Shown piece after piece: positions 1-64,000 of a DNA stretch of 64,000 nucleotides. The stretch comes from Nakamurella aerolata (GTDB lineage Bacteria; Actinomycetota; Actinomycetes; Mycobacteriales; Nakamurellaceae): NCBI RefSeq assembly GCF_013002705.1, contig NZ_JABEND010000002.1, positions 372,001-436,000 on the forward strand. Reading direction: 5' to 3'. Made by a program: the position numbers and the translations under genes. Under the pieces are notes generated by a model. It did no database searches. It was not told where the DNA came from and saw only the letters and a program-made list of their open reading frames with translations. Numbering within the stretch: the stretch's first letter is position 1; every line of letters starts with the position of its first letter.

Positions 1-141
1 GGCCGTCGCGGTGATCACCTCGGCGGCGTCGTTGGCCAGTCGCCCGGCTACTTCCAGCGCGCGGGACAACAACGCGGCCGAACCGGCCGCGCTCCCCGAG
101 GCCGCGCCGGGGGTAGGCCGACGCTCAGCGGTGGCTGGCAT
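1..141 (-). CDS. N-terminal fragment of an unidentified protein (runs off the window)
   Basis: An open frame reads leftward from an ATG at 141 through base 1 without a stop, giving 47 residues that begin MPATAERRPTP. An Ala-rich stretch is followed by a helical segment (ALLSRALEVAGRLANDAAEV). The frame is divergent from menG. The helix faintly recalls the start of inositol-monophosphatase-family proteins, but this is too short to assign. Function unknown. Confidence 0.45.
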   Translation of the reverse strand, partial: MPATAERRPTPGAASGSAAGSAALLSRALEVAGRLANDAAEVITATA

Positions 142-218
142 GTCCGCCAGATTCCGCCCGGTGGGTGACGGGCTTGCCACGGCATCGTGTCCAGTCGGTG
201 ACCGTAAACTGAATGATC

Positions 219-908
219 ATGGGACGTGCCGATCTGGCCAAGCAGCCGCAGACCGTCGCCGCCATGTTCGACGAGGTCGCCGACGGCTACGACCGTACCG
301 ACACGCTCATCTCGTTCGGGCTCGACCGCCGGTGGCGGCGCGCGATGGTGGCGGCGCTGACCGTTGTACCGGACATGCGGGTGGTCGATGTTGCTGCCGG
401 GACGGCGATCTCGACCGCGGCGCTGGCGAAATCCGGTGCCTGGAGCGTTGCCGTCGACTTCTCCGAGGGCATGCTGCGGGCCGGTGCCCGCAAGCGCGGA
501 GAGGTACCCAAGGTGGTCGGTGACGCCCTGCACCTGCCGTTCGCCGACGCCAGCGTCGACGCGGTGACGATCTCGTTCGGGCTGCGCAACGTTGTCGACC
601 CGGGCGCGGCGCTCGCCGAGTTCGCCCGAATCACCAAACCCGGTGGGCAACTGGTGGTCTGCGAGTTCTCCCAGCCGTACCGGTTGGTCCGGCCGTTCTA
701 CCGCTTCCACCGCAACACCGTGCTGCCCCGGCTGGCCAAGAAGGTCGCCAGCAATCCGGAGGCCTATCACTACCTGGTCGAGTCGATCGACGCGTGGCCG
801 GCGCAGGCCGAGCTCGCCGGCACCATCGCCGCCAACGGCTGGCACGACGTCGCCTGGCGCAACCTCACCTTCGGCACGGTCGCCCTGCATCACGCGATCC
901 GCGACTGA
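219..908 (+). CDS. menG: Demethylmenaquinone methyltransferase (MenG/UbiE family)
   Basis: This SAM-dependent C-methyltransferase carries out the last step of menaquinone synthesis, demethylmenaquinone to menaquinone. The 229-residue product shows an N-terminal signature ([18 protein letters not shown]), SAM motif I ([12 protein letters not shown]), the family motif [12 protein letters not shown] and the post-motif [12 protein letters not shown]. An in-frame ATG at 213 is the alternative start. ATG 219 is preferred because a TAAACT box at 205-210 would place the transcript start at about 217-219, a leaderless mRNA; no Shine-Dalgarno sequence is visible. Its product is the electron acceptor of the complex I encoded downstream, which fits the neighbourhood. 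GTA in place of GTG in motif I is normal for actinobacterial members, as I recall them. Confidence 0.93.
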
Positions 909-934
909 CGGCACCCGCCGCAACCCGGGTGCTG

Positions 935-1029
935 CCCGGCATCCAGCAGACCCGGCATCCAGCAGACCCGGCATCCAGCTGACCCCCACATACCGCTGAC
1001 CCACATACCGCTGACCCGGATGCAGCTAA
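935..1029. repeat. Two short tandem repeat arrays after menG
   Basis: Three 16-bp units, CCCGGCATCCAGCAGA, lie at 935-950, 951-966 and 967-982; the last ends CTGA. They run directly into two 15-bp units, CCCACATACCGCTGA, at 985-999 and 1000-1014, and a degenerate unit at 1015-1029. The array starts 27 bp after the menG stop. Every unit ends in a GA dinucleotide and most begin with CCC, so the two families may share an origin. Confidence 0.85.
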
Positions 1030-1236
1030 CTGCGCGCCGCGCCATGGGGAGTTCTCACCGTGCAGGTTTGCCCATTTCGCTGCGCCGCCGGCTCGGCGAC
1101 CCTGATAGTCGCTAGCAACGCAGGTACTGGGCCGGTCGGCCGGTGCGCCGGCGCCGCGGGGCATCACAGCCGCGGATCGCCAGGGACCAGTGCCACCCAC
1201 CAGAACGACGGACCAGAACACGGTGACGAACGGGCG

Positions 1237-2769
1237 ATGACCGAGCCGCAGAACCAACCACAGCACCCGGCATCGGGGCAGCCGAATCCGGCGCGCCCAC
1301 TTTTCGGGAACCAGATGGGCCCCGCCGCGCATCGCAGTGCTGTGAGACCTGAGCCCGCCCGCCACCAGGCACCCAACCAACCGATCAACTCGGCACAGCC
1401 AAGGCCGATGCGCTCGCCGGAGCCGACCTCGAGGTTCGGCCAGCAGCGGCCGCGGCATCAGGCCGCCGCGCAGCCCGTCCCGCCGCCGGCCGGTCGTCCC
1501 GGCAGCGAGTACCTCAACCAGCCCCTGAACGTTCCGCTCAACGCACACCACCCCGGCGCCGCGCCGCGCAGTGCCACCGCAAGGAGCGCATCGGCCCGGC
1601 CCGCCGGCGGCGTCATCGCCGCGCCGGCCGAGGGCAACGGCCGGTTGCGGACGCTCGGGCTGCTCGTCGGTGCCGTCGTCGCGGTCGCCGGCGTGACGGT
1701 CGGCGCCTCGCTCAGTGCTTCCGGCGACAACGCCGATGTCGCGCTCGCCGGCCTGAACGGCGCCACGACCTCGGTCAGCCAGCCCAGCGACCCCACGCCG
1801 ACCAGCAGCTCGTCGCCACCACCCAGCACTCGGTCGGCCCCGAAATCTTCGAAATCGTCGAAGTCGTCGCAGCCGGCGCCCAGCACCCGGCTGGTCACCA
1901 AAACCGTGACCGCCAACGTCACCACCACCGCGCCGGGCCAGACCATCACCGTGCCGGGAGAGCCGGTGGTGCAGACCGTCACCGAGAAGGGTGAGACGCA
2001 GATCGTCACGGTGCCGGGCGAGCCGACGGTTGTCACCGTCCCCGGCGCGGTGCAGGTGGTCACCGAGGCCGGCCAGCCGCAGGTGGTCACCGTCACCGAA
2101 ACCGTTGCGGGCGAACCGATGCCGGCCGACCCGGTGGTCGTCACCGTCACCGAGAACGGCCGGCCCAGCGTCGTCACCCAGCAGAACACGGTGACCCAGC
2201 AGAACACCGTCACGCAGCAGCACACCGTCACCGCCACCCGCTACTCGCAGGTCACCGCCCCAGGGTCCACCGGCGGCCCGGCCACCGGCACCACCGCGCC
2301 GAACGAGATCGCGCCGAGCACGGTGACCCTCACCGTCCGGCCGACCGAAGGCCCCGAACCGGTGCCGAGCACCGTCGTCACCACCACGACCGTGACGGCC
2401 CCGCCGAGCAGCTGCCCGTCGCGGCCGACGCTGATCCGCCCGTCGCTGCCGCTGACCAACAAGCCGGGCAAGACCGGCAATCCGACCACACCGGGGTCAA
2501 CCGACAAGGCCAGCGCCGGCCCGCCGGCGACGTTCGAGCACAGCACCGTCAGGGCCAGTGCCGGCCCGCCGAAGCCGCCGGTGCGGATCCCGGTCAGCTC
2601 AGCGGTGCGGGCGTCCGCCGGGCCGCCGTCGGCGCCGGTGACCGGCGTCGATCGGTTCCGCGCCGATGCGGCCCAGCCGACTCAGAACCAGCAATCTCAG
2701 GCCCAGCAGACCGGCAGCGACCAGCGGGTCGGCCTGATCGCCTGCCCGCTCGCCGCCCCGACCCGCTGA
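1237..2769 (+). CDS. Single-pass membrane protein with long Thr/Val/Pro-rich repetitive exterior
   Basis: Function not recognised. The 510-residue product has a Pro/Gln/Arg-rich, probably cytoplasmic N-terminus (1-137), one transmembrane helix at about 138-158 (LGLLVGAVVAVAGVTVGAS), and a long exterior of low complexity. That exterior contains a Ser/Lys stretch, repeated VTVPGEP/VVTVTE-type units (about 225-310), three VTQQ(N/H)TV copies, and three copies of ASAGPP near the C-terminus. The composition suggests a stalk or envelope-spanning protein rather than an enzyme. An upstream in-frame GTG at 1060 adds 59 residues; ATG 1237 (MTEPQNQP) is chosen because the coding character begins there, although no clear ribosome site is present. 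It sits between menG and the reductase gene on the same strand. Only two cysteines are seen in the mature region. Confidence 0.7.
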   Translation: MTEPQNQPQHPASGQPNPARPLFGNQMGPAAHRSAVRPEPARHQAPNQPINSAQPRPMRSPEPTSRFGQQRPRHQAAAQPVPPPAGRPGSEYLNQPLNVPLNAHHPGAAPRSATARSASARPAGGVIAAPAEGNGRLRTLGLLVGAVVAVAGVTVGASLSASGDNADVALAGLNGATTSVSQPSDPTPTSSSSPPPSTRSAPKSSKSSKSSQPAPSTRLVTKTVTANVTTTAPGQTITVPGEPVVQTVTEKGETQIVTVPGEPTVVTVPGAVQVVTEAGQPQVVTVTETVAGEPMPADPVVVTVTENGRPSVVTQQNTVTQQNTVTQQHTVTATRYSQVTAPGSTGGPATGTTAPNEIAPSTVTLTVRPTEGPEPVPSTVVTTTTVTAPPSSCPSRPTLIRPSLPLTNKPGKTGNPTTPGSTDKASAGPPATFEHSTVRASAGPPKPPVRIPVSSAVRASAGPPSAPVTGVDRFRADAAQPTQNQQSQAQQTGSDQRVGLIACPLAAPTR

Positions 2770-2774
2770 GTCCT

Positions 2775-2838
2775 GCCGGACCAGGTTCGCGCCGGACCAG
2801 CCTCTCGCCGGACCAGCCTCTCGCCGGGCCGGCCCCGT
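2775..2838. repeat. 16-bp tandem repeat downstream of the repetitive membrane protein
   Basis: Units lie at 2775-2790 (GCCGGACCAGGTTCGC), 2791-2806 and 2807-2822 (both GCCGGACCAGCCTCTC), with a degenerate fourth at 2823-2838. The array starts 6 bp after the preceding stop codon. The rest of the 2770-3098 gap shows no gene; it holds only the ribosome site of the next gene. Confidence 0.85.
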
Positions 2839-3098
2839 CCATGCCGTCGCGTCGCGCGGTAACGCGCTGATCCGCTGCCGGGACGTCACCGACGCACCGA
2901 GGTCAGGGCAAGGTCAGGGCAGCGGCCGTCGGTACCCGAGCTGCCACGCCGGTGGTACTGGCGGCGGGGTGAGGCAACCCTGAGAAAACGGGGCGCTGTG
3001 ACCGGTCCTACACTGGCCGCACCAGGACTTCGTGAACGATTTCACAAGCTCGGCGCGGCGGGATTCCCAGCGCGCGCCCGGTGGAGGAAGGTGGATGC

Positions 3099-4385
3099 GT
3101 GCCCAGCAGTGAACGCGTCGCCGAAAGCGCTGACGTGATCGTCGTCGGTGCCGGCCCGGCCGGCTCCACCGCGGCCGTCCACCTGGCCAGAGCCGGCCTT
3201 GATGTGCTGCTGCTGGAGAAGTCGACGTTCCCGCGCGAGAAGGTGTGCGGCGACGGGCTCACCCCGCGCGGGGTCAAGCAGCTTCACGCGTTGGGCATCG
3301 ACACCTCCGACACCGCCGGCGGCGACTGGATCAAGAACAAGGGCCTGCGGGTGGTCGGCGGCGGCACCACCATCGAGTTGGACTGGCCGACGCTGGCGGA
3401 CTACCCGAACTTCGGGGTGGTGCGGCCGCGGCGCGACTTCGACGACATGCTCGCCACCATGGCGGTGAAGGCCGGCGCCAGGCTGCGCACCGCGACCACC
3501 GTCACCGGCCCCGTCACCGACGACGCCACCGGGCGGATCACCGGCGTGGTCGCCAAGTCCGAGAACGGGCCGGTGCGGTACGCGGCGCCGCTGGTGATCG
3601 GCGCCGACGGGGTTTCCGCGCGGGTGGCACTCGGCATGGGCGTCAACAAGCGGGACGACCGACCGCTCGGCGTCGCGGTCCGCCGCTACTACACCAGCCC
3701 GCGCGCCGACGACGACTATCTGGAATCACACCTTGAGCTGTGGGACCGGGCCGATCCCGACCACCCGCGGCTGCTGCCCGGCTACGGCTGGATCTTCGGT
3801 CTCGGCGACGGCACCGTCAACGTCGGGCTGGGAATGCTCAACTCCTCCAAGGCTTTCGGCAAGACCGACTACCGGGCGCTGCTGCGCAGCTGGCTGGCCG
3901 GGACGCCGGAGGAATGGGGGCTGCGCGAGGAGAACGCCATCGGCGGCATCGGCGGCGCCGCACTGCCGATGGGCTTCAACCGGACCCCGCACTACGCCGA
4001 CGGGTTGCTGCTGATCGGCGACGCCGGCGGAGTGGTGAACCCGTTCAACGGCGAGGGCATCGCCTACGCCATGGAATCGGCCGGGATCGCCGCCGACGCG
4101 GTGCTGCAGGCGCAGGGCCGCAGCGGTGCCGCCAGGGAGGCGGCACTGGCCGGATATGCCACCGCCATGCAATTGCACCTCGGCAAGTACTACCGATTGG
4201 GCGGCATGTTCTCCGCGCTCATCGGTAACCCGCGGGTGATGCGGACCGCCACCAAACTCGGGTTGCCCCGCAAGCACCTGATGTACCTGGTGCTGAAGCT
4301 GCTCGCCGGCCTGTACGACGGGCGCCGCGGCGACTGGGCCGATCACGTGGTGCGGGCGCTGCAGCGGGCGGTGCCAAGTGTGTAG
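3099..4385 (+). CDS. Geranylgeranyl reductase family FAD protein, probable menaquinone reductase (MenJ-like)
   Basis: This FAD-dependent enzyme saturates isoprenyl chains; beside menG the likely substrate is the menaquinone side chain, as for mycobacterial MenJ. The 428-residue product has a Rossmann FAD motif at residues 12-23 (DVIVVGAGPAGS), the family signature FPREKVCGDGLTPRG and the second FAD site LLIGDAGGVVNPFNGEGIAYA. GTG 3099 is preferred over GTG 3081 because GGAGGAAGG at 3083-3091 lies 7 nt upstream of it. The enzyme is expected to be membrane-associated. It lies 78 bp before nuoA on the same strand, so co-transcription with complex I is possible. Geranylgeranyl-lipid reduction is the alternative role. 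Confidence 0.85.
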   Translation: MPSSERVAESADVIVVGAGPAGSTAAVHLARAGLDVLLLEKSTFPREKVCGDGLTPRGVKQLHALGIDTSDTAGGDWIKNKGLRVVGGGTTIELDWPTLADYPNFGVVRPRRDFDDMLATMAVKAGARLRTATTVTGPVTDDATGRITGVVAKSENGPVRYAAPLVIGADGVSARVALGMGVNKRDDRPLGVAVRRYYTSPRADDDYLESHLELWDRADPDHPRLLPGYGWIFGLGDGTVNVGLGMLNSSKAFGKTDYRALLRSWLAGTPEEWGLREENAIGGIGGAALPMGFNRTPHYADGLLLIGDAGGVVNPFNGEGIAYAMESAGIAADAVLQAQGRSGAAREAALAGYATAMQLHLGKYYRLGGMFSALIGNPRVMRTATKLGLPRKHLMYLVLKLLAGLYDGRRGDWADHVVRALQRAVPSV

Positions 4386-4463
4386 CCGGCACCGGCGGCC
4401 ACCGATGGTTCCGCCGATCCCGTCGGCTCCTGCAGAACTTCAGGGAAGGGATAGGTAACCGCC

Positions 4464-4832
4464 ATGCTCGACGCCTACCTGCCCATCGTGCTCCTCGTCA
4501 TCGTCGCCGGGGGATTCGCGGTGACGATGGCCACGGTGGTGTCGGATCTCTTGGGGCCACGGCGATTCAACCGGGCCAAGCTGGACGCCTACGAGTGCGG
4601 GATCGAGCCGACCCCGCTGCCGGCCGGCAGCTCTGGGCGGTTCCCGATCAAGTTCTATCTGACCGCGATGCTGTTCATCGTCTTCGACATCGAGATCATT
4701 TTTCTCTACCCGTGGGCGCAGTCGGCGGAAGCGCTCGGGGTCTTCGGGCTGATCGAGATGGGCCTTTTCATCGGCACGGTTTTCATCGCCTACATCTATG
4801 TCTGGCGGCGCGGCGGATTGGACTGGGAGTGA
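4464..4832 (+). CDS. nuoA: NADH-quinone oxidoreductase subunit A
   Basis: Small membrane subunit of complex I, 122 residues, with three predicted transmembrane helices (about 5-27, 66-88 and 93-113). It carries the conserved inter-helix motif around YECGIEP, whose cysteine lies in the loop next to the quinone chamber. A strong purine-rich ribosome site (AGGGAAGGGATAGG) precedes the ATG. It is the first gene of the 14-gene nuo operon. The 98-bp gap to nuoB is the largest inside the operon. Confidence 0.95.
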   Translation: MLDAYLPIVLLVIVAGGFAVTMATVVSDLLGPRRFNRAKLDAYECGIEPTPLPAGSSGRFPIKFYLTAMLFIVFDIEIIFLYPWAQSAEALGVFGLIEMGLFIGTVFIAYIYVWRRGGLDWE

Positions 4833-4930
4833 GCTGATCCGGCCGCGGCGGGCGGGTACCTGCGCACCGCACGAACGCGGCAGAGCATGGGCGGTACAAG
4901 CGTTTCAAGGACGAAAGGCGTTGAGGCCAC

Positions 4931-5533
4931 ATGGGATTGGAAGAGAAACTTCCCAATGGCATCGTGCTGACCAGCGTCGAGAAGCTGGTCAACTGGACCC
5001 GCAAGGCGTCGATGTTCCCTGCCACCTTCGGGTTGGCGTGCTGCGCCATCGAGATGATGACGACCGGTGCCCCGAGGTACGACCTTGGCAGGTTCGGCAT
5101 GGAGGTGTTCAGGGCGTCGCCGCGGCAGGCCGATCTGATGATCGTCGCCGGCCGGGTGACGCAGAAGATGGCGCCGGTGCTGCGGCAGATCTACGACCAG
5201 ATGCCGGAGCCCAAGTGGGTGCTCGCGATGGGTGTGTGCGCCAGCTCCGGCGGCATGTTCAACAACTACGCGGTGGTGCAGGGCGTTGACCATGTCGTCC
5301 CGGTCGACATGTACCTGCCCGGTTGCCCGCCCCGTCCGGAGATGCTGATCGACGCCATCCTCAAGCTGCACGCGAAGGTGATGGACGACCCGATCAATGC
5401 GGTGCGCGCCAAGGAGTTCGAGGGTCAGCGCACCGATCTGGTTGCCAGCTCTGTGCGCTACGGCAAGGACCGCACCCAACCGATCGGCCGGCCCGGCGCC
5501 GAGCCGGGTGTCGACGTGGGGGTGAAGTGGTGA
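4931..5533 (+). CDS. nuoB: NADH-quinone oxidoreductase subunit B
   Basis: Peripheral-arm subunit that holds the terminal 4Fe-4S cluster N2, which passes electrons to menaquinone. The 200-residue product shows the tandem cysteines at 37-38 (GLACCAIEM), the third cysteine in MGVCASSGG and the fourth in LPGCPPRPE. The C-terminal 30 residues past [10 protein letters not shown] are a short Gly/Pro extension. Its TGA overlaps the GTG start of nuoC by 3 bp (GTGA). Confidence 0.96.
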
Positions 5534-6530
5534 GCCAGCACACGCCGGAACCGGAGAACGACAACGCCGGCACCGCGCCACGGGCCGGGAACGATCCGGC
5601 CGGCCGGCCGCCGCAGACCTCGGTGGACAGCCCGGCGGAATCTCCGGCCGGCACCACCGACAGTGCAGAGCCCGGCGGCGACCAGCGCGGCGCCGGCGGC
5701 GAACGGGCGGAGCGCGCAGCCGAGTCGGCTGCGGCGGCCGGGGCAGCATCCGGTGCCGCGGCGCCCGACATTGCCACCCCGGGCAGCGCCCCCGGCTCAC
5801 TGGCCGCCTCGGAGTCGGTCACCACTGCTGCACCGGCGGACGCCGGGCCGCCGCTGACCCTGACGCCGGAGCGCCACGGCATGTTCGGTGTCCGCGGCTC
5901 CGGCGACACCTCCGGGTACGGCCTGCTGCAGCGCGCCGCGGTGCAGCCGAAACCGGCCGAACGGCCCTACGGCGGGTACTTCGACGAAGTGGCCGACGCG
6001 CTGGTGGCTGCAATGGCCGCGCGTTCCATCGACGCGTCGACGCTGGAGCTGACCACCGTCGCCAACGGTGAGATCACCTTCTATCTGCGCCCGGAGAACC
6101 TGCAGGCGGTGCTCTGGGCGGTGCGGGACGAGCCGGCGCTGCGCTTCGAGATGCTGTCGTCGCTGTCCGGCGTCGACTACGGCCCGTTGCACGGCGACCC
6201 CGACCCGCAACCGGTACCGCGCTCGCTGCACGTGGTGTACGAGCTGCTGTCGATGACCTACCGCAGGCGGATCCGGCTCGAGGTGGCCGTGGCCGAGAGC
6301 GAACCCTATGTGCCGAGCGCGGTTCCGGTGTATCCCACCGCCGACTGGCACGAGCGGGAGACCTACGACATGTACGGCATCGTCTTCACCGGGCATCCGG
6401 CGCTGACCCGCATTCTGATGCCGGACGACTGGGAAGGGCATCCCCAGCGCAAGAGTTATCCGCTCGGCGGCATTCCGGTGGAGTACAAGGGTGCCGAGAT
6501 TCCACCCCCGGACGAACGGAGGGTCTACTC

Positions 6531-6534
<4 letters not shown>
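5530..6534 (+). CDS. nuoC: NADH-quinone oxidoreductase subunit C with long low-complexity N-terminus
   Basis: The 30-kDa-type subunit of the peripheral arm. The GTG at 5530 overlaps the nuoB stop. Of 334 residues, about the first 105 are Ala/Pro/Gly/Glu-rich and unlike the family. The conserved domain starts near [19 protein letters not shown] and contains the signature [17 protein letters not shown] and the C-terminal RKSYPLGG. The extension is encoded in the same GC-rich codon style as the rest, so it looks like expansion within the gene rather than a misplaced start; no internal start with a ribosome site is obvious. The TGA overlaps the nuoD GTG. Confidence 0.93.
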
Positions 6535-7915
<1,381 letters not shown>

Positions 7916-7919
<4 letters not shown>

Positions 7920-8775
7920 ACAGCCCAGCGCCGACCGGCTGGGACGCCACCGAGCCGATCGAGCTCGACGTGCCGCAGCAAGCCCCGCCGCAGGCGGAGC
8001 CCATCCCGGGTGAACCGTTGCAGGGCAAGCACAATCCGCGGATCAGCACGCCCAAGTTCCTCCGCCTCGGCACCGTGTACGACGAGCTCACCAGGCAGCG
8101 TGCAGCGCAGCTGATCGCCAAGTACCCGCAATCGCGCTCGGCGTTGCTGCCGCTGCTGCACCTGGTGCAATCGGTGGACGGCTGCGTCAGTGCCGACGGC
8201 ATCGAGTTCTGCGCCGAGCAGCTCGGCCTGACGGCCGCCGAGGTCGAGGCGGTGGCGACGTTCTACACCATGTACAAGCGCACCCCGTGCGGTGAGCATC
8301 TGGTCAGCGTCTGCACCAACACCCTGTGCGCGGCTCTCGGCGGTGACGCGATCTACACCTCGCTGCGCGCCAAACTCGGTGTGGCCGACCAGGAAACGGC
8401 CGGCACGCCGGGCGAGCCGGGGTCGGTGACCATCGAGAGCGCAGAGTGCCTCGCGGCTTGCGACCACGCACCGGTGGTGACCGTCAACTACGAGTTCTAC
8501 GACAGGCAGACCGTCGAGTCGGCCGCCGAACTGGTCGACGAATTGCAGGCCGGCAGGCGACCCGCTCCCACCAGAGGCGCGGCGCTCAGCTCGTTCAAGC
8601 AGACCGAGTTGGAGCTGGCCGGCATCTTCACCGGCGAGCAGCTCAGCGCCGAGGTCGCGGTGCCGACGGCCAGCGAACAAACCTTGCGCGGTAATACCTA
8701 TGCCGGCGAGCACGCCCAGGTCGCGCCGGCCATGCCGGACAGCTACCAGATGCCAGACAAACCGGAGCCGAAATC

Positions 8776-8779
<4 letters not shown>
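7916..8779 (+). CDS. nuoE: NADH-quinone oxidoreductase subunit E
   Basis: The 24-kDa thioredoxin-fold subunit holding 2Fe-2S cluster N1a. Cluster cysteines are visible in [14 protein letters not shown] and [13 protein letters not shown]. The product has 287 residues, longer than the usual 160-250: about 45 extra at the N-terminus and about 65 beyond LVDELQAG at the C-terminus, both hydrophilic. The gene overlaps nuoD and nuoF by 4 bp (ATGA) on each side, consistent with translational coupling. Confidence 0.95.
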
Positions 8780-10152
<1,373 letters not shown>

Positions 10153-10154
10153 CG

Positions 10155-12674
10155 ATGACTCTGGCGAACAAACCCGCATCCGGCCCCGACAATGCTGCCG
10201 AACCCGAGCAGCCACCGGTGCCGGAAGGCCACGTCCGGCTGACCATCGACGGCATCGAGGTGATCGCGCCGAAGGGCGAGCTGGTGATCCGCGCCGCCGA
10301 ACGGCTGGGGATCGCCATTCCCCGGTTCTGCGACCACCCGCTGCTCGAACCGGTCGGCGCCTGTCGGCAGTGCCTTGTCGAGGTCGAGATGGGCGGCAAG
10401 CCGATGCCCAAACCGCAGGCATCGTGCACCCAGACCGTCGCCGACGGGATGGTGGTGAAGACCCAGCTCACCTCGCCGGTCGCCGAGAAGGCCCAGCGCG
10501 GCAACCTTGAGTTCCTGCTGCTCAACCACCCGCTGGACTGCCCGGTCTGCGACAAGGGCGGCGAGTGCCCACTGCAGAACCAGACCATGGCAGACGGTTC
10601 GGCCAGCTCCCGGCTGATCGACGAGAAGCGACTGTTCGAGAAGCCGATCGCCATCTCCACCGAGATCCTGCTCGACCGGGAACGCTGCGTGCTGTGCCAG
10701 CGCTGCACCCGGTTCTCCGACCAGATCGCCGGCGACAAGTTCATCGACCTGCTGGAGCGCGGCAGCGGTCAGCAGATCGGGATCGGGGTTGACGCCGCCG
10801 GCGAGGTGCCGTTCCAGAGCTACTTCTCCGGCAACACCATCCAGATCTGCCCGGTCGGCGCGCTCACCTCGGCCGATTACCGTTTCAGGGCAAGGCCTTT
10901 CGACCTGGTCAGCAGCCGCAGCGTCTGCGAGCACTGCGCCGGCGGCGACGCCGTCCGTACCGACCACCGGCGCGGCGAGATCATGCGGCGGTTGGCGTGG
11001 AACGACCCGGAGGTCAACGAGGAGTGGATCAGCGACAAGTGCCGATTCGCCTTCACCTACGTCACCACCGACCGGCTGACCACACCGCTGGTGCGCCGCG
11101 ACGGCGTGCTGGCGCCGGCGTCGTGGACCGACGCCGTCACCGCGGCGGCCGCCGGTCTGGAGAAGGCCCGTGACGCCCGTGGCGTCGGCGTCCTCGCCGG
11201 TGGCCGGCTCACCGCCTCGGACGCCTACGCCTACGCCAAGTTCGCCAGGGTGGCGTTGCGCAGCAACGACATCGACTTCAGGGCCAGGTACGGCAGCGAC
11301 GAGGAGCTGGCGTTCCTTGCCGGTTATCTGCCCACCCTCACCGGACCGAACGCGGTGCGCTACGCCGACCTGGAGTCGGCGCCGACCGTTGTGCTGGTGG
11401 CATTCGAGCCCGAGGAGGAAAGCCCAACGGTCTTCCTGCGGCTGCGCAAGGCCGTCCGCAAGAACGGCACCGCCGTGCATGCGGTGGCGCCGCTGCGGTC
11501 CCGCGGGCTGGGCAAGCTGTCCGGCACCCTGGTCAAGGCGCTCCCCGGCGACGAGGCCGGCGCGCTTGACCAACTGCCGGAGCTGGACGAGACCGCCATC
11601 GTGCTGGTCGGTGAGCGGGCCGCGCAGAGCCCCGGCCTGCTGACCGCCGTCGCCGAGCTGGCCCGGCGCCGCGGCGCAAGGCTGGCGTGGATCCCGCGCC
11701 GCGCCGGGGAGGTCGGCTCGGCGCTGGCAGGTGCCGCGCCGACACTGCTCCCCGGTGGTCGCCTCGTCGCCGACCCGGCCGCCAGGGAAGAGTTGGAAAA
11801 ACATTGGGGCGCACCGGTTCCCGACCGGCCCGGCCGCAACGGTGAGCAGATCATCGACGCCCTGGTCGGGGGTGAACTGTCCGGCGTCGTTGTCGGCGGC
11901 GTCGACCCAGGCGACCTGCCCGACCCGGCGAAGGCGCTCGCGGCGCTGGAGGCGGCCGACTTCGTCGTCAGCCTGGAACAACGGCTCACCGCCGTCACCG
12001 ACCGCGCCGACGTGGTGCTGCCGATCGCCGCCGTCCCGGAGAAATCCGGCGCGTTCGTCGACTGGGAGGGACGCGTCCGTCCGTTCGACGCCGCGCTGGG
12101 CAAGACCGGCGCGATGGAGGACGGCAGGGTGCTGGACACCATCGGCGTCGAGATGGACGTCGACCTCTACACCCAGTCGGCGCTGGCGGCGCAGACCGAA
12201 CTGGAACGCGTGTGGCGGGCGATTGCCCGTCCGGCGCAGGCACTTCCGGCCGGCCGGCACGAGGGTGTGCTGGCCAAGGGCGCCGAGGCGGTGCGCCAGC
12301 TGCTCGACAAACTGCCGGGCCGGCACCGCGGTCTGACGCTGGCGTCCTGGCGGATGTTGCTCGACGGCGGCACCCTGCTGATCGGCGAGCCGCACCTGGC
12401 CGGCACCGCCAAACCCGATGTGGTGCTGCTGGCCGCCGGCGCCGCCGCCGAGCGCGGCATCGAGGCCGGGCAGCAGGTCAGCGTCACCGGGCCGGCCGGG
12501 TCACTGACGTTGCCGGCACAGATTCTGCCGGACACCGAGATGCTCACCGATGTGGTGTGGCTGCCCGGCCGGGTCGACGGCGTATCGACCAGCGTCCGGC
12601 TCGGCGCCACGGTCGGTGCGCAGGTGCACGTGGAACCCGCTGCACAGCAAGCACAACCGGGAGGCCCGCGGTGA
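10155..12674 (+). CDS. nuoG: NADH-quinone oxidoreductase subunit G
   Basis: The large iron-sulfur and molybdopterin-fold subunit, 839 residues. N-terminal cluster ligands are intact: [13 protein letters not shown] with the preceding FCDHP for 2Fe-2[18 protein letters not shown], and [11 protein letters not shown] with QICPVGAL. The N7 site is altered: the expected C-x2-C-x3-C-x27-C reads C258, C261, Asp265 and Ser293, with a displaced Cys296. The C-terminal molybdopterin-like domain is degenerate, as usual for NuoG. The start is an ATG 2 bp after nuoF, and the stop overlaps the nuoH GTG. Confidence 0.95.
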
Positions 12675-14167
12675 ATCAACCGATCCTGTCCGACGACCCG
12701 TGGTGGCTGGTGCTCATCAAGGTGGTCGCGGTGTTCGCCCTGCTGCTGTTGCTGACGCTGTTCGCGATCTGGTTCGAGCGCAGGGTGGTGGGACGCATGC
12801 AGCACCGCCCCGGACCGAACTGGAACGGCCCGTTCGGGTTGCTGCAGTCGCTGGCCGACGCGCTCAAGCTGCACTTCAAAGAGGGCATCATCCCCAAGAA
12901 CGCGGACAAGTTCGTCTACATCGCCGCCCCGGTGATGTGCGCGATACCCGCCTTCCTGGTGTTCTCCATCATCCCGATGGGCAGCACCGTGTCGATCTTC
13001 GGTGAGCAAACGGCTTTGCAACTGGTGGATCTGCCGGTCGGCGTGCTGGCCGCGCTGGCGTTCGCCTCGTTCGGCGTCTACGGCCTGGTGCTCGGCGGCT
13101 GGGCGTCCGGGTCCACCTACCCGCTGCTCGGCGGCCTGCGGTCGGCCGCGCAGGTGATCAGCTACGAGATCGCGATGGGGCTGTCGTTCGTCGCGGTGTT
13201 CATCTACTCAGGGACGCTCAGCATGTCCGGCATCGTCGCCGGACAGCAGGGCGGCTGGTACTTCTGGCTGCTGCCGGTGAGCTTCATCGTCTACTGCATC
13301 GCGATGGTCGGCGAGACCAACAGGGCCCCGTTCGACCTGGCCGAGGCCGAGGGCGAACTGGTCGGCGGCTACAACACCGAGTACTCCTCGATGCGGTTCG
13401 GGCTGTTCTTCCTGGCCGAGTACATCAACCTGATCAACGTCTCCGCCATCGCCACCACGCTGTTCCTCGGCGGCTGGCGGGCGCCGTGGCCGATCTCGTT
13501 GTGGAGCGGCGCGAACAGCGGCTGGATCACCCTTGTGTGGTTCTTCATCAAGGTGCTGCTGTTCATGTTCGTCTTCGTGTGGCTGCGCGGAACGCTGCCG
13601 CGGCTGCGCTACGACCAGTTCATGGCGATGGGCTGGAAGGTGCTGGTGCCGGTGTCGCTGGCCTGGATCGCGCTGGTCGGCACCGCAAGGGTGCTGGGCC
13701 GCACCACCAACCTGACCACCGCCCAGGTGATCATGTGGATCGGCATCCCGGTGCTTGTGGTGCTGCTGGTGGTGTCGTTCTGGCCGCGCCGAGAACGCCC
13801 CGGTGGCACCAGCTTTGCCGATTCCGAAGACCTCGACAGTGAGCTGGATGAGGTGGACGAGCTGGAAGCAGCGGGCAGCTATGTCGATGCCGACGGCAGA
13901 GCGGTGCTGGTCGATTCCGGGCAGCTCACCCAGATCGACCTGACCGCCACCCAGGCCATCGGCCCCGGGCTGCAGCCGGCCGGGCACGGCATCGATGCCG
14001 GACGGGTGGTGGCCCCGGCGCTGGGCCGGTACCCCATTCCGCCACTGGACCTGGCGGTACCGGTCGGCGCCGCAGCCGCCCCGCCCGGCGGGCAAACGGT
14101 CAAGGCCACAGGCAGCGGTGCCCAGTCCCAAGACTCATGGCAGTCCCCGCCGGAAGGAGGGCAGTGA
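12671..14167 (+). CDS. nuoH: NADH-quinone oxidoreductase subunit H with acidic C-terminal tail
   Basis: Membrane subunit linking the quinone cavity to the proton-pumping arm. The GTG at 12671 lies in a GTGA overlap with nuoG. The 498-residue product has multiple hydrophobic helices, the motif [13 protein letters not shown] after the first helix, and the conserved loop [20 protein letters not shown]. After the last helix (near [12 protein letters not shown]) there is a hydrophilic tail of about 120 residues rich in Asp, Glu, Gly and Pro, longer than typical. The stop lies 3 bp before the preferred nuoI start. Confidence 0.94.
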
Positions 14168-14169
14168 CC

Positions 14170-14772
14170 ATGTCGTTTCTCGACCCGGTCAAGGGTTTCG
14201 GCGTCACCTTCGCCACCATGTTCAAGCCGGTGGTGACCGACGACTACCCGCGCAAACCGGCGGCCCCGGCCACCAGGTACCACGGCCGGCACCAGCTCAA
14301 CCGGCACCCTGACGGGCTGGAGAAGTGCGTCGGCTGCGAGCTGTGCGCCTGGGCGTGCCCGGCGGATGCGATCTTCGTCGAGGGCGCCGACAACACCGAG
14401 CAGGAGCGGTACTCGCCCGGTGAGCGCTACGGCAAGAACTACCAGATCAACTACCTGCGCTGCATCGGGTGCGGGCTGTGCATCGAGGCCTGCCCGACCC
14501 GCGCGCTCAGCATGACCAACGAGTACGAGCTGGCCGACGACGACAGGCAGCGGTTGATCTACACCAAGGACATGCTGCTCGCCCCGCTGCAGCCCGGGAT
14601 GGAGGCGCCACCGCATCCGCTGCGGCTCGGCGACAGCAAGGATTACTACGCGCGCGGCCCAGAGCTGTTGGCGCAGCAGGGATCAGGGCCTGCCGAGTCC
14701 GGCGCCGCCGGCGAGCCGGGAGCTGCCGGACAGCAGGGCACGGCCGGGCAGCGGCAGGAGGGGGACGCCTGA
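14170..14772 (+). CDS. nuoI: NADH-quinone oxidoreductase subunit I (ferredoxin-like)
   Basis: Subunit with two 4Fe-4S clusters (N6a, N6b), seen as [14 protein letters not shown] and [15 protein letters not shown]. The ATG at 14170 is chosen because AAGGAGG at 14154-14160 lies 9 nt upstream; a GTG at 14164 would sit only 3 nt from it. The 200-residue product ends in a Gly/Ala/Gln-rich tail of about 35 residues. The stop overlaps the nuoJ ATG by one base (TGATG). Confidence 0.95.
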
Positions 14773-15731
14773 TGGATCCCACCGCGGCAGCGGCGGCCAC
14801 CGGCAACGGTGGCGAACTTGTTGCCTTCTGGATTCTCGGCCCGCTGGCCCTGATCGGCGCGGTCGGCATGGTGTTGGCCAGAGTTGCTGTGCACTCGGCG
14901 CTGTGGCTGGTGCTGACCATGATGTGCCTCGGGGCGATGTACATCCTCAACGGTGCGGAGTTCCTCGGCTTCGCGCAGATGATCGTCTACACCGGCGCGA
15001 TCATGATGCTGTTCCTTTTCGTGCTGATGCTCACCGGCCGGGACGCCGGCGACTCGGTGATCGAACCGCTTCGGGGACAACGGGTTGCCTCCGTGGTGCT
15101 CGGCATCGGCTTCGTCGCGTTGCTGGTGACCGGGTTGCTGCGGGCCATGCAGGTGGCTCCGGAGAGCACCGGCCTGACGCAGGCGCTGGCCGGCCGCGGG
15201 CCGATCGGGTCGATCGCCGCCGTGCTGTTCACCGACTACCTTTTCCCGTTCGAACTCACCTCGGCGCTGCTGATCACGGCGGCGGTGGGGGCGATGGTGC
15301 TGGCCCACGTGCGGCGTCCGGCCAAGGAACGCCGCACCCAGCCGCAGCGGGTGCTGGCCAGGATGCGCTCCGGCCGGATGACGCCGCTGCCCGGGCCGGG
15401 TGTGTTCGCCACCTCGTCGTCCAACGCCACCCCGGCGTTGCTGCCGGACGGATCCATTGCCAAGGAATCGGTGTCGGCGTTGGTGGAACGCAGCGAGTCG
15501 GAGCGGGTGGCACGCCGGTTCGCCAGCGGACGCAGTCTGACGGTGATCGAAGCCGGCGACGCTCCGCATGTCGAGGCCGAGTCGGTGCACCTGCAGCAGC
15601 TGACCGCTGCGGCTCCTGACGACCCCGACGCGCTCGATGTCCGTGACGACCGGCCAGACCCGGACGCCCCCGGCGGCAAGGACGACCCCGGCGGCCAGGA
15701 CGACCCGACGGCGCGGGGGGTGCGGCGATGA
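14772..15731 (+). CDS. nuoJ: NADH-quinone oxidoreductase subunit J with long hydrophilic tail
   Basis: Five-helix membrane subunit next to NuoK. The core (residues 1 to about 180) contains the conserved [20 protein letters not shown]. About 140 further residues are hydrophilic, ending in a Pro/Asp/Gly-rich stretch ([14 protein letters not shown]). Such tails occur in some actinobacterial NuoJ, but this one is long. The ATG overlaps the nuoI stop by one base and the TGA overlaps the nuoK ATG. Confidence 0.93.
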
Positions 15732-16027
15732 CCCCGGCCCACTACCTGGTGCTGTCGGCGCTGCTGTTCGGCATCGGCGCCGTCGGAGTGCTGGTGCGCC
15801 GCAACGCGATCGTGGTGTTCATGTGCGTAGAGCTGATGCTCAACGCGGTGAACCTGTCGCTGGTCACCTTCTCCCGCATGCACGGCAACCTCGACGGCAT
15901 GGTGATGGCCTTCTTCGTGATGGTGGTCGCCGCCGCTGAGGTGGTCGTCGGGCTGGCGATCATCATGTCCATCTTCCGCAGTCGACGCTCGGCGAGCGTC
16001 GACGACGCCAACCTGCTCAAGTTCTAG
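15728..16027 (+). CDS. nuoK: NADH-quinone oxidoreductase subunit K
   Basis: Small three-helix proton-channel subunit, 99 residues, normal family length. Conserved membrane acids are present: the Glu in [13 protein letters not shown] and the Glu in [11 protein letters not shown]. The start is in an ATGA overlap with nuoJ; nuoL follows after 8 bp. Confidence 0.96.
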
Positions 16028-16035
16028 GGGCTGCG

Positions 16036-18003
16036 ATGACTGGATACCCGCCGGCCACCGGCATCTCCGAACTCGCCTGGTTGCTGCTGGTGCTGCCGCT
16101 GGCCGGCGCCGTCGTGCTGCTGGTGGGGGGCAAGGTGCTCAACAAGGCCGGGCCGTTGCTGGGCTGCGCCACCGTCATTGCCTCGTTCGTTCTCGGCCTG
16201 CTGATCTTTCTCGACCGGCTCAACCTGCCGGCGGACGAGCGCACCTCGCACGTGCAGCTGTTCGACTGGATCTCGGTCGGCGACCTGCGGGTAGACCTCG
16301 GGCTGGTGCTCGACCCGTTGTCGATGACGTTCGTGCTGCTGATCACCGGGGTCGGCTCGCTGATCCACATCTACTCGATCGGCTATATGAGCCACGACCC
16401 GGACCGGCGCCGATTCTTCGCCTACCTCAACCTGTTTGTCGGCGCCATGCTGCTGCTGGTGCTCGGTGACGGCTTCGTGACGCTGTATGCCGGCTGGGAG
16501 GGTGTCGGTCTCGCGTCGTACCTGCTGATCGGTTTCTGGTCGTACAAGAGGTCCGCGGCGACGGCTGCCAAGAAGGCCTTCATCATGAACCGGGTCGGTG
16601 ACGTCGGCCTGGCGATCGGCATCTTCATCATCTTCAAAGAGGTCGGAACCACCTCGTACGCAGGGGTTTTCGCCTCGGTCGGGGAGTGGGCAACCCGCTC
16701 GCCCGGCAGCCTGACGGCCGCAGCACTGCTGTTGCTGCTCGGCGCCTGCGGCAAGTCGGGGCAGGTGCCGCTGCAGGCCTGGCTGCCGGACGCGATGGAG
16801 GGCCCGACGCCGGTGTCGGCGCTGATCCACGCCGCCACCATGGTCACCGCCGGCGTCTATCTGATCTGCCGTGCGGCGCCCATCTACAACGCCTCGACCA
16901 GCGGCCAGCTGCTGGTCTGCATCGTCGGCGCCGTCACCATTTTGGTCGGCTGTATCGGCGGCTGCGCCAACGACGACATCAAGAAAGTGCTTGCCTACTC
17001 GACGGTCTCGCAGATCGGCTACATGTTCCTTGCCGCCGGTCTGGGCGCCGGCGTTTACGGGCTGGCCATCGTGCACCTGCTCACCCACGGATTCTTCAAG
17101 GCCGCGCTGTTCCTCGGCGCCGGCAGCGTGATGCACGCCATGAACGACGACGTGGACATGCGCAGGATGGGCGGGCTTGCCAGGTATATGCCGATCACCT
17201 TCGGCGTGATGTTCTGCGGGTACCTCGCCATCATCGGCTTCCCGTTCCTGTCCGGCTTCTACTCCAAGGACCCGATCATCGAGGCGGCGTTCAACGCCGG
17301 CGGGGCCAAGGGCTGGATCCTCGGGCTTGCCGCGTTGATCGGCGCCGGCATCACCGCCTTCTACATGACCAGGCTGATGCTGATGACGTTCTTCGGCGAG
17401 AGTCGTTGGAAGAAACTGCGTTCGGTGGCGGAACCGGCCGGCCGCGAGTACCACCCGCACGAGGCGCCGCTGGTGATGACCCTGCCGATGATCGTGCTGG
17501 CGATCGGCGCGCTCGGCGCCGGCGCCTTCCTTGCCATCGGCGACCGGCTGGTGGAGTTCCTCGGCAGTTCCAGCCTCGGCGAGTTCGACGAGGAAGCGGT
17601 GGCAGGGCATCTGCCGATGCCGGCCATCGTGATCACCATCCTGACCCTCGTCCTGGTGGCGGCCGGCATCCTGATCGCCTGGGTGTTCGTCGGTTCCAAG
17701 CCGGTACCGGTGACCGCCCCGGAGCGGGTCAACCCGTTGATCCGCCTGGCCCGCAACGATGTCGGCGGCAACGCCGTCAACGAGGCGCTGTTCGCCAGGC
17801 CAGGAATCACCGCCACCAAGGCGGCGGTGTTCACCGACGACCGCGGCATCGACGGCGGCGTCACCGGCGCGGCGGCCGGTCTTGCCGGCCTGGCCAGGGC
17901 TGGCCGCTTCTGGCAGAACGGATTCGTGCGTTCCTATGCGCTGAGCATGCTCGGCGGAGCCCTGCTGCTGTTCCTTGCGCTGTTGGCGGTGAACGCCGCA
18001 TGA
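16036..18003 (+). CDS. nuoL: NADH-quinone oxidoreductase subunit L
   Basis: Antiporter-like proton-pumping subunit with the long lateral helix; 655 residues. It shows the family core (LYAGWEGVGLASYLLIGFW), the lysine-containing SGQVPLQAWLPDAMEGPTPV, and HAATMVTAGVYL. The C-terminal part contains the amphipathic lateral helix and a final transmembrane segment (LLLFLALLAV). The 55 bp to nuoM carry AGGAGG directly before its start. Confidence 0.96.
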   Translation: MTGYPPATGISELAWLLLVLPLAGAVVLLVGGKVLNKAGPLLGCATVIASFVLGLLIFLDRLNLPADERTSHVQLFDWISVGDLRVDLGLVLDPLSMTFVLLITGVGSLIHIYSIGYMSHDPDRRRFFAYLNLFVGAMLLLVLGDGFVTLYAGWEGVGLASYLLIGFWSYKRSAATAAKKAFIMNRVGDVGLAIGIFIIFKEVGTTSYAGVFASVGEWATRSPGSLTAAALLLLLGACGKSGQVPLQAWLPDAMEGPTPVSALIHAATMVTAGVYLICRAAPIYNASTSGQLLVCIVGAVTILVGCIGGCANDDIKKVLAYSTVSQIGYMFLAAGLGAGVYGLAIVHLLTHGFFKAALFLGAGSVMHAMNDDVDMRRMGGLARYMPITFGVMFCGYLAIIGFPFLSGFYSKDPIIEAAFNAGGAKGWILGLAALIGAGITAFYMTRLMLMTFFGESRWKKLRSVAEPAGREYHPHEAPLVMTLPMIVLAIGALGAGAFLAIGDRLVEFLGSSSLGEFDEEAVAGHLPMPAIVITILTLVLVAAGILIAWVFVGSKPVPVTAPERVNPLIRLARNDVGGNAVNEALFARPGITATKAAVFTDDRGIDGGVTGAAAGLAGLARAGRFWQNGFVRSYALSMLGGALLLFLALLAVNAA

Positions 18004-18058
18004 CCAGCACCAGCACCGGCGGGGCGGCAGTCAACAACAACGGCAGGAGGGCAGGGCG

Positions 18059-19921
18059 ATGACCAACAGCTACAACCCGTTGTTGTTGCTGCTGATCGGT
18101 GTCCCGCTGGTCGGCGCCATCGGCATGATGTTCGCCAAGAATCTGCCGGTGCGCACCACCAAGCTGATCGCGCTGCTGTTCTCGCTGGTGCCGCTGGCGC
18201 TGGCGGTGCTGCTGTGGGTCAACTTCAAGGCGCACGACTACCAGCCGACCCCTGCGGTCAATCCGACGCCGACGGCCACTCCGGTGGACAGTGTGGTTCC
18301 GCTGTTCTCCCAAGTGTTCTCGGTCGATTGGATCCCCGCATTCGGGATCCGCTTCTCGCTCGGCGTCGACGGCATCTCGCTGGTGATGATCGCGCTGATC
18401 GCGCTGCTGGTGCCGATCGTCATCGGCGCTTCGTGGGAGGAGAAGCTGCCGGCCGGGCGCAGCGTCGCCGGCTATCTCGGCCTGCTGCTGGCCCTGGAAT
18501 CGGCGATGATCGGCGTCTTCGCCGCCACCGATGTCTTCCTGTTCTACGTGATGTTCGAGGTCATGCTGATCCCGATGTACTTCCTCATCGGGGCGTACGG
18601 CGGGGCCAGGCGAACCTATGCCGCCACCAAGTTTTTCCTGTACTCGCTGCTCGGCGGTTTGATGATGCTGGCCAGCCTGATCGGGCTGTACGTGGCCAGC
18701 GCCGATATCCGCCCGGAGGGCGGCACGCTGGACTGGGCGACGCTGCGCAGCATCGCCGACCAGATCCCGGTCGGCACCCAGATCTGGATCTTCTTCGGCT
18801 TCTTCATCGCGTTCGCCATCAAGGCGCCGCTGGTGCCACTGCACACCTGGCTGCCGGACGCCGGCGCCGAGGCGCCGGTGGGTGCCGGCACGCTGCTGGT
18901 CGGTGTCCTCGACAAGGTCGGCACCTTCGGCTTTCTGCGGATCTGTCTGCCGTTGCTGCCGGCCGCGTCGACCAAACTGGCCTGGCTGGTGCTGCTGCTG
19001 GCAAGCATCGGCATCATCTACGGCGCCATCGTCGCGGCCGGCCAGACCAACCTGAAACGTTTCGTCACCTATACATCGATCGCACACTTCGGCTTCATCG
19101 CGATGGGCTGCTTCGTGTTCACCACGCAGGCGGTGTCCGGTGCGGTGCTGTACATGGTCAACCACGGCCTGGCCACCGGGCTGCTGTTCCTGCTGGTCGG
19201 CATGCTCGCGGCCCGCGGCGGTTCGGTCAACGTCAAGGATTACGGCGGGGTGTGGAAGGTGGCGCCGATTCTCACCGGGCTGTTTCTGGTGGCTTCGATG
19301 GCGACCATCGCGGTGCCGGGCACCAACTCGTTCATCTCCGAATTCCTTGTGCTGCTCGGCAGTTTCCGCACCCAGCCGGTGTGGGCGATCATCGCCACCT
19401 GCGGCATCGTGTTGGCCGCGGTGTACATGCTGTGGATCTTCCAGCAGGTGTTCACCGGCCCGATCCGCGGGCGGGCGGTGGTCGCGACCGACCCTGGCGA
19501 CGATCACCTGGCCCCGGCGCCGTCGCTCGGTGAGGTCCGCACCGACCCGCACGGCATCCCCGCCGTCGGCCCCCAGCCCGCCAGCACGGTGACGGTGACC
19601 AGCACCAGCGTCACCACCGGGGTCGACCCTGCTGCCCGCACGGTCAGCCTGTCCACCGACGTCATCACCGAGGCGGACCCGGCCGCGCGGGCCGAACCCG
19701 TTGCGGCGCCGGGACGACGGCTGCGGTTCGGTGATCTGAGCAAGCGGGAGATCGCGGTACTGAGCCCGCTGGTGGTGCTCATTATCTTCCTCGGCGTCTA
19801 CCCCAAGCCCGTCCTTGACGTGATCAATCCGACCGCCGACCGGACCGTGATCGACTCAGGGCACACCGTCGGCACCGGCCTGGACGTGACCGCCGACCGA
19901 GCACAGCAGGAGGGCAAATGA
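18059..19921 (+). CDS. nuoM: NADH-quinone oxidoreductase subunit M with internal low-complexity insert
   Basis: Antiporter-like subunit. Conserved residues include FYVMFEVMLIPMYFLIG (the essential membrane Glu) and KAPLVPLHTWLPDAGAEAPV. The product has 620 residues against roughly 500-550 for the family. The excess is mostly a Thr/Val/Ala-rich hydrophilic insert of about 75 residues (from GDDHLAPAPSLGE to GRRLRFGDLSKREI) before the last helix. AGGAGGGCAGGGCG precedes the ATG. Its TGA overlaps the nuoN ATG. Confidence 0.95.
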   Translation: MTNSYNPLLLLLIGVPLVGAIGMMFAKNLPVRTTKLIALLFSLVPLALAVLLWVNFKAHDYQPTPAVNPTPTATPVDSVVPLFSQVFSVDWIPAFGIRFSLGVDGISLVMIALIALLVPIVIGASWEEKLPAGRSVAGYLGLLLALESAMIGVFAATDVFLFYVMFEVMLIPMYFLIGAYGGARRTYAATKFFLYSLLGGLMMLASLIGLYVASADIRPEGGTLDWATLRSIADQIPVGTQIWIFFGFFIAFAIKAPLVPLHTWLPDAGAEAPVGAGTLLVGVLDKVGTFGFLRICLPLLPAASTKLAWLVLLLASIGIIYGAIVAAGQTNLKRFVTYTSIAHFGFIAMGCFVFTTQAVSGAVLYMVNHGLATGLLFLLVGMLAARGGSVNVKDYGGVWKVAPILTGLFLVASMATIAVPGTNSFISEFLVLLGSFRTQPVWAIIATCGIVLAAVYMLWIFQQVFTGPIRGRAVVATDPGDDHLAPAPSLGEVRTDPHGIPAVGPQPASTVTVTSTSVTTGVDPAARTVSLSTDVITEADPAARAEPVAAPGRRLRFGDLSKREIAVLSPLVVLIIFLGVYPKPVLDVINPTADRTVIDSGHTVGTGLDVTADRAQQEGK

Positions 19922-21648
19922 TCGCCGCCGTGAACAACGCCGCCGGTCTGGTCACCGCGGCCGCGGCCGACACGGTGCAGAAGATCGACGCGCCCACCGT
20001 CGACCTGCGCGCGGTGCTTCCGGTGCTGATCGTCCTCGGCGGGGCCTGCCTCGGGGTGCTGGTCGAGGCCGTGTTCCAGCGCCGGACCCGTTACCCCGTC
20101 CAGCTTTTCGTCACCCTCGCGACGCTGGTGGCGGCCGCGGTGGCCGTCGTCTGGGGCGCGGTGGACAGGCACTACGCGGTGACGTTCGCCGGGTCCATCG
20201 CCGTCGACCAGGCCAGCTACGTCAGCTGGGGAGTGATCCTGGTGCTCGCGGTGCTGTCGGTGCTGTTGATCGCCGACCGGGTGTCCGAGCCCGGCGGGGC
20301 CATCGTCGCCCAGGCCGCGGTGCGGGTCGGCTCGAAACAGGAAGCGGCGGCGGCCCGGCGGGTGCTGCCGATGCACACCGAGGTGTTCCCGCTGACCCTG
20401 TTCGCCATCGGCGGCATGCTGGTGTTCCCGGCGGCCTCGGACCTGCTGACGCTGTTCGTGGCGCTCGAGGTGCTCAGCCTGCCGCTGTACCTAATGAGCG
20501 GAATGGCCCGGCGGCGCAGGCTGATCAGCCAGGAGGCGGCGGTCAAGTACTTCCTGCTCGGCGCTTTCGCCTCGGCGATCATGTTGTACGGCATCGCGCT
20601 GCTGTACGGCTACGCCGGCGGCATCGGCTTCTCCGACATCCGCAGGGTGGCGCAGCTCGGCACCGGCTCGGATGTGTTGCTGCTGGCCGGGATTGCGCTG
20701 CTGTTCGTCGGATTGTTGTTCAAGGCGTCGGTCGGTCCGTTCCATCTCTGGACGCCGGACGTGTACCAGGGCGCGCCGACTCCGGTGACGGCTTTCATGG
20801 CCGCCTGCACCAAGGCCGCTGCGTTCGCCGCCATGATGCGGATCCTGATCGTCGCGCTCGAGCCGATGACGTGGACCTGGCGTCCGGTGTTGTGGTGGGT
20901 GGCCATCGCCTCGATGGCGATCGGCGCGATCATGGGCATCACCCAGACCGACTTCAAGCGGATGCTGGCGTACTCGTCGATCGCGCACGCCGGCTTCCTG
21001 TTGCTCGGCGTGATGGCGGTGTCGGACAAGGGTGCATCGGCGACACTGTTCTATCTGCTCACCTACGGCGTCGCCACCATCGGCGCCTTCGCCATCTTGA
21101 CCATCGTCCGGCGCGCCAGCCCCGGCGCCGATCCGGACGGACCCGGCGGCGTCGGCCCCGAGGCCGGCTCCGTTGCCGACTGGGCTGGCCTGGCCAAGCG
21201 GTCGCCGCTGCTCGCTGCGTCGATGAGCCTTTTCCTGTTGTCGTTCGCCGGGATTCCGCTCACCAGCGGCTTCATCGGCAAGCTGAGCGTGTTCTCGGCG
21301 GCCGCGGCCGAGGGAATGGGCGCACTGGTGGTGGTGGCCATGGTGGCCACCGCGATCACCGCCTTCTTCTACCTGCGCATCGTTGTGCTGATGTACTTCT
21401 CCGACCCTCCGTCCGGCACGGTCACGCTGCCGTCCGGAGCGGCCGGCGGCGATGGATCCGGCGCCGCGGGGGAGTCCGCCGCCGGCGTCCTGACCGCGAC
21501 TCGCACCCAGGCCCGCACGGTGGTGATCGCGCCCGGCGCGCTGACCGCCGCGGTGATCACGGTCTGCGTGATCCTGACGCTGGCGCTCGGCATCGTGCCG
21601 AGTTGGGGTCTGGACCTGACCGAGATCACCTCCGGCTTCCTGTACTGA
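19918..21648 (+). CDS. nuoN: NADH-quinone oxidoreductase subunit N
   Basis: Last antiporter-like subunit and last gene of the operon; 576 residues. Conserved segments are FVALEVLSLPLYLMSG, KASVGPFHLWTPDVYQGAPTPV and KRMLAYSSIAHAGFLL. A Gly/Ala/Ser insert of about 35 residues (SGAAGGDGSGAAGESAAG) lies before the final helix. The following 198 bp contain an 18-bp direct repeat and no recognisable terminator. Confidence 0.96.
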   Translation: MIAAVNNAAGLVTAAAADTVQKIDAPTVDLRAVLPVLIVLGGACLGVLVEAVFQRRTRYPVQLFVTLATLVAAAVAVVWGAVDRHYAVTFAGSIAVDQASYVSWGVILVLAVLSVLLIADRVSEPGGAIVAQAAVRVGSKQEAAAARRVLPMHTEVFPLTLFAIGGMLVFPAASDLLTLFVALEVLSLPLYLMSGMARRRRLISQEAAVKYFLLGAFASAIMLYGIALLYGYAGGIGFSDIRRVAQLGTGSDVLLLAGIALLFVGLLFKASVGPFHLWTPDVYQGAPTPVTAFMAACTKAAAFAAMMRILIVALEPMTWTWRPVLWWVAIASMAIGAIMGITQTDFKRMLAYSSIAHAGFLLLGVMAVSDKGASATLFYLLTYGVATIGAFAILTIVRRASPGADPDGPGGVGPEAGSVADWAGLAKRSPLLAASMSLFLLSFAGIPLTSGFIGKLSVFSAAAAEGMGALVVVAMVATAITAFFYLRIVVLMYFSDPPSGTVTLPSGAAGGDGSGAAGESAAGVLTATRTQARTVVIAPGALTAAVITVCVILTLALGIVPSWGLDLTEITSGFLY

Positions 21649-21702
21649 CCCGCCGTCGCGACACCCGTGATGGCCCTGCTGTTGCCGCGGCCGCGGCGGG
21701 TT

Positions 21703-21741
21703 GCCGAAGGCTGATCGGGTGCCGCCGAAGGCTGGTCGGGT
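21703..21741. repeat. 18-bp direct repeat after nuoN
   Basis: GCCGAAGGCTGATCGGGT at 21703-21720 recurs at 21724-21741 with one base changed (A to G), separated by GCC, so the period is 21 bp. It lies in the 198-bp gap between nuoN and the polyprenyl synthase gene. Confidence 0.8.
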
Positions 21742-21846
21742 GCTGGCGACCGGACTCGTCGGGCCGCCGCCCCGGCCATTTCGGACACTCTGCCCGCGGG
21801 TCGGCTGCGGCCCTGCTCACCCGCGCTTGCGGGGAAAGGCGGCCGG

Positions 21847-22866
21847 GTGTCGACCATTACAGTGAGGGGCGTGAACGCCCCTGTCGCACTGGCCGGCATC
21901 GAGCTGACCGACCCCGACCTCACCGCGCGGGTGACGTCGGGGCTTGCCCGGGTGGAGGAGCTGCTGCATCGCGAGGTGGCCAGCGAGTTCGGGTTCGTCA
22001 CCGAGGCGGCGTCGCACCTGATGCAGGCCGGCGGCAAGCGATTCCGGCCGATGCTCACTCTGGTCGCTGCCGGCGTCGGCCCGAAACCGGACAGCGACGA
22101 CGTGATCACCGCCGCCACCGTGGTGGAGCTGATCCACCTGGCGACGCTGTACCACGACGACGTGATGGACGAGGCCGACGTCCGCCGCGGCGCGAAGTCG
22201 GCCAACGCGCGCTGGGACAACTCGATCGCCATCCTCACCGGCGACTTCTTGTTCGCGCACGCCTCCCGGTTGGTGGCGGGGCTCGGACCCGAGGCGGTGC
22301 GGATCATCGCCGAAACCTTCGCCGAGTTGGTCACCGGGCAGACCAGGGAGACCGTCGGGCCGCGTCCGGACGAAGACCCGATCGCGCATCACCTGCGGGT
22401 GCTCGACGAGAAGACCGCGTCGCTGATCGACACCTGTGGCCGGTACGCCGGCATGTTCTCCGGCTGCAGTGACACCGAGATCGCGGCGCTGCGCCGCTTC
22501 GGCCGGGCCATCGGTATCGCGTTCCAGATCTCCGACGACATCATCGATCTCGGCTCGGCGGACTCCGGCAAGACACCGGGCACCGACCTGCGAGCCGGGG
22601 TGCCGACGCTGCCGGTGTTGTACACCCTGGCCGAGCCGGACGTCGACCCGCTGCTGCGGCAGCGGCTGGCCGGCCCGCTCACCGACGACGCCGACGTGGC
22701 CGAGACGGCGGCGCAGCTGCGCACCGGCGCCGGTATGGCCAGCACCCGGCAAACCCTCGGCAGCTATGCCACCCGGGCGCGCGCGGCGCTGGACGAGCTG
22801 CCCCCGTCACCGGCCGTCGACGCGCTCGCCGCCCTTGTGCCGTTCGTTCTCGACCGCACCCGCTGA
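21847..22866 (+). CDS. Polyprenyl diphosphate synthase (trans-isoprenyl, menaquinone side chain)
   Basis: This enzyme condenses isopentenyl diphosphate units into the long isoprenoid tail used for menaquinone. The 339-residue product has the substrate motif GGKRFRP, the first aspartate-rich motif DDVMDEAD (about residue 100) and the second DDIIDLGSADSGK. The region upstream of the first DDxxD lacks a bulky aromatic cluster, consistent with a long product, but chain length cannot be read with certainty. The start is GTG 21847; an in-frame GTG at 21871 is possible. Its position after nuo and near menG supports the quinone role. Confidence 0.9.
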   Translation: MSTITVRGVNAPVALAGIELTDPDLTARVTSGLARVEELLHREVASEFGFVTEAASHLMQAGGKRFRPMLTLVAAGVGPKPDSDDVITAATVVELIHLATLYHDDVMDEADVRRGAKSANARWDNSIAILTGDFLFAHASRLVAGLGPEAVRIIAETFAELVTGQTRETVGPRPDEDPIAHHLRVLDEKTASLIDTCGRYAGMFSGCSDTEIAALRRFGRAIGIAFQISDDIIDLGSADSGKTPGTDLRAGVPTLPVLYTLAEPDVDPLLRQRLAGPLTDDADVAETAAQLRTGAGMASTRQTLGSYATRARAALDELPPSPAVDALAALVPFVLDRTR

Positions 22867-23167
22867 CGGCGCCCGCCACACGGGTGAACGAGGCGACGTA
22901 CCGAGCACCGATCGTGTCTGATTCGTGCCGGTTTCTGTCGCTGCGTGAAGTGGTACGGCGCACTCGGCAACCAGCGCTGCAGACGCTTAGAGTAGGGCAA
23001 CGTCGAGCGGCCCGATATGTCGTAAGAACGGTCGGCGGGCCCGGCGAAACGCTGGGTCACGGCCGGGCCGCTTGACGGTGGAAGCCGCTGTGCAGTCGGG
23101 AAACTCGTTGCCGCGCAACGATGCTCGCCGGTCCGGCGGAAGTGAATCACCGGTCGGAGAGTGAACG
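22867..23167. other. Intergenic stretch with nothing recognised
   Basis: These 301 bp separate the polyprenyl synthase gene from the degenerate amidohydrolase gene. No coding frame with protein-like composition, RNA gene, convincing terminator or repeat was seen. A promoter for the downstream gene is expected here, but no pair of boxes stands out. Confidence 0.5.
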
Positions 23168-24655
23168 ATGGGTAGGCATGCGCGCTCCGAGAATGCGCTG
23201 GACGCGGTCGGTGCGGTGCACCGGCGACTGGAAGAATGGGCAGCCATCGCCCCGGGTGGCGGTCCGGAATACCTGACCACTGAGCACAACGCCGCCAACC
23301 TGCTTGTCGCGCAATGGATGGCAGAGGCCGGGCTGGTGGTCGCCGAAGATGGTCTAGGCAACGTCATCGGGCGCCATCCCAGCGCCGGTGGCACGCCGCA
23401 ACTGCTGCTCGGCGCCCACCTCGGGCAGGTCGGCGACCCGCACCAGGACGCGGTGCTCGGGCTCGCCGTGGCGATCGAGGCGATTGGCCGGCTTGGCGCT
23501 GCGTTGCCGAACCCGGCGGCCGTCGGGGTGATCGCCCTTGCCGACCCGGGCGGGGCCCGCTTCGGCCGGCCCGACCTGTCCGCGCACGCCGCGTCCGGCA
23601 CGTTCGAACGCGAGTGGCTGGACCTGCAGGACTTGGACGGCATCACGGTGCGGGAGGCGGCAACGGCGTTCGCGCTCGACCCCGACCAGTTCACGGTGGA
23701 GCGGCCGGCGCCGGCCGCGTTCCTCTTCGTCGACATCGACGCCCAGCTCAGGCACGCCGTCTCCGGCCACACCCTTGGGGTCGGGCTGCTGATGGCGTCC
23801 CGCAGCACCGTCGAGGTGGAGGTTGTCGGGATCGCCTCGACGGTGGGAACGCCGGCCGGGTACCGCAGGGACGCGGTGGCTGCGGTGGCCGAGCTGATCG
23901 CGGTCGCCGAGCAACTGGGGGCCACCGGATCCGGCCGGATCGCCGTCAGCGATGTGGAGTCGTGCCCACCGGCCGGGCTGGTGCCGGGCCGGGCGCGCTT
24001 CCTGATCGACGTCTGCGAGCGCACCGACGCCGCTCAGCGGGCGAGCTGGCAGCAGCTGCTGCAACGCTGGCACCAGGTGACGCACCGGCGCGGGGTGCGG
24101 CTCTCGACCAGGGTGCAGGCGCAGACGCCGATGGCCGACTGCGCCGACTGGCTGACGGCCGCCGTCGTCGACGCGATCTCCTCGGCCGGGCAGGAGCCGA
24201 TCCGGCTGGCCGGTTACGACCAGGGGGCGGTCTCCGCGTTCGCGCGCCGCGCTGATGTCGGCTGGCTCGCCCTTGCCGGGCTGGACCAGCCCGACGGGAC
24301 CACCGACGGCATGCTCGGGGGCACCCCGGCAGCGGCAGCGCCGACCCGTGGGCCGATCGGCTCCGACCGGATCAGCAGCGCGGTGACGGTACTCGCCGGC
24401 GCCATGCTGCGGATCACCGCGCAGCTCAGGTCGGCCGCCCCGGTCGATCATGGGCTGATCCCGACGCAGCGATCGGGCGCGGCGCCGGGCAGCGGTACCG
24501 GCTACCGCGGCGACGGCACCGCGGGTCGGCGCGGCGCCAGCTACGAGACGGCGTCCGGGACCGTTGGCGGAAACGTGGCCGGGAACTTCGGCGGGAACTT
24601 CGCCGGGAACTTGGCTGGGAACGCAGGGAACAAGGTGGCGCCCCACGTCGGTTGA
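23168..24655 (+). CDS. Allantoate amidohydrolase/carbamoylase-like M20 protein lacking metal ligands (probable pseudoenzyme)
   Basis: The 495-residue product aligns by eye with the allantoate amidohydrolase / N-carbamoyl-amino-acid hydrolase family along its first 420 residues. WMAEAGLVVAEDGLGNVIGR corresponds to the family N-terminus, LLLGAHLGQVG to the metal motif GSHLDT, ADPGGARFG (125-133) to the acidic ADEEGxRFG, DIDAQ (189-193) to HIEQG, and GYDQGAVSAFARR to the GAGHDA region. Only His84 and Asp94 remain of the usual metal and catalytic residues; both catalytic-region glutamates and the later histidines are replaced. The C-terminus ends in four-residue repeats of the GNxA/GNxG type. The reading frame is intact, so it is probably a maintained non-hydrolytic protein. 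It stands alone, 301 bp after the polyprenyl synthase gene. Confidence 0.75.
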   Translation: MGRHARSENALDAVGAVHRRLEEWAAIAPGGGPEYLTTEHNAANLLVAQWMAEAGLVVAEDGLGNVIGRHPSAGGTPQLLLGAHLGQVGDPHQDAVLGLAVAIEAIGRLGAALPNPAAVGVIALADPGGARFGRPDLSAHAASGTFEREWLDLQDLDGITVREAATAFALDPDQFTVERPAPAAFLFVDIDAQLRHAVSGHTLGVGLLMASRSTVEVEVVGIASTVGTPAGYRRDAVAAVAELIAVAEQLGATGSGRIAVSDVESCPPAGLVPGRARFLIDVCERTDAAQRASWQQLLQRWHQVTHRRGVRLSTRVQAQTPMADCADWLTAAVVDAISSAGQEPIRLAGYDQGAVSAFARRADVGWLALAGLDQPDGTTDGMLGGTPAAAAPTRGPIGSDRISSAVTVLAGAMLRITAQLRSAAPVDHGLIPTQRSGAAPGSGTGYRGDGTAGRRGASYETASGTVGGNVAGNFGGNFAGNLAGNAGNKVAPHVG

Positions 24656-24805
24656 CCTGGCAAGGGTGTGTTGAATAGCTGGGGTGGACGATCCGTTGCC
24701 GCACCGGCGGTGCCGGAGCAGGTTCACCGCGCCACCGCACGGCGGTGTCGACCAGCGCCACCCAGCACCGGCCGAACGGCCGGCGAACTTTCCGGAGGCC
24801 GATAG

Positions 24806-25801
24806 ATGACCGCGCCACGATCGACGTCAAGCTCGCCCGCAAGCTCGGCGGCGGGATCACCGGAGCCAGACCCGGTGGATTCGCAACCCAACGCGACCCC
24901 GACCGACAGCGATCCGAAGATCGCCGAGTATGCCCATCCGCGGCGGCTGGTCGGCACCGAATGGCTGGCCAAGCACCTGGACGATCCGACCGTCAAGGTG
25001 GTCGAGTCCGACGAGGACGTTCTGCTCTACGACACCGGGCACATCCCCGGCGCCGTCAAGGTCGACTGGCACACCGAGCTGAACGATCCGGTGACGAGGG
25101 ACTACCTGGACTCGGCGGCCTTCGCGAAGTTGATGTCCGACAAGGGGATCGGCCGCGACGACACCATCGTGGTCTACGGCGACAAATCCAATTGGTGGGC
25201 GGCCTACGCACTCTGGGTTTTCAGCCTGTTCGGCCATGCCGATGTGCGGCTGCTGGACGGCGGCAGGGCCAAGTGGCAGGCCGAGGGCAGGGAGCTCACC
25301 ACCGAGCAGCCGGAGGTCGAGCCCACCGAGTACCCGGTGGTGCAGCGGGACGACTCGGCGATTCGCGCGTTCCGCTCCGACGTCGAGGCGCATCTGGTCA
25401 AAAAGGCACCATTGATCGATGTGCGCAGCCCGCAGGAGTACACCGGCGAGCGCACCCACATGCCCGACTACCCCGAGGAGGGGGCGCTGCGCGGTGGCCA
25501 TATCCCTGGCGCGCAGTCGGTGCCGTGGGCCAAGGCCGCCAACGACGACGGCACCTTCAAGTCCCGCTCGGAGCTGGCCGCGCTCTACTCCGACGAGAAG
25601 GGCCTGGCGCCCGGCGACGATGTCATCGCCTATTGCCGGATCGGTGAGCGCTCCAGCCACACCTGGTTCGTGTTGTCGCACCTGCTGGGGTTCGAGCGGG
25701 TGCGCAACTACGACGGGTCGTGGACCGAGTGGGGGAACGCGGTGCGGGTGCCGATCGTCACCGGCGACGAACCGGGTGATCCGGCGGCGGCCCGCCGGTG
25801 A
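24806..25801 (+). CDS. Thiosulfate/3-mercaptopyruvate sulfurtransferase (two rhodanese domains)
   Basis: This enzyme transfers sulfane sulfur through a persulfide cysteine. The 331-residue product has an inactive N-terminal rhodanese domain ([11 protein letters not shown] to the LLDGG stretch) and a C-terminal domain with the active loop [12 protein letters not shown]. The first 35 residues are Ser/Pro/Asp-rich. GGAGG lies before ATG 24806. It overlaps sufE by 4 bp, a common actinobacterial pairing that suggests delivery of sulfur for cofactor or Fe-S chemistry. Confidence 0.93.
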
Positions 25802-26247
25802 GCGTTCCCGCCGGCCTGCAGGAGATCGCGGACGATTTCGCGGCGCTGGGCAACAACGACAGGCTGCAGCTGCTGCTCGATTTCAGCCGGGAGCTGCCGG
25901 CGCTGCCGCAGCGCTACGCCGACCACCCTCAGCTGCTTGAGCCGGTTCCGGAATGCCAGTCGCCGATCTTCCTGCTCACCGAGGTCGCCGGCACCGGGCC
26001 GGAAGCCGTTGTGCGCCTGTACTTCTCGGCGCCGGAAGAAGCCCCGACCACCAGAGGATTCGCAGGCATTCTGCACGAGGGGCTGGACGGGCTGAGCGCC
26101 GAGGAGGTACTTGCGGTGCCGCCGGACTTCCCGCTGCGGTTGTCGCTGGAATCGGCGGTCAGCCCGCTGCGGCTGCGCGGCATGTCGGGCATGCTGGCCC
26201 GCATCCAGCGGCAGGTGCGGGAAAAGTCAACTGCCACAACTGCTTAG
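25798..26247 (+). CDS. sufE: SufE-family sulfur acceptor protein
   Basis: SufE accepts a persulfide from a donor and stimulates desulfurases. The 149-residue protein has the family pattern, with the acceptor Cys53 in [12 protein letters not shown] and the C-terminal core [12 protein letters not shown]. It starts at a GTG inside the stop of the sulfurtransferase gene (GTGA), so the two are probably translated together. No cysteine desulfurase is nearby, so the rhodanese may be its sulfur donor. Confidence 0.92.
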
Positions 26248-26309
26248 CCGCCTTCCCCTGAACCGACAACCGCGGCGCTGATGCTGAGGCGCTGCTGCCC
26301 AGACAGCTC

Positions 26310-27104
26310 TCAGGATGCGAACCGGGCAGACAGGCCGCAGTCGACCGCGAGGGTGGTGCCGGTGATGGCAGTGGCTGCCGGGCCGGCCAGGAAGCAGATC
26401 GCCGCCGCCACCTCGGCGGGTTCGACCATGCGGCGCAGCGCGTGCTGGGCGCTGAGCGACTCGGCGCTGGGGCCACCGGCGGCGGCCTGCTCGGCCAGCC
26501 ACTTCTCCACCAGCCTGGTGTTGGTGTAGCCGGGGGCCACCGCATTGACCCTGATGCCGAACTTGCCGACGTCGAGGGCGAGCGAGCGGGTGAGGCCCTC
26601 CAACCCGGATTTCGCTGCGGCGTAAGGGAAATAACCTTCGTAGGTGAGCTTGGCGTGGATCGAGGTGACGTTGACGATCGCGCCGGAGCGAGCCTGCTGC
26701 ATGGCAGGCAGCACCTGCTGGCAACACAACCAGGCGCCGCGCAGATCGACGGCGAAGAAGTTGTCCCAGTCGTCGTCCGTCATCGCCACCGGGTCGAAGT
26801 TGGCGTTCACCCCGGCGTTGTTGACCAGCACGCTCACCTGGCCCAGCTCGCTGGCCACCGTCGCGAAAGCCGTTGCCACCGAAGCGCGATCGGTGATGTC
26901 GCAGGTGACGGCCAGCATGCCGGGAAGTGGCTCGGCGTCGAACTCGCGGTCCAGCCCGGCGACGCCGGCGCCGGCGGCGAGCAACGCGGCGGCCGTCGCC
27001 GCGCCGATTCCGCGGGCAGCGCCGGTCACCACCGCGACCTTGCCCTGCAGGCTCCCTACGGACGGATCAGCGGTCGGTGCGGCGGCGGTATCGTCCTGCG
27101 TCAC
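26310..27104 (-). CDS. Short-chain dehydrogenase/reductase
   Basis: Classical SDR of 264 residues. It has the cofactor motif TGAARGIG at about 28-35, Asp-containing DREF after the second strand (a hint of NAD(H) preference), the NNAG motif, the catalytic Ser in NVTSIHAK and the YAAAK tetrad motif, plus a C-terminal ITGTTLAVDCGL. The substrate cannot be read. It faces sufE tail to tail and is divergent from the cupin gene. Confidence 0.9.
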   Translation of the reverse strand: MTQDDTAAAPTADPSVGSLQGKVAVVTGAARGIGAATAAALLAAGAGVAGLDREFDAEPLPGMLAVTCDITDRASVATAFATVASELGQVSVLVNNAGVNANFDPVAMTDDDWDNFFAVDLRGAWLCCQQVLPAMQQARSGAIVNVTSIHAKLTYEGYFPYAAAKSGLEGLTRSLALDVGKFGIRVNAVAPGYTNTRLVEKWLAEQAAAGGPSAESLSAQHALRRMVEPAEVAAAICFLAGPAATAITGTTLAVDCGLSARFAS

Positions 27105-27175
27105 GGTGTGCTCCTGTCTGCGGTGAGAGTGCGCGGTGGGATGGCGGGCGCTGCTGTGGTGCGCTCATCCGGTCC

Positions 27176-27204
27176 GGTGCGGTGCGGTGCGGTGCGGTGC
27201 GGTG
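27176..27204. repeat. Pentanucleotide tandem repeat (GGTGC)n
   Basis: Five perfect GGTGC copies run from 27176 to 27200, followed by GGTG. The array lies in the 223-bp gap between the divergent SDR and cupin genes, about 124 bp before the cupin start. A pentanucleotide tract can change copy number by slippage, so it could vary spacing in this promoter region. Confidence 0.85.
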
Positions 27205-27327
27205 GGCGTCAGGCGCGCAGCATGGTCACGCTACTCACCGCGCCCGGTGTCGCGCCGAGCAGTGTCTGCGGGGGCCCGCTGGGGTGCCGCGGCGCCAGGA
27301 CTGCAGTATCGGCATAGCGTGGTGGGC

Positions 27328-27726
27328 ATGGAGCCAACAGCCGCATCGTCCGCCCAGCCGATCGACCTGCAGGAAAAATTCGCGCAGTTCTCCGACACCT
27401 GGTCGCCCAAGGTGATCGCCCGGCTCAACGACTACGAGATCAAGCTGGCGCGGCTGGACGGTGAGTTCGTCTGGCACAGCCACGCCGACACCGACGAGCT
27501 GTTCCTGGTGATCGCCGGCAACCTCACCATCCAGTTGGAACCGGCCGACGGTGGTGCCGTCGAGCTGCGCGCCGGCCAGCTGTACGTGGTGCCGCGCGGG
27601 GTGCGGCACTGCCCCAAGGCCGACGGTGAGGTGCTAGCCATGCTGATCGAGCCGGCCGGCGTGGTGAACACCGGCGACGCCGGCGGCGAGCTCACTGCGA
27701 GCTACGACGACTCGCTGGCAGGATGA
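27328..27726 (+). CDS. Small single-domain cupin protein
   Basis: A 132-residue cupin with the metal-site motifs WHSHADTDELFLVIAG and YVVPRGVRHCP, giving the usual His/His/Glu/His set. ATG 27328 is chosen because the conserved domain begins shortly after it; the longer upstream frame crosses the pentanucleotide repeat. Ligand unknown. Divergent from the SDR; its 3' end lies 13 bp from the convergent vapC. Confidence 0.85.
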   Translation: MEPTAASSAQPIDLQEKFAQFSDTWSPKVIARLNDYEIKLARLDGEFVWHSHADTDELFLVIAGNLTIQLEPADGGAVELRAGQLYVVPRGVRHCPKADGEVLAMLIEPAGVVNTGDAGGELTASYDDSLAG

Positions 27727-27739
27727 GCGCCGGCACGGC

Positions 27740-28171
27740 TCAGCCGATCACCATCAATTGCTCGCGTTCCGCGGATGGCACCGCGCTGGTCGGGATGCTG
27801 GAGTCTAAGGTCACCAGCCGGCCGCCGTGCCGAACTGCCAGGGACAACAGGTGGACGCCCGTCAGCTGTCGTGGTCCGAGGATACGTTGCGGTGCAACAA
27901 GTTCCGGATCGAGGATGCTGACATCGTCGGCCCAGAACTGATGATCATCCGATGCGCACGAGCTGGCCAGCAACTCGATAGCGGCGGCTGTGGTGATGTT
28001 CGCCGGGTATTGAGGTTGGCTGAGGATGCGGACGAACCCGTTCTGGGTGATGGGGCAGCTGGCCCAACCTGCATCGCGGTGCTGCGCGTACCAGCTCCTG
28101 GCCGTCTGGTGGTGAGTGTGGCTCGCATCGTGCATCGCGAGCAGCACATTGACATCGAGCAGCCCCCTCAC
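27740..28171 (-). CDS. vapC: VapC-family PIN-domain toxin with an altered active site
   Basis: The 143-residue PIN protein shows LLDVNVLLAMHD (Asp6), CPITQNGFVRILSQP, FWADDVSILDP and GGRLVTLD (Asp123). This is the VapC subfamily whose members cut RNA. The third acidic position, normally the Asp in a VTDAYLLALA-type segment, is Gly105 here (LTGVHLLSLAV), and position 43 is Gln. Activity is therefore likely reduced or lost. The GTG start overlaps the stop of the vapB remnant (GTGA), the usual vapBC coupling, and lies 16 nt downstream of the displaced arsC stop. The partner antitoxin gene is broken. Confidence 0.85.
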   Translation of the reverse strand: MRGLLDVNVLLAMHDASHTHHQTARSWYAQHRDAGWASCPITQNGFVRILSQPQYPANITTAAAIELLASSCASDDHQFWADDVSILDPELVAPQRILGPRQLTGVHLLSLAVRHGGRLVTLDSSIPTSAVPSAEREQLMVIG

Positions 28172-28356
28172 TCGCCGGATTCCTCGATCAATGTGTCGAC
28201 CAACGCGGGGGAGACCACCAGCTCGCGCGCGGGGATCGTGGCGAACCCGAGGTCGTCAACGACCGGTGGTTGCCGGGTTCCGGTGAGGCCTTCGCGCGCG
28301 AGCTGCGAGATGACGGCGCCGACCGAGCGGCGCTCGCGGCGCGCTCGATGCTTGAT
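28168..28356 (-). pseudogene. vapB: vapB antitoxin, 3' part (5' end missing)
   Basis: Reading leftward from 28356 in the frame that ends at TGA 28168-28170 gives IKHRARRERRSVGAVISQ and then LAREGLTG, ending in LVDTLIEESGE. This is the body and C-terminus of a VapB ribbon-helix-helix antitoxin directly before vapC. Upstream in this frame the sequence becomes the 3' end of arsC, and no start codon follows. The missing first 13 or so codons match a short frame at 33950-33988. The same DNA is also read in another frame as the tail of ArsC. Confidence 0.75.
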
Positions 28357-28751
28357 ATGCCCAGGGATGCGATGAGGTCTCGGACGCGGGCCTTGATCTG
28401 GTCGCGGATCGGTCGGACGGCGTCGATGTTCTGGCCGGCGGGGTCGGGCAGATCCCAGTCCTCATAGCGTTTTCCGGGGAAGACGGGGCAGGTGTCGCCG
28501 CAGCCCATGGTGATCACGACGTCGGAGGCCTGGACGGCGTCGGTGGTGAGGATCTTGGGGTGCTCGGTGGTGATGTCGATGCCGTCTTCGGCCATGACTG
28601 CGACGGCGATCGGGTTGATCTGGTCGGCGGGTTGGGAGCCGGCGGAGCGGACCTCGATCTGGTCGCCGGTCAGGTGGGTGAGGTAGCCGGCGGCCATCTG
28701 GGAGCGGCCGGCGTTGTGGACACAGACGAACAGCACACTGGGTTTGGACAC
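28188..28751 (-). CDS. arsC: Arsenate reductase with an out-of-frame C-terminal tail
   Basis: Low-molecular-weight-phosphatase-fold arsenate reductase converting arsenate to arsenite. Residues 1 to about 133 are a complete domain: the P-loop VCVHNAGRSQ with Cys10, and MGCGDTCPVFPG with Cys84 and Cys89. The native protein should end near RVRDLIASLG. Instead the frame continues for about 53 residues, Ser/Arg/Pro-rich, which are vapB sequence read in the wrong frame, to a stop at 28188. The GTG start at 28751 has AGGAG upstream. It is the last ars gene of the leftward operon and ends 16 nt before vapC. Confidence 0.9.
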   Translation of the reverse strand: MSKPSVLFVCVHNAGRSQMAAGYLTHLTGDQIEVRSAGSQPADQINPIAVAVMAEDGIDITTEHPKILTTDAVQASDVVITMGCGDTCPVFPGKRYEDWDLPDPAGQNIDAVRPIRDQIKARVRDLIASLGISSIERAASAARSAPSSRSSRAKASPEPGNHRSLTTSGSPRSPRASWWSPPRWSTH

Positions 28752-28777
28752 GATGGGTGACTCCTGGCAGGGGGCGG

Positions 28778-29404
28778 TCAGAGGGTGAGTTCGCGGAGCA
28801 GGGCGGTGACGCGGGCCTGGATGTCGTCGCGGATGTCCCGGACCACCGACAGTGGTTGGCCAGCGGGGTCGGCGACGTCCCAGTCCAGGTAACGCTTGCC
28901 GGGGTAGTACGGGCAACTGTCGCCGCAACCCATGGTGACGATGACGTCGGCGGCGTTCACCAGGTCGTTCGCCAACGGTTTGGGGTAGGCGTCGGTGAGG
29001 CCGATGCCACGTTCGGCGAGTGCCTGGATCGCTTCGGGGTTGATGTCGCCGGTGGGGTGGGATCCGGCGGAGCGGAAGTGGACTTTCCCGGGGGCGAGGT
29101 GGGCGGCGATCGCGGCGACCATCTGGGAGCGGCCGGCGTTGTGTACGCAGACGAACAGGATTTCCGGGACGGTCTTGGCGACGGTGCCGGCGGCCTGGGC
29201 GGCCGCGGTCAGCAGTTCGGTGGCGTACCGGCTGATCAGCACCGGCAGGTAGGTGCGGACTGTCGCGTGCGGTTCCATCGCGGTACGGGCGCGGTCGACG
29301 GCGGCCAGGATCTGGTCGCGGCTGAACACCCCGTCGAAGCGGTAGGTCAGCTCGGCGGCGATCGTGGTGGTGTCGACGGTGTCGTGGACGTCAGGTGGGT
29401 TCAT
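28778..29404 (-). CDS. arsC: Arsenate reductase-like protein with N-terminal helical domain
   Basis: The 208-residue product has an N-terminal helical domain of about 75 residues (TIAAELTYRFDGVFSRDQILAAV) fused to a phosphatase-fold arsenate reductase domain. That domain has the P-loop FVCVHNAGRSQM and the redox cysteines in MGCGDSCPYYPG. The N-terminal domain is the one found in many actinobacterial ArsC-type proteins. Its start overlaps the 3' end of acr3 by 14 bp and it is followed after 26 bp by the second arsC. Confidence 0.93.
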   Translation of the reverse strand: MNPPDVHDTVDTTTIAAELTYRFDGVFSRDQILAAVDRARTAMEPHATVRTYLPVLISRYATELLTAAAQAAGTVAKTVPEILFVCVHNAGRSQMVAAIAAHLAPGKVHFRSAGSHPTGDINPEAIQALAERGIGLTDAYPKPLANDLVNAADVIVTMGCGDSCPYYPGKRYLDWDVADPAGQPLSVVRDIRDDIQARVTALLRELTL

Positions 29405-30485
29405 GGCTGGACTCCCGGGAGAGTTGGAAGCGTTTGCGCAGGGCGAGGGACACGTAGACCAGCGCGACCAGGACCGGGACCTCGATCAGCGGGCCGACGA
29501 CGCCGGCCAGGGCCTGCCCGGAAGTGACGCCGAAGGTTGCGATGGCCACGGCAATGGCGAGTTCGAAGTTGTTGCCGGCGGCGGTGAACGCCAGCGTGGT
29601 GGTCCGCTCGTAGGACAGGCCGATCGTCCTGCCGAGCAGGTAGCCGCCACCCCACATCAGTGCGAAGTAGACCAGCAGCGGCAGCGCGATCCGGGCGACA
29701 TCCAGCGGATGCGCTGTGATCTGCCGGCCCTGCAACGCGAACAGGATGACGATGGTGAACAGCAGCCCGTACAGCGCCCACGGCCCGACCTTTGACAGGA
29801 AGCGGTGTTCGTACCAGTCGCGGCCCTTGGCCTTCTCCCCGAGCCGGCGGGACAGATAGCCGGCAACGAGCGGGATGCCGAGGAAGATCAGCACGGAGCC
29901 GGCGATCTTCCACGCCGAAACGTCCAGCTGGGTCTGCGCCAGGCCGAGCCAGCCGGGCAGCACCGACAGGTAGAACCAGCCGAGGGCGGCGAAGGCGACC
30001 ACTTGGAACACCGAGTTGATCGCGACCAGGACGGCGGCGGCCTCCCGGTCACCGCAGGCCAGGTCGTTCCAGATGATCACCATCGCGATGCAGCGGGCCA
30101 GGCCGACGATGATCAGCCCGGTGCGGTATTCGGGCAGATCCGGCAGCAGCAGCCAGGCCAGGGCGAACATCAACGCCGGCCCGACGATCCAGTTCAGTAC
30201 CAGCGAGGAGACCAGCATCCGCTTGTCGCGGGTGACGGTGCCGAGCCGGTCGTAGCGGACCTTGGCCAGCACCGGGTACATCATCACCAACAGACCGAGC
30301 GCGATCGGCAGGGATACCCCGTCGATCTCGACGGCACTCAGACCCTGGTCCAGGCCGGGGACCAGGCGGCCGAGCAGGATCCCGCCGAGCATCGCCGCGA
30401 TGATCCAGACCGGCAGGAACCGGTCCAGCGTGGACAGTTTCGCGATGACCGGATCGTGCCGATCCGCCGCGGTGCTGGTGGTCAC
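29391..30485 (-). CDS. acr3: Acr3-family arsenite efflux permease
   Basis: Ten-helix membrane carrier exporting arsenite; 364 residues. The family's conserved cysteine is in GLARCIAMVIIWNDLA, followed by later motifs including FTAAGNNFELAIAVAIATFG. The start is GTG 30485, in a GTGA overlap with the flavoprotein gene, which keeps the protein at family length. With the two arsC products it forms a reduce-and-export pathway. Confidence 0.95.
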   Translation of the reverse strand: MTTSTAADRHDPVIAKLSTLDRFLPVWIIAAMLGGILLGRLVPGLDQGLSAVEIDGVSLPIALGLLVMMYPVLAKVRYDRLGTVTRDKRMLVSSLVLNWIVGPALMFALAWLLLPDLPEYRTGLIIVGLARCIAMVIIWNDLACGDREAAAVLVAINSVFQVVAFAALGWFYLSVLPGWLGLAQTQLDVSAWKIAGSVLIFLGIPLVAGYLSRRLGEKAKGRDWYEHRFLSKVGPWALYGLLFTIVILFALQGRQITAHPLDVARIALPLLVYFALMWGGGYLLGRTIGLSYERTTTLAFTAAGNNFELAIAVAIATFGVTSGQALAGVVGPLIEVPVLVALVYVSLALRKRFQLSRESSHEPT

Positions 30486-31828
30486 TGGGCGCGGGCACCG
30501 ATGCTGATCGGCTGCGGACCGGCCGGGGTACCGCAGCACCCTCCTGCGCTGGCGGCGCTGTCGGTGTCGTCGTCGAACAGGCCGGCGCCGTGGCAGACGC
30601 CGGTGTCCGGCAGCCTGAGCTGTACGGCGTTCGCCGCTTCCAGGTCGCCGGCCAGCGCGGCCGCGATCGAGCGGACCTGCTCGAAGCCGGTCATCGCCAG
30701 GAACGACGGTGCCCGTCCGTAGGACTTGAGCCCGGCCAGGTACAGCCCAGTGTCGGGCTGGGCCAGCACGTCGTGTCCGTGTGGCTGCACCGTGCCGCAG
30801 GAGTGGACGTTCGGGTCGATCCCCGGGGCCAAACGGGCCGGGGCCTGCAGTCGCGGATCCAGGTCCAGCAGCACCTCCGACAGGAACGAAAGGTCCGGCC
30901 GGAACCCGGTCACGCCGATGACCTGGTCGACGTCGTCGATCCGGCGGCCGTCGCCGCCGACCAGAACCACCTGCCCGTGGGCCGCATCCTCGATCGCGGT
31001 GGTGCGGAAGCCGGTGACAACCTCGATCAGGCCGGCGTCGACGGCCTGCCGGACCTTGACGCCGAGGGCGCCCCGCGCGGGTAGTTCGTCGGCCTCGCCG
31101 CCGCCGTAGGAGTCGCCGATCTGGCCACGGCGCAGCGCCCACACCACCCGAGAATCGTTGGTGTGCAACGGCTCGCTGGTGAGCGCGATCAGCGCCGTCA
31201 GCGCTGACGCACCGGATCCGACCACGACCGTCTTACGGCCGGCGTACACCGTCGCGTCGGCCGCGGGGTTCGGCATCCCGTACAAGATCCGGTCGGCGTG
31301 GGCGGACTCGCCGGCGACCGGGTATCCCTCCGCGCCCAACGGGTTCGGCCGACCGAGAGTGCCACTCGCATCGATCACCGCACGCGCCGCGACCCGCTCG
31401 ATCGATCCGTCCGGGCGCTCGACGTGCACCATGAACGGCTGCGCGTCGCGACCAGACTCCACCAGCAGGTCCCGATCCCGCCGGGCCACCCCGATCACCC
31501 GGGCCCCGGTCCGCACCCGAGCACCCAGCGCGTCGGCCAGCGGCGCCAGGTAGGCGCTCACCCACTCGGCGCCGGTCGGGTACCGGTCGGACTCCGGCGC
31601 CTGCCAGCCGGTGGGCGCCAGCAGGTCCGCCGCCGCCGGGGACACCAGCTCCGCCCAGGTCGAGAACAACCGCACATGCCCCCACGACTGCACCGCGGCC
31701 GCCGTGTGCTCGCCCTGCTCCAGCACCACGACCGGCTGGTCGCGGCCGACCAGCTCGGCCGCGGCGGCCAGGCCGATCGGCCCCGACCCGATCACCACGA
31801 CCGGCAACTCCGCACTCGACGACGACAC
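30482..31828 (-). CDS. FAD-dependent oxidoreductase of the ars operon (ArsO-like)
   Basis: Flavin-containing monooxygenase-like protein of 448 residues. It has an FAD motif near the N-terminus (VVVIGSGPIGLAAAAELV), an NAD(P) motif (KTVVVGSGASALTALIAL), the segment VTGFRPDLSFL, and a cysteine-bearing C-terminus (GGCCGTPAG). Related flavoproteins recur in actinobacterial ars operons and are often called ArsO; their reaction is unsettled to my knowledge. The GTG at 31828 is taken as the start, with AAGGG upstream. It is the first gene of the leftward operon, divergent from arsR across a 72-bp gap. Confidence 0.88.
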   Translation of the reverse strand: MSSSSAELPVVVIGSGPIGLAAAAELVGRDQPVVVLEQGEHTAAAVQSWGHVRLFSTWAELVSPAAADLLAPTGWQAPESDRYPTGAEWVSAYLAPLADALGARVRTGARVIGVARRDRDLLVESGRDAQPFMVHVERPDGSIERVAARAVIDASGTLGRPNPLGAEGYPVAGESAHADRILYGMPNPAADATVYAGRKTVVVGSGASALTALIALTSEPLHTNDSRVVWALRRGQIGDSYGGGEADELPARGALGVKVRQAVDAGLIEVVTGFRTTAIEDAAHGQVVLVGGDGRRIDDVDQVIGVTGFRPDLSFLSEVLLDLDPRLQAPARLAPGIDPNVHSCGTVQPHGHDVLAQPDTGLYLAGLKSYGRAPSFLAMTGFEQVRSIAAALAGDLEAANAVQLRLPDTGVCHGAGLFDDDTDSAASAGGCCGTPAGPQPISIGARAQ

Positions 31829-31851
31829 CGCAACCACATCCCTTGAATAGA

Positions 31852-31867
31852 CGCTTATCGATATGCG
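31852..31867. promoter_or_regulatory. Candidate ArsR operator
   Basis: CGCTTATCGATATGCG is a 16-bp palindrome with one mismatched pair, centred on TATCGATA. It lies in the short gap between the divergent flavoprotein and arsR genes, so one bound repressor could control both transcripts. The surrounding bases are clearly richer in A and T than the flanks. Confidence 0.6.
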
Positions 31868-31900
31868 CCCATCTTGCGCACTGGATCGACAGTTGTCAAT

Positions 31901-32278
31901 ATGGAGGGCATGACCACCGCAGAACAACTCGCCACCCGCTCGTCGACCCCGGCCTGCGACGACGGAGTCTGCGGCGCGGCCGGGATGACCGTCCCGGACT
32001 CGGAGCGAACCGCCGCAGTGTTCAAAGCTCTCGCCGACCCGGTCCGGCTCCGCCTCTATTCGCGTATCGCGGCCACCGGCGGCGAAACCTGTGTCTGCGA
32101 CATCCAGGACGTCGGGGTCTCCCAACCCACCGTGTCCCACCACCTGCGCAAGCTCCGCGACGCGGGCCTCATCGACTGCGAGCGCCGCGGGACCTGGGTG
32201 TACTACTGGGCCGTTCCCGGCGCCCTCGGCCCGCTCGCCAGCGTGCTGGACGCCCACACCCAGCTCATCACCCGCTGA
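31901..32278 (+). CDS. arsR: ArsR-family arsenical-responsive repressor
   Basis: Winged-helix repressor released from DNA by arsenite; 125 residues. The ligand motif ETCVCDI (Cys64, Cys66) precedes the recognition helix SQPTVSHHLRKLRDAGL, the arrangement of the E. coli-type sensor. An extra pair, Cys19 and Cys24, lies in the N-terminal arm and could complete the site. ATG 31901 and ATG 31910 are both possible starts; GGAGG at 31903-31907 is close to the second. It is followed after one base by the acetyltransferase gene. Confidence 0.93.
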   Translation: MEGMTTAEQLATRSSTPACDDGVCGAAGMTVPDSERTAAVFKALADPVRLRLYSRIAATGGETCVCDIQDVGVSQPTVSHHLRKLRDAGLIDCERRGTWVYYWAVPGALGPLASVLDAHTQLITR

Positions 32279-32279
32279 C

Positions 32280-32771
32280 GTGCACCAGCCGGTGACCATC
32301 CGTCCGATGACTGCCGGTGATTGGCCGGCCGTCGAGGCGATCTACGAAGCGGGCCTGGCCGCCGGCAACGCCACCTTCGAGACCACCACACCCACCTGGG
32401 AACAGTTCGACGCCGGGAAGCTGCGCGACCACCGGTTCGTGGCCACCGACGGCACCCGGATCCTCGGCTGGGTCGCGGCATCGCCGGTCTCGACCAGGGA
32501 CGTCTACGCCGGTGTCGTCGAGCACTCCGTCTACGTCGACCCCGCGCACGCCGGCCGAGGCATCGGCACCGCACTCCTCCAAGCGCTCATCGCCTCGACC
32601 GAGACTGCTGGGATCTGGACCGTTCAATCCTCGATCTTCCCCGAGAACACCGCCAGCCTCGCCCTGCACCACCGAGCCGGCTTCCGCACCATCGGCACCC
32701 GCGAACGCATCGCCCAATACCACGGCCTCTGGCGCGACACCATCCTGGTCGAACGACGCAGCCGGACATAG
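32280..32771 (+). CDS. arsN1: GNAT acetyltransferase, phosphinothricin/arsinothricin type (ArsN1-like)
   Basis: N-acetyltransferase of 163 residues in the Pat/ArsN1 family, which acetylates the amino group of phosphinothricin or its arsenic analogue arsinothricin. Visible features are the N-terminal TIRPMTAGDWPAVEAIY, NATFETTTPTWEQFD, the acetyl-CoA loop HAGRGIGTALLQALI, the family block WTVQSSIFPENTASLALH, and GLWRDTILVERR at the C-terminus. Its position directly after arsR suggests a role against an organoarsenical antibiotic. GTG 32280 is the chosen start; GTG 32292 is possible. Confidence 0.88.
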   Translation: MHQPVTIRPMTAGDWPAVEAIYEAGLAAGNATFETTTPTWEQFDAGKLRDHRFVATDGTRILGWVAASPVSTRDVYAGVVEHSVYVDPAHAGRGIGTALLQALIASTETAGIWTVQSSIFPENTASLALHHRAGFRTIGTRERIAQYHGLWRDTILVERRSRT

Positions 32772-32784
32772 TCGAGAAACGATC

Positions 32785-32884
32785 GTTCGCGTTACACCCA
32801 GACTGGTTGGGTGTCTCCGCAGTTCGCGAGTGTAAAGAAACCCGTGTAGACATCAATGTCACGCTGTCAGGGGTTCGCGTTACA
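32785..32884. promoter_or_regulatory. Repeat-rich control or recombination site ahead of the resolvase gene
   Basis: GTTCGCGTTACA occurs at 32785-32796 and again at 32873-32884, ending 9 bp before the resolvase start; a related GTTCGCGAGTGTAA lies at 32822-32835. An inverted repeat, ACACCCA / TGGGTGT, sits at 32794-32800 and 32808-32814. Several binding sites upstream of a serine recombinase gene are typical of a res site or an autoregulatory region. Which one this is cannot be told from sequence. Confidence 0.5.
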
Positions 32885-32893
32885 GTCCGGCTC

Positions 32894-33490
32894 ATGAGGA
32901 TCGGCTACGGACGGGTCTCCACCCGCGACCAACACCCAGAAGCGCAACACGACGCACTCACCGCCGCCGGCTGCGAACAGATCTACCTCGATCACGCCTC
33001 CGGGAAACTCGCCCGCCGACCCGAGCTGGACAAGGCCCTCGTTGCCGCCGGCAGAACCGGCGACCAACTGATCATCACCAAACTCGACCGACTCGGCCGA
33101 TCGCTGGAACACCTCATCGACCTCTCCAACGACCTCCAACAGCGCGGTGTCGACCTGGTCGTGCTCGACCAGGGCATCGACACATCCACGGCAGTGGGCC
33201 GCATGTTCTTCCAGATCCTCGGCGCGATCGCCGAATTCGAGCACGCCTTAATGTCAGAACGCACCCGCGACGGCCTCGCCGCCGCCCGGGAACGGGGCCG
33301 CACCGGCGGTCAGAAACCCAAGCTCGGTACCCGTCAAGCGAAGATGGCCCGGCAGATGTACGACGAAACCGATGACCACGGCCGGCACCGCTACACCGTC
33401 GCCCAGATCGCCGCCGAATTCGGCGTCACCCGACCCACCATCTACCGCTACCTCGACCAGGCTCCGTCAGCCGAATCAGTCGTCAGTTAG
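32894..33490 (+). CDS. Serine recombinase (resolvase/invertase family)
   Basis: Small serine recombinase of 198 residues. The catalytic Ser is in GYGRVSTRDQ near the N-terminus. DRLGRSLEHLI and FFQILGAIAEFEHALMSERTRDGL cover the conserved catalytic core and dimer helix. A C-terminal helix-turn-helix reads YTVAQIAAEFGVTRPTIYRYL. The length is typical of Tn3-type resolvases; no transposase is present. It lies in the same block as the ars genes and may have mobilised it. Confidence 0.92.
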   Translation: MRIGYGRVSTRDQHPEAQHDALTAAGCEQIYLDHASGKLARRPELDKALVAAGRTGDQLIITKLDRLGRSLEHLIDLSNDLQQRGVDLVVLDQGIDTSTAVGRMFFQILGAIAEFEHALMSERTRDGLAAARERGRTGGQKPKLGTRQAKMARQMYDETDDHGRHRYTVAQIAAEFGVTRPTIYRYLDQAPSAESVVS

Positions 33491-33706
33491 GAGTTCCTGG
33501 AAAGCCTCGCAGTCGACGGCATGCCACTCTCGAACCAGCACATCATCACCGTCACGAATCACTTCGGCGTGCCATGGAAGACAACTCGCGCACGGCCAGA
33601 TCGCGTATGGCGTTCCATCCTCGTCCTCTGCTGCAAGGTCGATCGAACCGACGGGCGCGGTGTAGTTCGTATTCGGCTTCCGTGGCCCTGCATCGCCAGC
33701 GCTCAT
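33476..33706 (-). CDS. Small hypothetical protein with a cysteine/histidine cluster
   Basis: Not recognised. The 76-residue frame overlaps the resolvase 3' end tail to tail by 15 bp. It contains GSIDLAAEDEDGTPYAIWP, then CASCLPWHAEVI and REWHAVDCEAF. The C-x2-C pair and the later His and Cys could bind zinc. The balanced composition argues for a real protein, but no clear ribosome site precedes ATG 33706. Confidence 0.45.
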   Translation of the reverse strand: MSAGDAGPRKPNTNYTAPVGSIDLAAEDEDGTPYAIWPCASCLPWHAEVIRDGDDVLVREWHAVDCEAFQELLTDD

Positions 33707-33949
33707 CAGGACACCGTAGAAGGGCCAGAGGCACGCGGCTACATGTCCGGGCTATCAGATGCCTCGTTTGACGATCGTCAAATAAGACGGGGTGCCCTGG
33801 ATCACCAGGGCTCGTTGCGTGTCTGCCGCGCAAGGCGGAGTAGCTCTTCGGCGACCTCCGTCTGAAGGGGAAACGCCCGCTCAATACCCACTCCCCCTGG
33901 GGTCTGCTCGATCAGGCGAACTCGACGCACCGCATCCGCCAGGATCGAT
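33707..33949. other. Right end of the island, no confident gene
   Basis: On the minus strand, an open frame without a start codon runs from the right junction to a TGA at 33802-33804. It reads ILADAVRRVRLIEQTPGG and then FPLQTEVAEELLRLARQ. Its composition is protein-like, so it may be the remnant of a truncated gene. It is in a different frame from the vapB start codons beside it, so a frameshifted single gene is the alternative. Nothing else is seen here. Confidence 0.35.
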
Positions 33950-33988
33950 GAGTAGGTCGTCGTCGATGTCCAACGTGGTTCGCCTCAT
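33950..33988 (-). pseudogene. vapB: vapB antitoxin, probable 5' codons
   Basis: From ATG 33988 the minus strand encodes MRRTTLDIDDDLL, a near-consensus start of a VapB ribbon-helix-helix antitoxin, and then loses similarity (IDPGGC and a stop 35 codons on). This is the part missing from the vapB remnant at 28168-28356. Joining the two with about two codons between gives the normal spacing between the strand and the ARRERRS helix. The segment is short, so identity rests on the signature and the geometry. Confidence 0.5.
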
Positions 33989-34063
33989 CTGATGTTACTG
34001 CATCACTGCATCGGCGCATCTGTCAGAGCGGCAGGGATGTTCGATCGGCTCGACCGGTAGCGA

Positions 34064-34468
34064 TCACGAGAGCGCCGCGTCGTCGTAGCGGGCTCTGGCG
34101 GCGTCCACCGCTGGCATGTGTTGCTCTGCCCAGCGTTTGAGATGCTCGATCGGCTCCAACAGTGAAAGGCCGAGGTCGGTGAGCGCGTAGTCCACCCGCA
34201 CCGGCACCGACGGGGTGACGGAGCGCCGCACCAGGCCGTCCCGTTCCAGGTTGCGCAGGGTCTGGGTGAGCATCTTCTGGCTGACCGCCGCGATCCGGTC
34301 GCGCAGCTGCGAGTAGCGCATCGGTTGCTCGCCGAGGGCGCAGATCACCAGCGAGACCCACTTGTCGCCGATCCGGTCGAGCAGCCGGCGGCTGGGACAC
34401 CGCGCCAGATAGGCATCAAATGCTTCGGCAGCCAGTTCGCGACGATGTTGCGCGGTCTGCGTTGCCAT
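34064..34468 (-). CDS. HxlR-family transcriptional regulator
   Basis: Winged-helix regulator of 134 residues with the family pattern CPSRRLLDRIGDKWVSLVI (one Cys near the N-terminus), MRYSQLRDRIAAVSQKMLTQTLRNLERDGLV, and YALTDLGLSLLEPI. GGAGGTGCCG precedes ATG 34468. It is divergent from the oxidoreductase gene at 34618, the usual arrangement for HxlR regulators that answer to quinones, aldehydes or disulfide stress. Confidence 0.93.
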   Translation of the reverse strand: MATQTAQHRRELAAEAFDAYLARCPSRRLLDRIGDKWVSLVICALGEQPMRYSQLRDRIAAVSQKMLTQTLRNLERDGLVRRSVTPSVPVRVDYALTDLGLSLLEPIEHLKRWAEQHMPAVDAARARYDDAALS

Positions 34469-34487
34469 CGGCACCTCCGTGAACCTA

Positions 34488-34505
34488 GGGCACTCTGAAG
34501 TGCCC
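34488..34505. promoter_or_regulatory. Candidate HxlR operator
   Basis: GGGCACT at 34488-34494 and AGTGCCC at 34499-34505 form a perfect 7-bp inverted repeat with a 4-bp spacer. It lies 20 bp upstream of the regulator start, within the 149-bp divergent gap, which suits control of both genes. Confidence 0.6.
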
Positions 34506-34617
34506 ACTCCCCATAAGAGAGCAACGTTACCAGTATGGAGTTGTGGGCCGGAGCGGCTCATCCCGGAGGTGGTGGAGTTACGGCCACCGGGCAGCGAACT
34601 CGTTGGTAGGAGCAGAC

Positions 34618-35511
34618 ATGAAGGCAGTAGTGGCACGAGCCGGTCGGCAGTACGCGGAGCTGGAAGAGTCGCCGGAGCCGACACCGGCGGCCGGAGAGGT
34701 ATTGGTACGAGTCGGTGCCGCCGCCGTCAACCCGGCGGATCTGTTGGTGGAGCAGGGTGTTCTGCGGGAGCCGTTCGGCCTTCCGGACGTGGTGGGCGAC
34801 GGCTACGACTTCGCCGGCGAGGTAGCCGCGCTCGGCGCCGGCGTCACCGACCTTGCCGTCGGCGACCGGGTGGCCGGCTTGGCCGCCGACCTCAGCCGCA
34901 AACCCCGTGCGCACGCCGACATCGTTGCGGTGCCAAGAGATTCGGTGGCACCGGTTCCGCGAGGGCTTGAGCTGACCGCGGCCGCAACCGTTCCGCTCAC
35001 CGCCCTCACCGCGGATCAGGCGCTCGACGATCTCGGTGATCCGGCCGGCCGGTCGCTGCTGATCACCGGTGCGGCGGGCGGTGTCGGCGGTTTCGCGGTT
35101 CGGCTGGCTGCCGACCGCGGGTGGCAGGTCAGCGCGCTTGCCCGGCCCACCGACAAGGACTTCGTCATCGGGGCCGGCGCGACCGACCTGCTGACGACGC
35201 TGCCGCGGGCCGAGTTCGATGTGGTATTCGACGCCGCCGGGCTGCAGGAAACCGCGCTCGCGGCGGTGCGTGACGGTGGCCGGTTCCACGGCGTGATGCC
35301 GGTGGCGGTGCCAACGTCGGAGCGGGGGATCGAGACCAGCGCGGTGTTGGTGCAACCGGACGCCGCACGGCTTGCCGAATTGCTGGAACTGGTGGCGGAC
35401 GGCCGGTTGACGGTGCGGATCGCCGGCACGGTGCCGCTGAAGGACTTCCGCACCGCCTACGACGCGCTGGCCTCCGGCGGACAGCGAGGCCGCTGGCTGT
35501 TGCGGCCGTGA
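34618..35511 (+). CDS. Quinone oxidoreductase-like MDR-family reductase
   Basis: Zinc-independent medium-chain reductase of 297 residues. It has VGAAAVNPADLLV, the GDGYDFAGEVAALG fold motif, GDRVAGL, the nucleotide motif LLITGAAGGVGGFAVRLA and the C-terminal GRLTVRI with FRTAYDALASGG. No structural-zinc cysteines are present. It probably uses NADPH to reduce quinones or enones; the substrate is unknown. GTAGGAGCAG precedes ATG 34618. It is likely under control of the divergent HxlR regulator. Confidence 0.9.
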   Translation: MKAVVARAGRQYAELEESPEPTPAAGEVLVRVGAAAVNPADLLVEQGVLREPFGLPDVVGDGYDFAGEVAALGAGVTDLAVGDRVAGLAADLSRKPRAHADIVAVPRDSVAPVPRGLELTAAATVPLTALTADQALDDLGDPAGRSLLITGAAGGVGGFAVRLAADRGWQVSALARPTDKDFVIGAGATDLLTTLPRAEFDVVFDAAGLQETALAAVRDGGRFHGVMPVAVPTSERGIETSAVLVQPDAARLAELLELVADGRLTVRIAGTVPLKDFRTAYDALASGGQRGRWLLRP

Positions 35512-35571
35512 GCCGTCTCACCTCGACCGGCCCGGGTCCGAGCCAGGTGTGGCTTGACGCGGGCCGGTCCC

Positions 35572-35590
35572 ATCGGTCAGGGTAACCTTA
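35572..35590 (+). promoter_or_regulatory. Candidate iron box (IdeR/DmdR type)
   Basis: ATCGGTCAGGGTAACCTTA matches the actinobacterial iron-box consensus TTAGGTTAGGCTAACCTAA, recalled from memory, at 14 of 19 positions by eye. A weaker overlapping copy follows, ending near 35604. It lies about 100 bp upstream of efeU, so iron repression of efeUOB is expected. Confidence 0.6.
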
Positions 35591-35687
35591 CTAAGGGTTG
35601 CCTACACTCCATCCGCGTCGCCGACGTCGCGTTGCCGTGCCGGCACCGACGGCCGCCATCCGGCGCGGACAGGAGAAGTCGTCACCG

Positions 35688-37442
35688 ATGCTTGCCACCT
35701 TCGTCATCGGCCTGCGTGAGGGCCTGGAAGCGGCGCTGATCGTCGGCATCATTGCTGCTTTCCTGCACCAGGACGGCAACGCCGCCGCGCTCCGCCGGAT
35801 GTGGCTGGGCGTCGGCCTTGCCGTGGCGCTGTGCCTCGGCATCGGCGTCACGCTCAGTGTGCTGTCCGGCAGCCTGCCGCAGCGGCAGCAGGAGATGGTG
35901 GAAGCCAGCATCGGTTTCGTCGCCGTCGCGATGGTCACCTGGATGGTGCTGTGGATGCGCAACCACTCCAAAGATCTCAAGCGCGATCTGGGCGCGGCGG
36001 TCGGCGGGGCACTCGCCAGCGGCAGCGCATTGGCGTTGGTGGGCATGGCTTTTCTGGCGGTGATCAGGGAAGGCATCGAGACCGCCGTCTTTCTGGTCGC
36101 GGCCGCTCAGACCGGCTCGGCGGCGTCCACCCTGATCGGGGCGGCGCTCGGCGTCGCGATCGCCGTGACCCTCGGATATCTGATCTATCGAGGCGGGGTC
36201 CGACTCAACCTCTCGCGGTTCTTCCGGATCACCGGCGTGGTGCTGGTTCTGGTGGCCGGCGGGGTGCTGATGTCGGCCGTTCAACATGCCTACGAAGCCG
36301 GTTGGATCACCATCGGACGCACGGTCTGGCTCGACTTCTCCGGCTTCATCGCGCCCGGCTCCGTCCAGGAATCACTGCTCACCGGGGTACTCGGAATCCG
36401 CGCCCAGCTCACCGCGATCGACCTGCTCGCCTGGCTGCTGTACGTGCTGCCGATGCTGGTGGTGGTGTGCTGGCCACCGCGTCGGCCGCTGCGCCGGCCG
36501 GTGGTGGCCCGGCTGCTGCTGGGCGCCGGGGCGGTCACCGGTGCTGCTGCGGTGACGCTGGCGCTGGTGGTCGCCCCGCCGAGCGGCCCCGCCACCGCCG
36601 GCTTCACGCTGACCGGTGCCGCCAAGGGCGACGTGCAGATCACCGTCGACCGGGTCGCCGGATCGTCGGCAACCCTCACGCTGCGCGGCACCGTCCGGAC
36701 CGCCGACGGCGAGTTCCCCGTCGACCGCACCGCTGCCGTGGAACTGGCTGGGGCGCAAGCCGTTGCCGGCCGGTCCGGTCAGCACTACACCGGCACCGCG
36801 GTCGGCCTGGCCGCACCGGGAGCGACAACGCTCAGCGCGGCGCAGGTGGCCGAGCTGAACGGTGGTCGCTACCCGATCGGCCTGCGCAGCGCGACTGGCG
36901 ATCTCACCGCAACCCGCACCCTGACCTGGACGCCGTCGCTGGTGCTGGACGTGCGCACCGCAGCCCCGCTGACGGTGGGCGGCACCGTCGTGAACGGAGT
37001 GATCGCCGAGACTGCCGCCGGCCGCACGTTCCGCGTCGACGCCGGCGGCGGCCCGATCGGCTCCGACCCGGCCAGCACCGACGCGGCCGCGGCCGCCGCC
37101 GCGACGATCGCCGCCGACCGTCAGCGATCCGAGCTGTGGGGCGTCGTGGTGCCGTGGGTGCTGGGTGTCTGGGCGGTGCTGGTGCTGGCCGCCGGGATGG
37201 TGCTGGTGCTGCGCCGGCCGGCCACCGGACGTCGCGAAGACGTCTCAGTAGCAACAACTTCGACAGCACCAACAACGTCGACAGCACCAACAACTTCGAC
37301 AGTGCCAACAACTTCGACAGTGCCAACAACCTCGGCAGCACCAGCAACTTCGACGGCACCAGCAACGTCAACCGTGCCGCCAACTACTACCGCATCGACT
37401 ACCTCTCCCGTGCCAGCCAGTACCGAAGGAGCCTCAGCATGA
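35688..37442 (+). CDS. efeU: EfeU iron permease (FTR1 family) with repetitive C-terminal tail
   Basis: Iron uptake permease, 584 residues. The two FTR1 signature motifs are present, LREGLEAALIVG and IREGIETAVFLV, within seven N-terminal helices (to about 270). An exterior domain of about 220 residues follows, then another transmembrane helix (WVLGVWAVLVLAAGMVLVL). The last 55 or so residues are (TTSTAP)-type hexapeptides encoded by an 18-bp tandem repeat at about 37250-37370. ATG 35688 is chosen because the first helix starts immediately after it. Its TGA overlaps efeO by 4 bp. Confidence 0.93.
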   Translation: MLATFVIGLREGLEAALIVGIIAAFLHQDGNAAALRRMWLGVGLAVALCLGIGVTLSVLSGSLPQRQQEMVEASIGFVAVAMVTWMVLWMRNHSKDLKRDLGAAVGGALASGSALALVGMAFLAVIREGIETAVFLVAAAQTGSAASTLIGAALGVAIAVTLGYLIYRGGVRLNLSRFFRITGVVLVLVAGGVLMSAVQHAYEAGWITIGRTVWLDFSGFIAPGSVQESLLTGVLGIRAQLTAIDLLAWLLYVLPMLVVVCWPPRRPLRRPVVARLLLGAGAVTGAAAVTLALVVAPPSGPATAGFTLTGAAKGDVQITVDRVAGSSATLTLRGTVRTADGEFPVDRTAAVELAGAQAVAGRSGQHYTGTAVGLAAPGATTLSAAQVAELNGGRYPIGLRSATGDLTATRTLTWTPSLVLDVRTAAPLTVGGTVVNGVIAETAAGRTFRVDAGGGPIGSDPASTDAAAAAAATIAADRQRSELWGVVVPWVLGVWAVLVLAAGMVLVLRRPATGRREDVSVATTSTAPTTSTAPTTSTVPTTSTVPTTSAAPATSTAPATSTVPPTTTASTTSPVPASTEGASA

Positions 37443-38842
37443 TCGGTTCGCCCCGCCGCCCGGCAGGTCCAGCGTCGCGCCCGTCCACCGAGCCGACGCG
37501 GGCGGCCGCAGGGCAACGCCGCCGCGGTGTGGCCCTCGTTGCGGCCGGCTGTGCTGCGGCGCTGCTGCTGACCGCATGCAGCTCCGACAGCGGCTCCAAT
37601 GCCGCTGCCACCCCCGCCGCCGGCGGTACGAGCGGAGCCGCACCAGCTGCGGCAACGGTGGCCGGTCCGGCCGGATCCGTTGCCGCCCAGTCGGTTGCCG
37701 GCTCGTCCGCCGCTGCGCCGGCCGGGGCAGGTGCTGCGACGCAGGCGTCTGCGACCGCTGCCGGCGCGCCGGCCACCGTCAAGATCTCGATCACCGCGGA
37801 CGGCGGCTGCGCCGTTGATCCGGTGACGGTGCCGGCCGGCCCCGTCACCTTCAAGATCGCCAACCTCGACGCCACCGCCGTCAACGAGGTGCACCTGATG
37901 GACGGCGACCGGATCCGTGGCGAGCGCGAGAACCTGGCGCCGGGCTTCGACTCCGAGTTCTCGGCGACGCTGGACGGGGGCTCGTACCAGATCTACTGTC
38001 CGGGCGCGGTGACCGAGAACCAGCCGTTCACCGTCACCGGGAAGGCGGCCACCAGTACCGGCGACGTGGCGCAGCAGCTGCAGCAGGCGACCGTCGAGTA
38101 CGCCGGTTACGTCGACGACCAGGCCGGATTCCTGGTGGAGGCGGTGGCAAAGCTGCAGAAAGCCTTGCAGGGCAAGGATCTTGCAGCCGCGCAGCAGGCC
38201 TACGCCGCCGCCAGACCGTTCTACGAGCGGATCGAGCCGGTTGCCGAGTCGTTCGGCGACCTCGACCCCGACATCGACGCCCGCGACGGCGACGTGCCGG
38301 CCGCGGGGTGGAAAGGCTTCCACCAGATCGAGAAGGCGTTGTTCACCGACAAAAAGATCGCAGCCGCAACACCTTTCATTGCTGAGCTGGTGAGCAACGT
38401 TGCCAAGCTGAAGCAGCTCACCGCGCAGCTGGCGGCCGACACCAAGGCCGGAAACGGCAAGGGCTACAAGCCGGACGAGGTCGCCAACGGTGCCGCGTCA
38501 CTGCTGGAGGAGGTGCAGAAGACGAAGATTTCCGGCGAGGAGGAGCGCTACTCGCGCATCGACCTTGTTGACTTCGCCGCCAACGTCGAGGGTTCGCAGC
38601 AGGCGTTCGCGGCGTTGGAGCCGGCGCTGAAGACCATCGACCCGCAGCGGCCCGCACCGATCACCGCGGCCTTCGCCGCGCTCAACAAGCAACTCGACAA
38701 GCACGCGGACACCAAGGCGCTCGGTGGGTATCAGCCGTACGACAAGCTCACCCAGGCCGACATCAAGCAGCTGTCCGATGCCCTGCTGGCCGTTCAGGAG
38801 CCGCTGTCGCAGGTTTCCGCGAAGGTGGCGTCCGCAGGGTGA
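37439..38842 (+). CDS. efeO: EfeO iron-uptake lipoprotein (cupredoxin plus M75/imelysin-like domain)
   Basis: Extracytoplasmic iron-binding partner of EfeU, 467 residues. A basic N-terminus leads to a lipobox (LLLTACSS, Cys47), so it is membrane-anchored. An Ala/Gly/Ser-rich linker precedes a cupredoxin-like domain (VKISITADGGCAVDPVTVPAG to YQIYCPGAV). The C-terminal M75 domain contains the HxxE motif in GWKGFHQIEKALF. The ATG lies in the efeU stop (ATGA) and the TGA overlaps the efeB GTG. Confidence 0.94.
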   Translation: MIGSPRRPAGPASRPSTEPTRAAAGQRRRGVALVAAGCAAALLLTACSSDSGSNAAATPAAGGTSGAAPAAATVAGPAGSVAAQSVAGSSAAAPAGAGAATQASATAAGAPATVKISITADGGCAVDPVTVPAGPVTFKIANLDATAVNEVHLMDGDRIRGERENLAPGFDSEFSATLDGGSYQIYCPGAVTENQPFTVTGKAATSTGDVAQQLQQATVEYAGYVDDQAGFLVEAVAKLQKALQGKDLAAAQQAYAAARPFYERIEPVAESFGDLDPDIDARDGDVPAAGWKGFHQIEKALFTDKKIAAATPFIAELVSNVAKLKQLTAQLAADTKAGNGKGYKPDEVANGAASLLEEVQKTKISGEEERYSRIDLVDFAANVEGSQQAFAALEPALKTIDPQRPAPITAAFAALNKQLDKHADTKALGGYQPYDKLTQADIKQLSDALLAVQEPLSQVSAKVASAG

Positions 38843-40317
38843 GCACCCCGAAACTTCCCGAGCCGCCTGGCGAGCCGGCACCGGCGTCCGGCAACGACAA
38901 CCGCGCCGGCGGCAGCGATTCGCCGCCCGAACCCGGTAGATCGGTTGCCCCGTCCCGGCGCAGCTTGCTGTCCGGAGCTGCGCTCGGCGCGGCCGGGCTG
39001 CTGATCGGCGGCGGAAGCGGGTACGCGGTGGGCAGGTCGAAGCCGGCCGAGGTGGGCGCGGCGACCAACCCGGTGCCGGCCGGATCCTCAGGTTCGGCAC
39101 CGGCCGCGTCCGAAGCATCATCAGGTGCGGTGTCGTCCGCCCGGCCGGGCTCCGGCGGCGGCGCCGACGCGGTGAACACCGCGGGTGCCGACGACGCGGT
39201 GGTGCCGTTCTACGGCGAGCGTCAGGCCGGGGTGACCACCCGGCAACAGGAACAGATGATGTTCGCCGCTTTCGACCTGACCACCATGGATCCGCTTGCC
39301 GTGCAACAACTTCTGGGACGTTGGGCCGCTGCCGCCGCCAGGTTCACCCAGGGCAAGCCGGTCAGCGGCGGCAGCACCCCGGCGAACCGTCCGCCGACCG
39401 ACACCGGGGAAGGCATTGATCTCGGGGCACATTCACTGACCATCACCGTCGGGTTCGGCGCATCCATGTTCGACGAGCGGTTCGGCCTGCGGGACAAGAT
39501 GCCGGCCGCGCTCCGGCCGTTCGGGAAGCTGCCGGGTGAGGGCGACATGCGGCCAGAGCTCACCGGCGGGGACCTGTGTGTTCAGGCCTGCGCCGACGAC
39601 CCGCAGGTGGTGTTCCATGCGGTCCGCAACCTGACAAGGATCGCCCGCGGCACCGCGGTGCTGCGCTGGTCGCAGCTGGGGTTCGGCCGCGCCTCCGCCA
39701 CCGGAACCGGGCAGACAACGCCGCGAAACCTGTTCGGCTTCAAGGACGGCACCCGGAACCTGCACGCCGACCAGACCGCCGACATCGATCGGTACGTGTG
39801 GGTGGACGACGCCGCGACGGACCAGCCATGGATGGTGGGCGGGACGTATCTGGTGGCCCGCAAGATCGCCATGGTGATCGAGTCATGGGATGCCGACTTC
39901 CTGGCAGACCAGGAACGGATCTTCGGGCGCCGCAAGGACTCAGGGGCACCGCTGTCCGGTGGACAGGAGTTCACCGTCCCCGATTTCCACAAGACCGGAG
40001 CCAACGGCAAACCGCTGATCGACGTGCGCTCCCACATGGCGTTGGCAGCCCCCGAGAACAACAACGGCGTGAAGATCCTGCGCCGCGGTTACAACTACAC
40101 CGACGGCCAGGATCCGGTGAGCGGCCGGCTGGCGGCCGGACTGTTCTTCGTCTCGTTCCAGCGGGATCCGGCGCAGTTCAAGGCCTTACAGACCAAGCTC
40201 GGCGCCGGCGACCTGATGAACGAGTACGTCACCCACCTCGGCGGCGGTACCTTTGCCTGTCCGCCCGGCGTTCACTCCGCGGGCGACTGGTTCGGCAAAC
40301 GGCTGTTCGCCGGCTGA
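38839..40317 (+). CDS. efeB: EfeB deferrochelatase/DyP-type peroxidase, Tat-exported
   Basis: Heme peroxidase of the Efe iron system, 492 residues. A long Pro/Ser-rich leader carries the twin-arginine motif in PSRRSLLSGAALGAAG at about residues 33-48, so it should be exported folded. The DyP signature is FGFKDGTRNLHAD (distal Asp), with VGGTYLVARKI and MALAAPENNNGVKILRRGYNY later. The start is a GTG overlapping efeO. Its 3' end overlaps the convergent kinase gene by 46 bp. Confidence 0.94.
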   Translation: MSTPKLPEPPGEPAPASGNDNRAGGSDSPPEPGRSVAPSRRSLLSGAALGAAGLLIGGGSGYAVGRSKPAEVGAATNPVPAGSSGSAPAASEASSGAVSSARPGSGGGADAVNTAGADDAVVPFYGERQAGVTTRQQEQMMFAAFDLTTMDPLAVQQLLGRWAAAAARFTQGKPVSGGSTPANRPPTDTGEGIDLGAHSLTITVGFGASMFDERFGLRDKMPAALRPFGKLPGEGDMRPELTGGDLCVQACADDPQVVFHAVRNLTRIARGTAVLRWSQLGFGRASATGTGQTTPRNLFGFKDGTRNLHADQTADIDRYVWVDDAATDQPWMVGGTYLVARKIAMVIESWDADFLADQERIFGRRKDSGAPLSGGQEFTVPDFHKTGANGKPLIDVRSHMALAAPENNNGVKILRRGYNYTDGQDPVSGRLAAGLFFVSFQRDPAQFKALQTKLGAGDLMNEYVTHLGGGTFACPPGVHSAGDWFGKRLFAG

Positions 40318-40943
40318 GCGACGAGGTAGCGGCGCAGCTGCCGGGCGGCGGCCCGGGGCCGGATCGGCCGGCAACCGGCGGCGACCAACCTGCGCACGAT
40401 CGCGGGTTCGCGCCGAGCGAGCAGGATGCCGCGGCGCAGCAGGAACAACGGCGACTTGCGGTGCTCACGCAGATCGCGCAGCAACCGCAGCACCATGGTC
40501 ACCAGCCGCGGCCGGTGCACGCACCAGGCGTCCAGCAACACCCCGGCCTGCCGGCAGCCGCGGACGATCTCCGAGACGAAGATGCCCTCGGCCACCACGA
40601 TGTGTTCGCCGCCGAGCCGCAACTCGCGGGCGCCGACAACGGAGCTGGTGGCGATGTCGTAGTCGGGCACCGTGGTGAACCCGGTGCGGCACAGCGTGAT
40701 CACCGCCTCCAGCGCCCGGTCGGCGTGCCAGGAGTCGGGGTGATCCCAATCGACCTGACCGCCGGGCAGCCGCGGGAGGCCGGGGTCGTCCGCGGCGCGA
40801 TAGAAGTCGTCGAGCCGGAGCACGGGCAACCCGCTGCGGTCGGCCAGCCGCGACTTGCCGCTGCCGGACGGCCCGGCGACGAGCAACACATAGGCCTGTG
40901 GGATGGCCGGCGCGGAGGCCGGCGAAGCGGGTGCGGCGGACAC
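40272..40943 (-). CDS. Uridine kinase-like P-loop protein
   Basis: The 223-residue protein has a Walker A motif GPSGSGKS (residues 24-31), the strand LRLDDFYR, WDHPDSWHADRALEA, and VVAEGIFVSEIVRGC, matching the uridine kinase/phosphoribulokinase fold. The C-terminal third is Arg-rich. The substrate is not proven. It converges on efeB with a 46-bp overlap, so it is not part of the efe operon. Confidence 0.85.
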   Translation of the reverse strand: MSAAPASPASAPAIPQAYVLLVAGPSGSGKSRLADRSGLPVLRLDDFYRAADDPGLPRLPGGQVDWDHPDSWHADRALEAVITLCRTGFTTVPDYDIATSSVVGARELRLGGEHIVVAEGIFVSEIVRGCRQAGVLLDAWCVHRPRLVTMVLRLLRDLREHRKSPLFLLRRGILLARREPAIVRRLVAAGCRPIRPRAAARQLRRYLVAQPANSRLPNQSPAE

Positions 40944-41044
40944 GAACCGCCATCTTGCCCTACCCGCCGACGCCGGCGCTGCGCGGCAGCCGATGCCGGT
41001 TGCGGCGGCCGTCCGTGGTGCGCTCGCGACCCGGCCGGGTGGGC

Positions 41045-41515
41045 TCAGCCGACCCGGCCGCTCCCGGCATTGCCGATGGTTGGCCGGTCCAGCAGCGACG
41101 ACAGCACGATGGTCGACTCGGTGCGCGCCACCGCGCCGGAGGCCCGAATCTGCTCGAGGGCCTGCTCGAACTGGGCCATGTCGGCCGCCCGCAGGTGAAC
41201 CAGCACGTCGGCGTCGCCCGACACCGTGTAGGCCGCCACCACCTCGGGGATGGGGGTGAGGATCTGCCGGATCCGCGCCGGGGTGATGTTGCCGGAATAC
41301 GTCACCGACACGAACGCCTGAGTGGTCCAGCCCAGCTGGGCCGGGTCGATCTGCGCGGTGAAACCGGTGATGACGCCCTCGTCCTGGAGGCGGTCGACGC
41401 GCCGCTTCACGGCGGGTGCCGACAGACCCACCTCAAGACCGATCTCGCGGAACGAGCTGCGGGCCTGCTTCACCAGACACGAAACGATATGCCGGTCAAT
41501 CTCGTCCATCTGCAA
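41045..41515 (-). CDS. Lrp/AsnC-family transcriptional regulator
   Basis: The 156-residue regulator has an N-terminal helix-turn-helix (MDEIDRHIVSCLVKQARSSF, then EIGLEVGLSAPAVKRRVDRL) and a C-terminal RAM effector domain (VVAAYTVSGDADVLVHLRAA). It is divergent from ddaH across a 62-bp gap, so it probably controls that gene in response to an amino acid such as arginine or ornithine; the effector is inferred only from the neighbour. Confidence 0.93.
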   Translation of the reverse strand: MQMDEIDRHIVSCLVKQARSSFREIGLEVGLSAPAVKRRVDRLQDEGVITGFTAQIDPAQLGWTTQAFVSVTYSGNITPARIRQILTPIPEVVAAYTVSGDADVLVHLRAADMAQFEQALEQIRASGAVARTESTIVLSSLLDRPTIGNAGSGRVG

Positions 41516-41577
41516 CGAACCGTGCTCCCTTCGTCCCGTGAGTCGCTTGTCGTTCCGTTCGGTCAGATCCTATCGTC

Positions 41578-42504
41578 GTGAGCATGACTGCTGCTTCGCC
41601 CGCCACCACCGTCGTCGCCGGGGCTGCCGAGCCCACCGAGCCCCCGGCGGCTGCCGTCCCAGCGGCGGCCCCCGGGACGGCGACCCCGGACGCATCCACC
41701 GGCAAGATCGCGCGCCCGCGCCGGTATCTGATGTGCCGGCCGACCCATTTCGAGGTGACGTACGAGATCAACGCCTGGATGGACTCCGACGTCCCGGTCG
41801 ACCCGGCGCTGGCCATGCGGCAGTGGGAGACGCTGCGGCAGGCCTATCTGGATCTGGGGCACCAGGTCGAGGTGATCGAGAACGCGCCCGGCCTGCCCGA
41901 CATGGTGTTTGCCGCCAACGCCGGCACCGTGATCGACGGCACCGTGGTTCCCGCCAAGTTCCTCAACAGTGAGCGCGCCGGCGAAGAAGCGCCGTACACG
42001 GCATGGTTCCGTGAGCACTTCGACTCGGTGGTCGAGCCCACGTTCGTCAACGAGGGCGAGGGTGACTACCTCTGGACGGGCAGTCGATTGCTGGCCGGCA
42101 GCGGCTTCCGTACCGATCCCCGCGCGCATGACGAGCTCGCCGGTGCGCTGGGCGTCACGGTGCAGCCGCTCGAGCTGGTCAGCCCGTACTTCTACCACCT
42201 TGACACCGCGCTGACGATTCTCGGCGACGACGAGATCGCCTACATCCCAGAGGCTTTCAGTGACGAGTCGCAGCGGGTGCTGTCCGAGCTGTATCCGGAG
42301 GCGATTCACGTGTCGCTGCCGGACGCGCAGTGGTTCGGGCTCAACGCCACCTCCGACGGACGCAATGTGGTGGTGGCGCAGCAGGCCGAAGGCATGCAGC
42401 AGGCACTGGCGGCCGCAGGGTATGTTCCGGTGCCGGTGGACGTCTCCGAGTTCCGCAAGGCCGGCGGCGGCATCAAGTGCTGCACCCTTGAACTTCGCGG
42501 CTGA
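41578..42504 (+). CDS. ddaH: Dimethylarginine dimethylaminohydrolase (DDAH)
   Basis: Amidinotransferase-superfamily hydrolase converting N,N-dimethylarginine to citrulline and dimethylamine. The 308-residue product has a 45-residue Ala/Pro-rich leader, then MCRPTHFEVTYEINAWM, PDMVFAANAGTV, the catalytic His in PYFYHLDTAL (about 207) and the nucleophile region GGGIKCCTLEL near the C-terminus. Arginine-type substrates of related enzymes remain possible. GTG 41578 or ATG 41584 may be the start. The usual partner ornithine aminotransferase gene is not adjacent. Confidence 0.9.
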   Translation: MSMTAASPATTVVAGAAEPTEPPAAAVPAAAPGTATPDASTGKIARPRRYLMCRPTHFEVTYEINAWMDSDVPVDPALAMRQWETLRQAYLDLGHQVEVIENAPGLPDMVFAANAGTVIDGTVVPAKFLNSERAGEEAPYTAWFREHFDSVVEPTFVNEGEGDYLWTGSRLLAGSGFRTDPRAHDELAGALGVTVQPLELVSPYFYHLDTALTILGDDEIAYIPEAFSDESQRVLSELYPEAIHVSLPDAQWFGLNATSDGRNVVVAQQAEGMQQALAAAGYVPVPVDVSEFRKAGGGIKCCTLELRG

Positions 42505-42748
42505 GCGCCTTCTCGTTGCCGCCTTCAGCATGACCCGTCGGACCCGCTGCGCCGGGCCGGCTGGTCTGCCGCAGGCTCGGCTGACCGCTTCGACGCTGCC
42601 CGCGCCGCTGCGGTTCCGCGGTCAGGATGGATAGCGCAGACCATCGACACCGTACGTTCGACCCGCCCATGGTGAGAGGGCGCCGCATTCCAGCGACGCG
42701 CCTGTGCAGCCGCACAGCAGCACAGGGGAAATCACGGGGGAGAACGTC

Positions 42749-44605
42749 ATGTTTCAGCCGTACCCGCACTCAGCACAGCGTCGATGGTGGTGGACCGGGG
42801 GAGCCGTCGCCACGGCCACCGTCATCGTTGCCGGCGGCGTGGTTCTTGGTCAGGGGACGTCAGGGCAGGCGGCCGGCCCGCAGCCGGCAGCCGCGACGGA
42901 CCAGGGGCCGCAGAACCTGCTGGCGCCAACGGTTCCGCAGGACCCGGGGAACGACCCAGGCAGCATTGTCGACAACCTGCCCGAGTTCGACCCGATGCGG
43001 ATAGCGCTCGACTACCGCGTCAAGGCGACCCTGAACCTGCGGGAGGCGCCCAGCCTCGACAGCCGCACCGTCAAGGCCGACGCCTACCAGGCCGGCTCCA
43101 TGGTCAGCATCGAATGCCAGACCACGGGCTCGCCGGCGTACGGCAGCGACATCTGGGACAAGACCATCGACGGCGGATACGTCCCGGACGCCTACATCAG
43201 CACCGGAAGTGACGGGTTCGCGCCGGAACTGCCGCGGTGCACTGACGTGCCGCCCGTGCCGCTGCCGGAGGAACCGGCATCGCAGCAGCCGATCACCCCA
43301 CCACCACCCGCGCCGGAGCCGCCCGCGCCGGAGCCGCCGGCCCCACCGGCCCCCGAGCCGCCGGCCAACGACCAGGGCAAGCATGTGTTTCCGGTTCGGG
43401 CCGATCTTGACGGCCGCACCACCAAGCAGCTCAATGGGGAGCGGGTGAAGGAGTACAAGCAGGGCAGCGAGGTGGAGGTGGTGTGCCAGGCCGACGGTGA
43501 GAATGCCTACGGTTCAACGATTTGGGACAAGACCAGCGACAACCTGTGGGTGCCCGACCGTTACGTCGGTACCGGTTCCGACGGGTTCGCCCCCGGTGTG
43601 CCGAAGTGCGACCCGAACGACGGCCAGCCCAATGTCGGTCCGCCGCCGGCTCCCGAGCCGAACCCGGAGCCGGCTCCGCCGGCCGAACAGCCACCGGCCG
43701 AACAGCCACCGGCCGAACAGCCGCCGGCGGGCAAACCGCGGGTCGTTGCCATGGGCGACTCGTACGCCTCCGGCGAGGCGGGTGGTGACTACCAACCGGA
43801 GACCAACGACCGCAAATCCAACATGTGTCACCGGAGCCGGAATTCTTGGCAGCAGAACGTGACGATCCCGGGTTTGGGCGTGACCAACGAGAACAACTCG
43901 GCGATCGACTACGCCTTTGTCTCCTGCTCGGGCGCGGTGGCGCAGAACGTCTACGACGTCGAGCAGGAACTTGTCGTGCAGAACCTGGTGACCAAGGAGG
44001 AGCTGTACCGCGCTCCACAGGCCGGGCAGGGACTCCAGTCGAAAGCGTTGGGGCAGAAGGCTGATTACGTGTTGCTGAGCCTTGGCGGCAACAACTTCGG
44101 CTTCGGCGACATCGTCACGACGTGCCTGACGTCCGAATGCCTGGGAGAACCGGTGGTGGCGGATGCGGAGAATAGAGTCAGCACGGAGCTGCAGAACAAT
44201 GTGTTGCCGACCATTCGGCGCATCTCGCAGGACACCGGCGGCGCGCGGATCGTGTGGACCGGGTACCCGCAGCTGATGCAGGGTGACAGGTGTCCGACCA
44301 TCGAGAAGGAAGAAGTTGAGCGACTCGACGGATTGGCCGCCTGGCTGTCGGGTGAGATGCGGGCGGCCGCCGAGCAGCTCCGCAGCGAGGGTGTCGACAT
44401 CAAGTTCGTCGACATGGTGGAACCGTTCAAGGGCCACGGAGCGTGCAGCTCGCTCAGTGCGAAACAGGCCTGGATCAACGGTGCCTGGGGCCTGAACCCC
44501 CGAGGTGGTCTCACCAACATCGCCGTCCAGGAGTTGTTCCACCCCAACCCGTACGGACAGCAGGCCTACGTCCGGGCGGTCGATGCCGCCATCGCGAACT
44601 GGTAA
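42749..44605 (+). CDS. Secreted SGNH-family hydrolase with two SH3-like domains
   Basis: The 618-residue product has a signal anchor or signal peptide (WWWTGGAVATATVIVAGGVVLG) and two related SH3-like domains (about 90-165 and 225-300). Each holds a CQ(T/A)xG-type core and YGS-IWDKT, and each ends in GSDGFAP. Pro-rich linkers include three PPAEQ repeats. The C-terminal SGNH hydrolase has block I GDSYASGEAGGDY, block III SLGGNNFGFG and the final HPNPYG. It is probably an esterase/lipase acting on cell-wall or extracellular esters. GGGGGAG precedes ATG 42749. The two SH3-like copies look like an internal duplication. Confidence 0.88.
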   Translation: MFQPYPHSAQRRWWWTGGAVATATVIVAGGVVLGQGTSGQAAGPQPAAATDQGPQNLLAPTVPQDPGNDPGSIVDNLPEFDPMRIALDYRVKATLNLREAPSLDSRTVKADAYQAGSMVSIECQTTGSPAYGSDIWDKTIDGGYVPDAYISTGSDGFAPELPRCTDVPPVPLPEEPASQQPITPPPPAPEPPAPEPPAPPAPEPPANDQGKHVFPVRADLDGRTTKQLNGERVKEYKQGSEVEVVCQADGENAYGSTIWDKTSDNLWVPDRYVGTGSDGFAPGVPKCDPNDGQPNVGPPPAPEPNPEPAPPAEQPPAEQPPAEQPPAGKPRVVAMGDSYASGEAGGDYQPETNDRKSNMCHRSRNSWQQNVTIPGLGVTNENNSAIDYAFVSCSGAVAQNVYDVEQELVVQNLVTKEELYRAPQAGQGLQSKALGQKADYVLLSLGGNNFGFGDIVTTCLTSECLGEPVVADAENRVSTELQNNVLPTIRRISQDTGGARIVWTGYPQLMQGDRCPTIEKEEVERLDGLAAWLSGEMRAAAEQLRSEGVDIKFVDMVEPFKGHGACSSLSAKQAWINGAWGLNPRGGLTNIAVQELFHPNPYGQQAYVRAVDAAIANW

Positions 44606-44620
44606 CCGGGACTTGACGCT

Positions 44621-44653
44621 GGGGCCGGTGACGAAACGCTCGTCACCGGCCCC
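44621..44653. terminator. Bidirectional hairpin terminator
   Basis: A perfect 14-bp inverted repeat (GGGGCCGGTGACGA and its complement) with a 5-nt loop lies between the convergent SGNH hydrolase and DyP peroxidase genes. There is no following T-run, as usual in high-GC actinobacteria. Confidence 0.85.
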
Positions 44654-44676
44654 GGCGCTTGGCTGTCGGTCGGCGC

Positions 44677-45657
44677 TCAGTCGTCCAGGTCGGCGAGGAA
44701 CTGCCGGGCCGGCACAAAGAACGTCACGCCGGTGACGGCCTTGGAGAAATCGAGGATCTTGTCGTGCAGCGGCGGCGGATCGCCGATGAACATCCGCTCC
44801 AGCATCTTCTCCGTCACCCACAGGTGCCGGCTGTAGCCGATGAAGTAGGTGCCGTACTCGCCGCGTCCGGGGACAGCGAAAGGCATGTTGTCGCGCAGGA
44901 TGTCGTGCTCGCCGTTTTCATCGGTGATGGTGCAGAGCGTCTTGTGCGACTTCTGCTGGTCCGCACCGGCGTCGGGCAGCTCGACGTTGTCGAACTTGGT
45001 CCGCCCGATGATGTTCTCCTGCTCCTCGGTCTTCTGCTCGCGCCAGCCGGCGAGGTTGTGCAGGTACTTCTGGATCACCACATAGCTGCCGCCGGTGTAG
45101 TCGGGATCTTCCTCACCCACCAGCGTCGCCGCCGGCAGCGACAGCCCGATCGGATTCGCGGTGCCGTCGATGAACTCCAGCAGGTCGCGACCATCGAAAT
45201 AGCGGAAGCCGGCCACGTCGTCCACTCCGGTCACCGCGTCGCCGAAGGCCTCAAGCAGGAGCTTCTCGAACTCGACGATCAGGTCCATCGAATCGGCCCG
45301 CAGGTGGTACAGCAGATCGCCCGGAGTGGCGACGGCGGTGTGCGTCTGCCCCTTGATCTCCTTGAACGGACGCAGCTCGGCCGGCTGCGGCTTGCCGGTG
45401 GCCCGCTCCCACACCCGCTGGCCGATACCGACGTTGGCGGTGAAGAACTGGCGGTCGGCACGGATCTGGATGTCCTTGATCAGGTCTTCGGTGCTGGCCA
45501 GCACCGACCGGGCCTTGGCGGCGGCCGGGTCCCCGTCGTTGATGGTGAGCACCAGGAACCCGGCGGCCCGGGTCAGCGGCGCATCCACATACTGCGGCTC
45601 GGTGTCGATCGCCCGCTCGCTCGGCGGCACGGGACTGGTGGTCGCGGAGTTGTCCAT
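44677..45657 (-). CDS. DyP-type heme peroxidase (cytoplasmic, B-type)
   Basis: Dye-decolourising peroxidase of 326 residues without a signal peptide. The distal-site motif EFIDGTANP (Asp164), GGSYVVIQKYLHNL, the SHKT segment and GTYFIGYSR are visible. It has no C-terminal encapsulin-targeting tail and no encapsulin gene is near. This is the second DyP in the window, the first being exported EfeB. It is divergent from the sialidase gene across 288 bp. Confidence 0.93.
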   Translation of the reverse strand: MDNSATTSPVPPSERAIDTEPQYVDAPLTRAAGFLVLTINDGDPAAAKARSVLASTEDLIKDIQIRADRQFFTANVGIGQRVWERATGKPQPAELRPFKEIKGQTHTAVATPGDLLYHLRADSMDLIVEFEKLLLEAFGDAVTGVDDVAGFRYFDGRDLLEFIDGTANPIGLSLPAATLVGEEDPDYTGGSYVVIQKYLHNLAGWREQKTEEQENIIGRTKFDNVELPDAGADQQKSHKTLCTITDENGEHDILRDNMPFAVPGRGEYGTYFIGYSRHLWVTEKMLERMFIGDPPPLHDKILDFSKAVTGVTFFVPARQFLADLDD

Positions 45658-45855
45658 GCTCCATTCCTAACGCAGCCGGCCCGGCTTCGCGCGGTCGGAC
45701 GGGTGGCGGGTGTTGACGCCAAGCCAGTTTGTCCGCATCGCCAATCCGTGGCAGCGGCCGGTACGCCTCGGCGAGAGGCCGGCCGGCGCATGGCGGCGTC
45801 CCGTGGTGGTGACCGCCGGCCGAGGCGCAACAGCCATCGAATCGGCTCGTCCCGG

Positions 45856-45909
45856 TTGTGGGCGCTCCCGAAGCCGCCTACGGTACGAACGCAGGACGTC
45901 CCACGTCCT
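45856..45909 (+). promoter_or_regulatory. Sialidase promoter with 17-bp operator
   Basis: A -35-like TTGTGG (45856-45861), a 17-bp spacer and a -10-like TACGGT (45879-45884) are followed by a perfect palindrome, AGGACGT-CCC-ACGTCCT, at 45893-45909, just past the expected start point. The same palindrome and geometry occur at 48119-48170. Binding of the FadR-family regulator encoded at 47283-48011 is inferred. Confidence 0.75.
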
Positions 45910-45945
45910 ATCTACCCGTGTTCGTGCTCAACGAGGAGCTGTCCG

Positions 45946-47259
45946 ATGAACTCTCGCAAGATCAGCGTTGTGTCCGTGGTCGCCGCGGTGACCGCGGTGT
46001 GCGCCACCGCCGTCATCGCCCCGGCCTCGTCGGTGACGGGTGCCCCGGCGGCTGCCGACGCCCGATCCGGCAGCGCAGGTGCGCAACCGTTGCGGGCCGA
46101 CCGAAGCGCCGATGGCGGGCAGCTGGTGGCCGCCAAACCCGGTGGCCGATGCACCCAGTCGGTGCCGTACCCCGCCGGCGACAACGGTTATGCCAGCTTC
46201 CGCATTCCCGCGGTGGTCACCACCACCCGTGGGACGGTGCTCGCGTTCGCCGAGGGGCGGCACGCCGGCACCGCGGACTCCGGCGACATCGACGTGGTGC
46301 TGAAGCGATCGTCCGACGGTGGCTGCAGTTGGTCCGAGTTGGCAGTGGTCAGCGACGGCGACGGCGACACGCGCGGAAACCCCGCTCCCGCAGTCGATCC
46401 GGCGACCGGAGCGGTGGTCCTTGTCACCACCTTCAACGGCGGCAACGTCACCGAGAAGCAGATTCTCAAGGGCGAGGTGGCCGCCGAGGATTCCCGCAGA
46501 GTGTTCGTGCAGACCAGTGCGAACGACGGGGTCAACTTCACCGCTCCGCGAGAAATCACCGCATCGACCAAACGCGCCGATTGGCGCTGGTATGCCAGCG
46601 GTCCAGGGCACGCCACGGTACTGACCACCGGGCCGCACCGGGGTCGCATCGTGGTGCCGGCCAACCACTCGATCGCCCCGCCGGCCGGGTCCGGCGATCA
46701 GGGCGACGAAGCAAAGTATTACGGCGGCCACAGCATCTACAGCGACGATCGCGGCAAGACCTGGCAGATCGGTTACGTCGACGACAATCCCGACGGTTTC
46801 ATCAACGTCAACGAGACCGCGGCGACGCAGTTGCTGGACGGCCGGATGTACTTCAACACCCGCGAGCACAACGGCAGTGCGCCCGGCAACCGGGCCGACG
46901 CCTATTCCACCGACGGCGGTCAGACGTTGGTGGCGCCGTTCGCCCCGCAGGCCACCTTGGTCGGGCCGGTGGTGCAGGGCAGTGTGCTGCAGGTCAAGGG
47001 TGGTGGAAAGTCCCGCTCCCCGTTGTTGTACTCGGGCCCGGCGGATCCGGGGGCGCGGGCGGCGATGACCATCCGGGTGTCCCGCGATGCCGGTGTCACC
47101 TTCAGCGACCCGTACCCGATCTCCGGCCTGCCGGCTGCTTACTCGGATCTGGTGCAGCTCAACAACTCCACCATCGGGCTGCTGTACGAGACCGGAGCTC
47201 GCACGTCCACCGACACCATCGTCTTCCGCAAGATCGACCTCGCCGAGCTGATTCGCTGA
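45946..47259 (+). CDS. Secreted sialidase (GH33)
   Basis: Exo-alpha-sialidase of 437 residues that releases terminal sialic acids. A Sec signal peptide (residues 1 to about 33) precedes the catalytic six-bladed propeller. Family residues are present: the FRIP arginine (85-88), EGRHAGTADSGDID with the acid/base Asp, Asp boxes (SSDGGCSW, SDDRGKTW, SRDAGVTF), the Glu in NVNETAATQL, NTREH with the second Arg, and the nucleophile region AAYSDLVQL. GAGGAG lies before ATG 45946. It is the only gene of its transcript before the convergent regulator gene, and appears co-regulated with the importer at 48264. Confidence 0.93.
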   Translation: MNSRKISVVSVVAAVTAVCATAVIAPASSVTGAPAAADARSGSAGAQPLRADRSADGGQLVAAKPGGRCTQSVPYPAGDNGYASFRIPAVVTTTRGTVLAFAEGRHAGTADSGDIDVVLKRSSDGGCSWSELAVVSDGDGDTRGNPAPAVDPATGAVVLVTTFNGGNVTEKQILKGEVAAEDSRRVFVQTSANDGVNFTAPREITASTKRADWRWYASGPGHATVLTTGPHRGRIVVPANHSIAPPAGSGDQGDEAKYYGGHSIYSDDRGKTWQIGYVDDNPDGFINVNETAATQLLDGRMYFNTREHNGSAPGNRADAYSTDGGQTLVAPFAPQATLVGPVVQGSVLQVKGGGKSRSPLLYSGPADPGARAAMTIRVSRDAGVTFSDPYPISGLPAAYSDLVQLNNSTIGLLYETGARTSTDTIVFRKIDLAELIR

Positions 47260-47282
47260 GCCGGTGTCCGGGCCGCGGTCGA

Positions 47283-48011
47283 TCAGGTCGCCGAGCCGTT
47301 GGCGGCGCCGACCGTGTGCCCGGCCCGGCCGCCGTAGGGTCCTGCCTTGGTCCGCCGCCTGACCTCCTCGAAGTGCGCGTGCACGGCGGCTTCGGCGAGA
47401 TCCGGGTCGCCACTGGCGATTCCGTCGATGATGCGTTGGTGGATGGCGGCAGCCACCCGCCTGGGCCTTGGCACCTCGAGTTCGGCCTCGGCCATCCGGT
47501 AGACGTCCCAGAACAGCCCGATCAGATCACTTGCCAGCTCGACGCCGGCCGCGTTGCAGAGCACCTCGTGGAAGTCGCGGTCGGCCTTGCTGGCCGCCTC
47601 CACCGTGGTACCCCGCATTCGCCGGACGCAGTCCTGCAGCTCGGCGAGCATGGCTTCGTTGCGCTCCAGTGACACCCGGCGGGTGAGCTCAGTCTCGATG
47701 ATCTCGCGCACCTCGAGCAGGTCGGGCAGCCGGCGCTGTCCGGTCGCCTCGCCTGCCCTGGTCCGGAACAGCAGCCACGGCTGCAGCGCCGAAGTGCTGG
47801 CGGAACCGACGAAAGTCCCGTGGCCGTGGCGGATCTCGACAATGCCGAGCGCCTGCAGCGCCTTCACCGACTCGCGGATGGAGTTCCTGCTGACCCCGAG
47901 GTCGTTCATCAGGCTGAGCTCGGTGGGCAGCGGCGCTCCTGGCGGCAGGCCACGTTCCACTATCAGGTTGGCGATGGCTCTCGCCAGTTCCTCGCTTCGC
48001 TGCGGTCGCAT
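47283..48011 (-). CDS. GntR/FadR-family regulator of the sialidase-importer regulon
   Basis: The 242-residue regulator has a GntR winged helix (LPTELSLMNDLGVSRNSIRESVKALQALGIVEI, then GHGTFV) and a helical FCD ligand domain with metal-binding positions (ADRDFHEVL, VHAHFEEV). Its place between the sialidase and importer genes, with identical operators at both promoters, points to a NanR-like role in sensing sialic acid or a breakdown product. It is divergent from the importer operon. Confidence 0.9.
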   Translation of the reverse strand: MRPQRSEELARAIANLIVERGLPPGAPLPTELSLMNDLGVSRNSIRESVKALQALGIVEIRHGHGTFVGSASTSALQPWLLFRTRAGEATGQRRLPDLLEVREIIETELTRRVSLERNEAMLAELQDCVRRMRGTTVEAASKADRDFHEVLCNAAGVELASDLIGLFWDVYRMAEAELEVPRPRRVAAAIHQRIIDGIASGDPDLAEAAVHAHFEEVRRRTKAGPYGGRAGHTVGAANGSAT

Positions 48012-48118
48012 CTGTCTGCCTTCCGTGACACCGGGCGCCGGTGGGTAGCCGCGACGGCAGCGCCCGCGCCGCTCATCCTAGGTGCGCGGCCGAGCGGCAC
48101 CCGGCTGTGCCGTAGGCC

Positions 48119-48170
48119 TTGACCTGAGGTCGCGCGCCTCCTACTGTCCACGTAGGACATTGGACGTCCT
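48119..48170 (+). promoter_or_regulatory. Importer operon promoter with 17-bp operator
   Basis: TTGACC (48119-48124), a 17-bp spacer and TACTGT (48142-48147) form a good promoter. AGGACAT-TGG-ACGTCCT at 48154-48170 is the sialidase-gene operator with one base changed, again just downstream of the predicted start point. It is located 93 bp before the binding-protein gene and between it and the divergent regulator gene. Confidence 0.75.
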
Positions 48171-48263
48171 ATGCCCAGCGATACCGGACTGGCCACCGCG
48201 ACGTCCACCAGTCGACGGAGACAGCCGAATTCTGCGGCCCCCGCGGATCCTCAGGAGATTTCA

Positions 48264-49877
48264 ATGACGAACCATCTTCGCGAGTCCACCCCGGTGATGA
48301 GCCGGCGTTCCATGCTCAGGTACGCCGGTCTGCTCGGCGTCGCCGCCGGGATCGGGACGACACTGTCGGCGTGCGGCGGACCCAAGTCCACCAACGCGAC
48401 CGGCGAGCAGAAGTCCACCATCACCGCGGTGATCGGCTACGGCAACAACCAGAGCTGGGATCCGACCCAGACCGCTTCGGCGTTCTCCATGGCGGCCATC
48501 CTGCACAGCTACGAGGCACTGGTGGAGGGCGACCCGATCACCAGGGAGCCGTATGCCGCGCTGGCAAAAGCGCTGCCGGCCGACGTCTCCGGTACGAGCC
48601 TCAAGTTCGAACTGCGCGACGGCGCCAAGTGGCACGACGGCAAACCCGTCACCGCCGACGACGTCGTCTTCACCTACCAGCGCGTGCTCGACCCCAAGGA
48701 GAACGTCGCGATCCGCGCCTACTTCTCGCTGTGGCTCCAGGAGGTCAAGAAGGCCGGCGACAACGCCGTCGAGTTCGTGCTCAAGTTCCCGTTTCCCTAT
48801 GTGCTGGAACGGATTCAGATCGCCAAGATTATGCCGAAGCACGTCTTCGATGGGAAGTGGGACGACGCCACCGCCGGCAAGGTGGTCGGCTCCGGCCCCT
48901 ACAAGGTCACCGAGCAGGCCCCGCTGAGCCACACCTCGTTCGAGAAGTTCGCCGACTACAACGGCCCGCGGCCGGCGGTGTTCGAGACCATGCTGTGGAA
49001 GTCGATCGTTGAGGCGCCGGCTCGCGTCGCCACCATCTCCGGCGCCACCCCGCAGGCGCAGATCGCCGAGAACATCCCCGCCGAGAACGTGGCCGCGCTA
49101 ACCAAGGCCGGTCGCACGGTGGAGCAGGCAGAGGGGATGAACATGCTGTGGATGCTGTTCAACACCGCCAAGGCACCTTTCGACGACAAGCTGGTCCGGC
49201 AGGCACTGCACTACGCGATCGACTCCGACAAGATGGTGAAGATCGGGCTGAAAGGTGCTGGCACGCCGGCAACCTCGTTCATCAACCCGGCACTGGCCGC
49301 CTCCCAACCGGCCGCGCTCGACTTCGGCTACGACCCGGACAAGGCCAAGGCGTTGTTGAAGCAGGCGGGGGTGTCGAACCTGAAGGTCACCCTCAATACG
49401 TCCAACACCACCGTGGTCGCCTCCTGCGTCAACGTGATCAAAGAAGGCTGGGATGCCATCGGCGTCAACACCACCCTCGACGCTGCGGACACCAAAGCAT
49501 TGTTCTCCAAGCTGGACGGCGGCGCCGACTTCCAGGTGGTGGTGTCCACCGGCAACCCGCAGCAATTCGGCGTCGACCCTGACCTGCTGGTCCGGGCGTT
49601 CTACGGGCGCGAATCGTTGTGGTCCAAGACCTATGCCCGCTGGACCAGCAAAGACGCCGAGGCGTTCTATGCGCTGCAGGACACCGCGGCGAAGGAGCCG
49701 GACGAGACCAAGCGCACCGCCCTGGTCAAGAAGCTGATGGACGAGCTGAGCACCCAGGCCGTCTTCTACCCGATCGTCTTCACCAAGATGGGCACCGCAT
49801 GGGACCCGAAGAAGATCAGCGGGGTGAAGGCCCAGGGCTACCCCGGTATCAACTTGCTCCAGGTCAAGACGGTCTGA
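48264..49877 (+). CDS. ABC transporter substrate-binding lipoprotein (family 5, Sat-like)
   Basis: Extracytoplasmic solute receptor of the peptide/nickel-type family 5, 537 residues. A twin-arginine-like start (SRRSMLRYAGLLG) runs into a lipobox with Cys37 (TLSACGG). The family signature KFELRDGAKWHDGKPVTADDV follows. In this setting the ligand is probably a sialic acid or sialylated sugar rather than a peptide, by analogy with the SatA receptor of Haemophilus ducreyi. CAGGAG lies 8 nt before ATG 48264. It is the first gene of a five-gene operon. Confidence 0.88.
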   Translation: MTNHLRESTPVMSRRSMLRYAGLLGVAAGIGTTLSACGGPKSTNATGEQKSTITAVIGYGNNQSWDPTQTASAFSMAAILHSYEALVEGDPITREPYAALAKALPADVSGTSLKFELRDGAKWHDGKPVTADDVVFTYQRVLDPKENVAIRAYFSLWLQEVKKAGDNAVEFVLKFPFPYVLERIQIAKIMPKHVFDGKWDDATAGKVVGSGPYKVTEQAPLSHTSFEKFADYNGPRPAVFETMLWKSIVEAPARVATISGATPQAQIAENIPAENVAALTKAGRTVEQAEGMNMLWMLFNTAKAPFDDKLVRQALHYAIDSDKMVKIGLKGAGTPATSFINPALAASQPAALDFGYDPDKAKALLKQAGVSNLKVTLNTSNTTVVASCVNVIKEGWDAIGVNTTLDAADTKALFSKLDGGADFQVVVSTGNPQQFGVDPDLLVRAFYGRESLWSKTYARWTSKDAEAFYALQDTAAKEPDETKRTALVKKLMDELSTQAVFYPIVFTKMGTAWDPKKISGVKAQGYPGINLLQVKTV

Positions 49878-49890
49878 GAACCCTTACGCC

Positions 49891-50850
49891 ATGGTCGTTG
49901 TCGTACGGATGCTGGTTGGCCGCATCCTGGCCCTGATCCCGCTGATCCTCGGCGTTGTGCTGTTCGTGTTCGTTGTCATGGAGTTCGCGCCGACCGATCC
50001 GGCGCTGGCCGCATTCGACGGCGCCAACGCCACCGCCGAGCAACTGGAACAGTTCCGCGAGGCCAACGGGCTCAATGATCCGCTTCCGGTGCGCTACGTG
50101 CGTTTTGTGGTGGCGCTCAGCCACGGCGACTTCGGCACCAGCGTGATCACCAAGCAGCCGGTCTGGGGCACGATCGCGTCGGCGCTGCCACTGACCATTC
50201 AGCTGACGGTGCTCGGACTGCTGATCGCCCTGGTTCTCGGGGTGGCGCTCGGAGTGATCGCCGCGCTGTTCCGCGGCCGTTGGCCGGATCAGCTGATCCG
50301 GCTGGTGTCGCTGGCAGGTGTTGCGGCGCCGGCATTCTGGATCGCGTTGCTGCTGGTGCAGTGGCTGGCGGTGGGCAAGGGCTGGTTCCCGAGCAGCGGG
50401 TACGTCAACCCGGCCGACTCGATCTCCGGTTGGCTCAACTCCATGACGCTGCCGGCGGTCTCGCTGGCGCTGCCGGTGGCCGCGCAGCTGGCGCGGATCG
50501 TCCGCACCTCGATGGTCGAGGAACTCGACAAGGACTACGTCCGCACCGCCCGCGGCGGCGGGCTGCCGCCGGTGGTGGTGGTCGGCCGGAACGTCCTGCG
50601 CAACGCGCTCGTCACGCCCCTGACGGTGTTGGGCCTGCGGATCGGTTACCTGGTGGGCGGCGCGGTCGTCATCGAGACCATGTTCGCGCTTCCCGGCATG
50701 GGGCAGAACATGATTCAGGCGGTACTGGACGGCGACACCGCCAAGGTGCAGGGCTTCGTCATCGTGATTGCGATCGGATTTGTGTTGGTGAACCTGGTGG
50801 TGGACGTGCTCTATCTGATTGCCAACCCGCGGCTGCGGAGTCGGACATGA
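49891..50850 (+). CDS. ABC transporter permease (DppB type)
   Basis: Six-helix permease of 319 residues. It has the N-terminal helix VGRILALIPLILGVVLFVFVV, the cytoplasmic EAA-type loop (ARIVRTSMVEELDKDYVRTARGGG) and GGAVVIETMFALPGMGQNMI. It forms the membrane channel with the permease half of the next protein. The ATG overlap (ATGA) with the next gene indicates coupled translation. Confidence 0.92.
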   Translation: MVVVVRMLVGRILALIPLILGVVLFVFVVMEFAPTDPALAAFDGANATAEQLEQFREANGLNDPLPVRYVRFVVALSHGDFGTSVITKQPVWGTIASALPLTIQLTVLGLLIALVLGVALGVIAALFRGRWPDQLIRLVSLAGVAAPAFWIALLLVQWLAVGKGWFPSSGYVNPADSISGWLNSMTLPAVSLALPVAAQLARIVRTSMVEELDKDYVRTARGGGLPPVVVVGRNVLRNALVTPLTVLGLRIGYLVGGAVVIETMFALPGMGQNMIQAVLDGDTAKVQGFVIVIAIGFVLVNLVVDVLYLIANPRLRSRT

Positions 50851-52826
50851 TCCGGCCAGGGCTCACCAGGCGACTGTCCCGGCCCGGCATCAGGTTCCGG
50901 CGGCTGCGGTGGAGCTCGTGGGTTGCCATCGGCGTGCTCGCCGTCATCGCGCTGGCGGCGTTGCTGGCGCCGCTGGTGGCCACGCACGACCCGAATGCGT
51001 TGGGAACAAGCGTGTCCGGCCCGAGCACGCAGCACTGGCTCGGCACCGATTCCGACGGTCGCGACATCTTCTCCCGATTGGTGTACGGCAGCCGCTGGTC
51101 GCTGACCATCGGTCTGGGCGCCACCCTGATCGCACTGGTGGTCGGCGCGGCCGTCGGCGCGTTCGCGGCCACCTCCAAGCGGTGGGCCGACGAGCTCACC
51201 ATGCGCATTCTCGATGTGGTGATGGCCTTTCCGGGGATCGCGCTGGCCGCGGTGCTGGTGGCGGTGTTCGGCCGCTCCATCCCGGTGCTGATCGGCGCGA
51301 TCGCGTTCCTGTACATGCCATCCATCGCGCGGGTGGTACGCGCCAACGTGCAAGCTCAGTACAGCGAGGATTACGTCCAGGCGGAACGGCTGATCGGGGC
51401 GAGGCGGATCTACATCATCGCCAAGCACGTCGCGGTGAACTGCGCCGCCCCCGTCCTGGTGTTCTGCACGGTGATGGTGGCTGACGCCATCGTGTTCGAG
51501 GCATCGTTGTCGTTCATCGGCGCGGGAATCCAGCCGCCGAACCCGTCGTGGGGATCGGTGATCGCCGACGGCAAGAACATGGTGCTGACCGGCGGTTGGT
51601 GGGCAACGCTGTTCCCCGGCCTGCTGATCCTGATCACCGTGCTGTCGCTGAACGTGTTGTCCGAGGGTATTTCCGACGCCTGGGCGGCACCGTCGGCACG
51701 GACCGCTCGGGCTGCGGCAGCGGCCAAGGCCGAGGTGGTCGAAGAAGGCAAGGAGAACCGCGAACCGGTGCTGCCGATCGCGGGGCTGCAGCAGACCGGC
51801 GAGCGGCTGGCCCGCACCGCAAGGGATCTCAGCGGAGCGGAAAACATCCTCGAGGTGGCCGACCTGTCGATCCGCTTTCCCCACCGGCACAACGGTGTAC
51901 AGGTGGTGGAGAACATCTCGTTCACCGTGCGCAAGGGCGAGGTGCTCGGGTTGATCGGCGAGTCCGGCTGCGGCAAGTCGTTGACCGCACTCTCGGTGAT
52001 GGGGCTGCAGCCGCGGGAGGCCGAGGTCACCGGCACCATCACCTTCGCCGGGCGCAACCAACTCGCGCTGTCCGCCAGGGCCCGCCGGGCTCACCTCGGG
52101 CACGACATCGCGATGATCTATCAGGACGCGCTCAGCTCGCTGAATCCGGCGATGACGATCGCCGCGCAGCTCAAACAGTTCATCCGCCGCAAGGGAACTC
52201 GCAGCGCGACCGAACTGATGGAGCTGGTGAATCTTGACCCGGAGCGCACCCTGCGGGCGTATCCGCACGAGCTGTCCGGTGGGCAACGGCAGCGCGTGCT
52301 GATCGCGATGGCGCTGTCCCGCGACCCGAAGCTCATCGTCGCGGACGAGCCGACCACGGCGCTGGACGTGACGGTGCAGGCGCAGGTGATGAAACTGTTG
52401 CTGCGCTTGAAGGATGAGCTGGGATTTGCGCTGATCGTGGTCTCCCACGACCTCGCGTTGGTATCCGAGATCGCCGACCGGGTGGTGGTGATGTACGGCG
52501 GTCAGGTCGCCGAGGCCGGCAGTACCGCCAGCGTGGTGGGGACACCGCAGCACCACTACACCAGGGGACTGCTCAGCGCCGTGCTGTCGCTGGAACAGGA
52601 GCGCCGGCCGCTCACCCAGATCAAGGGTGTGGTGCCGTCGCCGGCGAACTTCTCGCCCGGCTGTCGATTCTCCGAAAGGTGCCCGGCGGCCGAGCGGCTG
52701 TGCCGTGAGCAGGAGCCGGCCCCCGACGGCGATCCGCTGCAGCATTTGGTGGCCTGCCACTTCCCGGCTGAAACCGACTCGGCGGCAAAGGTTCTCGCCG
52801 GAACCGGCGGGGGTGACCGGCGATGA
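50847..52826 (+). CDS. Fused ABC permease (DppC type) and ATPase (DppD type)
   Basis: One 659-residue chain joins a membrane domain (about 1-290: LGTDSDGRDIFSRLVYGSRWSL, the EAA loop QAERLIGARRIYIIAKH, SLSFIGAGIQPPNPSWG) to an ATP-binding domain (about 330-650). The ATPase has Walker A GESGCGKS at about 371, signature LSGGQRQR at about 476, Walker B LIVADEPTTALDV, and the C-terminal cysteine motif CRFSERCPAAERLC. A charged Ala/Glu linker connects them. The reading frame is continuous, with no stop or frameshift. The same fusion is what I recall for SatC of the H. ducreyi sialate importer, which supports the substrate inference. Confidence 0.92.
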   Translation: MIRPGLTRRLSRPGIRFRRLRWSSWVAIGVLAVIALAALLAPLVATHDPNALGTSVSGPSTQHWLGTDSDGRDIFSRLVYGSRWSLTIGLGATLIALVVGAAVGAFAATSKRWADELTMRILDVVMAFPGIALAAVLVAVFGRSIPVLIGAIAFLYMPSIARVVRANVQAQYSEDYVQAERLIGARRIYIIAKHVAVNCAAPVLVFCTVMVADAIVFEASLSFIGAGIQPPNPSWGSVIADGKNMVLTGGWWATLFPGLLILITVLSLNVLSEGISDAWAAPSARTARAAAAAKAEVVEEGKENREPVLPIAGLQQTGERLARTARDLSGAENILEVADLSIRFPHRHNGVQVVENISFTVRKGEVLGLIGESGCGKSLTALSVMGLQPREAEVTGTITFAGRNQLALSARARRAHLGHDIAMIYQDALSSLNPAMTIAAQLKQFIRRKGTRSATELMELVNLDPERTLRAYPHELSGGQRQRVLIAMALSRDPKLIVADEPTTALDVTVQAQVMKLLLRLKDELGFALIVVSHDLALVSEIADRVVVMYGGQVAEAGSTASVVGTPQHHYTRGLLSAVLSLEQERRPLTQIKGVVPSPANFSPGCRFSERCPAAERLCREQEPAPDGDPLQHLVACHFPAETDSAAKVLAGTGGGDRR

Positions 52827-54052
52827 CGGACGTCGTTGCCGCGCCGCCTGGCGCAGCCGCCGCCACCGGTTCCGAACCGCTGCTGCGGGTGCAGGGTGTG
52901 CACGTGGTGCACCGGATTCGCTCGCGCAAGCTGATCGGGCACGGCAACGTCTACGCGCTCACCGATGCCAACCTGAGCATCGCGGCAGGGGAGACCGTCG
53001 GCATTGTCGGCGAGTCCGGGTGCGGCAAATCGACGCTGGCCAAGGTGATTGTCGGCCTGCAGCGGCCGACCGAGGGTGCGGTGAACTTCCGCGGCACGTC
53101 GCTGTGGGAGATGAGCCAGAAGCAGCGGGCCCGGCAGTTCGGCCGCGAGGTGGGGATGATCTTCCAAGATCCGTCCACCGCGTTGAACCGGCGGCTGTCC
53201 ATCGCCAAGATCATTGCTGATCCGATGGACGTGCACGGCGTCGGCAGCAGCAGGCAACGCCGAGAACGCGTCCAGGAACTGATGGCGCTGGTCGGACTGC
53301 CGACCAGCGTGGCCGATGCGGTGCCGGGCCAGCTGTCCGGCGGACAGCGACAGCGGGTGGCGATCGCCCGCGCGCTGGCGCTCGACCCTGCGTTGCTGGT
53401 GGCGGACGAACCGACGTCCGCGCTGGACGTTTCGGTGCGCGCGCAGATCCTGAACCTGTTGATGGACTTGAAGGATCGGCTCGGGCTGGCCATGGTCTTC
53501 GTCTCGCACGACATTCAGACGGTGCAGGCGATGAGCGACCGGATCGTCACCATGTACCTCGGCCGGATCGCAGAACAGGCACCGGCGAACGACATCCCGG
53601 ACCGGGCCTACCACCCGTACAGCAGGGCGCTGTTCTCGGCGACGCCCAGCCTGCTGCGTCCCACCGAGCCGATCGTGCTGTCCGGAGCGGTGCCGTCGGC
53701 CACCAACCCGCCCAGCGGCTGCAACTTCCGCACCCGCTGCTGGAAGGCGACCGATGAATGTGCCAACGCCTTGCCCCCGCTCACCAGGGTCGGGGCCGCC
53801 GCGCAGGCGGACGAGACCGCAGAACCGTTGCCGCTGCACGAGTATCGCTGCTGGCATCCGGAGCTGCCCGACGCTCCGTCGGACGCCGCCGAACCATTGA
53901 AGACCGATTCGACCGACACTCACTCGGCGAATACGCACTCGGCGGATACCCACGCGTCTGATGCGCAATCTCCGAGCGCCGAATCTCTGAACGCCGAATC
54001 TCTGAACGCCGAGTCACCCAAGGCCGGATCACTGAAGAAAGAACAAGCATGA
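52823..54052 (+). CDS. ABC transporter ATPase (DppF type) with repetitive tail
   Basis: Second ATPase of the importer, 409 residues. Motifs are Walker A GESGCGKST, the signature LSGGQRQRVAIARAL, LLVADEPTSALDV, and the oligopeptide-type C-terminal CNFRTRCWKATDEC. The last 50 residues are Ser/Asp/Ala/Glu repeats encoded by two sets of 15-bp tandem units, near 53920-53955 and at 53978-54007. It starts and ends in ATGA overlaps with the neighbouring genes. Confidence 0.93.
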   Translation: MTDVVAAPPGAAAATGSEPLLRVQGVHVVHRIRSRKLIGHGNVYALTDANLSIAAGETVGIVGESGCGKSTLAKVIVGLQRPTEGAVNFRGTSLWEMSQKQRARQFGREVGMIFQDPSTALNRRLSIAKIIADPMDVHGVGSSRQRRERVQELMALVGLPTSVADAVPGQLSGGQRQRVAIARALALDPALLVADEPTSALDVSVRAQILNLLMDLKDRLGLAMVFVSHDIQTVQAMSDRIVTMYLGRIAEQAPANDIPDRAYHPYSRALFSATPSLLRPTEPIVLSGAVPSATNPPSGCNFRTRCWKATDECANALPPLTRVGAAAQADETAEPLPLHEYRCWHPELPDAPSDAAEPLKTDSTDTHSANTHSADTHASDAQSPSAESLNAESLNAESPKAGSLKKEQA

Positions 54053-54978
54053 TGACACCTGCTTTCCGCGGCATCATCCCGCCGGTGTGCACGCCGCTGC
54101 ACGACGATTTCAGCGTCGATGTGGTGTCGTTGCAGCGGGCACTTGAGTTCCTGCTCGACGCCGGTGTCGACGGGGTGTTCGTGCTCGGGTCCACCAGCGA
54201 GGTGGCCTACCTGCCGGATGCCCAGCGCCGCACCGTGATCGAGACCGCCGTGCGGCAGGTGGCCGGCCGGGTGCCGGTGCTGGCCGGCTGCATCGACATG
54301 ACGACGTTGCGGGTGGCCGAGCACATCGCGGTGGCGCAGGACGCGGGCGCCGATGCCGTTGTGGTGACCGCGCCGTTCTACACCAGGACGCACGTTGCCG
54401 AGATCGAGCAGCACTTCCGGTTGCTGCACGCGGCGACGGGCCTGCCCATCTTCGCTTACGACATCCCGGTGGCGGTGCACTCCAAGCTGGACACCGCGAT
54501 GATCCTGAAGTTGGCGCAGGAGGGAGTGCTTGCCGGGCTCAAAGACTCCAGCGGGGACGATTCGTCGTTCCGATATGTGTTGCAGGGCAAGAAGGATCGC
54601 GGCCTTGACGGGTTCGCCGTCTTCACCGGTTCTGAGCTGGTGGTCGACAATCTGTTGAGCATCGGCGCCGACGGCGCCGTGCCCGGTCTCGGCAACGTCG
54701 ACCCTGCGGGCTACGTCACCATCTTCGACCGGGTCCGCTGCGGCGACCAGGCCGCCGCGAACGCCGAACAGGACAGACTGCTGCGGCTGTTCACCATCGT
54801 CGGCATCGGCGACCCGGCCCGCATCGGCCGCAGCTCGGCCGCGCTCGGCGCCTTCAAGTACGGGATGAAGCTCCGCGGCGTGATCGACAACGCCGTCCTC
54901 GCCCCGCCGCAGCTGCCGCTGACCGCGGACGAGCAAGTCCGCATCAAGGCCGGTCTGGTGGAAGCCGGCCTGCTCTGA
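54049..54978 (+). CDS. DapA/NanA-family lyase, probable N-acetylneuraminate lyase
   Basis: Class I aldolase of 309 residues. It has the pyruvate-site motif LGSTSE (residues 46-51), Tyr137 in FAYDIP and the Schiff-base Lys165 in AGLKDSSGD. Members of this family cleave sialic acid, or make dihydrodipicolinate or keto-sugar acids. Operon position after a sialate-type importer suggests release of pyruvate and N-acetylmannosamine. The family-typical GSTGE reads GSTSE, and the residue after the Tyr motif differs from classical NanA, so another keto-acid substrate is possible. Genes for the kinase and epimerase of the pathway are absent here. Confidence 0.82.
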   Translation: MMTPAFRGIIPPVCTPLHDDFSVDVVSLQRALEFLLDAGVDGVFVLGSTSEVAYLPDAQRRTVIETAVRQVAGRVPVLAGCIDMTTLRVAEHIAVAQDAGADAVVVTAPFYTRTHVAEIEQHFRLLHAATGLPIFAYDIPVAVHSKLDTAMILKLAQEGVLAGLKDSSGDDSSFRYVLQGKKDRGLDGFAVFTGSELVVDNLLSIGADGAVPGLGNVDPAGYVTIFDRVRCGDQAAANAEQDRLLRLFTIVGIGDPARIGRSSAALGAFKYGMKLRGVIDNAVLAPPQLPLTADEQVRIKAGLVEAGLL

Positions 54979-55135
54979 GGCTCACGCATCCGCGCGACGC
55001 TGGGCCGCAGCGCTTCCGGGATGGCGTAGTGATCACCGGCGAGCCGACATTGTGAACCTCGCCGAGTTCCAGCCGGACGTGCCCGGCCGGCTGGTTTCCC
55101 ATCGCCGGGAGGGACCCGGCGTGCAGCGCTTGGGC

Positions 55136-55630
55136 TCAGCGGTAGTTGGTGAACTGCAGTGCAACGTCGAGATCGCCGGCGCCCTTGAGCATCGCGATCA
55201 CGGCTTGCAGGTCGTCCTTCTTCTTGGCCGAGACCCGGAGCTGATCGCCCTGGATCTGCGCCTGCACACCCTTGGGCCCCTCGTCGCGGATCTTCTTGGC
55301 GATCTTCTTGGCGTTCTCGCTGGAGATGCCGTCGATCAGGGTGCCGGTGACCTTGTAGATCTTGCCGGACTGTTCCGGCTCGCCGATCTCCAGCGCCTTC
55401 ATCGAGATGCCGCGCTTGACCAGCTTCTCCTTGAACACCTCGATCGCCGCCTTGGCACGCTCGTCGGTCGACGAGGTGATGGTGACGTTGTGCTCGCCGG
55501 CCCATTCCACGGTGGTGTTGGTGCCGCGAAAGTCGAAGCGCTGGCTCAGCTCCTTGGCGGCCTGGTTGAGCGCGTTGTCGGCCTCCTGCCGGTCGATCTT
55601 GCTCACCACATCGAAGGACGGATCTGCCAT
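55136..55630 (-). CDS. yajQ: YajQ/UPF0234-family nucleotide-binding protein
   Basis: The 164-residue protein has the family start [34 protein letters not shown], and the C-terminal [19 protein letters not shown] and LQFTNYR. Some members bind cyclic di-GMP or RNA; its role here is unknown. It starts at ATG 55630 with GGAGAC upstream and faces the lyase gene tail to tail. Confidence 0.95.
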
Positions 55631-55803
55631 GACGGTCTCCTTCCGGGCGGCCACCAGCCCTGCTGGCACCGCGACTTGCTTACCTGCTGCGGCCTCCCAT
55701 CTTGCCCGCTGTACTGCCGGCAGCGGCAGCCGGGCGAGACCGCCGACTGGCGGCCGCATCGATTTCGGGCGGCGCCACCGCTCGTAGTACGCTTGCTGGG
55801 CAC

Positions 55804-55885
55804 GGCAGGTTGCCCGAGCGGCCAAAGGGAGCTGACTGTAAATCAGCCGGCATTGCCTACGGGAGTTCGAATCTCTCACCTGCCA
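55804..55885 (+). tRNA. tRNA-Tyr (GTA)
   Basis: This 82-nt class II tRNA has acceptor arms GGCAGGT / ACCTGCC, anticodon GTA at 55838-55840 in the loop of the CTGACT stem, a long variable arm and the T arm GTTCGAATC. CCA is not encoded. Confidence 0.97.
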
Positions 55886-55996
55886 CGCATCCAGCGGCGG
55901 GCCCTGACCACGGGCCCGCCGTTTGGCTTATGGAGGGTGCGTGTGCCCGCTGTTCGCACCGCAGTGGGGTGACAGCACCTGGCCGTAACAACTAGT

Positions 55997-56578
55997 ATGT
56001 ACGACATGAGCGATGCCGACGCCAGAACTCGACTGATCGACAGCACCAGGGAGCTGCTCTGGGAGCGCGGCTACGCGGCGATGAGCCCGCGGGCCATCAT
56101 GCAGCGGGCGGAGGTCGGACAGGGCTCGATGTACCACCACTTCACCGGTAAGGCCGACCTGGCGGCGACCGCGTTCGCCGACAACGCCGAGCGCACCCTT
56201 GCCGCCGCCCGGCGCAGCCTGGCAGGCGCGGGCAGTGCCCGCGAACGACTGATCGGCTACCTCAACCGCCGCCGCGAGGTGCTGCGTGGCTGCCCGGTCG
56301 GCCGCATGGCGCAGGACGCCGAGGCACTCGACACGCCAGAACTGGCGGCGGTGTTGCGCGAGACCTTCGCCGAGCTCCGCGGGCTGGCCGCCGCGGCCGC
56401 CGCCGAGGGGGTGGCATCGGGGGAGCTGCCAGAGCACGTCGACCCTGACGAGTTGGCGGAGACCGTCCTTGCCGTGGTGCAGGGCGGGTACGTGCTGGCT
56501 CGCGCGGAGGGATCACCGGTTCCGTTCGACCGGGCGGTAGCCGGTGCGGTCGCGCTGATCAAGGCCGCGTCGTGTTGA
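55997..56578 (+). CDS. TetR-family transcriptional regulator
   Basis: The 193-residue repressor-type protein has an N-terminal helix-turn-helix (RLIDSTRELLWERGYAAMSP, then AIMQRAEVGQGSMYHHFTGKADLA) and a helical ligand domain. The gap before it is short and AT-rich around AACTAGTATGTACGAC, a likely promoter or operator. It overlaps the next gene by 7 bp, so both are probably controlled together. Confidence 0.92.
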   Translation: MYDMSDADARTRLIDSTRELLWERGYAAMSPRAIMQRAEVGQGSMYHHFTGKADLAATAFADNAERTLAAARRSLAGAGSARERLIGYLNRRREVLRGCPVGRMAQDAEALDTPELAAVLRETFAELRGLAAAAAAEGVASGELPEHVDPDELAETVLAVVQGGYVLARAEGSPVPFDRAVAGAVALIKAASC

Positions 56579-57246
56579 TCTCCGGCGCCGGCACCGAGCG
56601 GGTAGCTTTGCTCGCCCAATACCCGATCGGTCTGCCCGCCGATTACGACATGGACATCATCCGCCGCCGCGTGTGCGACCGCGGTGCTGCCCTGGACCAC
56701 CGAGACGGCTTGACCGTCAAGGCCTATGCCGTCACCGAGCGCGGAGTGGACGGCGCCGCCATCAACAGCTATGCCCCGTTCTATCTGTGGGGCAGTACCC
56801 GCGCGGCCGCACATTTCCACTACGGCGGCGGTGGTTTCGCTGGAATCGTCAGCGATTTCGGGCGGCCGTCGGTGCGCACCTGGCTGCCGGTGGCGGCTCG
56901 TCGTGGCGGTCTTCCCGCCGCCCGGGTCGACACCTTGGAGCTGCGGGAATGGCTGCTGGCGCCCGACGTCGACCCGGCCGGCGTCGCGGAGTGGATGCGC
57001 GCCGAGGTGCGCAGTGGCGACGACGAGATGCATTGGACGGCAACAGGTATCGATGTCACTGCGTGGCGTGCCGTGCTGATCCGAACGACTGCCCGCGGTG
57101 CCGATGCCTGGCCATCGGGTGCTTCGGCCGGCGCGGGCGATGCCGCCTTGGCAGCGCCGGCGAGCGAGGCCGACACCACTCGGTACCGGGTACTGCATGT
57201 CAGCGAACCCGCCGGTCATCCGGACGCGCGCCCGCTGCCGCCGTGA
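56572..57246 (+). CDS. DUF4865-family protein
   Basis: The 224-residue protein has the pattern YPIGLPADYDMDIIRRRVCDRG, LTVKAYAVTERGVDGAAINSYAPFYLW, and GGGFAGIVSDFGRPSVRTWLP, which I associate with DUF4865. This family often sits beside TetR regulators; its activity is not known to me. GTG 56572 is taken as the start; TTG 56575 is possible. The C-terminal 40 residues are Ala/Gly-rich. Confidence 0.82.
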   Translation: MLISGAGTERVALLAQYPIGLPADYDMDIIRRRVCDRGAALDHRDGLTVKAYAVTERGVDGAAINSYAPFYLWGSTRAAAHFHYGGGGFAGIVSDFGRPSVRTWLPVAARRGGLPAARVDTLELREWLLAPDVDPAGVAEWMRAEVRSGDDEMHWTATGIDVTAWRAVLIRTTARGADAWPSGASAGAGDAALAAPASEADTTRYRVLHVSEPAGHPDARPLPP

Positions 57247-57288
57247 GGCCGGCGGACCGGAACTGCCAGGACGACGATGCGCGGTTGG

Positions 57289-57325
57289 CGGTGGGCGCCG
57301 GCCGGAACCAGCGCGGCGCCCACCG
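57289..57325. terminator. Bidirectional hairpin terminator
   Basis: CGGTGGGCGCCG at 57289-57300 and CGGCGCCCACCG at 57314-57325 form a perfect 12-bp stem with a 13-nt loop. It lies between the convergent DUF4865 and beta-propeller genes. Confidence 0.75.
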
Positions 57326-57358
57326 GCGCTCACCGAGCTGCGGGGAGCTACCGGCGAG

Positions 57359-59419
57359 TCAGTCCTGGAACCAGAACGAGTACAGGTCCGCTCCGGTCAC
57401 GTTGAACCGCAGCTTGATCTGCTGTCCCTGCACGTTCTTCAGCGAGGACCCGCGCCACTTCACCTGGACCGCGGTGTGGTCACCACGCACCGGGATCGCC
57501 TTGTTCCCGGACAGCGCGGGGATCGGCTCGCCGGTGCCGGCGTCCAGCACGTCGACGGTGACCTGTCCGCCGTAGCGCTTGGTGTTCACGTTGACGTACA
57601 ACGAGTCTCCGCCGAACGCCAGTGGCTTGGTAACGATCGTTCCCGGGTTGCCGAGCCCGTCGCGGGCGGCGTTGGTCATCGACACCCAGCCGTCCCGGCG
57701 CCAGGTCGCCAGGCCGACGCTGGCCTTCTGGTAGCCGGGGATGGAGGAGCCGCCGTGGCCGGTGTTGAAGCCGCCGTAGAACAGTTCGACGGTGTCCTTG
57801 GTGACGTTGAGAGTTGTTGCGGTGTAATGCGCACCGTCGTCCCAGGCGCCCGGATCGCTCGGCTCGATGATCGGGCCGCGGGCCATCCGGTCCCAGTGCA
57901 GCAGGTCGCGGGTGGAGGCGATGCCTGGTACCACCGGGCCGTCGCCGGCCTGCGCGTACTCACCGTAGTCGTAACCGGTCAGCTGAACGTCCCACGGAAT
58001 GCCGATGTATTGGCTCTCGTACTTGATGGCCGGCATGCCGTAGATCTGCGTCTCCACCCCGCCCAGTTCGTAGGCGGTGGCGTCGTCGGCCACCTCACCG
58101 CTGACCGCCAGGGTTTCCGCGGTCCAGGTTTTCAGGTCTTTGCTGGTGGAGATGAAGGCGGATCGGTCGTAGGTGCCAGGGGTGTCGGACTGGAACAGCC
58201 GATCCTTGTAGGTAGCGACGTACAGATCGTCTTCGGCGTTGTAGGTCAGGGCGACCACGTCGCCGCCGGGCAGCACCGGCTTCGAGTCGGCCAGGGTGAA
58301 CCGCAGCCCGTCCGACGAGGTGAGCAGGTAGTAGCCGAAGGCCGGCCCCTGGTTGAAGGCGAGCATCGCGTAACGTCGATCGGCGGGGGCGTCGGGGTTG
58401 TACGCCACGTGGTTGCCCTTGTTGATGCCGACCAGATTGTTGGCGGTCGATCCGTCGTACTCGATGAGGCCGAGGTTCGGCTTGGTCCACTTCTTGAGAT
58501 CGCGGCTCTCGGCCAGACACAGTCCGTATCGGTTGTCGGGGGTGAAGCAGGTGTAGTACATCCGATAGGTCTTCGAGTCCTCCGGCTGCATCACCGAACC
58601 GTAGGTGTAGACGGTCTTTTCCCACGGCTTGTCGGCCTGGATCAACGGCGTGGGCGACTTCTTGGCGGGGTGGATCACCCGGCCGATGTCGGTGCGGGAC
58701 TCGATCCGGTAGTCGTCGAGGAACAGCTCGCGGTCGCTGTCCACCTTCGGGTCGTAGGCGATGCCCTCTTCCTTGAGTCGGAAGTTGTCGAAGTGGGTGT
58801 TGCCGATCGTCGGGTCGTCCGAGACGATCTGCACCCGCACCTGGACGGTGCCTTCCGGGGCGATCGCGGAGATCTCCAGTTCCTGCCCGTCCTCACTGGC
58901 CGTCGGCTGCAGCGTCTGATCCCCGATCATCGGGCCCTGGGTCTGCGGTGAAGGCGGCGACATCGCGAAGAACTGCAGGTGCACCGACGGCGATGTGCCC
59001 GCTTTGCCCTTCTCTGACTTCTGGAACCAGTTCAGCGTGTACCTGGTGCCTGGCACCGCGACCGCCCGCTTGCTGGTGACGGTCATCCCGGAGGACGCGC
59101 TGTCGTCGACGATCTGCAGCGAGGTGAGGCCGGTGCCGCGGTAAGCGCTGCGGTTGACCACGTTCACCCCGCTCTCGTTGCCCTCGACGGCCCACCCGAG
59201 GGGATGGCCGGCCGAATTGGCCACGTCGAAGCTGCCGTTCCAGATCAGGTTGTTGCGGAGGACATCCGGTGGCGACGGCGCCGGTGCTGCCGCGGCGACG
59301 CCGGCGAATCCGGTGGCGCACAGAGCAACCAGCCCGATCACATGTCGAGACGTGACCCATCGGCGACCACGCGCATGTGGTGCTGTACTGCCGAGACGGT
59401 GTGAGGTCTGCTGCAACAT
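57359..59419 (-). CDS. Secreted beta-propeller glycosidase-like protein with N-terminal carbohydrate-binding-like domain
   Basis: The 686-residue product has a signal peptide (WVTSRHVIGLVALCATGFAGVAAAAP). An N-terminal jelly-roll-like domain (about 55-210: NLIWNGSFDVANSAGHPLGW to HFDNFRL) is followed by a GH32/GH43-like five-bladed propeller. Landmarks there are RELFLDDYRIESRTDIGRVIHP, PWEKTVYTYGSVMQ, YYTCFTPDNRYGLCLAESRDLKKW and PIIEPSDPGAWDDGAHY. Acidic residues suited to glycosidase chemistry are visible, but the substrate is unknown. ATG 59419 has GAGGGAAAGGGAG upstream. It is divergent from the sialidase-fold gene at 59774, and both are probably part of glycan breakdown. Confidence 0.82.
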   Translation of the reverse strand: MLQQTSHRLGSTAPHARGRRWVTSRHVIGLVALCATGFAGVAAAAPAPSPPDVLRNNLIWNGSFDVANSAGHPLGWAVEGNESGVNVVNRSAYRGTGLTSLQIVDDSASSGMTVTSKRAVAVPGTRYTLNWFQKSEKGKAGTSPSVHLQFFAMSPPSPQTQGPMIGDQTLQPTASEDGQELEISAIAPEGTVQVRVQIVSDDPTIGNTHFDNFRLKEEGIAYDPKVDSDRELFLDDYRIESRTDIGRVIHPAKKSPTPLIQADKPWEKTVYTYGSVMQPEDSKTYRMYYTCFTPDNRYGLCLAESRDLKKWTKPNLGLIEYDGSTANNLVGINKGNHVAYNPDAPADRRYAMLAFNQGPAFGYYLLTSSDGLRFTLADSKPVLPGGDVVALTYNAEDDLYVATYKDRLFQSDTPGTYDRSAFISTSKDLKTWTAETLAVSGEVADDATAYELGGVETQIYGMPAIKYESQYIGIPWDVQLTGYDYGEYAQAGDGPVVPGIASTRDLLHWDRMARGPIIEPSDPGAWDDGAHYTATTLNVTKDTVELFYGGFNTGHGGSSIPGYQKASVGLATWRRDGWVSMTNAARDGLGNPGTIVTKPLAFGGDSLYVNVNTKRYGGQVTVDVLDAGTGEPIPALSGNKAIPVRGDHTAVQVKWRGSSLKNVQGQQIKLRFNVTGADLYSFWFQD

Positions 59420-59477
59420 TGCGGCTCCCTTTCCCTCGTCGGAGGTAGCGGGCCGGCCCCGCGGCCTCTCGTCCTCG

Positions 59478-59521
59478 ATCGAAACCGAATACGTTAGGCA
59501 TGTCAACGATTTTGTGAAATC
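59478..59521 (-). promoter_or_regulatory. Promoter of the beta-propeller gene with upstream inverted repeat
   Basis: On the minus strand, TTGACA (59506-59501) and TTCGAT (59483-59478) are spaced by 17 bp. GATTT-TGTG-AAATC at 59508-59521 is a perfect inverted repeat directly upstream of the -35 box, a position more typical of an activator. The region is distinctly AT-rich for this window. No gene was found in the 354-bp gap 59420-59773. Confidence 0.5.
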
Positions 59522-59658
59522 CATTTTCAGAAAACCTGGCAAGGGGCGGGTGCCCGCTGGCCCGGAGTCCTGCGGTTCCTCCGGCGACCGCGGACGGGAC
59601 GCGGGGCGATGACCCCCGCAGCTTGCCGTGGGGCTTGTGCTGGCCCCCGGAAGGGGCA

Positions 59659-59700
59659 TTGACAGTGGCCCGCCGCCTGCCTAGCGTTCCTGGAACCAGG
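59659..59700 (+). promoter_or_regulatory. Promoter of the second sialidase-fold gene with palindrome
   Basis: TTGACA (59659-59664), 17 bp and TAGCGT (59682-59687) are followed by CCTGG-AA-CCAGG (59689-59700) across the predicted start point. It differs from the AGGACGT operator of the importer regulon, so separate control is likely. Confidence 0.55.
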
Positions 59701-59773
59701 TTTCATCTGTTCCTCGACGCTGCCGTCGTTCGGTTGACGCCCGGGCTCTGGCGGCCCTGACCCGGAGGTCGCC

Positions 59774-62065
59774 ATGGGTATGCACTCCCGCAAGAAGAGC
59801 ACCGCACACAAACTGGGCTGGCAGGCGCGTGGTGCCGCCGCCGGGTTCGGTGTCGCGGTACTGGTGATGGGTGGGCTGAACTTGGCCGGGCCGTCGCTGA
59901 CGGCCGGCACGGGCTCATTACCGTTGGTGGGCAGCGAGTTTGCCGCCGGCGACGGGGAATCACCCGGTACCTCCACCTACGGTGTCGGCCCGCAGTGGAA
60001 CGTCTACAACTGGGGGCCCGGTGCCGCATCGGCGGTGGCTTCCAGTTTCTCCCGGAATTACGTCACCCCCGACGGGTGGACCAAGAAGAAGATCAACGTG
60101 TCCAGCGGGGCCAACGCCGACGTCGCCGCCGCCGCCACCCAGACCGACATGTTCTTCTCCGACGACTCCGGCATCACCTACATGAAAGGTGAGCACAACT
60201 ATCCGGTCAGTGCCATCAACATGATCAGGCTGCAGGACGGGTCGCAGCTCGCCATCGGGTTTATCCCGAAGGCCGCCAGCGGCACCCGTCCGCTCACCAT
60301 CGAGGTCAGCCGCTCCGCCGACGGCAAGACCTGGACGACGCAGGACGCACCGGTGACGTTCCCGGCCGGCGGCAAGCGGATGGTGTCGCTGCGGGTGCAT
60401 CGACGCCCGATGCAGTTGCCCGACGGCACACTGATGGTGCCGGCTTACGGCGCCTTTGTCGGCGACCGCTACGGATCGTCGATCATCCTGCAGTCCACCG
60501 ACGGCGGCAACAACTGGACGTTGCGATCGACCATCAGCGGCGCCGAGGCGGTCGGCGGCGTCAACGAGGTCGGCTGGAGCTACGTCGCCGACGGCCGGCT
60601 GCTGGCGGTGGTCCGCGGCGCCCCCAGCCCGAACATGCTCTTCTACAGCTACTCGAGCGACGACGGCAAGACGTGGACCAATCTGACTCAGCTGCTCGGG
60701 CCCGACGGCAAACATGTGCAGGGCATCTTCCCCGATTTGGTGTTGCAGCCCAACGGAATCCTGCTGTTGGCCACCGGTCGGCCGGACGTCCGAGCGCTGA
60801 TTTCGTACGACGGCACCGGAAGCACCTGGGACGTGCAGCGCACGGTGTTCGCCAACTATCCGTCGGACACCAATAACGGCCGGTACGACGGCACCAGCGG
60901 CAACACCAGCCTGGAGAACGTCGCCAGCAACCGCACCATCCAGTTCTTCGACCAGTGCCACATGTGGGGCTGCGGCGCGTACAACCAGCAGTTCGGCATT
61001 GCCGCCACCTACCTCAGCGTGGTGACAAAGGGCGTCGGCCGGCTCGACCTGAACACGTTGGCGCACAACAAGAACGTCACCTTCAGCGGCGACTTCGCAC
61101 CCGCCGACCCTGCCTTCCCCGAACAGCGTCCCGAGGGCGTGTTCGACGGCAGCTCCGCGCCAGGAGCCGAAGCCGTGCTGCAGCCGACAACAGCCAGGGC
61201 GCCGAGCATGACCATCAAGCTCGACAAGGCCTACCCGATCAACCGGATCGGGCTGATGCTGGGCCACGGGCAGGCCCAGTCGGCAACAGTGCAGCTGTCG
61301 TCCGACGGCGTCAACTGGGGTCGTGCCGTCGTGACCCGCACCAACACCAAGGACCGCGCCATGCGCTACGACGAGGTCAAAACCACGACGGCGCAATACG
61401 TTCGGATCACCGGGGCGCGCGGCGCCAACACCACCGTCACCGAACTCGAGCTGTACGCCGACTCGATCGACACCTTCGAGAACGACCCGGCCTTCGAGGT
61501 GCCGCGTGGCTGGACAGCGGCCAAGAACTCGTGGATCACCGATGTTCCTGACAACGTCGGCTACAGCGACTTCGGCGGCTACCAGTCGGCCACCGCGCTG
61601 CGGCTGTGGGACAAGTGGGAAGACCAGAACGCCACCATCACCCGGCCGCTCGGCGCGCCCACCGGCACGGTGGACGCGCGGATGCAGTGGGGCACCAGCG
61701 ATCCGCGGGCACCGTTCACCGTCGAACTGAACACCGCCGGCGGCGACGGTTCCGCCACCCCCGAGGTCAAGTTCCAGATCATTCAGGCCACCACAACGGC
61801 GCCGCAGCAGATCCAGGCCTGGGACGGCGCGGCCTGGCAGAGGATCGGCACCGTCAGCAAGCTCATCCCGGGCCGCACCTACGTGCCGATGCGGATCACC
61901 GCCGACGCGACGTCGGCGACGCTGGAGTTGAACGGCGAGAAGTTCACCACCTCGGCCCGCGCCGGCAACGCCGGGCAGTTCTCGTCGCTGACCTTCACCA
62001 CCGGCGATCCCAAGTACTACGGCGGCATCTACTACCTGGACAACGTCCAGGTCGACTCCAGGTGA
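59774..62065 (+). CDS. Secreted sialidase-superfamily protein with F5/8-type and lectin-like domains
   Basis: The 763-residue product has an N-terminal hydrophobic segment (AAAGFGVAVLVMGGLNLAG), so it is secreted or anchored. A propeller of about 320 residues shows Asp boxes SADGKTW, STDGGNNW and SSDDGKTW, plus NEVGWSYVADGRLLAVVRG, which resembles the sialidase Glu/Arg region. A discoidin-like domain follows (about 435-565: NVTFSGDF, YPINRIGLMLG, AQYVRITGARG), then a C-terminal beta-sandwich (from about 570). The FRIP arginine motif of true GH33 enzymes was not found, so exo-sialidase activity is uncertain. GGAGGTCGCC precedes ATG 59774. Confidence 0.82.
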   Translation: MGMHSRKKSTAHKLGWQARGAAAGFGVAVLVMGGLNLAGPSLTAGTGSLPLVGSEFAAGDGESPGTSTYGVGPQWNVYNWGPGAASAVASSFSRNYVTPDGWTKKKINVSSGANADVAAAATQTDMFFSDDSGITYMKGEHNYPVSAINMIRLQDGSQLAIGFIPKAASGTRPLTIEVSRSADGKTWTTQDAPVTFPAGGKRMVSLRVHRRPMQLPDGTLMVPAYGAFVGDRYGSSIILQSTDGGNNWTLRSTISGAEAVGGVNEVGWSYVADGRLLAVVRGAPSPNMLFYSYSSDDGKTWTNLTQLLGPDGKHVQGIFPDLVLQPNGILLLATGRPDVRALISYDGTGSTWDVQRTVFANYPSDTNNGRYDGTSGNTSLENVASNRTIQFFDQCHMWGCGAYNQQFGIAATYLSVVTKGVGRLDLNTLAHNKNVTFSGDFAPADPAFPEQRPEGVFDGSSAPGAEAVLQPTTARAPSMTIKLDKAYPINRIGLMLGHGQAQSATVQLSSDGVNWGRAVVTRTNTKDRAMRYDEVKTTTAQYVRITGARGANTTVTELELYADSIDTFENDPAFEVPRGWTAAKNSWITDVPDNVGYSDFGGYQSATALRLWDKWEDQNATITRPLGAPTGTVDARMQWGTSDPRAPFTVELNTAGGDGSATPEVKFQIIQATTTAPQQIQAWDGAAWQRIGTVSKLIPGRTYVPMRITADATSATLELNGEKFTTSARAGNAGQFSSLTFTTGDPKYYGGIYYLDNVQVDSR

Positions 62066-62160
62066 CTGCAGCGCCGGTGAGCTGACCTGCACCCGGCCCG
62101 CCGAGCGGACCCGCCGCGACAGCGCCTGGTCCGATTGGGGCCGGGTGGCGGCCCGGCATC

Positions 62161-62204
62161 GGTTGCCCGGCGGCTGGACACCGGTTGCCCGGCGGTCGGA
62201 CACC
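62161..62204. repeat. 22-bp tandem repeat
   Basis: Two 22-bp units (62161-62182 and 62183-62204) start GGTTGCCCGGCGG and end GGACACC, differing at two adjacent bases. They lie between the sialidase-fold gene and tRNA-Thr. Confidence 0.8.
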
Positions 62205-62306
62205 GGCCTGGGCGGCGCCGTGCTGCCGGCTCCCAACAGGCGATTTAGCCGACGCTGACCGGTGCTGTATCGTGGTCAACGCCCGTTGAGAGCGTCATCT
62301 CAGCGC

Positions 62307-62379
62307 GCCCCTTTAGCTCAGTCGGCAGAGCATCTCCATGGTAAGGAGAAGGTCTACGGTTCGATTCCGTAAAGGGGCT
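62307..62379 (+). tRNA. tRNA-Thr (GGT)
   Basis: This 73-nt tRNA has acceptor arms GCCCCTT / AAGGGGC, the D arm AGCTCAGTCGGCAGAGC, anticodon GGT in the CTCCAT-loop context, and T arm GTTCGATTCC. CCA is not encoded. Confidence 0.97.
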
Positions 62380-62471
62380 CGGGACAATCCGGCCGTGGCC
62401 ATGCAGCATGGGCCGCGGCCATTGTTCTGAACTGGGCAGCAGCCACCGGCGGTGGCACCAGCCCAGCTCGT

Positions 62472-62544
62472 GGCGGTGTAGCTCAGTCGGTAGAGCAAGC
62501 GGCTCATAATCGCTGTGTCGCCGGTTCAAGTCCGGCCACCGCTA
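62472..62544 (+). tRNA. tRNA-Met (CAT), elongator type
   Basis: The tRNA has a GGCGGTG acceptor arm closed by CACCGCT (G-U at the first pair), the D arm AGCTCAGTCGGTAGAGC, anticodon CAT in the loop CTCATAA and T arm GTTCAAGTCC. CCA follows at 62545-62547. The first pair and the absence of three G-C pairs at the anticodon stem exclude an initiator tRNA. Confidence 0.93.
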
Positions 62545-62634
62545 CCACCACCGCCCGCCGGGCGGACTCTCCGCCCGCGGGTGGTGCCACCACTCGTAGT
62601 AGCCCGACAGACCGCAAGAAAGAGGCACGCCACC

Positions 62635-62799
62635 GTGGCCGCCACCGACGTTCGCCCGAAGATCACCCTCGCCTGCGAGGTGTGCAAGCACCGCAACTAC
62701 ATCACCCGCAAGAACCGCCGCAACGACCCCGATCGTCTCGAGCTGAAGAAGTTCTGCCCGAACTGCGGCACCCACCGGGTGCACAAAGAAACCCGCTAG
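62635..62799 (+). CDS. rpmG: 50S ribosomal protein L33, zinc-binding form
   Basis: This ribosomal protein of 54 residues has both zinc pairs, [10 protein letters not shown] and [11 protein letters not shown], so it is the Cys+ paralogue expected under zinc sufficiency. It starts at GTG 62635 with AAAGAGG upstream. The order tRNA-Thr, tRNA-Met, rpmG, hadA, hadB is the one known from mycobacteria and relatives. Confidence 0.96.
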
Positions 62800-62823
62800 T
62801 AGTTCCGCACCCGGCCCGCCGTC

Positions 62824-63336
62824 GTGCCCATGGACGCGTCTTTCGTCGGACGCCGTTTTCCGCTGCCCGGAAGCTACGCCGTCGGCGTCGAGAAGATCCG
62901 CGAGTTCGCGGATGCTGTCGGCGAGACCGCGCCGATCCACCACGACAGGGCAGCGGCGCGGGCCGCCGGCTTCGCCGATGTGGTCGCCCCGCCGACCTTC
63001 AGTTTTGCGGTGATCAACCGCACCCAAGAAGTGGTGCTGTTCGATCCCGAACTTGGCCTCGACTACTCAAGGGTGGTGCACGGCGACCAGAGCTTCAGCT
63101 ACCACCGCCCGATCGTCGCCGGCGACGAGTTGACCTGTGTGATGGAGATCGAGCAGATCCGCAACGTCGCCGGCAACGACATGATCACCCTGCGCGCCGA
63201 CATCACCGGTGCCGACGGCGAACCCGTCGTCACCGGCCGGGCGATGTTGGTGTCGCGAGCTGCCGAAACCTCAGAGCGCCCCGAAGACCACGGCAGCCGG
63301 GAGCCAGCCGGATCGACCACCGGATCGTCCGGATGA
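62824..63336 (+). CDS. hadA: (3R)-hydroxyacyl-ACP dehydratase subunit HadA-like (hot-dog fold)
   Basis: FAS1-like dehydratase-domain protein of 170 residues. It has FVGRRFPLPGSYAVGVEKIREFA, ETAPIHHDRAAARAAGFADVVAPPTF and HGDQSFSYHRPIVAGDEL. It serves as the partner without the catalytic dyad in a HadAB-type heterodimer that dehydrates 3-hydroxyacyl-ACP. GTG 62824 or ATG 62830 is the start. Its TGA overlaps hadB (ATGA). Whether the organism makes mycolic acids cannot be told from this; the pair is also found in species without them. Confidence 0.88.
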   Translation: MPMDASFVGRRFPLPGSYAVGVEKIREFADAVGETAPIHHDRAAARAAGFADVVAPPTFSFAVINRTQEVVLFDPELGLDYSRVVHGDQSFSYHRPIVAGDELTCVMEIEQIRNVAGNDMITLRADITGADGEPVVTGRAMLVSRAAETSERPEDHGSREPAGSTTGSSG

Positions 63337-63770
63337 GCGCCGCCGCGGCCGAGGTGTCGGTCGGCACCGAACTTCCGCCGTTGACGGTGCACGTCGACCG
63401 CGAGACCCTGGTGCGCTACGCCGGCGCGTCCGGCGATTTCAACCCCATTCACTGGAACCCGGCCTTCGCGGCCTCCGTCGGGCTGCCCGGCGTGATCGCC
63501 CACGGCATGTTCACCATGGCCACCGCGATCCGCGTCGTCACCGACTGGCTGGGCGACCCGAGCCGATTGATCGACTACGGGGTGCGGTTCACCCGGCCCG
63601 TCGTCGTCACCGATGCGGCCGGCTCGCTCGATCACGACGGCGCCGACATCGAGATCACCGGCAAGGTCGGTGCCATCGACCCCGCCGCCGGCACCGCTCG
63701 GGTCGATCTCACCGCGACCTTCGACGGCCAGACGGTACTCGGCAAGGCTCGCGCCACCGTTCGCCTGTAG
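63333..63770 (+). CDS. hadB: (3R)-hydroxyacyl-ACP dehydratase subunit HadB-like (MaoC domain)
   Basis: The 145-residue hot-dog protein carries the hydratase-2 motif with catalytic Asp35 and His40 (YAGASGDFNPIHWNPAFA), followed by GLPGVIAHGMFTMA and the C-terminal DGQTVLGKARATVRL. It supplies the active site of the HadAB dehydratase. ATG 63333 lies within the hadA stop. Confidence 0.92.
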   Translation: MSAAAAEVSVGTELPPLTVHVDRETLVRYAGASGDFNPIHWNPAFAASVGLPGVIAHGMFTMATAIRVVTDWLGDPSRLIDYGVRFTRPVVVTDAAGSLDHDGADIEITGKVGAIDPAAGTARVDLTATFDGQTVLGKARATVRL

Positions 63771-63896
63771 CCCGCTGTCCGGTCGTCTGCCGCCGGGCTG
63801 GACCGCACGCTGGGGTGGCGCTCGGGGCGCCGACCCGGCCAGCTTCTGTGTACTGGGGCTCCCGATGCCGCTCGAACTCGCGCGGGTACCCCGCAG

Positions 63897-64000
63897 GTGA
63901 ATCAGGCGGTTGAACCCGGCTGGCTCGGCTCCGGTCGAGCCCGAACCAGCCAGGTCCGTGCGCCGCTGCCGATGGCCGGTCTGCTGACTCTGCTGACGGT
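63897..64000 (+). CDS. Possible start of a gene running off the window
   Basis: A frame opens at GTG 63897 (VNQAVEPGWLGSGRA) and stays open to the end of the window, with an internal ATG at 63972 leading into a hydrophobic MAGLLTLLT. It is too short to judge. The 126 bp before it contain nothing recognised. Confidence 0.25.
   Translation, partial: MNQAVEPGWLGSGRARTSQVRAPLPMAGLLTLLT

Follow-up and report, generated by a model that had tools for sequence, protein, structure and literature searches.

Control of sialic acid (nan) genes by regulators named NanR is already known from Corynebacterium glutamicum and Escherichia coli. The C. glutamicum protein (Cg2936) was reportedly described by Uhde et al. 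in 2016 as a GntR-type repressor of sialic acid genes that is released by GlcNAc-6P and ManNAc-6P, and its motif can reportedly be written as AMGY-MTG-ATGT-CWK-ATGT-MTA. Another study adds nagB to the genes repressed by NanR in this organism (PMC8861201). For E. coli NanR, one report describes an operator of three GGTATA direct repeats that lies downstream of the polymerase site, a response to Neu5Ac, and cooperativity that needs a 32-residue N-terminal extension (PMC8012715). Extra half-sites near the centres of GntR operators are known as well: 13 groups of the FadR subfamily have weaker ones 7 to 12 nt from the site centre (PMC4494728). Among the papers listed by our literature searches, which covered few subscription journals, we recognised none as describing an ACGT-type array in the actinobacteria studied here.

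The window, i.e., the whole stretch of 64,000 nucleotides of the Nakamurella aerolata genome that was analysed, contains a sialidase-like gene, the gene of a FadR-family regulator (R1) and genes for an ABC importer and an aldolase (Table 1), which very probably belong to one sialic acid (nan) regulon. An initial annotation had proposed that the same 17-bp operator, a palindrome around a free N3 centre, follows the promoter boxes of both the sialidase and the importer genes, and that the FadR-family gene between the two promoters encodes the likely repressor. Both sites are present, one as a perfect palindrome (AGGACGTCCCACGTCCT, operator 1) and the other with a single-base deviation that gives ACAT instead of ACGT in the left half (AGGACATTGGACGTCCT, operator 2). 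Read by position, the -35 and -10 boxes are 17 bp apart at both promoters and the 17-mer begins 8 bp after the -10 box of the sialidase promoter and 6 bp after that of the importer promoter; the latter was missed by our automatic pattern because the array is counted there from its outermost core. The gene between them indeed has the domains of a FadR-family regulator. The description as a 17-bp palindrome with free N3 had to be replaced, since the operator unit is part of an array of A[CT][AG]T cores with a 7-bp period, separated by triplets that are mostly NGG or CCN.

Table 1. Operators, promoter-like boxes and genes, numbered along the window except for R2, which is numbered along contig C12.
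Feature	Coordinates	Strand	Basis and remarks
Sialidase promoter-like boxes	45856-45884	+	TTGTGG 45856-45861, 17 bp, TACGGT 45879-45884; read by position, re-found by automatic pattern
Operator 1, 7-bp-period array	45889-45913	+	ACGC.AGG ACGT.CCC ACGT.CCT ATCT; inner palindrome 45893-45909; outer cores degenerate
Sialidase (NanH-like)	45946-47259	+	Pfam BNR_2 E=1.5e-32; start resembles secretion signal by eye
R1, GntR-FCD regulator, candidate repressor (NanR-like)	47283-48011	-	Pfam GntR (PF00392, E=1.6e-17) and FCD (PF07729, E=1.7e-20)
Importer operon promoter-like boxes	48119-48147	+	TTGACC 48119-48124, 17 bp, TACTGT 48142-48147; read by position
Operator 2, 7-bp-period array	48150-48174	+	ACGT.AGG ACAT.TGG ACGT.CCT ATGC; inner 17-mer 48154-48170
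Solute-binding protein (SBP), peptide/nickel (SBP_bac_5) type	48264-49877	+	PF00496 E=1.6e-69; ATG at 48264 after AGGAGA
ABC importer permease	49891-50850	+	PF00528 E=5e-37
659-aa frame, reads as permease-ATPase fusion	50847-52826	+	Frame and homologues
ABC importer ATPase	52823-54052	+	PF00005 E=1.2e-35, oligo_HPY
DHDPS-family aldolase, NanA by context	54049-54978	+	PF00701 E=1.6e-45
R2, second GntR-FCD regulator	C12:497842-498561 (= L042:7843-8562)		Beside nanKE

Against the NCBIfam neuraminidase model NF052328 the sialidase scores 41.5 bits (cut-off 900). The aldolase stays below the cut-offs of all nanA and dapA models and is scored higher by dapA, so that its naming as NanA is a call from context. 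Elsewhere in the window, two frames (38839-40317 and 44677-45657) resemble Dyp-type peroxidases by eye, the second of which reads away from the sialidase gene and begins around 200 bp from the sialidase promoter.

The two Pfam domains of R1 place it in the FadR subfamily, and the GT-N3-AC geometry of operators of this subfamily is found as ACGT-N3-ACGT in operator 1, while the ACAT half of operator 2 indicates that the GT is not strict. An Asp and three His that we take to be the ligands of metal-type FCD domains are found in R1 as D144, H148, H191 and H213 and recur in 97/97, 97/97, 96/97 and 95/97 aligned homologues, respectively; judged by these residues, R1 would fit the metal-binding FCD group. 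The best NCBIfam match of R1 is the NanR model PRK03837 (92.5 bits, below the cut-off of 260), and residues 4-218 align with residues 31-249 of E. coli NanR (PDB 6on4; E=5.8e-9). The helix-turn-helix starts at residue 6, and because residue 4 is already the counterpart of NanR residue 31, the N-terminal extension is almost entirely missing from R1. R1 therefore differs from E. coli-type NanR in its sub-threshold model score, in nearly lacking this extension and in operators with ACGT-type cores instead of GGTATA direct repeats. The two are alike as GntR-FCD proteins with a metal site in the FCD domain, putative in R1, and a short tandem-repeat operator placed behind the polymerase site, which in the case of R1 would likewise serve to repress sialic acid genes.

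Exact matches to the operator are very rare. We found AGGACRTNNNAYGTCCT twice in the window and in none of 100 dinucleotide shuffles. The initial annotation had reasoned that many random occurrences within coding DNA would speak against an operator; the exact 17-mer AGGACRT-N3-AYGTCCT is present in the whole own genome (4.35 Mb, 22 contigs) at operators 1 and 2 only, so that for exact matches this objection fails. Looser matching gave no excess, with 3 places at up to 3 mismatches in the window (6.5 expected from shuffles) and 9 places at up to 2 mismatches in the own genome (29 for the reversed control), and such weak matches with 2 or 3 mismatches were dropped as evidence. In the own genome, the exact 15-bp core GGACRTNNNAYGTCC occurs three times, always ahead of a sialic acid gene and the third time at C12:498728, with the reversed control also reaching 3; across the 17 genomes of the family the numbers are 12 for the core and 9 for the control. 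As this core is not enriched in the genus by itself, it is position and context that carry the evidence. When three cores are required and the spacers are left free, the only matches in 4.35 Mb are operator 2 and the nanKE operator described below (reversed control 0); this three-core pattern misses operator 1 on account of its degenerate outer cores. Another one-mismatch 17-mer place (C6:25937) overlaps the start of an MFS carrier-like frame, has no sialic acid gene recognisable by eye within 3 kb (locus L003) and probably arose by chance.

The genome scan proposed in the initial annotation revealed a third operator, with one mismatch to the 17-mer, 78 kb from the sites in the window. It lies between the gene of a second GntR-FCD regulator (R2) and nanK-nanE-like genes that encode a ROK-family kinase (PF00480 E=2e-46) and then NanE (PF04131 E=4.5e-42). 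Its array reads TCAT.AGG ACGT.TGG ACGT.CCG ACAT and stands 6 bp behind a promoter-like pair (TTGACG-18-TACCGT), in the same layout as at the other two promoters. The kinase scores below the cut-offs of curated nanK models, so that the name nanK rests on context. NanK and NanE act downstream of NanA in sialic acid breakdown, and the motif thus pointed to the part of the pathway that the window lacks. A few kb from nanKE, at C12:492273-495545 (L042 2274-5546), we noticed a sugar-type ABC importer (an SBP_bac_1 protein and two permease-like frames); a scan of that stretch found no operator match belonging to it.

With a second paralogous regulator beside nanKE, R1 is a likely candidate repressor that has a competitor: the regulon of the initial annotation is strongly supported, and its assignment of the repressor is plausible without being unique. 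We see a substantial chance, if somewhat short of even, that the operators are read mainly by R2 or by R1 and R2 alike. R2 adjoins the third operator, the two proteins are 37% identical with similar recognition helices (SRNSIRE in R1, ARNTVRE in R2), and some relatives (L011, L017 and L114) also have two paralogues that are each beside an array; however, R1 is encoded divergently from the importer with operator 2 in between, and relatives repeatedly show the same arrangement, with an R1-like gene and an array ahead of the importer. R1 and R2 may share sites, divide the work between them or form mixed dimers.

We analysed two sets of relatives. For the first set, a search of genome contigs with R1 gave 32 loci with 71 regions upstream of NanH, SBP and regulator genes. 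Two loci, L015 (whose regulator is identical to that of L013) and L038 (a near copy of L036), were left out of the counts of these 71 regions, of the sets of 35 and 46 sites and of the 97 regulator homologues below, and of the helix, promoter-pair and permutation analyses. L036 and L038 are near-identical regions whose records carry different genus names (Rhodococcus rhodnii and Kibdelosporangium aridum), so that mislabelling or contamination may affect one of the two. The exact core is present in 42/71 upstream regions (18/35 for the regulator, 16/26 for NanH and 8/10 for SBP genes), a number that rises to 55/71 when up to one mismatch is allowed. When the half-site was permuted in all 360 ways, more than 2 exact matches in the 71 regions were reached only by near-synonyms of the motif. 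A first run of 300 permutations had included outliers of 13 exact matches and of 42 with one mismatch, which turned out to be RGACGT, GRACGT and GGRCAT, half-sites that overlap in part with the motif; below them, no permutation had more than 2 exact matches.

The second set comprised 397 genomes of the same order, 44 of which encode a regulator homologue at E<=1e-28, with up to 63% identity to R1 outside its own genome; 57 stretches were taken around these and earlier same-genus matches. The same element recurs many times in related clusters, here between the regulator and importer genes, and such clusters span other actinobacterial genera. In the regulator tree, branches are long and the position of R1 is not firm. 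The ABC importer is replaced at three loci (L104, L110 and L121) by a gene for a sialate symporter (647-729 bits, cut-off 604), which adjoins the regulator and aldolase genes or the regulator gene alone. L110 and also L113 have no strict core pair, and a degenerate palindrome is found in its place.

Across both sets, the array is present in all 34 of 34 regions upstream of importer SBP genes. A promoter-like pair, searched as TTGnnn-16/18-TAnnnT just upstream of the array, was found for 23 of these regions in sense orientation (22 with TTGACC), for none in antisense and for 0.09 in shuffles. For sialidase genes, the array is present in only 24/37 upstream regions and is preceded by a promoter-like pair in 4 of these 24 (0 in antisense, 0.075 in shuffles).

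In the first set, the 3-bp centre is NGG or CCN in 35/35 distinct exact-core sites. Around 46 sites chosen by their match to GGACRTNGGAYGTCC, extra A[CT][AG]T cores appear on the left with genus-weighted frequencies of 0.45 at 7 bp and 0.20 at 14 bp and beyond the second core with 0.34 at 7 bp and 0.10 at 14 bp, while no other offset within 28 bp exceeds a frequency of 0.02. When spacers are ignored, a core-N3-core unit lies upstream of 81/97 regulator homologues (1.6 in shuffles), and the remaining 16/97 lack a strict core pair in this region. Other core spacings from 0 to 12 are seen for 0 to 7 of the 97 homologues except for spacing 10, which corresponds to the 14-bp register and reaches 42. 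Runs of at least 3 strict cores (3 or 4) were found for 40/97 homologues compared to 0.04 in shuffles.

These 97 homologues had been picked by protein similarity alone, and the frequent array upstream of their genes makes it unlikely that the sites would be activator sites or serve another regulator with the FadR-family gene as a mere neighbour. Other regulators of sialidase genes do exist, since one study predicts a GlxR site upstream of nanH in C. pseudotuberculosis (PMC3022926), but a position just past the -10 box suits repression better than activation.

The triplets in 150 adjacent core pairs are NGG/CCN in 120 cases, CAG/CTG in 16, CTA/TAG in 3 and other triplets in 11. They vary together with one residue of the recognition helix: N43 is found in 58/68 regulators with NGG/CCN arrays and S43 in 10/13 regulators with CAG/CTG-type arrays. 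Six regulators with H43 fall in the NGG/CCN class and the spacer classes follow clades, so that we treat this link between spacer and helix as a lead only. We tentatively put forward, as a generalisation that may well fail, a common operator grammar for the NanR-type regulators of actinobacteria: A[CT][AG]T cores would stand every 7 bp, at least two dimers would assemble on them without the N-terminal arm of E. coli NanR, each ACGT core would be common to neighbouring dyads, and the triplet (NGG/CCN or CAG/CTG) would differ by lineage as a code that the recognition helix reads (with Asn43 or Ser43 in R1 numbering).

Compared to the C. glutamicum system, the locus is alike in that regulator and operators adjoin sialic acid genes (in the window, at the nanKE locus and in relatives), with a GntR-type repressor, or candidate repressor in our case, encoded beside an ABC importer operon. 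The reported C. glutamicum motif would also fit the 7-bp register, though with other spacers. In contrast, N. aerolata has NGG/CCN triplets, a sialidase gene in the importer-linked unit, nanKE 78 kb away and two paralogous regulators. In a genome of the same order that is Corynebacterium-like in size and GC content only (L140; 2.9 Mb, 56% GC), the importer and aldolase genes recur together with a regulator of 33% identity, and an ACAT.CTG ATGT pair precedes the importer. With FadR-subfamily operators in general (TKGT/ACMA), the arrays share the GT-N3-AC spacing (PMC4494728), but have ACGT, ACAT or ATGT cores, extra cores that are often of full strength, a strict 7-bp register and a constrained triplet. 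What our analysis adds for this GC-rich group is thus the operator as a 7-bp array with constrained triplets, its position at promoters and the second paralogue.

Matches to the motif are commoner, genome for genome, where the regulator is encoded. The asymmetric core GGACRTNGGAYGTCC is present in 25/44 regulator-positive and 62/353 regulator-negative genomes (Fisher p=7e-8, with genomes counted without regard to relatedness), with 43 and 74 matches in total, respectively. Regulator-positive genomes contain 14 places distant from the regulator gene, and 7 of the 10 that we inspected adjoin sialidase, NanT-type or NanM-like genes. NanH is the neighbour at five of them (L162, L164, L168, L169 and L170). 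At L167, the operator adjoins a DHDPS gene and, in place of the ABC importer, a gene for a sialate:H+ symporter (NF003024, 664 bits, cut-off 604), and at L165 the neighbouring gene is NanM-like (PF24996 E=5.5e-43; below the cut-off of the NCBIfam NanM model). No such gene was seen at L163, L166 and L192, where genes were compared only with the proteins of the window and of nanKE.

Chance similarity or a dispersed repeat could be suspected from the regulator-negative genomes, which still have about 0.2 GGACRTNGGAYGTCC matches each and in which nine of 30 inspected loci lie within long inverted repeats. However, none of these 30 loci has a sialidase match and only one (L156) has at least 3 cores, every exact 17-mer and 15-mer match in the own genome stands before a sialic acid gene, and chance is contradicted by the conservation of the motif in relatives and by the counts of the three-core pattern and of promoter pairs, which together leave this explanation extremely improbable.

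The inverted repeats are long, near-perfect and centred on a GGACRTTGGAYGTCC core (L154 at 5893 and 5965, L155, L157-L161, L171 and L172, in genomes G084, G305, G102, G066 and G078). They occur in several genomes of one family with no sialic acid genes nearby and explain many of the cases in which a regulator-negative genome has several matches. L156 (6143-6215, genome G266) has two arrays 58 bp apart, one of them with the 3 cores, although no regulator homologue is listed for this genome; the frame next to these arrays looks like a GntR-type regulator of a different kind.

We therefore consider it highly probable that the sites are operators of a sialic acid regulon read by a NanR-like GntR-FCD dimer of R1, possibly also of R2, that would repress these genes until a ligand is bound. 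Such a dimer would recognise A[CT][AG]T cores 7 bp apart in GT-N3-AC geometry. At the sialidase, importer and nanKE promoters, the array just behind the -10 box would lie over the expected transcription start, so that the bound protein would block RNA polymerase. The distance of 6 to 8 bp between the -10 box and the operator at these three promoters, about at the presumed transcription start, fits such steric repression. By analogy, the signal is likely a sialic acid breakdown product, which would bind in the metal-type FCD domain and release the regulator, and this release would jointly induce the sialidase, the importer, NanA, NanK and NanE.

The motif can serve as a search key for sialic acid regulons of Actinomycetota, since by itself it led to genes for a sialidase, a sialate symporter and a NanM-like protein at a distance from any regulator gene. 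It also lends itself to studying how periodic operators are read by GntR dimers and how spacer letters may change in step with helix residues. For the biology of these organisms, one switch for both sialidase and importer suggests a way in which free-living actinobacteria may use sialylated glycans as forage.
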